Shown: positions 1 to 34,683 of the stretch, piece after piece | How the letters are laid out: every line of letters begins with the position of its first letter | How positions within the stretch are numbered: position 1 is the stretch's first letter | NCBI GenBank assembly: GCA_027622005.1 | Contig: JAQBZH010000025.1 | Location: forward strand, 1-34,683 | Length of the DNA stretch: 34,683 nucleotides | Source: Bacteroidota bacterium | Lineage (GTDB): Bacteria; Bacteroidota; Rhodothermia; Rhodothermales; UBA10348 | Direction of reading: 5' to 3' | Notes under the pieces: model-generated | The model's input: the letters and a program-made list of their open reading frames with translations, nothing else | The model's database searches: none | Told to the model about the DNA's origin: nothing | Position numbers and translations under genes: made by a program

Positions 1-33
1 CACCCATTGACGTCGTACCTTAACCAAAAACCT

Positions 34-153
34 CTACTTTTGAATGCCCCGAAATTTGGGGAAGCTTACAAGAGCATCCGCGTCACAGCCAGACATGACA
101 GCCAAAAAGGGCAGAAAAAGCAAGTAGATCCAGAGGTAACGAAGATTTTTCAT
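34..153 (-). CDS. Tiny lipoprotein-like ORF (39 aa)
   Basis: This short ATG-started frame lies 64 bp downstream of the apt stop on the same strand. The predicted peptide begins with a basic n-region (MKNLR), a hydrophobic stretch of about 14 residues, and a lipobox-like AVMSGC with the candidate lipidated Cys at residue 23. Only 17 residues would remain after processing (CDADALVSFPKFRGIQK), ended by TAG. The signal layout is what a small lipoprotein needs, but there is no Shine-Dalgarno site and the gene could be the 5' piece of a lipoprotein broken by the TAG, since the frame stays open from there to the window edge. Asp at +2 would suggest inner-membrane retention under the E. coli rule, which may not apply here. 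Function unknown. Confidence 0.35.
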   Translation of the reverse strand: MKNLRYLWIYLLFLPFLAVMSGCDADALVSFPKFRGIQK

Positions 154-217
154 AAACAGACGGAAATGATTCGGTTATAATCGGAAGTACGAACGTCGAT
201 GTTGTTCGTTTCTCTAC

Positions 218-757
218 TTAATATTGAATCAGTGAATGGCAAGTCAAGCCGGGTTTCAATTTGGATTGGCCGTCCAAAAAGGTCAGATTGATTAGAAAGC
301 TGTATCCAGCAATTTGAGCACCGGCGCTTTCCGCAAGTCGTTGGGCCGCCGCCGCAGTACCGCCCGTTGCAATGACGTCGTCGTGAATGAGCACTATATC
401 GCTTTCGTCCAGCGCATCCGTGTGCATTTCAATGGTATCAATCCCGTATTCGAGACCGTAGCTTTCCTTTAATGTTGAAAAAGGGAGCTTTCCTTCTTTT
501 CGGACCGGCACGAAGCCAGCACCTAGCCTTTCGGCCAACATCGCTCCTAAAATGAATCCACGGGATTCGATTCCGATCACTTTAGTAATACGAGCGTCCT
601 TCCACGGCTCAGCCAATGCGATAACAGCCAATTTTAATAGCTTGGGATCGGCTAAAACGGGAGTGATGTCTTTAAACTGAATACCCGGTTTGGGAAAATC
701 AGGAATGGTTCTGACGGTAGCTTTAAGAAGGTCGAGCATGCTGTTATGCCCGTTCAA
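218..757 (-). CDS. apt: Adenine phosphoribosyltransferase
   Basis: Cytosolic purine-salvage enzyme that joins adenine and PRPP to give AMP and pyrophosphate. The PRPP-binding signature of type I phosphoribosyltransferases is clear at about residues 122-134 (VLIHDDVIATGGT), and the flanking blocks DFPKPGIQFKDI (20-31), IGIESRGFILG (61-71) and FVPVRKEGKLP (82-92) are typical of Apt. Length (179 aa) is normal. The first codon is TTG at 757, overlapping the amidase stop as TTGA; an ATG at 739 would give a 173-aa protein starting just before the first conserved helix, and is an equally good start. The overlap suggests translational coupling to the upstream amidase gene, although the two functions are unrelated. 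Confidence 0.95.
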   Translation of the reverse strand: MNGHNSMLDLLKATVRTIPDFPKPGIQFKDITPVLADPKLLKLAVIALAEPWKDARITKVIGIESRGFILGAMLAERLGAGFVPVRKEGKLPFSTLKESYGLEYGIDTIEMHTDALDESDIVLIHDDVIATGGTAAAAQRLAESAGAQIAGYSFLINLTFLDGQSKLKPGLTCHSLIQY

Positions 758-1983
758 TTTCCACCATTGGTCGATAGAAACAGGCCTTTATCGTATTCAG
801 ATTTGTACGCGACAACGGCCTGGTAGATGGCATTGGCAAGATATTCTTGCCCGTCAATCGAGGCCATGAACGATGCTTCTCCGGCGTTAGAAATAAATCC
901 TAATTCCACAAGGATTGAGGGCATCGATGCGCCATAAAGTACATAAAAACCGGCCTGTTTAACACCTCTGCTTTTGCGTCCTACGCGGTCTTCGAACTGA
1001 TTTTCGACCAGGTCCGCCAGAAATTGGCTTTGCCTCATGTAAGCGCTTTGTGCAAGGGTTTGCATGACTGCGAGTCGAGCATCGATTTGTTCATACTGGG
1101 TTGGATCGTCTTCAAACTGAATTACCTCGTTTTCACGCTCCATAACCTGTTTGGCGGCATCCGACTTGTGCAGACCCAAGAAAAACGTTTCCGTACCTGT
1201 AGCCGATCGATTAGGAGCGGAATTCGCATGAATAGAGATAAACAGTTTGGCGCCAGCTTTATTGGCCAAATGCCCGCGCCCTTGAAGCGAAATAAATTCG
1301 TCCGAATCCCGAGTGTAGATGACGTTTAAGCCCAGTTTTTCTCTTAAATACTCGCCGACTTTTAGCGCCACGTCCAATACAATGTTTTTCTCTTTTAAAC
1401 CGCCGGGACCTACAGCTCCAGAGTCCTTTCCTCCGTGTCCTGCATCGATCACGATGGTGTCAAGCGTCCATCGCTCGCCCGAAACGGGCTCTGATGTAGG
1501 GATCGTCAATTTTCCTGAACCAGACTGCCCAATTGAGATCAACAAATCATTCGAGCTTTCGTCTCGGTACGCGTTGGCTGCCAAGCCAGGCCGATCAAGT
1601 GTCAGTCGAATAACGACGTCTTGACCTGACTCGTTGATGTCGTACGATTGAATAGGCAAAATCGGATTGTCTAAAATTCGGTTCTTCGACAATTCTGTTC
1701 TGAATAGCCGGATCGACAAGGTGCCGTTGCCGTCCGCGACGGGCAGACTATGGGCACCTAATTTTTCTGAGACGTGTATGCGGACCACCAGTCCGCCGTT
1801 CAGCAACGACTTTGCAAACGATACTCTTTCCACAAGCGTCGACGACGGCGTGGCCTGAGGCTGGCGGGCAGATGCCGAAGCTGGGATTAACAAAAGAACA
1901 GCTAAAAATACCCACGCACAGATACGCCATTCGGAAAGCGCCGAATCGACTCGGAGGGTATTTTTTTGAATAAATGTTGGCAT
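754..1983 (-). CDS. N-acetylmuramoyl-L-alanine amidase (Amidase_3)
   Basis: Exported zinc hydrolase that cleaves the amide bond between N-acetylmuramic acid and the peptide stem of peptidoglycan, used in cell separation and wall turnover. A hydrophobic segment at residues 21-38 with a following Ala-rich region acts as signal peptide. Residues 50-155 form an N-terminal domain that looks AMIN-like (beta-rich, wall targeting), and residues 175-395 are the Amidase_3 catalytic domain. Zinc ligands are visible as H183 (DAGHGGKD), E198 (LKEKN) and H252 (SIHAN), with the catalytic Glu at E360 (ILVELGFISN). The insertion around residues 285-320, which in AmiA/B/C relatives is the autoinhibitory region, is present. 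The ATG at 1983 is kept although the n-region is long. It is the first gene after the terminator at 2044-2076 and overlaps apt by 4 bp. Confidence 0.93.
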   Translation of the reverse strand: MPTFIQKNTLRVDSALSEWRICAWVFLAVLLLIPASASARQPQATPSSTLVERVSFAKSLLNGGLVVRIHVSEKLGAHSLPVADGNGTLSIRLFRTELSKNRILDNPILPIQSYDINESGQDVVIRLTLDRPGLAANAYRDESSNDLLISIGQSGSGKLTIPTSEPVSGERWTLDTIVIDAGHGGKDSGAVGPGGLKEKNIVLDVALKVGEYLREKLGLNVIYTRDSDEFISLQGRGHLANKAGAKLFISIHANSAPNRSATGTETFFLGLHKSDAAKQVMERENEVIQFEDDPTQYEQIDARLAVMQTLAQSAYMRQSQFLADLVENQFEDRVGRKSRGVKQAGFYVLYGASMPSILVELGFISNAGEASFMASIDGQEYLANAIYQAVVAYKSEYDKGLFLSTNGGN

Positions 1984-2043
1984 AATCGAATTCAGGCAAG
2001 TCTAATGCCAAAGCCAAGAAAAAGTTGAGAAAGTCCTAAAAAA

Positions 2044-2076
2044 GGTTGGGCGGGGGCATTATGCCCCCGCCCAACC
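2044..2076 (-). terminator. Strong Rho-independent terminator of the ECF operon
   Basis: A perfect inverted repeat with 16-base arms (2044-2059 and 2061-2076), very GC-rich (GGTTGGGCGGGGGCAT on the arm), is followed on the minus strand by six T residues (2043-2038). It lies 110 bp beyond the stop of the 272-aa secreted protein gene and before the amidase start, so it separates the sigma-factor unit from the cell-wall/apt unit. Confidence 0.85.
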
Positions 2077-2185
2077 TGTCAACCACCCATTCTAGAAGGA
2101 ATTTGACTCTCATCGACCGGAATCAGATTCAGCGCAAACGGAATGAATTTCCGCCCAAACTGAGCCCAAGTCCGATCTTTAAACC

Positions 2186-3004
2186 CTACCAATCAAATTT
2201 TTCAGCCTGGCCTAAGAGTTCTTTTTTGCGTCTGCTGATAATGTCGCTCTTGTTAGCAGACCGTTCTCCCATCTTTTGCTCTAGCTTTTCGAGCTCAGCG
2301 CGCATTTTATTGATGTGCGTTTCGTTTGACTCTTGTTTGGCTGCGTAAATATCGGATAGCAATTGATCCAATTCCGCTTCCATTGTAGCGGTGTCACCTT
2401 CTTCATGACGGATTTTCATGGCTAACTCACGCGATTTCATTTCCATTTTCATGACCTCGCCATTTGACTCCATGTGGAGTCCATTGGCTAATACCGAGAA
2501 AGCGCCACCATCATGGGAAAACTCAAAAACGCGGTCCATCATAGGTGCCATTCGGGATTGAATCCTGGCTTCTCCCAATTCGGAAGTCATCCGGTTAATC
2601 ATCGGAGCTATTCCGCGGCGAATACGTGCGCCTTCGCCGTCAGCCGACATACTACGATCAAATCTAACATGTCCTCCGTTTAAGCTTTCAGTGTGCTCGG
2701 AATCCTCATCACCAGAAAAGAAAAGGGACATCGTTTTGGAGTCCCCGTCTTCAGATTTAAACTCGATTTTTTTACCTGCTTTGCCGCCATCGGCCACGAT
2801 CTCACCATCAACGAAGACTTTTCCGTCTTTGACTTCGACGACGATCGTTTTCCCGGATGCATCACCCTTTTTGGCCCGACTTCGGACCACGACTTTTTCG
2901 TCTTTTTTGTCTTGAGCGGCGGCGTCAATCGCCATGAAAGCGAAAGACGAGGCCAAAAGAGCCAGACTTAGGCACAGGCGCATGGATTGTTGTAAGGTTT
3001 TCAT
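2186..3004 (-). CDS. Secreted coiled-coil protein, paralogue B of ECF operon
   Basis: Function not known. A signal peptide (residues 1-30, ending AAA-Q) is followed by a beta-type segment with VVEVKDGKVFVDGEIV (55-70), an acidic middle region, and a C-terminal helical region from about 185 rich in E, K and Q that should form a coiled coil, ending in KFDW. The C-terminal part aligns with the neighbouring 300-aa protein: both contain LAMKIR, a KQE block, an ER..KSDI or ER..RSDI block, a K.KELL or RIKELL block and a C-terminal Trp. The N-terminal VFVDG/VFVNG block is also shared. It is the last gene of the sigma/anti-sigma unit, 76 bp after its paralogue. By position it could be an envelope-stress effector or periplasmic chaperone-like protein, but that is inference. 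Confidence 0.8.
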   Translation of the reverse strand: MKTLQQSMRLCLSLALLASSFAFMAIDAAAQDKKDEKVVVRSRAKKGDASGKTIVVEVKDGKVFVDGEIVADGGKAGKKIEFKSEDGDSKTMSLFFSGDEDSEHTESLNGGHVRFDRSMSADGEGARIRRGIAPMINRMTSELGEARIQSRMAPMMDRVFEFSHDGGAFSVLANGLHMESNGEVMKMEMKSRELAMKIRHEEGDTATMEAELDQLLSDIYAAKQESNETHINKMRAELEKLEQKMGERSANKSDIISRRKKELLGQAEKFDW

Positions 3005-3080
3005 GTTTGTTTTTGTTTTGTACAGGGCCTAAAAAATTGAAATTGGTAAATTGGAATTGGCACTTTGAAAAAGCTCAGAT

Positions 3081-3983
3081 CTACCATCGGTATTGATCAA
3101 GAAGCTCTTTGATTCGCTTTTCTACGATGTCACTTCTTAGCGCTTCGCGTTCTTTGAGCTTTTTTTGCATCTCGTTTAGCTTGGCAGAAAGTTGTTCGAT
3201 CTCTGTTTTACGATTTTCTTGTTTCAGCTGAAATATTTCATTTAATGCCTTTCGAAGCTGCGAGGCGATGCGTTCTTGCTCAGCCCGAGTAGATGCTTCG
3301 CGGATTTTCATTGCCAAATGATGTGTTTCCATTTCCATTTCCTGCTCTCGCATCAAGCGGTCGTATAGGCTCTGGTCCATAGCGTGTACATCTGCGAAGT
3401 AAGCTTCGAGCTGAACCTGAGGAAATGACTGCGCCATTCTGGCCACATTTTCCGCCCCCAACTTCAATTGCATGGCGATTTTAGCAGCTTCAGGTTCGCG
3501 AGCAGGGTCAATTTTAAACCGTAGGTTATTGAATTCCTGTGCTCGTTCGTTGAGAGCTTCCACATAGTGGGCCATGGGCTTTTCGCCTTCGAGTCTTCGA
3601 ACGGTATACGTAGTCGGTGCTTGCCTTCTTTCATACAATTTGATAGGCACTTCTTTGGAGTTCGGCGAGAAATAAATGGAGTATTGCGCATCGGCCAGTT
3701 CCTGCTTGGATGCTTCGACTAATGTTCCATCTTTAATGGCATAGACGATATTGTTGATTTCAAGCAAAGCATTGTCGTTGCTCCAAAAAGTCAAATTGGT
3801 CTGCTTGTCGATATTCAACAGCGATTTGGGAAGCCGACTAACGGCTACCTGTTTTCCGTTGACGAAAACCTGACCTTTTTCAACAGCAACTTTGTGAGTG
3901 CTTGGGGTCTGTGCTTGGGCGTCAAATTCGCCCAAAGGCAACATTCCCATCAGGACTAAAAGAAATAGTAAACTGCGTTTCAT
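3081..3983 (-). CDS. Secreted coiled-coil protein, paralogue A of ECF operon
   Basis: Function not known. Residues 1-25 form a signal peptide ending AQA-Q. Residues 30-130 are beta-rich and begin with VEKGQVFVNGKQVA, the same motif type found in the 272-aa neighbour. From about residue 160 the protein is helical, with a long charged helix at 212-297 (QEMEMETHHLAMKIREAS and onward) and the C-terminus RIKELLDQYRW. The overall plan (exported, small N-terminal beta domain, C-terminal coiled coil, terminal Trp) matches the paralogue, so the pair arose by duplication and diverged strongly in the middle. It starts 48 bp after the anti-sigma stop. The helical C-terminus recalls CpxP/Spy/ZraP-type periplasmic sensors in character, without a motif that would prove membership. 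Confidence 0.8.
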   Translation of the reverse strand: MKRSLLFLLVLMGMLPLGEFDAQAQTPSTHKVAVEKGQVFVNGKQVAVSRLPKSLLNIDKQTNLTFWSNDNALLEINNIVYAIKDGTLVEASKQELADAQYSIYFSPNSKEVPIKLYERRQAPTTYTVRRLEGEKPMAHYVEALNERAQEFNNLRFKIDPAREPEAAKIAMQLKLGAENVARMAQSFPQVQLEAYFADVHAMDQSLYDRLMREQEMEMETHHLAMKIREASTRAEQERIASQLRKALNEIFQLKQENRKTEIEQLSAKLNEMQKKLKEREALRSDIVEKRIKELLDQYRW

Positions 3984-4031
3984 AATTGATTTATTCTCCG
4001 CCTGACGGTGGGAGCCAAGGCGATAGTAGCT

Positions 4032-4667
4032 TTATTTCCGAATAGAGCCGACGGTTTGAAATCCGGGACGGTTTGAATTAGGCAGCGATTCAAGAGGCAC
4101 AGCCGACTCGCCCCAGTCCAGTAAATCACTTGGTTTTAAAGAATTCAAACGGTCATTAACACTTGACAAGGTGGTTCGGTCATCCCACTCCAATTCACTG
4201 TCTTGCGAAGTAGAAGGAGAAACCGCGTCCCGGTGAGGAGGCACAAATCGGTACAGCGACTCGGGCGGAACTAGATCGTTGACTGCCGATTCCGCGAGCG
4301 GAATACGTTGATCTGAAGACCAATCAACGGAAAACAGTCCGACCCCGACACTAAAAAGGACAACCGCAGCGAAACTGAGAGCCGGTACCAAAACCTTCCT
4401 GAGCCGACTTCCGCGGGCTATCGGGCCACGATCCACTCGGGAATACATTCCAGACGGTTCGATTCCCGTCCGGGCGGCAGCCATGATGGTATTCATCACA
4501 GCAGCGTCCGGACGTTCACGCTTTCTTAGGTCCAATCGAAATTTGGCTTCACTAAGCGCAGTGTACTCTTCCTTCAGGTCGGGATTTCGCAACAGCGTCC
4601 GAAGATCGCTTTCGCTTTCGGATTCCCCGTACAAGTGAAGAAGTATGTCTCGTTTATCGTTTTTCAT
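4032..4667 (-). CDS. Putative membrane anti-sigma factor
   Basis: Partner of the ECF sigma factor encoded just upstream (2 bp between the genes). The N-terminal 60 residues are helical and contain the LYGE motif (12-15) followed by a string of acidic residues and a conserved-looking NPDLKEEY (28-35), a layout typical of anti-sigma domains that lack the zinc-binding HxxxCxxC motif. One transmembrane helix is at 92-114, placing residues 115-211 in the periplasm. That part is Ser/Pro/Asp-rich with no recognised domain. The expected role is to hold the sigma factor at the inner membrane until an envelope signal releases it. Assignment rests on position, topology and the N-terminal motif rather than on a catalytic signature. 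Confidence 0.75.
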   Translation of the reverse strand: MKNDKRDILLHLYGESESESDLRTLLRNPDLKEEYTALSEAKFRLDLRKRERPDAAVMNTIMAAARTGIEPSGMYSRVDRGPIARGSRLRKVLVPALSFAAVVLFSVGVGLFSVDWSSDQRIPLAESAVNDLVPPESLYRFVPPHRDAVSPSTSQDSELEWDDRTTLSSVNDRLNSLKPSDLLDWGESAVPLESLPNSNRPGFQTVGSIRK

Positions 4668-4669
4668 TT

Positions 4670-5326
4670 CTATTCAGCAACTTCCGTGAGATCCTTACTA
4701 TGTTGCGCCATTAACTGACGTCTCAAATTGATCAGTGCATACCGCATCCGGCCCAAAGCCGTGTTAATAGAACAGCCGGTCAAATCAGCTATTTCTCTAA
4801 ACGTCATGTCCGCCTCGTGCCGAAGGAGCAGCACCTCACGTTGTTCTTCCGGCAAGGCGTTAATGCAGTCCTTGAGTAGCTCAGATTGTTCACTACGATG
4901 AATCATCGTATCAATCAGCGGCGATTCGTCCGGAAGACGATCCCAGTAATCGACTTCGTCTTCTGTTTGAGAACTGGAAACGTCTTTCCACTTTTTCCGG
5001 GCTCGTAGGTGGTCGAGAGCACCATTTCGAGCAATTCTAAGTACCCAACCTAAAAATTTTCCTTGAACCGTGTAGGAAGCTCGTTTTTTCGACAGAGCAG
5101 AAATGACTTTTAGGAAGGTTTCTTGGAACAGATCGTTGGCCACCTCTCGATCGCGCACCATTCCCAGCAGGTATCCAAATACCCGTTCTTGATGTCGGTC
5201 TACCAGTATGCGGAACGCCTTTTCGTCGCCGTGTTCTACATACTGGAGTACCAAGTCTTCATCGGCTGGAAGCATAGAAGCAGTGGTGGATTCAGTAATG
5301 CGTTTGTAGGTACGAGCATTGACCAT
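4670..5326 (-). CDS. ECF-family RNA polymerase sigma factor
   Basis: Region 2 spans about residues 36-110, with the core-binding and -10-recognition helices visible in NDLFQETFLKVI (64-75) and FLGWVLRIARNGALDHLRAR (91-110). Region 4 spans 155-205, with LPEEQREVLLLRH and the helix-turn-helix FREIADLTGCSINTALGRM (176-194), which binds the -35 element. There is no region 1 or 3, as usual for group IV sigma factors. The gene is first in a unit with the anti-sigma factor and two secreted proteins, so it probably autoregulates that unit. The 141-bp space upstream holds inverted repeats described separately. The ATG at 5326 is used; a second ATG at 5275 would shorten it by 17 residues without touching region 2. 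Confidence 0.95.
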   Translation of the reverse strand: MVNARTYKRITESTTASMLPADEDLVLQYVEHGDEKAFRILVDRHQERVFGYLLGMVRDREVANDLFQETFLKVISALSKKRASYTVQGKFLGWVLRIARNGALDHLRARKKWKDVSSSQTEDEVDYWDRLPDESPLIDTMIHRSEQSELLKDCINALPEEQREVLLLRHEADMTFREIADLTGCSINTALGRMRYALINLRRQLMAQHSKDLTEVAE

Positions 5327-5405
5327 CTCTGGACTTTTACTCGTGCTTGCAAATGAAACGCATGGGCCCGCGCAATTATTGTGCGCCGCTCATAGCTTCC
5401 TGTAG

Positions 5406-5447
5406 AAAACGGAATTTTTACAATTTAGGTTCAGTATGAACCGTTTT
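5406..5447. promoter_or_regulatory. Inverted repeats in the sigma-factor promoter region
   Basis: Between mltD and the sigma gene lie a palindrome GGTTCA-GTA-TGAACC (5428-5442) and, partly overlapping it, a pair of 7-base arms AAAACGG (5406-5412) and CCGTTTT (5441-5447). A further imperfect repeat with GCGCA/TGCGC arms is at 5370-5386. There is no T-run on the minus strand, so these look more like operator or promoter elements than a terminator. Which protein would bind is unknown. Confidence 0.3.
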
Positions 5448-5467
5448 AATTGCGACTCAGGAAGGAT

Positions 5468-7666
5468 CTATTTAAAGATCTTGAACTGCTGACCCACCTG
5501 AATGGTGTTTGAAGTCAGCTGATTCCACTCTTTAAGATTCGCAACTGAAGTTCCATACTTCTGGGCAATCTCGATCAGGGTATCGCCACTTCTTACGGTG
5601 TGCGTTTGTACTGAGGACTGTCCTTTGCGAATAGTAATGCGTTGATCAACACGTAAGTTGGAACCCGTCAGATTATTCCAGTCTCTCAAACTGGCAATCG
5701 TGACATTGTGCGAGTCTGCGATGCCGCTAAGTGTATCACCTCTCTTTACGCGATAAACCGTAGGCTTAGCCTCAGTGACAGGCGCAGACCGTCCGTCAGT
5801 ATAAATGGTGAGGCGTTGTCCGGAATTAATCCGAGATTTGGTCAGATTATTCCAGTCTCTCAAACTGGCAATCGTGACATTGTGCGAGTCTGCGATGCCG
5901 CTAAGTGTATCCCCGCTTTTTACCCGATAGGTAATTTTCGTTTCAGTTTTTGCTGGAGCTGGAGGAGGGGTAGGTTTGCTCTCCGTGTCCGCAGCCGTTG
6001 TTCTTAGGCTTGCTTGTTGAACAGGTGCTTCGGTCGATTTTGGTGACTCTTCCACGGCTGCCACATTCGTTGTAGGCATCATGATCGGCCGGGTTTGGCG
6101 GCGTGGATACTGAACGATGTTCTCCGTAATCGCCTCGAATTTAATAGACGGAAGCGCCCGTGCGTTGTCAGCTCCAGGTACGACCAAACGCTGTCCAATC
6201 CTCAAAGTGGTCGATTTTAAGCTGTTGCGTTCTTTCAATTGAGCAACAGAAACGCCAAACTGCGAGCCGACTCCACTAAGAGTATCGCCGCGCTTTACAA
6301 TGTATTCACTCGCTGACTGGCGCTCTGCAACCGGGAGCTCAGCAAAAGCGGCTACGAACGCGTCGTGAGAGCCGACCGGAATCCTCAAGTTGAATGGTTC
6401 TGAAGAAGGGGGCAGAGACTCTCTGCGCAAACTTGGATTCAGCGCTTTGATGGTAGCTACGTCTGTTTTAGCCATCTCGGCAATGTCCTTGAGGTCGATC
6501 ATTCCAGTCACTGGAACCATCGAATAGGCATATTGTGGACCTTCTGATTCCCGTCTTAAGCCAAACGTTTCTGGGTTAGACGCGATCAAGGAAGTAGCAA
6601 TGAAGGTCGGAACGTAGTTCCTGGTCTCTGTCGGCAGATAAGGATAAATATCCCAATAGGTTGGTTTGGACTTCCCGCTGCGTGCAATAGCTCGTTTAAT
6701 ACATCGAGGACTACAATTGTACCCGGCAAGTGCTATTTGCCAGTCCTTTCCGTATTGATAATACAGGTCCTTTAAGTGTTTGGCCGCTGCTTTGGTTGCC
6801 AATTCAGGATCCATGCGGTCATCCACCCATGCATCCACATTCAGGTCGTAATATCTTCCGGTCGCTGAAATGAACTGCCACATTCCAACCGCACTTGCCC
6901 AGCTTCTTGCTCTAGGATTAAGGCCGGATTCGATCATACCTAAGTATTTCAGCTCATCCGGGATTCCTTCCTCTGCGAATATCTTCTCAACCATCGGGAA
7001 ATACGTGTCGGCCCGGCCCAGCCATCCCAGCAATGTGTCTCTTCTTTTTTGTAAAAGAAATTCCATACTGCTCTCAACCAAGCGGTTCATGGTCATTTCA
7101 ACTTGCGTTCCAACCGGTTGTAACCCAGTTGGAACTAGGTCTTCAAGTAGGGGATCTTTGACAGATTCCAACTCAGCGAACATGGCCTTCCGAAGGTCAT
7201 AAATATCGCCAAATGCCGCAAAAAGGGTATCCGAGGGGCCGTAAACGCGCTCGTACTCACCTACCAGCGTCGTATAAATGTGTGAAAACCTCGAGTCCTG
7301 GACAATATCATCCATGACCAACATTTGACCCAAATCGCTGATGGCTAGATCTAATATGAAAACGATAGCGTCTTCATCGTTTCGCGCTTCCGCGGACATG
7401 ATATCAGACTGATATCCGTACAGCGTGGACAACTTTTCCAAATACAGAAACGCCGGGGTTTGATCTTCTAAGAAGGACCGATTGGAGAGGTCTTTTGACG
7501 TCTCGCTTTCCATCGATTGCGGCGGAAGGACTTTGACGCTTTTGGTCGTGGAACTGGCCCGGTTTTGACCAAAAAGGCTGACCGGAGAGAATGCCAGTAG
7601 GGCAATAATAAATCCAACGTTCAATCGGTTGATCAAGGAACTCGGAAGACTATTGGAGTGGCGCAA
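5468..7666 (-). CDS. mltD: MltD-like membrane-bound lytic transglycosylase with four LysM domains
   Basis: Exported enzyme that cuts the MurNAc-GlcNAc bond of peptidoglycan with formation of 1,6-anhydromuramic acid. A hydrophobic signal segment is at residues 16-33. The SLT domain occupies about 220-360, with the catalytic Glu at E246 in MIESGLNP, then the family motifs SAVGMWQFISATGRYYDL (258-275) and AGYNCSP (314-320). Four LysM peptidoglycan-binding domains follow at about 454-497, 579-622, 637-680 and 688-731; the first is separated from the other three by a Pro/Thr-rich linker. LysM 2 and 3 share a run of identical DNA. The start is uncertain: the frame has no ATG or GTG before the signal peptide, and TTG codons at 7666, 7636 or 7624 are the options; 7636 gives the most compact signal peptide. 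Confidence 0.93.
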   Translation of the reverse strand: MRHSNSLPSSLINRLNVGFIIALLAFSPVSLFGQNRASSTTKSVKVLPPQSMESETSKDLSNRSFLEDQTPAFLYLEKLSTLYGYQSDIMSAEARNDEDAIVFILDLAISDLGQMLVMDDIVQDSRFSHIYTTLVGEYERVYGPSDTLFAAFGDIYDLRKAMFAELESVKDPLLEDLVPTGLQPVGTQVEMTMNRLVESSMEFLLQKRRDTLLGWLGRADTYFPMVEKIFAEEGIPDELKYLGMIESGLNPRARSWASAVGMWQFISATGRYYDLNVDAWVDDRMDPELATKAAAKHLKDLYYQYGKDWQIALAGYNCSPRCIKRAIARSGKSKPTYWDIYPYLPTETRNYVPTFIATSLIASNPETFGLRRESEGPQYAYSMVPVTGMIDLKDIAEMAKTDVATIKALNPSLRRESLPPSSEPFNLRIPVGSHDAFVAAFAELPVAERQSASEYIVKRGDTLSGVGSQFGVSVAQLKERNSLKSTTLRIGQRLVVPGADNARALPSIKFEAITENIVQYPRRQTRPIMMPTTNVAAVEESPKSTEAPVQQASLRTTAADTESKPTPPPAPAKTETKITYRVKSGDTLSGIADSHNVTIASLRDWNNLTKSRINSGQRLTIYTDGRSAPVTEAKPTVYRVKRGDTLSGIADSHNVTIASLRDWNNLTGSNLRVDQRITIRKGQSSVQTHTVRSGDTLIEIAQKYGTSVANLKEWNQLTSNTIQVGQQFKIFK
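5667..5737 (-). repeat. 71-bp exact direct repeat inside mltD, copy 1 (LysM 3)
   Basis: These 71 bases are identical to 5841-5911. The distance is 174 bp, exactly 58 codons, so both copies are in the same reading frame and encode the same core of a LysM domain, including DSHNVTIASLRDWNNLT. Sequence on both sides diverges at once. Silent sites are also identical, which points to recent duplication or gene conversion. Confidence 0.95.
5841..5911 (-). repeat. 71-bp exact direct repeat inside mltD, copy 2 (LysM 2)
   Basis: Partner of the copy at 5667-5737, encoding the matching core of LysM domain 2. Recombination between the copies would delete or add exactly one LysM plus linker without shifting the frame. 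Confidence 0.95.
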
Positions 7667-7715
7667 ATTTGCCTCACGGTTGCGACCCCGAAAGGTCCAA
7701 TAACGGATATCGGTC

Positions 7716-7831
7716 GAGATGTCTTAATGTAACATCTCACCGTGATTCCTTATCCGTGTGAACGATAAGGAGTTGAGTAATATAATAAACGGTACAGTCG
7801 GTTCCCGGACAAGTGCAATTCCTCCGACTGT
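7716..7831 (-). promoter_or_regulatory. Hairpin-rich leader of mltD
   Basis: Three separate inverted repeats lie between the carboxyltransferase stop and the mltD start. They are ACAGTCGG/CCGACTGT at 7794-7831 with a 22-nt loop, TCCTTATC/GATAAGGA at 7747-7771 with a 9-nt loop, and GAGATGT/ACATCTC at 7716-7738 with a 9-nt loop. None is followed by a T-run on the minus strand. They may form a structured 5' leader or act as protein-binding sites. I could not match them to a known riboswitch class. Confidence 0.35.
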
Positions 7832-7849
7832 TAACGCTTGAGACCCACT

Positions 7850-9403
7850 TTAAAGTGGAATGTTGCCGTGTTTTTTCTTTGGGTTATTCACCACTTTATT
7901 TTTTAGCATTTCCAGACCTCGAATGACGCGGGTTCGGGTAGACGATGGTTCAATGACATCATCCACATATCCATATTCAGCAGCCACGTATGGATTCAAA
8001 AACCGGTCCCTATAATCTTCAATGATTTTTTCTTCGGTAGATTTAGGATCCTCTGCGGAATCAATTTGCCTACGATAAATAATTTCTACCGCGCCTTTAG
8101 GGCCCATTACGGCAATTTCAGCCGTTGGCCAGGCAAAATTTAGATCGCCTCGGATGTGTTTCGAATTCATCACATCGTAGGCACCACCGTAGGCTTTTCG
8201 GGTGATTATCGTGATTTTCGGTACGGTTGCTTCGCAAAAAGCGTATAACAACTTAGCTCCGTTTCGGATGATACCGCGCCATTCCTGATCGGTACCAGGC
8301 ATAAAACCGGGGACATCTTCGAAAACAAGCAGCGGAATATTGAACGCATCACAAAAACGAACAAAGCGAGCGCCTTTGATGGATGAATCGATATCCAAAA
8401 CACCGGCTAAAACGGCTGGATTGTTGGCAACCACGCCAACCGATTGGCCGTTCATTCGCGCAAATCCTACGATAATATTGGGCGCAAAGTCGGCATGAAG
8501 CTCAAAAAAGTGCCCATCATCAACAATTTTAGCAAGAACAGACCGCATTTCGTACGGCTTGTTTGGGTTGGACGGGACCACTTCGTCCAGGGTATGGTCC
8601 GCGCGATCAACGGGATCGGATGTAGCCTTTCTAGGGGCTGAATCTTCGCAGTTAGATGGTAAATACGAGTATAATTCCCGAATAGCCATGAGGCACTCGG
8701 CCTCACTTTTACATGCCATGTGGGCTACACCGCTCTTCGAGGCGTGCGTATCCGCGCCTCCCAATTCCTCCGATGTTACAGATTCTTGGGTCACTGTTTT
8801 GACCACATTCGGTCCGGTTACAAACATGTAACTGGATTTTTTAACCATAAAAATGAAGTCTGTTATGGCGGGGGAGTACACCGCACCACCTGCACAAGGA
8901 CCCATTATGGCTGAAATCTGTGGTACCACTCCCGATGCGAGGGTGTTCTGGAGGAATATATCTGCATATCCTCCGAGCGAAACGACCCCCTCCTGAATGC
9001 GAGCTCCGCCAGAATCATTTAATCCAATCACTGGCGCGCCATTTTCGAGGGCCAATTTCATGATTTTGATGATTTTCTGCGCGTGCGCTTGTCCCAATGA
9101 ACCGCCAAAAACCGTAAAATCTTGGCTATAAACGTAAACCAAACGGCCATCTATCGTCCCATAACCGGTAACTACACCATCGCCGTAGGGCCGATTTTTT
9201 TCCTGTCCAAACTCGTGCGACTGGTGCCGCACAAACATCCCGAGCTCCTCGAAAGACCCATCATCCAAAAGAATTTCAAGGCGCTCGCGGGCGGTTAATT
9301 TTCCCTGTTCATGCTGCCGCCGAATTCGATCTTGACCCCCTCCCAGATTAGCTTCCTCACGCCGCTTCCGTAGGTCTTGAAACAATTCTTCGTTGGAGTG
9401 CAT
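7850..9403 (-). CDS. Acyl-CoA carboxylase, carboxyltransferase subunit (PccB/AccD type)
   Basis: Biotin-dependent carboxyltransferase that moves CO2 from carboxybiotin to an acyl-CoA, most likely propionyl-CoA to give methylmalonyl-CoA. The protein has the two crotonase-fold halves of this family. Oxyanion-hole loops are seen as [11 protein letters not shown] (129-139) with [12 protein letters not shown] (168-179), and [10 protein letters not shown] (365-374) with [11 protein letters not shown] (402-412). The Asp in GGAYD may mark propionyl preference, as studied in Streptomyces PccB. The ATG at 9403 gives the usual 517 aa and the expected N-terminus [15 protein letters not shown] longer frame back to 9484 would overlap the upstream gene and add an atypical 27 residues. 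No biotin carboxylase or biotin carrier gene is nearby. A palindrome of 14 bp (7845-7858) covers the stop codon. Confidence 0.93.
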
Positions 9404-9446
9404 GTTGTTGTGGTGAAGAAGGGTTTTTGGGGTGTAGCAGGATTTC

Positions 9447-10847
9447 TTAAGATCGTAGCCCGGAATATCGAGATTCGACTGCATTCGTGAAATCCACGGC
9501 GGTCGCTGAGTAAATATCGACTTTAAATGGTCGGAAAACCTTATTGGCTATGATTTCTGACGCGGAAGTCCAATCAGGCGCCGTGGCCAATGACTGCATC
9601 GTTTCGTCGAACGCCGAGTGATTTCCCGCAAACAATTGCCAGATAAACCGTTCTTTTTGGGCGCTTTCCGAGCCTAAAACCAGGGCGCTAACGTCTGGTC
9701 GGGGCTCTGGTTTGGGGACAGTGACTTTGATATTGAGAACTTCTTTTTCAGGTCTCTCATCCTTTTCAGGTCGCTTTTCTTTTTCAGGGCCCTCTTTTGC
9801 AGGTCTCTCCTCTTTTTCAGGGCTCTGTTCGTTTTCTGGGTGCACATCTTTTTCAGCGTGCTCTTCCTTTTTACGGCTAAAGGCTTTCCAAAGCGGCTCT
9901 GCGGTGTTGGCCGATTCGGCCGGAGGTGAAGAGGAGTCCGCTTTCTGAAATTTCTTCCACAGCGGCAAGGCGACCTTTGGACTTGGGAGATCGGTCTCAA
10001 CAGGATCGGTGGGGGCCGGAACTTCGCGTTGTATTGGGACCGGAGTGGGAATGATTGGAGATTCTTGAAGGGTCTCGACTGGCTCAAACGCGTCGTTCAA
10101 AAAATGGTCAATCAAGTCTTTGAGCGAGTCCAGAGACACCAATTCAGCTCGTTTCGAAGCTGCTGTTTCCTGAACAAACCGGCTCAATTTGCTTTGCCCT
10201 TTATCCTCAAAAAAGCGAACTACAAACGAAACAGGCAGCCCCGGCGTGGGAAGTTCTGCTAGTTTCACCAACGGACTTAACAGCTTTAACCAGGCCTTTG
10301 AATCGTAACGATCGGTTATTTGCAGGTCTACCTGATACAACGCATTAACGAACTCAACTTTAATAATGCGTTGCGTCTTTTTTCGGCTCAAATAGGCCTC
10401 GACCGCACGGCTTATGTAGGGGTAGTCCGAAAAATAGCCCGCTTTTCGAAGTAGATCGGCGGCAGAGATCGATGAAGAATCAGCTGCAAAAACAAATCGG
10501 ACCAGTAAAGAAACGGGCGAAATCAAGTACTCCACAACATGTTCAACCGCTTGATGAACGGCTTTAGGCCATTCTGAAGCCGGAAAACGCGCCAGATTTC
10601 CCAGAGTCAAAACGGCTTGTTGTATCACCAGCTGATATTCGTCATCGTCGGCATCAAACCATTCAGACCGCACGTTGAGCAATTCAGCGGCTTCGATTTC
10701 CGAACGCCTCTGTAACGTAGTCACCAAAAAATGTTTGATGCCTGAAGGCAGCTCGGCCTCCAGGATTTGGGTTCTGGAATACGAATGTCCAGCTGGAAAT
10801 TCCTGCAGGATTCGATTTTCTATCGACTGTATGGTCTGGTCTAGCAT
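9447..10847 (-). CDS. Protein of unknown function with charged hexapeptide-repeat linker
   Basis: I do not recognise the family. No signal peptide or membrane segment is present, so it should be cytoplasmic. Residues 1-250 are a mixed helical domain with several aromatic and basic patches. Residues 255-385 are a low-complexity linker rich in Pro, Glu and Lys. The linker holds two copies of a short motif, PLWKKF (295-300) and PLWKAF (318-323), and about seven degenerate copies of a hexapeptide EKxxRP (332-369). Residues 388-466 form a compact C-terminal domain ([19 protein letters not shown] and onward). The gene ends 43 bp before the carboxyltransferase start, so the two are probably co-transcribed. 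The architecture (domain, flexible charged linker with repeated short motifs, domain) suggests an adaptor or scaffold, which is inference. Confidence 0.7.
9741..9854 (-). repeat. Degenerate 18-bp tandem repeat encoding EKxxRP units
   Basis: The DNA shows a recurring TTTTTCAGG-type block every 15-18 bases on the plus strand. It encodes the units [35 protein letters not shown] and EKEV on the minus strand. Such tracts often vary in copy number between strains. Confidence 0.75.
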
Positions 10848-10980
10848 CCCTCTATTTTTTTGATCGCTCGGTCTTACGCCTAGATTTCGTGCTTGTTTTA
10901 TAGCTTATGGACAAAATTAAATAGGGTGAAAACCCAATAGGTAATCAGCCGCGAATTCTAATTTTTGTAGGATTGGCTAA

Positions 10981-11103
10981 ATGGACGATAAAAAGGGAAT
11001 CTCAGACTGGTTCTGCACGTCTACCCCTCATGGAAATCATTCTAGGTTCGTGATCCAGAATACTTTCCTGAAAGATTTAAGCAATTTGGTGCCGGGCCGA
11101 TAA
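10981..11103 (+). CDS. Possible small ORF (40 aa)
   Basis: An ATG with an AGGA-type site about 8-10 bases upstream opens a 40-residue frame beginning MDDKKGISDWF and ending VPGR. It has no signal peptide and no motif I recognise. It overlaps the hairpin at 11032-11068, so it may be a chance frame within a structured RNA. Confidence 0.15.
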   Translation: MDDKKGISDWFCTSTPHGNHSRFVIQNTFLKDLSNLVPGR

Positions 11104-11163
11104 CAGTTGCGAGACGGACTCTGATTCATCCAGGATTTGTCTCAAGGCGGTTTGTCCTCAGGG

Positions 11164-11191
11164 AGAGCCCGGTCCTGTAAGGCCGGGCTCT
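11164..11191 (+). terminator. Rho-independent terminator upstream of the 431-aa gene
   Basis: Arms AGAGCCCGG (11164-11172) and CCGGGCTCT (11183-11191) pair perfectly over 9 bp, and TTCTATTTTT follows. The loop contains CCTGTAAGG, very similar to the loop of the terminator at 20446-20469. Confidence 0.8.
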
Positions 11192-11248
11192 TTCTATTTT
11201 TAACCGATTTTTACCGCATCTGAATCCAAGCATCCGCCAATTACAAAA

Positions 11249-12544
11249 GTGAAAAAATCCTTTCTTCAACTGCTGTTGTTTATTGCCGTCACCCTTCCTG
11301 CAACCGCACAGGAAAGCATACCTGAAACGTTAGACCTATTTATTGATTGTGGTCGCAGTTGTGATTTTGACTACATGCGAAGAGAAATACCCTACATCAA
11401 TTACGTCCGTGATCGGGTTGGGGCAGACGTTCACTTACTAATTACCGAAGAGAGCACGGGGTCTGGTGGGCGGAATTTTAAACTGGAATTTATTGGATTA
11501 GACCAGCTTGCCTCCATGAAAGACGATCTTGCTTTCGTTGCTGGTTCGACGGACACGAGTAATGAAGTCCGTGAAGGGTTAACCAACACGATTGCAAGGG
11601 GCTTGGTTCGATTTTTGATGACTACAGAAATGGGAAAGCGAATAGAAGTGTCCGTCCCCGTTACGGAGCAGAGCACACTACCCGAAAACGTACAGGTTAT
11701 TGATGACCCATGGAATTTTTGGGTATTTAATGTTCGGATGAGCGGTAGTTATGAAGCGGAAGAGTCCAACAGTAAAACAGTCATTGAAACCAATGTATCA
11801 GCGGACCGAGTAACCGAGGAGTGGAAGTTTCTGGTCTGGGGTAGAATGAATTACCGTGAAAGCCGATTCGACTTGAGTACGGGTACCATTCGCAGTTCCA
11901 ATCGTGACGGAAGCGTCTACGGCCAGCTGGTTAAAAGCTTAAGTGAACGATGGTCCGCGGGGCTTACGACTTACACCAACACGTCATCCAGTAACAACAC
12001 GAACTTATCGACCTCCATTTCTCCAACGGTTGAATTCAGCTTTTTCCCCTACACCGAATCTTCCACTCGCGATTTGAGGGCTCGTTATGAAATCAATCTT
12101 CGAAAGAACAGCTACGACGAGCTTACGGTTTATAACGAGCTTGACCAATTGCTCATCCAAAATCAGCTACAACTGATGGCCAATTTTCGACAGCCTTGGG
12201 GTTCTGCGCGCGCCAGCATTTCTCTCGAATCCTACGTGACCGACTTTGAAGAGTCTCTCTTTGACCTTTACAATGTTGCTCTAAATGGAAATATAGATTT
12301 TCGCGTTGCGCGGGGACTATCGATAAATTTGGAGGCCAAAGTTTCCTCCGTGCACGACCAGATTTGGCTTCCTTTGGAAGAGTCGGACGACGAAGACGTA
12401 TTATTAGGCAACAGAAAATTACCGACCAGCTTCGAGTACGAAATGAAACTCGGCTTCAGTTACCGTTTCGGCTCTATCTATAACAATATTGTGAATCCAC
12501 GATTCGGCTTCTTCGGTGGCGGTGGCGGTAGCAGCAGTAGGTAA
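11249..12544 (+). CDS. Putative outer-membrane beta-barrel protein, function unknown
   Basis: A Sec signal peptide covers residues 1-20 (ending ATA-Q), read from a GTG start at 11249. The N-terminal domain (about 25-150) has the motif FIDCGRSCDFDYMRREIP (31-48) with Cys34 and Cys38, then ADVHLLITEESTGSGGRNF (59-77). I associate this arrangement with a family of uncharacterised secreted Bacteroidota proteins, from memory only. From about residue 170 the sequence alternates hydrophobic and polar residues in strands separated by turns, ending SYRFGSIYNNIVNPRFGFF and a Gly/Ser-rich tail, as expected for a membrane barrel. The N-terminal part probably sits in the periplasm. The gene stands alone between divergent and downstream units, 57 bp after a terminator. 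Confidence 0.75.
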   Translation: MKKSFLQLLLFIAVTLPATAQESIPETLDLFIDCGRSCDFDYMRREIPYINYVRDRVGADVHLLITEESTGSGGRNFKLEFIGLDQLASMKDDLAFVAGSTDTSNEVREGLTNTIARGLVRFLMTTEMGKRIEVSVPVTEQSTLPENVQVIDDPWNFWVFNVRMSGSYEAEESNSKTVIETNVSADRVTEEWKFLVWGRMNYRESRFDLSTGTIRSSNRDGSVYGQLVKSLSERWSAGLTTYTNTSSSNNTNLSTSISPTVEFSFFPYTESSTRDLRARYEINLRKNSYDELTVYNELDQLLIQNQLQLMANFRQPWGSARASISLESYVTDFEESLFDLYNVALNGNIDFRVARGLSINLEAKVSSVHDQIWLPLEESDDEDVLLGNRKLPTSFEYEMKLGFSYRFGSIYNNIVNPRFGFFGGGGGSSSR

Positions 12545-12672
12545 TAATTAAAACCATCTTCGAGCTAGGAAGTAGCCTCGTCTAAATCTGCTAGAACACC
12601 TTTTTCAGGTTCGCAAATCGAGCCCAATCATACCTATCTTCAAATTCATTTAAGGACTTGAACAGAGGACAG

Positions 12673-13926
12673 ATGAGTTTGAAAAAGCGACTTGGGGTAG
12701 GGTTTGTAGGTAGCGGGTTTATTGCCCGGTTTCACATCCTGTCCTTCCAGGCCGTAAGGGACGCGGACATCTTGGGCGTTTGGAGCCCGAATGTGGAAAA
12801 TGCAGAGTCGGCGGCTGCCTATTCCCGTTCCCTGCGTGTTGGTGAGGCAAAAGCGTATCAGTCTATCACTGAAATGATAGCCGATCCGGCCATTGACTGC
12901 CTATGGATTTGCGGTCCCAACCACCGACGGGTGGAAAATATGGAGGAGATCGTGAGCGCCTTAAAGCGCGGCGTCGGCGAATTGGTTGGAGTTGCTTGCG
13001 AAAAGCCTCTTGCTAGAAATGTCGCGGAAGCCAAACAGGTCATTGCCCTTCTAGAGCAAACAAATCTCCTTCACGGCTATTTAGAAGACCAAATTTTCTC
13101 GCCTAACCTAGTTCGAGGGCGTGAGATTGCCTGGAAGAGAGGCGCAGCGCTGAGCGGTCGTCCTTATTTGGCCCGCGCGGCCGAAGAACATTCAGGACCA
13201 CACGCAACTTGGTTTTGGAGCGGCGAACAGCAAGGTGGCGGCGTTCTCAATGATATGATGTGCCATAGCGTGGAAGTCGCGCGGTTTTTATTGACCCGCC
13301 CGGGGGCTTCGAGAGCATCCATTACGCCCGTTTCGGTTAATTGCCAGATTGCGAGCCTAAAGTGGAGTCGACCTGAATACGCGGAAATACTCCGGAAGAC
13401 GTATGGCCCCAGTATCGATTATTTGAAGCACCCAGCTGAAGATTTTGCCCGCGCCACGATTGAGTATCGCGATGAACAAGGCCACCCATTGATTGCCGAA
13501 ATGACGACATCATGGAGCTATGTGGGTCCGGGGCTTCGATTATCATCCGAATTACTCGGTCCGGAATATTCCATGCGGGCCAACTCGCTTGACTCCGGCG
13601 GTACCGTTTTCCTGAGCCGAGCTGTTACGGGGGCTGCAGGGGAGGATATTGTCGAAAAACAGAATGCTGAGCAAGGCGATATGCCCTTTGTGGGCAACGA
13701 GGCCGCGGAATATGGTTATGAAGACGAAAATCGGTACATGATTCGATGCTTTTTAGACGGTATCCAACCCACCGAGAATTTCTACGATGGGTTGGAAGTG
13801 ACCGAGCTCTTGATGACCAGCTATATGAGTGCTGAGCAGGGCCGCCGAATCATGTGGAAGCCTGAAGGACTGGACACCTATGTGCCTCCAGTTGCTAAAG
13901 GAACGTGGAATCCGCGACACGAATAG
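12673..13926 (+). CDS. Gfo/Idh/MocA-family oxidoreductase (cytoplasmic)
   Basis: NAD(P)-dependent sugar or inositol dehydrogenase-like protein. The N-terminal Rossmann fold shows GVGFVGSGFIARFH (residues 8-21) and the conserved CEKPLA with E110-K111-P112. The C-terminal substrate domain carries GGGVLNDMMCHSVE with D194 and H198, the usual catalytic pair. No signal peptide, so it acts in the cytosol, unlike the second family member at 17325. The ATG at 12673 is chosen over a TTG at 12658 because GAGGACAG directly upstream offers a ribosome-binding site; this gives 417 aa. It is 65 bp upstream of the large BNR protein and is probably first in the operon running to 19417. The exact substrate cannot be read from sequence. 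Confidence 0.9.
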   Translation: MSLKKRLGVGFVGSGFIARFHILSFQAVRDADILGVWSPNVENAESAAAYSRSLRVGEAKAYQSITEMIADPAIDCLWICGPNHRRVENMEEIVSALKRGVGELVGVACEKPLARNVAEAKQVIALLEQTNLLHGYLEDQIFSPNLVRGREIAWKRGAALSGRPYLARAAEEHSGPHATWFWSGEQQGGGVLNDMMCHSVEVARFLLTRPGASRASITPVSVNCQIASLKWSRPEYAEILRKTYGPSIDYLKHPAEDFARATIEYRDEQGHPLIAEMTTSWSYVGPGLRLSSELLGPEYSMRANSLDSGGTVFLSRAVTGAAGEDIVEKQNAEQGDMPFVGNEAAEYGYEDENRYMIRCFLDGIQPTENFYDGLEVTELLMTSYMSAEQGRRIMWKPEGLDTYVPPVAKGTWNPRHE

Positions 13927-13991
13927 TCACGGCAATTTGCAAGCCACGTCGTATGTTAGAACCGATTTTAACCAGAAATTGGATGCTAACT

Positions 13992-16900
13992 ATGCGACGT
14001 TGTTTTCTGCTTTTTGCCCTAAGCCTGCTCGTGGTTCCGTTTTCGCAAGGTCAACAGCTGGATATGGAACTGTTCGAGGCCATGAAACCTCGCAATATTG
14101 GCCCGGCTGGGATGAGTGGCCGAGTTACCGCTCTCGCCGCAGTCATAGATAATCCTGATGTGATTTATGCCGGTACGGCTTCCGGCGGCCTCTGGAAATC
14201 AACGTCTGGAGGGATCAAATGGGATCCCATTTTTGATGACCAACCAACTCATTCCATTGGGGCAATTGGCATTTTTCAAAACAATCCTGACGTCGTATGG
14301 GTCGGCGCTGGCGAAGGTAATCCCAGAAATAGTCAATCTGCGGGGAACGGATTGTATCGATCCCTCGACGGCGGAAAATCCTGGGTACATCTGGGTTTAA
14401 AAGATTCCAGAAACATCCATCGAATTGTGCTCGACCCGAACAACCAGAATACGGCATTGATCGGCGTGCAGGGGCCTGCGTGGGGAGAAACTGCCGAACG
14501 GGGTGTTTTTCGCACCACAGATGGGGGAAAAACGCTGGATAAAGTACTTTTTGTGGATGAAAAGACCGGCGTAGGTGATATGGTAATGGATCCGTCTAAT
14601 CCGAATCATATCCTCGTTGCAATGTGGGAATTTCGCCGTTGGCCCTGGTTTTTTAAATCAGGTGGCCCTGGTTCAGGTTTGTATGAAACGTGGGATGGCG
14701 GTGTTACCTGGAAACAAATTAAAGACACGGATGGGTTACCAAAAGGCGAATTGGGTCGAATTGGACTCGCTTTTTCAACAAACGAACCCGAAATAGTCTA
14801 TGCCTTGGTAGAAGCGAAAAAGAATGCTTTGTATCGCTCCGAAAATGGCGGTCGCACTTGGCGGATGGTTAATGACGATGCCGATGTGAACGGCCGACCA
14901 TTCTATTATGGAGAAATCTATGTCGACCCCGAAAATGAAAACCGAGTCTACAAAATCGAAACGTACATTCACGTTAGTGAAGATGGGGGAAAAAGCTTTC
15001 GGCAATGGCAACCGGGTTATGCCGAGAACGGCGTCCATCCTGATCACCACGCCTTTTGGGTCTCGGCCAAGGATCCAAGCTTTATTATTGAAGGCAATGA
15101 TGGCGGTATGTCCATCACCCGGGACAAAGGAAAAACCTGGCAATTTGTCGAGAACCTCCCCGTTGCCCAGTTTTATCACATCAATGTGGACAACGAGTTT
15201 CCCTATAACGTGATGGGGGGCATGCAAGACAACGGATCCTGGATCGGTCCGGCCTACGTCTGGAAGTCTGGCGGGATTCGGAATTCGTATTGGCAGGAAA
15301 TCGCGTTTGGAGATGGCTTTGACGTTTCAGCTGATCCAGCAGATTCTCGTTATGGATATGCCATGAGTCAAGGCGGAAGTATTGCCCGGTACGATAAAGA
15401 GACGGGCGAAAGTGACTATATCCAGCCGCTACACCCTGATCCAAGCGTTTTCCTCAGATACAACTGGGATGCGGCCTTCGCCCAGAGTCCTCACGATGCC
15501 GGCACGATCTATTACGGCAGTCAATACCTGCACAAATCGGCAAACAGAGGCCAAAGTTGGCAGGTAATTTCACCCGATTTGACAACCAACGACCCAGAGA
15601 AGCAGAAACAAGGGATCTCTGGGGGGCTCACCTACGATGCTACACAAGCGGAAAACCACACCACGATCGTGTCGATCGGAGTGAGTCCTGTTGAGAAAGG
15701 CGTTTTGTGGGTTGGTACCGACGATGGAAATGTCCAATTAAGCAGAGACGAAGGAGTAACCTGGACCGAAGTGGGCTCTAATATTAAAGGAGTCGTAGAC
15801 AAGTCGTGGGTTCACCAGATCAAACCTTCTCCGCACAATGCAGCGGAAGCCGTGGTTGTCATTGACGATCATCGTCAAAACAATTGGGAGCCGTACGTTT
15901 ACCGGACTAAGGACTGGGGCAAGAGCTGGGACCGGTTGGTTGATTCTGACGATGTATTCGGCTTTGCACTTTCATTCATCCAAGATCCCGTCGTTCCTAA
16001 TTTGATGTTTTTGGGCACGGAGTTCGGACTCTATGTGTCGATTGATGACGGCAAGAAATGGACCAAATGGACACAGGGTTATCCAACCGCGTCGACCATG
16101 GATATGGTCATTCATGAGCGCGAGGTAGACTTGGTCATCGGGACATTTGGAAGAAGCGCGTGGGTTTTGGATGATATTCGGCCCCTCCGCGAAATCGCGT
16201 CGAAAGGAGCAAAAGTGCTGGAAGAAGCGGTGCATGTTTTCCCGGGACCGGTTGCCTATCAGGCTTCGACTATTGAGGCCGCCGGAACTCGCTTTAAGGG
16301 GGACGCCATTTTTGCCGGCGAAAACCGACGGGGCGGCGGGGCGAACATCACTTATTCCATTCATCCAGATGCCTTCGTGGCAGCGGATTCCCTAGATGAG
16401 GCCGAGAAGGAGACGGAGGAGGAATCCGAAGAAACCGATGGTGAGGACAAAAAGACCAAGACTCCGGAAAAGGTCAAAATCGAAATTCTTGAAAATGGGG
16501 AAGTCATTCGGACGTTCGATGGCCCTGCCAAAAAAGGGTTGAATAAAACTACGTGGTCGCTTACGCGAAAGGGCGTTCGGGGTCCAAGCCGGCAAGCGGC
16601 CCGGGCAACGGATTCCGAACCCAGCGGTGCATCCGTTCTTCCAGGTACCTACGCCGTTCGAGTGAGTTATGGGGCGGCTGTTTCGGAAACGATCATTGTG
16701 GTGGAATCCGATCCTAGGTTTGAGGTTGACGGTAACGCTGCACGTTCGAGGCTGGCATTATACGCTGAGTACGAAAAACTGAGTGTGGCAGCGGCCGCAA
16801 TGATTGACCGAATCAGAGAAGCTAAAGCGGTGGTAGTAAGGGTCAATTCGAGCCTGGGTGACCGTACCGATGATGTGGCCAAAGAGCTCAAAAAACACGG

Positions 16901-17219
16901 GAAAGCGGTTTCTGATTCGCTAGCGACCTTTGAAGATCGCTATTTTGGCGAGCAAGGAAAGCAAGGTATTTATCGCGATCCGAGCACTGTTAGTTCGATT
17001 TTCGGGCGTGCCCAGAGATATATATTCTCTAGTCAACGAGCGCCTAATACGCCCGAAGAATGGGCCATTTCGCACGGTAAAAAAGCCTTGATGGAGATGA
17101 TTTCGGACGTCAATGGATTTTTGGCCATGCAATGGGTCTCGTACAAAGAGGCCGTCGAGGCTTCAGATGCCTTTAAAATCGACCAGTTGAATATGATCGC
17201 CATCGAAATCGAAGACTAG
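13992..17219 (+). CDS. Large secreted BNR/sortilin-like (VPS10-type) propeller protein
   Basis: Exported protein of about 1075 aa. The signal peptide is clear from the ATG at 13992 (MRRCFLLFALSLLVV, cleavage near FSQG-Q); the frame extends back to 13905 inside the previous gene, but those residues lack signal character. The bulk is beta-propeller with about ten Asp-box motifs of the S/T-x-D-x-G-x-T/S-W type, for example SLDGGKSW, TTDGGKT, WDGGVTW, SENGGRTW, SEDGGKSF, TRDKGKTW, SRDEGVTW, TKDWGKSW and SIDDGKKW. Conserved GNDGG and GGMQDNGSW blocks are present. A late acidic linker (EKETEEESEETDGEDKK) precedes a FlgD-Ig-like stretch and a helical C-terminus. No T9SS tail is seen. Such proteins are often named glycosyl hydrolase or sortilin, but activity is unproven. 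It lies between two sugar dehydrogenase genes. Confidence 0.85.
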   Translation: MRRCFLLFALSLLVVPFSQGQQLDMELFEAMKPRNIGPAGMSGRVTALAAVIDNPDVIYAGTASGGLWKSTSGGIKWDPIFDDQPTHSIGAIGIFQNNPDVVWVGAGEGNPRNSQSAGNGLYRSLDGGKSWVHLGLKDSRNIHRIVLDPNNQNTALIGVQGPAWGETAERGVFRTTDGGKTLDKVLFVDEKTGVGDMVMDPSNPNHILVAMWEFRRWPWFFKSGGPGSGLYETWDGGVTWKQIKDTDGLPKGELGRIGLAFSTNEPEIVYALVEAKKNALYRSENGGRTWRMVNDDADVNGRPFYYGEIYVDPENENRVYKIETYIHVSEDGGKSFRQWQPGYAENGVHPDHHAFWVSAKDPSFIIEGNDGGMSITRDKGKTWQFVENLPVAQFYHINVDNEFPYNVMGGMQDNGSWIGPAYVWKSGGIRNSYWQEIAFGDGFDVSADPADSRYGYAMSQGGSIARYDKETGESDYIQPLHPDPSVFLRYNWDAAFAQSPHDAGTIYYGSQYLHKSANRGQSWQVISPDLTTNDPEKQKQGISGGLTYDATQAENHTTIVSIGVSPVEKGVLWVGTDDGNVQLSRDEGVTWTEVGSNIKGVVDKSWVHQIKPSPHNAAEAVVVIDDHRQNNWEPYVYRTKDWGKSWDRLVDSDDVFGFALSFIQDPVVPNLMFLGTEFGLYVSIDDGKKWTKWTQGYPTASTMDMVIHEREVDLVIGTFGRSAWVLDDIRPLREIASKGAKVLEEAVHVFPGPVAYQASTIEAAGTRFKGDAIFAGENRRGGGANITYSIHPDAFVAADSLDEAEKETEEESEETDGEDKKTKTPEKVKIEILENGEVIRTFDGPAKKGLNKTTWSLTRKGVRGPSRQAARATDSEPSGASVLPGTYAVRVSYGAAVSETIIVVESDPRFEVDGNAARSRLALYAEYEKLSVAAAAMIDRIREAKAVVVRVNSSLGDRTDDVAKELKKHGKAVSDSLATFEDRYFGEQGKQGIYRDPSTVSSIFGRAQRYIFSSQRAPNTPEEWAISHGKKALMEMISDVNGFLAMQWVSYKEAVEASDAFKIDQLNMIAIEIED

Positions 17220-17324
17220 TTCGGTTTTTTTACGCGCATTTATATCAAAACTATATTTGAATGAGTCCTTGCCTCAGAGAGTTGGGTCGAGTAAATATCA
17301 GGTACATCAAACGCACAGAAAACT

Positions 17325-18656
17325 ATGAACTCATCCAGAAGACAATTCATCAAGAACTCGGGCCTGGCTACAACGGGCTTGGCGGCAACAGCCTGGGTGG
17401 GCAGTCCGGCCATTTGGACCGGGATGCGAGGGATGCCTTCCGATCAGATTCGTTTTGGAGCCATTGGGGTGAACGGGATGGGTTTTTCCAATGTGAATTC
17501 TTTCCTACAGCAAGAAAACTTGGTTTGCGCGGCCTTGTGCGATGTAGATCAGTCTGTGCTGGCCCGTAGAATTACGGATACGGAAACGAGACAGGGTTCC
17601 AAGCCAGACGTTTACGGGGATTACCGTAAACTCCTGGAGAGACAAGACCTTGATTTTGTGATTATTGGAACGCCTGACCATTGGCATTGCCTTCAGGCGG
17701 TGCATTCGATGGAGGCCGGCAAGCATGTTTATGTTGAAAAGCCGCTAGCTAATTCGATTACCGAATGCGACATCATGCTAGCGGCTGCCCGTCATCATGG
17801 AAAACTCGTTCAAATGGGACAGTGGCAGCGGAGCGGCCCCCACTGGCGGGACGCTGTAAACTTTGTTCACTCAGGAGCGCTTGGGAAAGTTCGAACGGTG
17901 AAAGCATGGGCTTATCAGGGATGGATGAAACCCGTACCGATTTATGCGGATGAAGCGGCTCCGGCTGGGGTGGATTACGACTCATGGTTAGGCCCAATGG
18001 CTAACCGGTCATTTAATAAAAACCGCTTCCACTTCAATTTTAGGTGGTTTTGGGACTATGCAGGGGGATTGATGACCGACTGGGGGGTACACATTATTGA
18101 CTATGCTCTGTTCGGAATGAACGCTCCTTACCCTACCTCCGTAATGTCGAGTGGAGGCAAATTTGCCTATCCCGACGATGCTTCCGAAACCCCGGATACG
18201 CTCCAAGCCGTTTTTGAATTTGACGGATTCACGATGTTATGGGAGCATGCCACTGGGATTGATCTTGGACCGTATGGTCGCAACCATGGAGTGGCTTTTA
18301 TCGGAAACAACGGGACGCTTGTGGTTGATCGTGGAGGCTGGGAGGTTATTGCTGAAGACGATGGTGGGAAACCGCTTATGGAAGTACCAGCAAAAGTAAA
18401 GCAAGAAGGAAACGACCTACATCGCCACACAGTCAATTTCTCGGATGCCATTCGCAGTGGTGCAAACCTGAATGCGGGGGTCGAAGTCGGCCACAAAGCG
18501 GCTGTCGTAGCCCACATGGGTAATGTGGCGTTTAAAACCGGACGAAAAGTGTATTGGGATCAGGCAACCAGATCTTTTGCGAATGATCCTGAAGCCAACG
18601 CCCTTCGTACTCCGACCTACCGAGCCCCTTGGACCTTACCTGACTACAAACTATGA
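17325..18656 (+). CDS. Tat-exported Gfo/Idh/MocA-family oxidoreductase
   Basis: A twin-arginine signal (SRRQFIK, Arg5-Arg6, followed by a mild hydrophobic stretch to about residue 30) sends the folded, cofactor-loaded enzyme to the periplasm. The Rossmann glycine motif is GAIGVNGMG (45-53), the family lysine motif is VEKPLA with E138-K139-P140, and the catalytic-domain motif is GGLMTDWGVHIIDYAL with D252, H256 and D259. Members of this Tat-exported group have been linked to oxidation of glycosides at C3. The stop overlaps the start of the DUF1080 gene (ATGA, 18653-18656), so the two are translationally coupled, which supports sequential action on one substrate. Start codon ATG at 17325; length 443 aa is normal. 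Confidence 0.93.
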   Translation: MNSSRRQFIKNSGLATTGLAATAWVGSPAIWTGMRGMPSDQIRFGAIGVNGMGFSNVNSFLQQENLVCAALCDVDQSVLARRITDTETRQGSKPDVYGDYRKLLERQDLDFVIIGTPDHWHCLQAVHSMEAGKHVYVEKPLANSITECDIMLAAARHHGKLVQMGQWQRSGPHWRDAVNFVHSGALGKVRTVKAWAYQGWMKPVPIYADEAAPAGVDYDSWLGPMANRSFNKNRFHFNFRWFWDYAGGLMTDWGVHIIDYALFGMNAPYPTSVMSSGGKFAYPDDASETPDTLQAVFEFDGFTMLWEHATGIDLGPYGRNHGVAFIGNNGTLVVDRGGWEVIAEDDGGKPLMEVPAKVKQEGNDLHRHTVNFSDAIRSGANLNAGVEVGHKAAVVAHMGNVAFKTGRKVYWDQATRSFANDPEANALRTPTYRAPWTLPDYKL

Positions 18657-19417
18657 AATCCTTTTTGATCTGTTTTTTGATCATATTTGCGCTTTGTTCT
18701 GTGGAGAGCGGCTCCCTTGCGATGGCACAGAATCAGGCCCAGGATCAAATTTGGAAGCCAGAACTGACTGAAAAATGGAGTCCCGTGCCGGCCATTGTGA
18801 CCTCGGGGGTCGGTTCAATGGCACCTTCAGATGCTATAGTTCTGTTTGATGGGAGCGGACTTTCTTCTTGGGAGGCCGTCGGTGGAGGCGCAGCCAAATG
18901 GAAAGTTGCTGAAGGGATAGTGACCGTCGAAGCCACAACTGGAGATATTCGAACCAAGCAATTATTTGGAGATGTTCAACTTCACCTTGAGTGGCGAACT
19001 CCGGCCATAGTCGATGGAGAGGGTCAGGGCCGCGGAAATAGCGGGGTCTTTTTCCACGAAGTCTATGAAGTGCAAATTCTGGATTCCTATAACAATGTGA
19101 CCTACTCGAATGGGCAGGCCGGTTCGGTCTATAAACAGCATATTCCGTTAGTTAATGCATCCAGGGGCCCGGGAGAATGGCAGACGTATGATATCGTCTT
19201 TCAATCGCCGGTCTTTGCGGAAGATGGAGAAGTGGTTCGAAATGCCATTTTGACGGTTTTTCACAACGGCGTACTTATACAAAACCATGTCGAATTAACG
19301 GGTCACACGCCGTATATCGGGCCCCCGAAGTACGAACCACACGGCAAAGGGGCCATAAAATTGCAGGATCACGGCAACCCAATGAGTTTTCGAAACATCT
19401 GGGTACGGGAGCTGTGA
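18653..19417 (+). CDS. DUF1080 protein, probable 3-keto-glycoside hydrolase
   Basis: Secreted protein of 254 aa with a signal peptide (hydrophobic 3-23, cleavage near AMA-Q at 25-26). The DUF1080 lectin-like fold is indicated by IVLFDGSGLSSWE (62-74), HLEWRTPA, GRGNSGVFF, YEVQILDSY, GSVYKQ, GEWQTYDIVF and the C-terminal IKLQDHGNPMSFRNIWVREL. The last block is the family hallmark. DUF1080 members are described as 3-keto-disaccharide hydrolases that split glycosides previously oxidised at C3. The 4-bp overlap with a Tat-exported Gfo/Idh/MocA dehydrogenase gene gives the matching first step, so the pair probably acts in the periplasm on the same glycoside. Metal and catalytic residues cannot be assigned with certainty by eye. 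Confidence 0.9.
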   Translation: MKSFLICFLIIFALCSVESGSLAMAQNQAQDQIWKPELTEKWSPVPAIVTSGVGSMAPSDAIVLFDGSGLSSWEAVGGGAAKWKVAEGIVTVEATTGDIRTKQLFGDVQLHLEWRTPAIVDGEGQGRGNSGVFFHEVYEVQILDSYNNVTYSNGQAGSVYKQHIPLVNASRGPGEWQTYDIVFQSPVFAEDGEVVRNAILTVFHNGVLIQNHVELTGHTPYIGPPKYEPHGKGAIKLQDHGNPMSFRNIWVREL

Positions 19418-19620
19418 ACAGATGCGGATAACTTCGGTGATTTCCCGGATTTGACCACGTTTCTGTTCGTCAATGAATGCAGGATTAACAGAAAATGCTT
19501 GAAAACACGCCCGATTTGGGCGACAGAAAGGGTTTACGGCGTGAACATCGAACGATAATTCTCGTTTAGTGGCGCTGCTGAGTCCATTTTGGATTCTTAT
19601 TAACCAAATTTAGACTTTAC

Positions 19621-20433
19621 ATGAAACTCAATTGGATGTCAGGCCTTGTTGTGATCGCGATGATCTTGACCGCCTGTAGCCCTTCAAAAGATGGTCTGCA
19701 AATTAAAGACCTAGTTGTTGGAGAGGGAGAAGTAGCCACCGTCGGCTCCCAGGTATCAGTGCATTACAGCGGCTGGTTGTATGCGCCTGATTCAACGGGC
19801 GGCAAAGGGACGTTTTTTGATGGTTCCGTTGATCGCGGACAGCAATTCAATTTCATCCTCGGCTTTGGCCAGGTCATTCCAGGTTGGGACCAAGGCTTGG
19901 AAGGAATGAAAGTTGGCGGCAAGCGCGAACTCATCATCCCAGCTGAACTGGCTTACGGAGTGGAAGGAAGAGGATCTATTCCTGCCAATTCGGCCTTGAT
20001 TTTTGAAGTTGAACTTTTTGATGTTACGGATCTTTCTAGCGACATCATCAAGGAAGAACTGGTAGTAGGAGAAGGCGCTGAAGCTACTCCTGGTATGCAG
20101 ATCAAGGTGCATTACACCGGATGGCTTATGAATGCAGATTCCACCGAATCCAAAGGTGCTGAGTTTGATAGCTCCATTGGCCGCGGCGAAATGCTGGAAC
20201 TACTCATTGCGAGAAGCCAGGTTATTCCAGGTTGGGATTTAGGCCTGTTGGGAATGAAAGTAGGCGGCAAGCGCCGGATTACTATCCCTCCTTACCTAGC
20301 TTATGGAGATCGGGATCTTGGTATTATTCCGCCAAACTCAACTTTGATATTTGAAGTTGAACTGTTTGACGTGGTTGATCCAGCGACAATCGTCGAGCCG
20401 GCAGTTGAAGATTCTACCGGCCAAGGTCAGTAG
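19621..20433 (+). CDS. FKBP-type peptidyl-prolyl isomerase lipoprotein, two domains
   Basis: Envelope foldase that catalyses cis-trans isomerisation of Xaa-Pro bonds. The signal peptide ends in a lipobox LTAC with lipidated Cys19 followed by Ser-Pro-Ser. Two FKBP domains follow at about 24-135 and 136-250. Each has the family signatures VHYSGW or VHYTGW, FDGS or FDSS, VIPGWD (active-site Trp), GMKVGGKR, LAYG and a final ALIFEVELFDV or TLIFEVELFDV. The second domain has a slightly altered LLIARSQVIPGWD strand and YGDRDLGIIPPN. The domains are similar enough to show internal duplication, and a third copy is encoded by the next gene. A strong terminator follows, so the next gene is a separate unit or depends on read-through. 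Confidence 0.93.
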   Translation: MKLNWMSGLVVIAMILTACSPSKDGLQIKDLVVGEGEVATVGSQVSVHYSGWLYAPDSTGGKGTFFDGSVDRGQQFNFILGFGQVIPGWDQGLEGMKVGGKRELIIPAELAYGVEGRGSIPANSALIFEVELFDVTDLSSDIIKEELVVGEGAEATPGMQIKVHYTGWLMNADSTESKGAEFDSSIGRGEMLELLIARSQVIPGWDLGLLGMKVGGKRRITIPPYLAYGDRDLGIIPPNSTLIFEVELFDVVDPATIVEPAVEDSTGQGQ

Positions 20434-20445
20434 TCGATTTTAAGA

Positions 20446-20469
20446 AAAGGCGCCCCGTAAGGCGCCTTT
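20446..20469 (+). terminator. Rho-independent terminator between the FKBP genes
   Basis: Arms AAAGGCGCC (20446-20454) and GGCGCCTTT (20461-20469) enclose a CCGTAA loop and are followed by CTTTTTTAT. It lies 13 bp after the two-domain FKBP stop. Confidence 0.9.
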
Positions 20470-20502
20470 CTTTTTTATAACCCTTTTGGAATAGGTGAAA
20501 TA

Positions 20503-20853
20503 ATGAGTAGCGGGCTAATTATTAATGATCTAGTAGTCGGCGAAGGCGCCGAAGCCGTTTCTGGAAAGATGATCGAAGTGCATTATACCGGTTGGCTGTA
20601 CAACCCAGATGCAACGGATAATAAGGGACGTAAATTCGACAGCTCGGTGGATCGTGGAGAAACTTTTGAGTTTCCGCTAGGCGGTGGACGCGTTATTCGC
20701 GGTTGGGACGAAGGATTTGCCGGGATGAGAATCGGTGGCTTACGCCGACTGACCATTCCTTCCGAGATGGGATATGGAGCGCGCGGCGCGGGCGGAGCTA
20801 TTCCTCCTAACGCAACGCTAGTGTTTGACGTTGAACTGATTAGCGTAGGATAA
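20503..20853 (+). CDS. FKBP-type peptidyl-prolyl isomerase, single domain
   Basis: A 116-aa protein that is one complete FKBP domain and nothing else. Signatures are VHYTGWLY, FDSSVDRGE, VIRGWDEGF with the active-site Trp, GMRIGGLRRLTIP, MGYGARGAGGAIPPN and TLVFDVELISVG. It lacks a signal peptide, so it should act in the cytosol, in contrast to the lipoprotein upstream. N-terminal LIINDLVVGEGAEAVSGKMIEVHYTGW resembles the repeats of the upstream gene, implying that the three domains share a recent ancestor. The ATG at 20503 follows AATAGGTGAAATA, which contains an AGGTG ribosome-binding site. Confidence 0.95.
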   Translation: MSSGLIINDLVVGEGAEAVSGKMIEVHYTGWLYNPDATDNKGRKFDSSVDRGETFEFPLGGGRVIRGWDEGFAGMRIGGLRRLTIPSEMGYGARGAGGAIPPNATLVFDVELISVG

Positions 20854-20915
20854 CCAGGCGCGCTTGCGTTCGTTCTGTACTACTTGCGCCACGCAGTCCG
20901 ATAAATAGCTGCGCG

Positions 20916-22037
20916 CTATTCTGCTGGCTTCCAGTCGTTGGGTAATAAATCCGCTAGACGGAAGAAGGACCAATATCCCATAGACTGGATAGAAGGAGCC
21001 TTAGTAGGCCAAAGAATTCCGGCGACATCAAAGAAGGCCTGATAATCAGGAAGCTGGATAAAACTAATATTGGTTTCCGATTTCATGACCTGTGAAAGCT
21101 CAGAAACGGGCCAGTATCGATCGATATAGCGCTCCCAGCGACTGTCGCCGCCGGATCCGAAATAGGCAACTCGGACCCAGTCTGAAAAGTCGAGACGTTT
21201 GGAAGTACCCGCTTTTCCCGTAAACATGATGGGCTGAGGAGCGCCATAAACGCTTTTTAAGCCGGCCTCAAATACGGGAGAGTGATCTGATTGGGACCCC
21301 GGTCCTTCAGCGAAGTACGCTCCAAATTCTTCCTTTTTCAGCTTTTCATCCGCAAGAGCTTTTAAAAAGTGGCGTTGAGATCCTTCGTACGTTTTATCCC
21401 GCGCTTTATCCCAGTTTTTCTGATCCTTTGGGTTGCTGGAGGCGATGGGGGTGAACAAAACATATCCCGCCCAACCAAATGCGACCTGATTGCCACCCAT
21501 CTGGAAGTCATAAATGGTGACTTCGTAACCTAGCGGATCATTTCTAAAGGTAAACGCGGACGATGCCGCCGCTGTCATAATGTTGGTCGCGGGGTCGTGG
21601 TTTAAGATCAAAACATCCGGGTTGACGATTTCGACGTCTTCGGAGTTTTTGGTCCAAGAAAAGGCTGTAGAATGGAAGAAGTCCAACAGTTCTTCTCTTG
21701 AAAGAGCGGAGGACCCCGTGGCAGGTAGGGCCGGTTTGGGGGCTAGTTTGATGGTAATCGCTGCTGTTAGGTCCGGTGTAACTGTAACCACACCCAACGA
21801 TTCATCTGTAGTAACGGCAACCACTTCAAAAGCGCCAAATCCTGGGGAATTGATCGAAAACGCGCCTTGTGCGTCCGTCGTTGTTGAGAGCGTGGTGAGA
21901 GCAAGGAATACTTTTGCTCCAGAAACTGCCTGACCCTCTGCGTTCGTGACAGTACCGGTTACTGTTTGGGCCTGTGCGTTGGATACGAAAAACAGCAAAA
22001 AAAGGATGGTGGCGGAAGTGCGAGCGTATCGTTTCAT
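20916..22037 (-). CDS. Secreted protein with CarboxypepD_reg-like domain, function unknown
   Basis: Residues 1-23 are a signal peptide (ending AQA-Q). Residues 24-100 form a carboxypeptidase regulatory-like beta-sandwich, starting VTGTVTNAEGQAVSGAKVFL, the same domain that opens SusC-type receptors. It is not followed by a TonB plug or barrel. The remaining 270 residues (about 105-373) are a domain I do not recognise, with EVTIYDFQMGGNQVAFGWAG (172-191), a lysine-rich helix around 205-245 and an aromatic C-terminus. It faces the FKBP gene tail to tail, 62 bp away, and is 82 bp after the membrane protein gene, so the two minus-strand genes may be co-transcribed. A role in surface or periplasmic carbohydrate handling is possible but only by association. 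Confidence 0.75.
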   Translation of the reverse strand: MKRYARTSATILFLLFFVSNAQAQTVTGTVTNAEGQAVSGAKVFLALTTLSTTTDAQGAFSINSPGFGAFEVVAVTTDESLGVVTVTPDLTAAITIKLAPKPALPATGSSALSREELLDFFHSTAFSWTKNSEDVEIVNPDVLILNHDPATNIMTAAASSAFTFRNDPLGYEVTIYDFQMGGNQVAFGWAGYVLFTPIASSNPKDQKNWDKARDKTYEGSQRHFLKALADEKLKKEEFGAYFAEGPGSQSDHSPVFEAGLKSVYGAPQPIMFTGKAGTSKRLDFSDWVRVAYFGSGGDSRWERYIDRYWPVSELSQVMKSETNISFIQLPDYQAFFDVAGILWPTKAPSIQSMGYWSFFRLADLLPNDWKPAE

Positions 22038-22119
22038 TTGAAAAAGCCCTTTTCGGAAGTCAAAAGTGCCGGATAAGGCAAAGTGTTGGTTAATTCAAAG
22101 TACAATATCGATCTCGCTT

Positions 22120-22773
22120 TTACTTCACCCCGACAGCCAGTCCCGCATCACCCATATATTTGAGAAGCGCTTTTATAAATAATATAATTCCGAACATTTC
22201 CATGCCTTCTTCAACCAGCGTGGTCAGATTATAGAGCAAGGAATCGCTTTCCATTGGCTCGCCAATGATTTCCACGCCGACCGACCCACCTACAAAAACG
22301 GTTCCTGCTACTACGAAACCAATGAGCGTGTAGCGTGGAAGAGTCTTTAAAAACGGGAAAAAATACACGCCCAAAACGGCAACAATAACCGCTCCTCCGT
22401 ACGCCCACGTCGTGTCAACTACTGAATTGATCGATTCATGCACACCCGCAATTTCATCTATCGATAAAAATGCAAAGCCCAAAAACAGGACAGTCCACCG
22501 TTTAGCCATCTCATCCTTTTTGTTCTTCTTTTCACGGCTGGTGATCCATAGGAAAAAGGTAGCAACCAGTAGGTTAAACCCTGAATACCATGTTGGTAGG
22601 TTGTTTTCCTCATTCAAATCGAAAAGTTGGAGCAGATACCACGGCGTCTCACTAACTAAATAGTTGTAGGTGACAAGCAGTCCGTGGGCGCACAGAAAAA
22701 ACGTGGCCGTCAGAGACAAAATGCCAATCAATTTGGTCTCGTTAACCGGTATCTGGTAGAGGCGGGTCTTCAT
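22120..22773 (-). CDS. Polytopic membrane protein with conserved acidic and His residues
   Basis: Function unknown. About six transmembrane helices are predicted by eye, near residues 15-37, 62-78, 92-106, 122-141, 148-170 and 188-206. Charged residues sit in or at the edge of helices: NEENNLPTWYSGF (54-66), SIDEIAGVHE (104-113, with D106, E107, H112, E113), E168 in GVEIIGE, and EEGMEM (188-193). This pattern recalls uncharacterised membrane proteins common in many phyla, and the spacing of E/D/H residues is compatible with a metal site inside the membrane, though no homologue of known activity comes to mind. It is preceded by a REP-like hairpin and an orphan sorting domain on the same strand. 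Confidence 0.7.
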   Translation of the reverse strand: MKTRLYQIPVNETKLIGILSLTATFFLCAHGLLVTYNYLVSETPWYLLQLFDLNEENNLPTWYSGFNLLVATFFLWITSREKKNKKDEMAKRWTVLFLGFAFLSIDEIAGVHESINSVVDTTWAYGGAVIVAVLGVYFFPFLKTLPRYTLIGFVVAGTVFVGGSVGVEIIGEPMESDSLLYNLTTLVEEGMEMFGIILFIKALLKYMGDAGLAVGVK

Positions 22774-22815
22774 GGGTGATCTCTTTTCTTGATAAGAACG
22801 GTTGTCTAAAAGTAA

Positions 22816-22848
22816 GTAGGGGGCGCTGGCAAAGCCAGCGCCCCCTAC
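22816..22848 (-). terminator. REP-like perfect hairpin, possible terminator
   Basis: Arms GTAGGGGGCGCTGGC (22816-22830) and GCCAGCGCCCCCTAC (22834-22848) are perfectly complementary over 15 bp around an AAA loop. On the minus strand TTACTTTT follows, a weak T-run, so it can terminate transcription of the sorting-domain remnant. The 5' GTAG plus GC-rich palindrome also fits REP-type elements spread by Y1-type (RAYT) transposases. Confidence 0.6.
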
Positions 22849-22894
22849 ACCTTCATCGACTAATTATACCCTGGCCATAATTCTGGCAGGTATT

Positions 22895-23104
22895 TTACTT
22901 CATCAGCATCATCATTTTGGTGAACTCGCCGTTTGGCGTGGTCAAGCGGTAGATGTAACCGCCGCTTGGTAGTTCACTTGCATCAAATCTTGCCGTGTGC
23001 TTGCCAGCATCCAGAACGCCGTTCACCAGCATCGCGACTCTACGACCCAACAGGTCATAGACTGCAAGCGTGACCTGAGCGGTACTCGAAACACACTTTG
23101 GCAA
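22895..23104 (-). pseudogene. Orphan T9SS type A sorting domain (C-terminal remnant)
   Basis: The 69-residue frame encodes the second half of a type IX secretion sorting domain: VTLAVYDLLGRRVAMLVNGVL, HTARFDASELPSGGYIYRL and a C-terminal TKMMMLMK. The usual preceding block (PNPF...T.I.F.LP) and the whole secreted passenger are missing. The frame opens only with a TTG at 23104 and has a TAA at 23111-23113 just upstream; beyond that stop the same frame is open for a further 40 codons or so without resembling a passenger. It has no signal peptide. Most likely it is the tail of a deleted or rearranged secreted protein gene. It shows that the genome uses a T9SS and helps place the organism. Confidence 0.65.
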
Positions 23105-23342
23105 CGCTTCTTACTTTTCTAAACTATTCGAAGAGACTTTTGGTATTAATCCAAAGTCATACTTGCTATAATTGCCCCCCATAGCGTCTCCCACTCGACC
23201 CTGTTTCGTACCCCATCTCTTGGCCCGTCTCTACCCTGTGTCTCCCCCGCAACATAAACATGCGCAAAAGGGGTTGGCGTTAGCCGCCGACAGCCCTTAG
23301 ATTCAGCATTCCATTTATTTTAGGCATAAACTCATCATCGTT
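23105..23342. other. Gene-free spacer with G-run array
   Basis: This 238-bp spacer must contain the promoter for the BNR gene at 23343. Its notable content is an array of seven C-runs on the plus strand (G-runs on the minus) at 23175-23248. No terminator or confident ORF was found. Confidence 0.5.
23175..23248 (-). repeat. Quasi-periodic array of seven G-runs (possible G-quadruplex)
   Basis: On the minus strand runs of 5, 3, 3, 4, 3, 3 and 6 Gs occur within 74 bp, separated by 7, 7, 9, 9, 6 and 9 bases. GAGAC and CAGGGT motifs recur between them. Four or more G3 runs with loops below 10 nt could fold as a quadruplex with long loops. The array lies about 95-170 bp before the BNR start. Confidence 0.4.
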
Positions 23343-26300
23343 ATGCGCTCTTTTCTTGTTGCAGTGCTGCTCTTTCTTGCGGCGCCAGCGTTCCAAACGG
23401 CTTCATCCCAGTCCATTGATCCATCCTTATATAAGGGACTGGATTTTAGGTTGGTTGGCCCCTTTCGCGGGGGGCGCTCCGCAGCAGTAACCGGCGTACC
23501 TGGGAAGCCCTTACTCTATTACATGGGTTCGACCGGGGGCGGCGTTTGGCGGACAAAAGACGGCGGTCAGACGTGGAATAACATCTCAGACGGTTTTTTC
23601 GGCGGTTCCATTGGCGCCGTTTCGGTATCTGAATGGGATAACAACGTCATTTATGTCGGTGGGGGAGAAAAAACCATCCGGGGTAACGTATCCCACGGTT
23701 ACGGCATGTGGAAGTCCGTGGACGCTGGGAAAACCTGGTCTGACATCGGGCTCAAGGATTCGCGACACATCTCTCGGGTTAGGATCCATCCGAAAAACCC
23801 GGATCTAGTCTACGCATCCGTCATGGGGCATTTGTTCGGTCCAAACAAGGAACGCGGGGTGTATCGCTCCAAAGATGGCGGAAAAACGTGGGAGAATATC
23901 TTATTTGTCAGCGACAAAGCCGGAGCCATGGATTTGGTCATGGACCCCACCAATCCACGTATTTTGTACGCTACGATGTGGGAATTTTACCGGTCGCCGT
24001 ACGAAATGTCCTCGGGCGGAGAAGATTCCGGCCTTTACAAATCGACCGATGGCGGCGATACGTGGGTGGAGCTCACGAACCAAGACAATGGATTGCCCGG
24101 CGGTGTTCTTGGCATAATGGGTGTCGCTGTGTCCCCCGTAAACCCAGAACGGGTATGGGCCATTGTCGAGCACGATAAAGGCGGCGTATATCGCAGCGAA
24201 AATGGCGGCGAAACTTGGACCCGCATCAACGAAGACCGTAATTTGCGTCAGCGTGCATGGTATTACTCCCGGATTTATGCCGGAACGCAGGACGCGGATG
24301 ATGTATGGGTGCTTAATGTCTCGCTTTGGCACAGCAAAGATGGTGGTTCGGAGTATAAGAATGTGGATACGCCTCACGGTGACCACCACGACTTTTGGAT
24401 CGCCCCAGAAGATGCCAACCGACTTGTTGTGGGTGATGATGGAGGAGCGCAGGTCTCGTTTGACGGGGGCGAGAATTGGTCTACTTATTACAATCAGCCC
24501 ACGGCTCAATTTTACCGAGTTGAAACTGACAACCACTTTCCTTACCGGATTTATGGAGGCCAGCAGGACAACTCAACCGTGCGCATCTTGAGCACTTCAA
24601 ACGGCCGCAGTGAACGCGAGTGGGAGTCAACATCGGGGGGCGAAAGCGCTTGGTTAGCCATTCATCCGAACGACCCGGAAATCGTATATGGCGGTTCCTA
24701 CGGCGGCTCGTTCAGTGTAACCAACCACCGCAGCAAGCAAAGTCGATCCATTGATGTATGGCCAGACAATCCAATGGGTCATGGCGCAGAAGACTTTAAA
24801 TATCGGTTTCAGTGGAATTTCCCCATTATTACGTCTCGGCACAATCCAGATGCGGTGCTTGCCACGAGCCAGCACGTTCATCGCTCTACGAATAATGGCC
24901 AAAGCTGGACGTTGATTTCTCCAGATCTGACTAAAAACGATCCTTCGACGCTCGGTCCATCGGGCGGACCCATCACGAAAGACAATACCGCCGTTGAGTA
25001 TTATGCCACCATTTTCACGCTGGCTGAAGGAGCTGAACCAGGTGTTATTTGGACCGGTTCGGACGACGGCCTAATCCACATTACCCGAGATGACGGGAAA
25101 AACTGGACCAATGTGACGCCTCCTAAGGCCATCTTTCCGGACTGGATGATGGTGAACGACATGGTGGTCGATCCGCGCAATCCAGGTGGGCTTTACGTGG
25201 CTGGAACGAGATACAAATCGGATGATTTTGCGCCTTACCTCTATAAAACGTCGGATTATGGCGCTACATGGAAAAAAATCACCAACGGGATTCCCAAAGA
25301 TCACTTTACCCGGACTATTGAAACTGACCCCGTGCGTGCCGGATTGTTGTACGCAGGGACGGAATCTGGAATGTATCTCTCTTTTGACGATGGCGCGAAC
25401 TGGCAGAGCTTTCAGCAGAACCTACCGATCGTGCCTATCACCGACTTGAAATGGAAGGATCACGATTTGGTGGTTGCCACTCAAGGAAGGGCATTCTGGG
25501 TTTTGGATGATTTGACACCACTTTATCACCTAAAAGCCGAGGATAAGGACAAGAAGTACACGTTTAGTTCGCCGTATTCCGCCACCATTGGCGCCGAGAA
25601 TTCAGTGCGATTACGGTACTGGTTCAAAGAGGATCAGAAAGACGATTTAACGATGCGCATTCTCGAGGAAGACGGCACGATTATTAAGACGTTTGAAGGC
25701 AAAGAGGTGCCGGCCAAAAAAGGCTTCAACCAATTCAATTGGAATATGCAATATTCCGATGCAGAGACCTTTGATGGTATCATCATGTGGGCAGGTTCGG
25801 TTCGAGGTCCACGCGCCGTACCTGGAACGTATCAAGCCCGTCTGGTTGTCGGAGAGGATTCGACAACGGTTAATTTCGAAATAAAACCCGATCCACGCAG
25901 CGAATCCAGCATAGCTGACCTCGAAGAGCAGTTTTCCTTCCTTTTGGGGATTCGGGATAAGCTCTCGGAGACTCACAAAGCCATCAAACAAATTCGTTCT
26001 TTACGGAAGCAAGTGAATGACGTTTTAGAACGCGTACCTGCCGATTATGCCCAAGCGGATACCTTAAAAGGATACGCGAAAAGCATTCTGGATGGGATGA
26101 AGGAGGTCGAAGAGGCGCTCTATCAAACCAAGAATCAGTCGGGTCAGGACCCGCTCAACTACCCGATTCGGCTAAATAATAAGCTTGCTGCGGTCGGAGG
26201 AGTGGCTTCGGGCGGAAATTACCGCCCGACCGACCAGGCCTACGGCGTTCGAGATGAGCTTGTATTGCAAATTGACGAATGGCTCACGAAGCTGGCTGAT

Positions 26301-26378
26301 ATCACCAGTTTTAAAATGTCCAAATTCGAGGAAATGGTTCAAGAGCTTAAGTTGCCGGCCATTAAGCTGGATAGCTGA
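23343..26378 (+). CDS. Secreted BNR/sortilin-like (VPS10-type) propeller protein, second paralogue
   Basis: Exported 1011-aa protein. The signal peptide is residues 1-22 (MRSFLVAVLLFLAAPAF, cleavage near ASSQ). About eleven Asp-box motifs are visible, including TKDGGQTW, SVDAGKTW, SKDGGKTW, STDGGDTW, SENGGETW, SKDGGSE, SFDGGENW, STNNGQSW, TRDDGKNW, TSDYGATW and SFDDGANW, indicating one or two beta-propellers. The order of blocks (opening RLVGPFRGGRSAAV, LKDSRHISRVRIHPKNPDLVY, GDDGGAQVS, YGGQQDNSTV, FWVLDDLTPL and a helical C-terminus) follows the paralogue at 13992 closely, but without its acidic linker. No T9SS tail is present. It stands alone, facing the minus-strand cytochrome operon. Ligand-binding or protein-protein roles are likelier than proven hydrolase activity. 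Confidence 0.87.
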   Translation: MRSFLVAVLLFLAAPAFQTASSQSIDPSLYKGLDFRLVGPFRGGRSAAVTGVPGKPLLYYMGSTGGGVWRTKDGGQTWNNISDGFFGGSIGAVSVSEWDNNVIYVGGGEKTIRGNVSHGYGMWKSVDAGKTWSDIGLKDSRHISRVRIHPKNPDLVYASVMGHLFGPNKERGVYRSKDGGKTWENILFVSDKAGAMDLVMDPTNPRILYATMWEFYRSPYEMSSGGEDSGLYKSTDGGDTWVELTNQDNGLPGGVLGIMGVAVSPVNPERVWAIVEHDKGGVYRSENGGETWTRINEDRNLRQRAWYYSRIYAGTQDADDVWVLNVSLWHSKDGGSEYKNVDTPHGDHHDFWIAPEDANRLVVGDDGGAQVSFDGGENWSTYYNQPTAQFYRVETDNHFPYRIYGGQQDNSTVRILSTSNGRSEREWESTSGGESAWLAIHPNDPEIVYGGSYGGSFSVTNHRSKQSRSIDVWPDNPMGHGAEDFKYRFQWNFPIITSRHNPDAVLATSQHVHRSTNNGQSWTLISPDLTKNDPSTLGPSGGPITKDNTAVEYYATIFTLAEGAEPGVIWTGSDDGLIHITRDDGKNWTNVTPPKAIFPDWMMVNDMVVDPRNPGGLYVAGTRYKSDDFAPYLYKTSDYGATWKKITNGIPKDHFTRTIETDPVRAGLLYAGTESGMYLSFDDGANWQSFQQNLPIVPITDLKWKDHDLVVATQGRAFWVLDDLTPLYHLKAEDKDKKYTFSSPYSATIGAENSVRLRYWFKEDQKDDLTMRILEEDGTIIKTFEGKEVPAKKGFNQFNWNMQYSDAETFDGIIMWAGSVRGPRAVPGTYQARLVVGEDSTTVNFEIKPDPRSESSIADLEEQFSFLLGIRDKLSETHKAIKQIRSLRKQVNDVLERVPADYAQADTLKGYAKSILDGMKEVEEALYQTKNQSGQDPLNYPIRLNNKLAAVGGVASGGNYRPTDQAYGVRDELVLQIDEWLTKLADITSFKMSKFEEMVQELKLPAIKLDS

Positions 26379-26412
26379 GCCCACCGGCCACGACTTTTGA
26401 CGAAGTGACCTG

Positions 26413-26440
26413 GATTTGGCCTGCAAACGACCGCCAAATC
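26413..26440. terminator. Hairpin between convergent genes, possible bidirectional terminator
   Basis: Arms GATTTGGC (26413-26420) and GCCAAATC (26433-26440) pair over 8 bp around a 12-nt loop, in the 67-bp gap between the convergent BNR and cytochrome genes. A weak T-run (TTTTCT at 26450) follows on the plus strand. An outer repeat CTGAGCC (26375-26381) and GGCTCAG (26443-26449) brackets it. Confidence 0.4.
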
Positions 26441-26445
26441 AAGGC

Positions 26446-27915
26446 TCAGTTTTCTAGGACTCCCGTATCTATTTCAGCTTCGGGAAGAGCCGCTTTTAAC
26501 AGCGCAACACCTTCCGGGGTTACGGCGGTCTGCCACAGGTAGATCGCCGTAAGCGTTTTTATCGGCGTAATGTGCTGGATTGAAGCGTCAGAGACCTTCG
26601 TGCCGTATAGATTTAGGTATTCTAAAAAGGCCAGACTGCTTATGGCCGCGAGGCTATCTCCTGTAATCCCCGTGTTTGATAGGTTTAGCCGAGTTAAATG
26701 CGGGAATGAGGCCAACTTGGTCAACGCCACATCAGTTACATCACTTCCTCGAAGATCAAGCCAGGTAACCTGCTGAGCCAAGGAATCGAGCTCTGCCGTG
26801 AAACATGATGCGACTCCTTTGCACGTGACGGACAGCAGGTTTTCGCCCTCAGCCAAAATATCAATTAAGACCCCCTTAGCTCGCAAATTCGCTATCAAAG
26901 TCGAGTCTGGAGCTGGAATGTCCAATGCGAACACTCCTGTCCGGATTTCACCCAGACCATACGCTTGGAGAATGGTGTAAATGTCGGCGGGAAGGTTGGC
27001 GTCCGCTATCAAGGTCTCAAAAGACGCACCCTCTTCAACCCACCATTTGATGAGCTCCGCGTCGGAAAAGGAGAGGGGCTTTGCGTTAAACAAAGGGGGC
27101 ATGTGGTCTTCATGCCCTTCGGGGAGCGAAATCCTCTTGATCAAAAGGCTTTCTTCGGGTCTGCCCGCTACGATCAAAGGTTCATCGCCTTCGTGCGTAG
27201 ATATCGCTTCCATCGTGTGCAATCCCAACTTCCCTTCTTGGCGTTCACCACCGTGGCAACTGGAGCACTTCTCCACGAAAATGGGCGAAATAATGCCATC
27301 AAAGACGGTTGTGGTGCCGGGCGTAGACAAATCAAAACGCTCTTTCATTGGATTGGGTTGGCCTAAAACAGCGACCACAAACCCAGGTGCATATTGAGTG
27401 ATGAACCCTTTTCCGTGCGTCATTCGGCCACCTAAATCTCCACCAACCACCAGCCAAATCGTCATAAGTGCCCAACAAAGTCTGCCAAGTACTGGTTTGC
27501 TCAAAATGCGGTGGTCGGAGGTTCTGAGATAAATTAAGATCGCACACAGAGACGTTGCTCCAAATCCCATGACTTTATGAAGGAACAAGGTTTCTGCCGG
27601 ATAGCCCCCCGTTTGAGCTAACCAAAGTCCCGCCAAAATGGCTTTTACACCCGACCATGAGCCCAAGACCAACGTAATATTGACCACATTGTCGGGAATA
27701 GATACCCAGCGCATTTTGTTCAATACCACAAAAATCAGTGCGCAAACAATGACTGCGATGGGAAAGTGCACGATGATCGGATGCAATCTTCCAAAAAATC
27801 GAAACAGATCGGGAGACTGCCCCGCCGTTTCAATTCCAAAATAAACGACCGACAACAACACTGAAATGGCGATCAGATTCCACTTGGCAAATCGATTAGA
27901 AATCATGAGGGGCAT
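26446..27915 (-). CDS. Membrane-anchored cytochrome c / LRR protein (DUF2231-like N-terminus)
   Basis: Three-part protein. Residues 12-185 are a membrane domain with about four or five helices opening with FGRLHPIIVHFPIAV (41-55), typical of DUF2231-like proteins, and containing H113 and H167 near helix ends. Residues 200-300 form a Planctomycete-type cytochrome c domain with the haem-binding CSSCH (217-221) and a likely axial Met in EDHMPP (M272). Residues 380-480 are leucine-rich repeats of about 24 residues (VTWLDLRGSDVTDVALTKL, LTRLNLSNTGITGDSL, LEYLNLYGTKVSDASI, LTAIYLWQTAVTPEGV). It is the third gene of a minus-strand unit, 72 bp after the DUF1501 gene. It probably takes part in periplasmic electron transfer connected to the reaction of its neighbours; the LRR may bind a partner. 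Confidence 0.88.
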   Translation of the reverse strand: MPLMISNRFAKWNLIAISVLLSVVYFGIETAGQSPDLFRFFGRLHPIIVHFPIAVIVCALIFVVLNKMRWVSIPDNVVNITLVLGSWSGVKAILAGLWLAQTGGYPAETLFLHKVMGFGATSLCAILIYLRTSDHRILSKPVLGRLCWALMTIWLVVGGDLGGRMTHGKGFITQYAPGFVVAVLGQPNPMKERFDLSTPGTTTVFDGIISPIFVEKCSSCHGGERQEGKLGLHTMEAISTHEGDEPLIVAGRPEESLLIKRISLPEGHEDHMPPLFNAKPLSFSDAELIKWWVEEGASFETLIADANLPADIYTILQAYGLGEIRTGVFALDIPAPDSTLIANLRAKGVLIDILAEGENLLSVTCKGVASCFTAELDSLAQQVTWLDLRGSDVTDVALTKLASFPHLTRLNLSNTGITGDSLAAISSLAFLEYLNLYGTKVSDASIQHITPIKTLTAIYLWQTAVTPEGVALLKAALPEAEIDTGVLEN

Positions 27916-27987
27916 GGAGTTACTGGAATTTTAATACGACTCTTTTCGAACGGAAAGTAAGTGTTCGGGCATTGGGAGAACTATGGT

Positions 27988-29502
27988 CTAGGCTAAAATC
28001 TCCCTAATTACTCTACCACCAACGTCAGTTAATCTGAAATTTCGGCCCTGGAAAGGGAAAGTCAGCTTCGTATGATCAAAGCCGAGTTGGTTTAGGATCG
28101 TGGCCTGCAGATCGTGCACATGAACCCTTCCGCTTACCGGATCATATCCAATTTCGTCGGTCTCCCCGTAAGTAAATCCACGTTTAACCCCACCTCCAGC
28201 CATCCACATGGTAAATGCATCACTGTGGTGGTCGCGTCCTACGAATGGATTGTCTTGACCAGAGCGGTTTTCGAGCATTGGGGTCCGACCAAATTCTCCG
28301 CCCCATACAATCAGGGTGTCTTCCAACAAGCCACGGCGTTTAAGGTCTACAATCAAGGCAGTTATGGCTCGATCCGTCTCTTTGCATCGATCCAAAAAGC
28401 CGAAGTTTAGCGCCTCACTTTCCCCCGCACCGTGGGAGTCCCATCCCCAGTGAAAAAGCTGGACAAACCGAACGCCGCGCTCGACCAATCTTCGAGCCAA
28501 TAAGCAATTATTGGCGAATGAAATCTCGCCGGGTGCTGTTCCGTATTCCTGATGAATGTAGGCGGGTTCCGCCCCGATATCCATGGCTTCTGGAACGGCC
28601 ATTTGCATGCGAAATGCGAGTTCATATTGAGCGATTCTAGTCAGGATTTCGGGGTCCTGGGTTTCTTCGTATTGCTGTTGGTTAATTTTGGATATGGCAT
28701 CGATACTGGCCTGACGCATGTCCCTGGAAACTCCATCCGGATCAGACAAGAATAACACGGGGTCCCCCTGGGAGCGACATTGTACTCCTTGAAACACGGT
28801 AGGGAGGAAGCCACTTCCATAAACCGACGCGCCGGCATCGGGTCCCGCCGCACCTGACAACAGAACGACAAATCCAGGTAAATTTTGATTTTCCGAGCCT
28901 AATCCATAAACCGCCCAAGATCCCAACGAAGGTCTTCCGAGACGCGGATTACCCGTGTACATCAGGAGTTGGGACGGTGCATGATTAAACTCATCTGTGT
29001 GCATGGCCTTCAAAAAAGTAAGCTCGTCGGCCACTGTTTGAAGATGCGGAAGATGGTTCGAAATCCAAGCACCCGACTGACCGTTTTGCTTAAAAACGGC
29101 CTGTGGTCCCAGCATTTTCGGAGCACCTTGAATGAAAGCGAACTTTCGGCCTTCTAGTAGAGAAGGAGGGGTAATTTGCCCGTCTAATTTGGCCAGAATG
29201 GGTTTATAGTCAAATAACTCAAGCTGCGAAGGCGCACCTGCCATGTGGAGAAAAATAACATGTTTGGCCGATGGTGCAAAGTGGGGTGGGCGTGGCGATA
29301 ACGGGTCCAAACCTAATAGACCGCCTACGCCAGCCGTTCCCAGCGCTCCCGAGCTTGCGCCGAGTCCAGAAGAAGCGTAGGCCGCGCCCCCCACTAAGGA
29401 GGCTAACGCCGCACCACCTAACCCGGCAGTAAAAGATTTTAGGAAATGTCGGCGCGTGTGAAGTTGTGCCAACTTCATACGCGCCTCTTCAAATACATTC
29501 AT
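27988..29502 (-). CDS. Tat-exported DUF1501 protein (sulfatase/phosphatase superfamily)
   Basis: A twin-arginine signal (TRRHFLK, Arg17-Arg18, followed by a Gly/Ala-rich hydrophobic stretch) exports the folded protein. DUF1501 belongs to the alkaline phosphatase/sulfatase-like superfamily. Visible blocks are KHVIFLHMAGAPSQLELFDYKP, HAPSQLLMYTGNPRLGRPSLGSW, FVQLFHWGWDSHG, VWGGEFGRTPM, VGRDHHSDAFTMWMAGGGVKRG, TDEIGY and the C-terminal HVHDLQATILNQLG with FQGRNFRLTDVGG. These supply the Asp and His metal-type residues. The ATG overlaps the stop of the upstream DUF1549/DUF1553 gene (ATGA, 29499-29502), so expression is coupled, the arrangement usual in Planctomycetota and Verrucomicrobiota. The substrate is unknown. 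Confidence 0.93.
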   Translation of the reverse strand: MNVFEEARMKLAQLHTRRHFLKSFTAGLGGAALASLVGGAAYASSGLGASSGALGTAGVGGLLGLDPLSPRPPHFAPSAKHVIFLHMAGAPSQLELFDYKPILAKLDGQITPPSLLEGRKFAFIQGAPKMLGPQAVFKQNGQSGAWISNHLPHLQTVADELTFLKAMHTDEFNHAPSQLLMYTGNPRLGRPSLGSWAVYGLGSENQNLPGFVVLLSGAAGPDAGASVYGSGFLPTVFQGVQCRSQGDPVLFLSDPDGVSRDMRQASIDAISKINQQQYEETQDPEILTRIAQYELAFRMQMAVPEAMDIGAEPAYIHQEYGTAPGEISFANNCLLARRLVERGVRFVQLFHWGWDSHGAGESEALNFGFLDRCKETDRAITALIVDLKRRGLLEDTLIVWGGEFGRTPMLENRSGQDNPFVGRDHHSDAFTMWMAGGGVKRGFTYGETDEIGYDPVSGRVHVHDLQATILNQLGFDHTKLTFPFQGRNFRLTDVGGRVIREILA

Positions 29503-31883
29503 TCTTTTGTTAGGTACTCATCCAGATTGAGGATGGTGTTCGCTACTACCGGCAAGGACGAGTCTTTTGCTAATTGGATTAAGGTGGTCAAGGTTTCCGG
29601 GCTTGGATCTCGCGCCAACGCCATTCGATAACCCACTTTGATTTGATCTCCAGTCGAACCACCACTCGCTTTCATCTTAGCGGCAAGTCCTTCAGCTGCT
29701 TCCCAAAAAGCAGGGTCATTGAGCGTTACTAAGGCTTGTAGCGGAGTATTGGTCCGTATCCGGCGAGAAATGCAAAATTCGCGCGACGGGGCATCGAACA
29801 TGGCCATAGCTGGGTAAGGATTGGTTCTCCGCCAATACGTATAGATGGCCCTTCGATATCGGTCTTCTCCCTCCGCCAGAACCCATTGCTGTCCATTGTA
29901 GGGGTTTTTCCAAACGCCGGCGGGCTGCGAAGGCATCACAGAAGGTCCATGGAGTTTTTTAGATAGCAGTCCGCTTACCGCCAGAGCTTGATCCCGTAGT
30001 TGCTCGGCGGAAAGGCGGAATCGCGGCCCACGAGAATACAATTGATTCCGAGAGTCCTTTTCCAGTTTCAGTGGAGTAACCACTGAAGCCTGCCGATACG
30101 TGGCGGAAAGCACCATCTCTTTTAAGATTCCCTTTTGGCTCCAAGCGAGGTCGCGCTGAAAATGCACGGCCAACCAATCCAGCAGTTCAGGATGGGTTGG
30201 CGCTATACCGATCGTTCCGAAATCATCACTTGATTCGACAATTCCGAGGCCAAAAAGCTGCTCCCAAAACCGGTTTACTGTTACGCGCGCCGTCAATGGA
30301 TTTTCATCCGAAACGAGCCATTTGGCAAAGGACAACCGATTGGCCGGTTCTCCTGCTGGAAGAGGGGTAAGGACTTTGGGTACCGCGGGTTCAACGGCCT
30401 CTGCCGGGGATAAAAAGCTCCCTCTTTCTCGCCTTCGGGTAACTCGTCGCTCGGAAGTCGGAAGCTCTTTCATGACGGGGGTGATAGTCGGAGTGAGCTT
30501 TCCAATTTCGCCCATAATCTTGCCACGCTCCTCGCGTAAGCCGACTAGCGTTGGTTCGGCGTCTCCAAATCGGTTTTGAATGAATGCTATTTCGTACGAG
30601 GATCGATCGGCTTTAGGCTTAGCCGCAATTCTTCGGATCTCATTTTTGGAAGTGTTCAGTAATTTTCCGACTTCTAGCGGGTCTTCGAGCTTTGACTCCC
30701 AACTTTCCCAAACCTTTGACATGGTGGGGCTGGTTATGCTATCACGAATGGCCGCCGTTATAGCATCCAATTTGCCAAGTAACTCGCGACCTTTAGCCTG
30801 GTGCGCTGCTTCAAACTCACGAAGGACCGGTTCCTCATGAGCCTGATCCCAATCTGCCGTGTTGTTAAAAACGGCAAATGAACCATAAAAATCATCTTGA
30901 ACGAAGGGGTCATACGGATGCCCATGGCACTGAACGCAGCGCATGGTTACGCCCTGAAACACTTCCCACGTCGTATTGACGCGGTCCACGATGGAAGCAA
31001 ATCGATGTTCTTCGTCATCGGTGCCCCCTTCCTCATTCGTCATCGTGTTCCGATTAAACGCGGTTGCAATCAATTGCTCGGTGGTCGGATTTGGAAGTAG
31101 GTCGCCGGCCAACTGCTCAATCGTAAACTGATCAAACGGCAAATCCCGGTTAAAAGCATCCATCAACCAGTCCCGATACCGCCAAATGGAGCGCTCCCGG
31201 TCGGCTTCATAGCCCTTCGAGTCGGCATATCGAGCTAAATCCAACCACAACGCTGCCCATCTTTCCCCAAACCGTGGGCTTGCCAAAAGTTCGTCGACTA
31301 ATGCCTCGTAATTGCCTGTCTCACAAAGCTTTGTGGCTTGATCAAATGTCGCGGGAAGACCCGTTAAGTCGAGGCTAAGGCGGCGCGCCAACACATTGCA
31401 ATTCGCTTCGGGAGCAGGCTCCAGCCCGTTTTCTTGAAGTACTTCGAGCACAAAGGAGTCAATTGGGGACCGAATCCAAGGGTTTTCGACCGGGGGCGAA
31501 CTTTTAACGGGCGTTACATAGGCCCAATGCGTGCCCCACTCTGCTCCTTGATCAATCCAATCGCGAAGTTTTTGAATCTGGAGTTCAGTCAGAGGAGCTT
31601 CGTCCTTTGGCATGCGGTCGCTTACGTTGGCATGCGTAATGCGGCGAATCAGTTCACTACCGTCTGCATCCCCAGGGACAATGGCCGGATTCCCCGATTC
31701 GCCCCCCAACAAAGCTAGTTCGCGGAATTGCAGGTTTAGGTCGGCATTTGTTTTGACCCCGCCGTGGCACGTCACACAACGGTCATTCAAAATGGGTCTG
31801 ATTTCGGTGTTGAAATCTACTTTCGCAGGGCCGCAACCGGCCAGAAGTACGACTACTAAGACTATTGTAATGGAATGCCTCAT
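29499..31883 (-). CDS. PSCyt1-DUF1549-DUF1553 lipoprotein (Planctomycete-type)
   Basis: Exported lipoprotein of 794 aa from the ATG at 31883 (MRHSITIVLVVVLLAGC, lipidated Cys17). Codons further upstream (ATG 31889, GTG 31907) are possible but weaken the signal peptide. The first domain is a cytochrome c with CVTCH (36-40) and a Met in DRMPKDEAPL. DUF1549 follows (VLARRLSLDLTGLP, LASPRFGERWAALWLDLARYADSKGYE, QLAGDLLPNPT) and contains a second haem-like CVQCHGHPYDPF. DUF1553 closes the protein (NPLTARVTVNRFWEQLFGLGIVESSDDFG, EMVLSATYRQAS, RYRRAIYTYWRRT, PLQALVTLNDP). The gene is the first of the unit with DUF1501 and the cytochrome/LRR gene. Reaction unknown; two haem sites argue for redox work in the periplasm. 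Confidence 0.93.
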   Translation of the reverse strand: MRHSITIVLVVVLLAGCGPAKVDFNTEIRPILNDRCVTCHGGVKTNADLNLQFRELALLGGESGNPAIVPGDADGSELIRRITHANVSDRMPKDEAPLTELQIQKLRDWIDQGAEWGTHWAYVTPVKSSPPVENPWIRSPIDSFVLEVLQENGLEPAPEANCNVLARRLSLDLTGLPATFDQATKLCETGNYEALVDELLASPRFGERWAALWLDLARYADSKGYEADRERSIWRYRDWLMDAFNRDLPFDQFTIEQLAGDLLPNPTTEQLIATAFNRNTMTNEEGGTDDEEHRFASIVDRVNTTWEVFQGVTMRCVQCHGHPYDPFVQDDFYGSFAVFNNTADWDQAHEEPVLREFEAAHQAKGRELLGKLDAITAAIRDSITSPTMSKVWESWESKLEDPLEVGKLLNTSKNEIRRIAAKPKADRSSYEIAFIQNRFGDAEPTLVGLREERGKIMGEIGKLTPTITPVMKELPTSERRVTRRRERGSFLSPAEAVEPAVPKVLTPLPAGEPANRLSFAKWLVSDENPLTARVTVNRFWEQLFGLGIVESSDDFGTIGIAPTHPELLDWLAVHFQRDLAWSQKGILKEMVLSATYRQASVVTPLKLEKDSRNQLYSRGPRFRLSAEQLRDQALAVSGLLSKKLHGPSVMPSQPAGVWKNPYNGQQWVLAEGEDRYRRAIYTYWRRTNPYPAMAMFDAPSREFCISRRIRTNTPLQALVTLNDPAFWEAAEGLAAKMKASGGSTGDQIKVGYRMALARDPSPETLTTLIQLAKDSSLPVVANTILNLDEYLTKE

Positions 31884-32021
31884 ACCCATTAGAATCGGGC
31901 AAAACACATCAGATAGTCAATCGGAAAATCAGTCATGATAAAAAAGGTTTTTGATCGAACAGCTTCGGAAATGAATCACGGAAATCCATATACTTCGGTA
32001 TCAACTCGGTCAACTACTACC
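31884..32021. promoter_or_regulatory. Divergent promoter region of cytochrome operon and NHL gene
   Basis: This 138-bp space separates the starts of the minus-strand DUF1549/DUF1553 unit and the plus-strand Tat-NHL gene, so it must contain both promoters. I see no obvious palindrome. Shared control of the two sides is plausible because their products go to the same compartment. Confidence 0.4.
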
Positions 32022-33083
32022 ATGAATCGACGCACGTTTACAAAACACGGCCTTTTAGCCACAGCAGGAGCCACCATCATGCCGCGCGCGCTACATATTA
32101 TTTCAAAAAACGCACCATCGAAGGAAATTATCGGTCACGGCGATTTTCAATATTCCGTCGACCGCGAATGGGGCAAGTTGAATCCGAGCTCGACACCTGT
32201 TAAGAACTGTCACGAAATGGTCCAGGACCGTTTTGGGCGACTCATCATGATCACAGATGAGACCAAGAACAATATTATTATCTACGACAAAAGTGGCAAG
32301 TTCTTGGGTAGTTGGGGAAATACGTTTCCGGATGGTCATGGACTCACCCTTTCGGATGAAGGCGATGCCGAGTATTTATGGATTTGTGACAACGGTTTCG
32401 GAGGAAATCCTCAGGTAGTAAAAACCACGTTGGAAGGGCGCGAAGTGATGCGGTTGCCATCGCCTAAAACCATTGGGGTTTATCCAGAAGCCGACACTTT
32501 TTATCCCACGGAAACGGCGGTAGCGTCTAACGGCGATATTTACGTAGCGGATGGGTACGGAAGTCAATGGATCTTACAGTATTCAAAAGAAGGCCAATTC
32601 ATTCGAAAATTCGGTGGTCGGGGGGACGGGGATTCGCAGTTTTCAACGGCACACGGGGTTTGCGTAGATAGCCGTGGCGCAGGACCCGACACGTTATTGG
32701 TCACGTCTAGAGGGCACAACGCCTTCAAGCGTTTTACGATGGACGGCGAGTACATCGAAACGCTGTTTTTACCGGGAGCTTTTGTTTGCCGAGCCGTTAT
32801 TGATGATGATATGCTTTATTCCGGAGCCTGTTGGTCGCGGTTAAGATACCTGAATCAAACACCCAATTCGGGTTTCGTGACCATTTTGGATTCCAAAGGG
32901 ATGGTGGTTTCGAATCCCGGTGGAACTGCGCCAGAGTATCGGGACGGCGTTCTACAGGTGATGGTTCAACAAGAGAAGGTCTTCCACCATTGCCACGATG
33001 TTTGTATTGACGAAGATAAAAACATCTATGTCTGCCAATGGAACGCTGAGCAATCGTATCCAATCCGGCTAGCTCGGATTTAA
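32022..33083 (+). CDS. Tat-exported NHL-repeat six-bladed beta-propeller protein
   Basis: From the ATG at 32022 the protein (353 aa) opens with a twin-arginine signal MNRRTFTKHGLLATAGATIM; the frame upstream to 31935 adds 29 polar residues that would bury the signal, so the later start is preferred. The remainder is a beta-propeller with NHL-type repeats: VQDRFGRLIMITDETKNNIIIYDKSG, VASNGDIYVADGYGSQWILQYSKEG, FSTAHGVCVDSRG, and HDVCIDEDKNIYVCQWN. It lacks obvious enzymatic residues, although some NHL proteins have lyase activity. The gene is divergent from the DUF1549/DUF1553 operon and so may supply a binding or scaffolding partner for it. Confidence 0.88.
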   Translation: MNRRTFTKHGLLATAGATIMPRALHIISKNAPSKEIIGHGDFQYSVDREWGKLNPSSTPVKNCHEMVQDRFGRLIMITDETKNNIIIYDKSGKFLGSWGNTFPDGHGLTLSDEGDAEYLWICDNGFGGNPQVVKTTLEGREVMRLPSPKTIGVYPEADTFYPTETAVASNGDIYVADGYGSQWILQYSKEGQFIRKFGGRGDGDSQFSTAHGVCVDSRGAGPDTLLVTSRGHNAFKRFTMDGEYIETLFLPGAFVCRAVIDDDMLYSGACWSRLRYLNQTPNSGFVTILDSKGMVVSNPGGTAPEYRDGVLQVMVQQEKVFHHCHDVCIDEDKNIYVCQWNAEQSYPIRLARI

Positions 33084-33176
33084 CGCCGATGGATGTCTGT
33101 TGTGGTATGACCCCCAAAAGCATTCGCCCCTTTCTCGACTACTTATTCCTCAGGGAGTTGCTTTTTCGAATTGGTA

Positions 33177-33212
33177 CACCTACATTAGTTGTATATACTA
33201 ATAATGTAGGTG
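33177..33212. promoter_or_regulatory. 36-bp near-perfect palindrome over the marR start, putative operator
   Basis: Arms CACCTACATTA (33177-33187) and TAATGTAGGTG (33202-33212) are perfectly complementary over 11 bp. Their centre coincides with a perfect 8-bp palindrome GTATATAC (33191-33198), so 32 of 36 bases are symmetric, with mismatched pairs only at 33188/33201 and 33190/33199. The right arm includes the GTG start codon of marR. A repressor bound here would block transcription, and the folded mRNA would hide the start. The core TTGTATATAC recurs before the next gene. Confidence 0.75.
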
Positions 33213-33668
33213 GAGCGCATTAAACTAGAGCAGGAAATACAGCAACACACGTTTAGCGACGAGTTCCTAAAGTCCATCTTGAACGTGTTGGTTACTGCGG
33301 ATAAAATTTCGCACGATACCAACGCGGCCTTGAAACCGTTTGGAATTTCGAAAGAGCAGTACAATGTCCTTCGCATCTTAAAGGGGCAGTTCCCCACCCC
33401 GGCGGCGCTGCAATTAATTTCAGAAAGGATGATTAGTAAATCCTCGAATGCCACCCGTTTAGTTGAAAAACTGCGTCAAAAGGGATTGGTTAAGAGGTCG
33501 GAGTGTTCTTCTGACCGGCGTCAGGTAGACATCCTATTAACGGATAAGGGCCTAACTTTTCTCGAAGAAGTAAACCCCCTCGTGAAGGCCAGTAGTGCCC
33601 AAATGCGCAACTTAACTAAACAGGAATCCACTGAGTTAAACCGGCTTTTAGAAAAGATGCGTGGCTAA
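33210..33668 (+). CDS. MarR-family transcriptional regulator
   Basis: A 152-aa winged-helix regulator. The MarR fold spans the whole protein: dimerisation helices at both ends, the recognition region around LQLISERMISKSSNATRLVEKLRQKGLV (residues 69-96) and the wing SECSSDRRQVDILLTDKG (99-116) with the conserved DRR. It resembles regulators of Bacteroidota that begin with a charged helix like ERIKLEQEIQQHTFSDEF, so the GTG at 33210 is accepted as start; no ATG is available before the conserved part. A large palindrome covers the start codon, implying autorepression, and the same core precedes the NmrA-like gene 84 bp downstream. The inducer is unknown; such pairs commonly respond to oxidants, quinones or phenolics. 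Confidence 0.93.
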   Translation: MERIKLEQEIQQHTFSDEFLKSILNVLVTADKISHDTNAALKPFGISKEQYNVLRILKGQFPTPAALQLISERMISKSSNATRLVEKLRQKGLVKRSECSSDRRQVDILLTDKGLTFLEEVNPLVKASSAQMRNLTKQESTELNRLLEKMRG

Positions 33669-33689
33669 GGCGTTTTTTTAGGTTATTAC

Positions 33690-33701
33690 TTGTATATACA
33701 A
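33690..33701. promoter_or_regulatory. Second copy of the putative MarR operator core
   Basis: TTGTATATACAA is a perfect 12-bp palindrome located 51 bp before the NmrA-like gene start. The first ten bases are identical to 33189-33198 in the operator before marR, and bases on either side are partly symmetric too. It supports control of the downstream gene by the same regulator. Confidence 0.7.
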
Positions 33702-33751
33702 TTTATTACATCACAATTTATACCAACACAACAACAAACGGAGAGACTAAT

Positions 33752-34615
33752 ATGAACGCAACTAAAAAAGTACTTGTTACCGGTGCAACCGGCCAGCAAG
33801 GTGGAGCCGTAACCAGTGCCTTATTGAAAAAAGGCTACCAAGTTCGTGCAATCACCAGAAACCCTTCTTCTGCTTCTTCAGAAGCGCTAATCGCACGAGG
33901 TGTCGAAGTTGTAAAAGGTGACTTTAACGACCACGCTTCTCTCGTTTCTGCAGCCAAAGGCGTAGACGCCGTTTTCTTTATGACCACCCCTTTTGAATCG
34001 GGAACGGATGCGGAAACCCAACAAGGCCTCGCCATGGTGGCAGCTCTGAAAGAAGCTAAAACTGCTCACGTAGTTTTCTCATCCGTGGGAAGCGCCAATC
34101 AAAACACGGGTATTCCACACTTTGACAGCAAATATGAAGTGGAGAAAGTGCTCGCTACGTCGGGCCTCAACTACAGCATCGTTGCGCCCGTTTGGTTTAT
34201 GGATAATTTTCGATTCCCTCAATCGCTAGACGGCGTAAGGAACGGGGTATTAGCGGCTGCGGTGCCAGAGAATAAGGTGTTTCAACAGATTGCAGTTTCG
34301 GATATCGGTGAAATCGTGGCAGCCATAATTGAGCGCGGTTCATCTGAATTTGGCAAGAGATACGACCTTGCAGGAGAGAATTCAAGGGGACCCGAATACA
34401 CCGCTACGCTGGCCGGTATTATCGGAAAAGACCTAGCCTATCTGGCTCTTGATCCGGAATCGTATCGCCCGATGGGAGGCGAGGATTTCGTGATCATGGC
34501 CAAATGGTTTGGAGATGTTGGGTATTCGACCGACATCCCAGCCCTACAGCGTGCGTTCCCCGAAGTAAAGTTGAAGGGATTCAAGGACTGGGCGGTCGGA
34601 CTATCCTGGAACTGA
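33752..34615 (+). CDS. NmrA-like NAD(P)-binding protein (atypical SDR)
   Basis: A 287-aa cytosolic protein of the atypical short-chain dehydrogenase superfamily. The Rossmann nucleotide loop is VLVTGATGQQGGAV (7-20), followed by the second strand with a basic residue (VRAITRNP, 31-38) that favours NADP, then VEVVKGDFNDHASL and VDAVFFMTTPF. The catalytic YxxxK of classical SDRs is replaced by a SKYEVEKVL segment, so the protein may be an NADPH sensor or a quinone/NADPH reductase-type enzyme, like NmrA or QOR2 relatives. GGAGAG lies 7 bases before the ATG, the best ribosome-binding site in the window. It follows marR with an operator copy in between, so it is the probable target of that regulator. 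Confidence 0.9.
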   Translation: MNATKKVLVTGATGQQGGAVTSALLKKGYQVRAITRNPSSASSEALIARGVEVVKGDFNDHASLVSAAKGVDAVFFMTTPFESGTDAETQQGLAMVAALKEAKTAHVVFSSVGSANQNTGIPHFDSKYEVEKVLATSGLNYSIVAPVWFMDNFRFPQSLDGVRNGVLAAAVPENKVFQQIAVSDIGEIVAAIIERGSSEFGKRYDLAGENSRGPEYTATLAGIIGKDLAYLALDPESYRPMGGEDFVIMAKWFGDVGYSTDIPALQRAFPEVKLKGFKDWAVGLSWN

Positions 34616-34660
34616 TTACGCTGCGCGTAATTACCAGCGGGAGCATCTTACTTTAACGCA

Positions 34661-34683
34661 GCAGGGGCGGGCCATTGGCCCGC
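34661..34683. repeat. GC-rich REP-like hairpin at the window edge (incomplete)
   Basis: Arms GCGGGCC (34667-34673) and GGCCCGC (34677-34683) surround an ATT loop, and the left arm continues outward as GCAGGG, so the palindrome probably extends beyond the window. Composition and layout resemble the 22816-22848 hairpin. A smaller hairpin ATTACGC/GCGTAAT at 34615-34631 sits directly after the NmrA-like stop. Confidence 0.5.

Follow-up and report, generated by a model that had tools for sequence, protein, structure and literature searches.

The window, a stretch of 34,683 nucleotides, is one entire contig of a 2.8-Mb Bacteroidota genome. It includes marR, a gene for a MarR-family regulator, which is followed on the same strand by a gene for an NmrA-like NAD(P)-binding protein (Table 1). 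The marR product belongs to the MarR family by its PF01047 match, with a score of 37.8 bits where the cut-off is 24.6. The reading frame of marR has no earlier start because a TAG at 33207 closes it upstream. A 36-bp palindrome, consisting of an inner core and two outer arms, covers the region directly before marR and includes its start codon.

Table 1. Features of the marR-nmrA locus, with positions in the window
Feature	Position	Strand	Remarks
TTGC, putative -33 promoter element of marR	33158..33161	+	Same in all four orthologous promoters, with constant spacing to TACATTAG/A; predicted
Left outer arm, CACCTACATTA	33177..33187	.	Pairing with the right arm not conserved
TACATTAG, putative -7 element (consensus TAnnTTTG)	33181..33188	+	Most of the left outer arm; TACATTA invariant in four species
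Operator core TTGTATATACTA of the MarR protein (putative)	33189..33200	+	11/12 match to TTGTATATACAA
Right outer arm, TAATGTAGGTG	33202..33212	.	Includes the GTG start codon, preceded by an ATG-TAG start-stop; sequence not conserved
marR, 152-aa MarR-family regulator, GTG start	33210..33668	+	PF01047, E=1.8e-9; TAG at 33207 closes the frame upstream
Second operator core TTGTATATACAA (putative), before the NmrA-like gene	33690..33701	+	The four orthologs all carry TTGTATATACAA
NmrA-like NAD(P)-binding protein, 287 aa	33752..34615	+	PF05368, E=1.8e-55

Positions 33177-33212 read CACCTACATTAGTTGTATATACTAATAATGTAGGTG, and 16 of the 18 base pairs are symmetric. As the first-pass annotation had described, the outer arms are perfect over 11 bp, the inner GTATATAC is likewise perfect, and the right arm holds the start codon of marR; this GTG, at 33210-33212, ends the arm. 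Its report of a repeated core ahead of the NmrA-like gene was also accurate: positions 33690-33701 carry TTGTATATACAA, 12 bp with perfect symmetry. The marR-side core is imperfect, with ACTA in place of ACAA as its right half. Symmetry of this degree is not expected by chance within the window: a single 36-bp stretch in it pairs at 14 or more of 18 positions, and in 200 dinucleotide shuffles of the window the mean number of such stretches was 0.145, none of them reaching 16. For a perfect 11-bp extension around a given core, p is ~2e-7 (mean pairing probability 0.248).

Conservation of the core was assessed at 80 Bacteroidota loci with marR relatives (L035-L114), counting matches of at least 10/12 to TTGTATATACAA. 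Such a core is found upstream of marR in 59 of the 80 relatives and downstream, before the next gene, in 41; both are present in 37. Control stretches gave 0/77 and 1/80, and shuffled upstream regions 2%. The symmetric bases that do not vary form the half-sites TTGT and ACAA. At these positions, 3-6 from the centre, symmetry holds in 94-99% of the sites upstream of marR and in 91-96% of those downstream. The four bases between the half-sites are more variable, and positions outside them are symmetric mostly in 20-66% of sites. The gene that follows marR differs by lineage (e.g., NmrA, DoxX, pirin, YceI, or DUF6069), and the operator is retained. A site that stays while its downstream partner is swapped is most likely tied to the regulator. 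This pattern of conservation makes the inner core, TTGTATATAC(T/A)A, very likely the operator of the adjacent MarR protein at both marR and nmrA. The earlier proposal of a MarR site before both genes is supported for the core and not for the outer arms, whose pairing is unconserved. An ortholog with 64% identity (genome G006) keeps GTATATAC before marR, but a TTGTN4ACAA site is absent both from that region and from the one ahead of nmrA.

The genome search that had been proposed for defining a regulon established none beyond the marR-nmrA pair. The one-mismatch matches to TTGTATATACAA elsewhere in the genome (C44:21274 and C49:29416) lie within coding frames and were rejected. The looser pattern TTGTANNTACWA occurs at three further places (C56:18268, C70:15828, and C83:135918), no more than in the reversed control; according to the lists of open reading frames, these fall in or near gaps between frames, and they were not counted as operators. 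A search of viral contigs and plasmids returned no relatives.

A promoter-like block abuts the core. The window and the orthologous loci L035, L036, and L037 share the gapless arrangement TTGC-N19-TACATTA(G/A)-TTGTATA, in which the spacer is variable. The TACATTAG element is placed exactly 20 nt after the TTG in all four orthologs, one of which has TACATTAA. This resembles the Bacteroidota promoter consensus TTTG / TAnnTTTG (PMC6847099). Among the relatives, 23 of 72 sites have a TAnnTTTG-like box in this register (offset -8 relative to the core), where 0.68 would be expected. Two promoter-operator layouts can be distinguished: the -7 box lies either just before the core (23 loci) or 22 nt past the core start (26 loci), and in the second layout the TTG of the core could itself be used as the -33 element. 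Either layout would let the repressor block polymerase. Stretches of ~570 kb, window included, stood in for the whole genome. Of the regions upstream of 233 of its genes, 17 have TAnnTTTG vs 15.0 expected, which is no enrichment, so it is local conservation that argues for the promoter. A clear -7 box was also sought for nmrA, and none was found. The left arm would be retained mainly as a promoter -7 box. With that box at -12 to -5, transcription is predicted to start at about 33193, inside the core, leaving a 17-nt leader. The left arm is therefore absent from the predicted mRNA, and the GTG could not be hidden by it.

The outer arms fare differently among the relatives. Of the 11 outer pairs, all are intact in the window, 6 in L035, 3 in L036, and 4 in L037; the mean for shuffled flanks is 3.4, and the wider family has a mild excess of outer symmetry (mean 4.6 pairs). 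The comparison with relatives that the first-pass annotation had called for shows the core kept and the outer symmetry broken in every ortholog examined, including the closest, L035, whose MarR protein is 93-95% identical. The left arm is conserved among the four orthologs, and the right arm is not. L035 has five broken outer pairs; the window pairs at all five, and at four of these the difference lies in the right arm. The gapless alignment of the right arms sets GTG-TCG-ATC in L035 against ATG-TAG-GTG in the window (33204-33212). The ATG aligns with the start codon used by L035 and is followed at once by a stop, which leaves the GTG as the place where translation has to begin in the window. 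A start-stop immediately 5' of the start codon could lower translation or couple it. By these comparisons the outer arms lie outside the conserved operator, with the 11-pair match limited to this one genome; recent mutation, or chance, probably produced their symmetry. Long extensions, with other sequences, also occur in a few other clades. At L083, 10 of 11 outer pairs match, and the downstream site of L086 is AACAATACTTGTATATACAAGTATTGTT, a perfect 28-bp palindrome. The core-like sites of L086 and L083 are positioned ~21-36 bases past the end of the marR match. These clade-specific extensions suggest that operator palindromes have been extended repeatedly.

The first-pass annotation proposed that the 36-bp element could be a two-layer device, holding two MarR dimers or adding an mRNA hairpin that masks the start. 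As weighed here, two dimers (or one with a longer footprint) would occupy the DNA and a transcript hairpin would hide the GTG. Neither layer has comparative support, and the reading is very improbable. The 16/18 symmetry speaks for it, as do the long extensions at L086 and L083 and the folding of RNA 33170-33225 at -16.9 kcal/mol (z -3.2). However, a 36-bp site for two dimers is at odds with outer arms that break down in every ortholog examined, and the nmrA site is without these arms altogether. The start-masking hairpin was rejected on comparative folding: it is missing in L035-L038, where no fold is significant (z -1.1 to +0.1), and the transcript predicted from 33193 also lacks it (z +0.9). 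That the outer arms are instead a young functional addition in this lineage, serving a second dimer or a start-masking hairpin on read-through from the gene that ends at 33083, is likewise given very little credence.

Two non-functional accounts concern the outer arms only. The arms may have arisen by a quasipalindrome template-switch at the core palindrome, which copied the left arm into the right during replication and replaced the old start region; such an event implies no function and is compatible with plain autorepression. Template-switching of this type is known in E. coli, where imperfect inverted repeats become more perfect (PMC7202029). It fits the conserved left and unconserved right arm, and would produce in one step the pairing in the window of all five outer positions mismatched in L035 (four through right-arm differences). 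It would also account for the p of ~2e-7 and for the new TAG that follows the former start codon. However, two inner mismatches persist, and decay of an ancestral palindrome in L035, the one close ortholog compared, fits equally well; the account is held at close to an even chance. Alternatively, the symmetry may have arisen by coincidence around an operator that is under selection, and have come to notice because of the large number of windows read. The lack of conservation of the arms fits coincidence, as does a first-stage reading that picks striking cases, although 11 perfect outer pairs would be expected at about 2e-7 per operator, which weighs against it. This possibility is entertained seriously, if somewhat short of even.

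For the conserved part of the element, a standard MarR autorepression site, with one copy at marR and one at nmrA, is considered highly probable. What the sequence comparison shows directly is that the core is conserved at marR and nmrA alike and that the outer pairing is not; protein binding, repression, promoter, and start site are predictions from sequence. A dimer of the MarR protein (33210-33668) would bind the palindrome through the half-sites of TTGT-N4-ACAA. At marR, the site (33189-33200) directly follows the promoter-like -7 box and would span the point where transcription is predicted to begin, so that bound repressor would block RNA polymerase. The copy at 33690-33701 would place the NmrA-like enzyme under the same repressor, and a ligand or redox signal would release both sites. 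Within this autorepression scheme, the left arm would be mainly the promoter -7 box, and the right arm would consist of the start codon and a short, unconserved leader, matching the left arm in this genome only. The locus offers a usable operator consensus, TTGT-N4-ACAA, for a group of Bacteroidota MarR proteins whose target gene has been swapped and whose operator has been kept. It is also an example of a striking palindrome made of a conserved operator and promoter box joined to an unconserved arm.

In the literature searched, there was no account of TTGT-N4-ACAA before Bacteroidota marR-nmrA, DoxX, pirin, or YceI loci. TreR is a GntR-family regulator. The TreR box of Bacillus licheniformis is the same 12-bp palindrome, TTGTATATACAA (PMC11356801); therefore, the sequence alone does not name the binding protein. 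In contrast to the TreR box, the site described here goes with another regulator family and other genes, and it travels with marR. The arrangement TTGC-N19-TACATTAG at marR, conserved in four species, resembles the Bacteroidota sigma-ABfr-type promoter (TTTG / TAnnTTTG), and Chitinophaga relatives have TACCTTTG at the same place. The marR box differs from that promoter type at one of six consensus bases, and the motif is not enriched across this genome. The closest general likeness is to the MarR autorepressors, which share with this locus the MarR fold (PF01047) and a palindrome at their own gene and at an adjacent target gene; an overlap of the site with the promoter or start, as in those systems, is predicted here.
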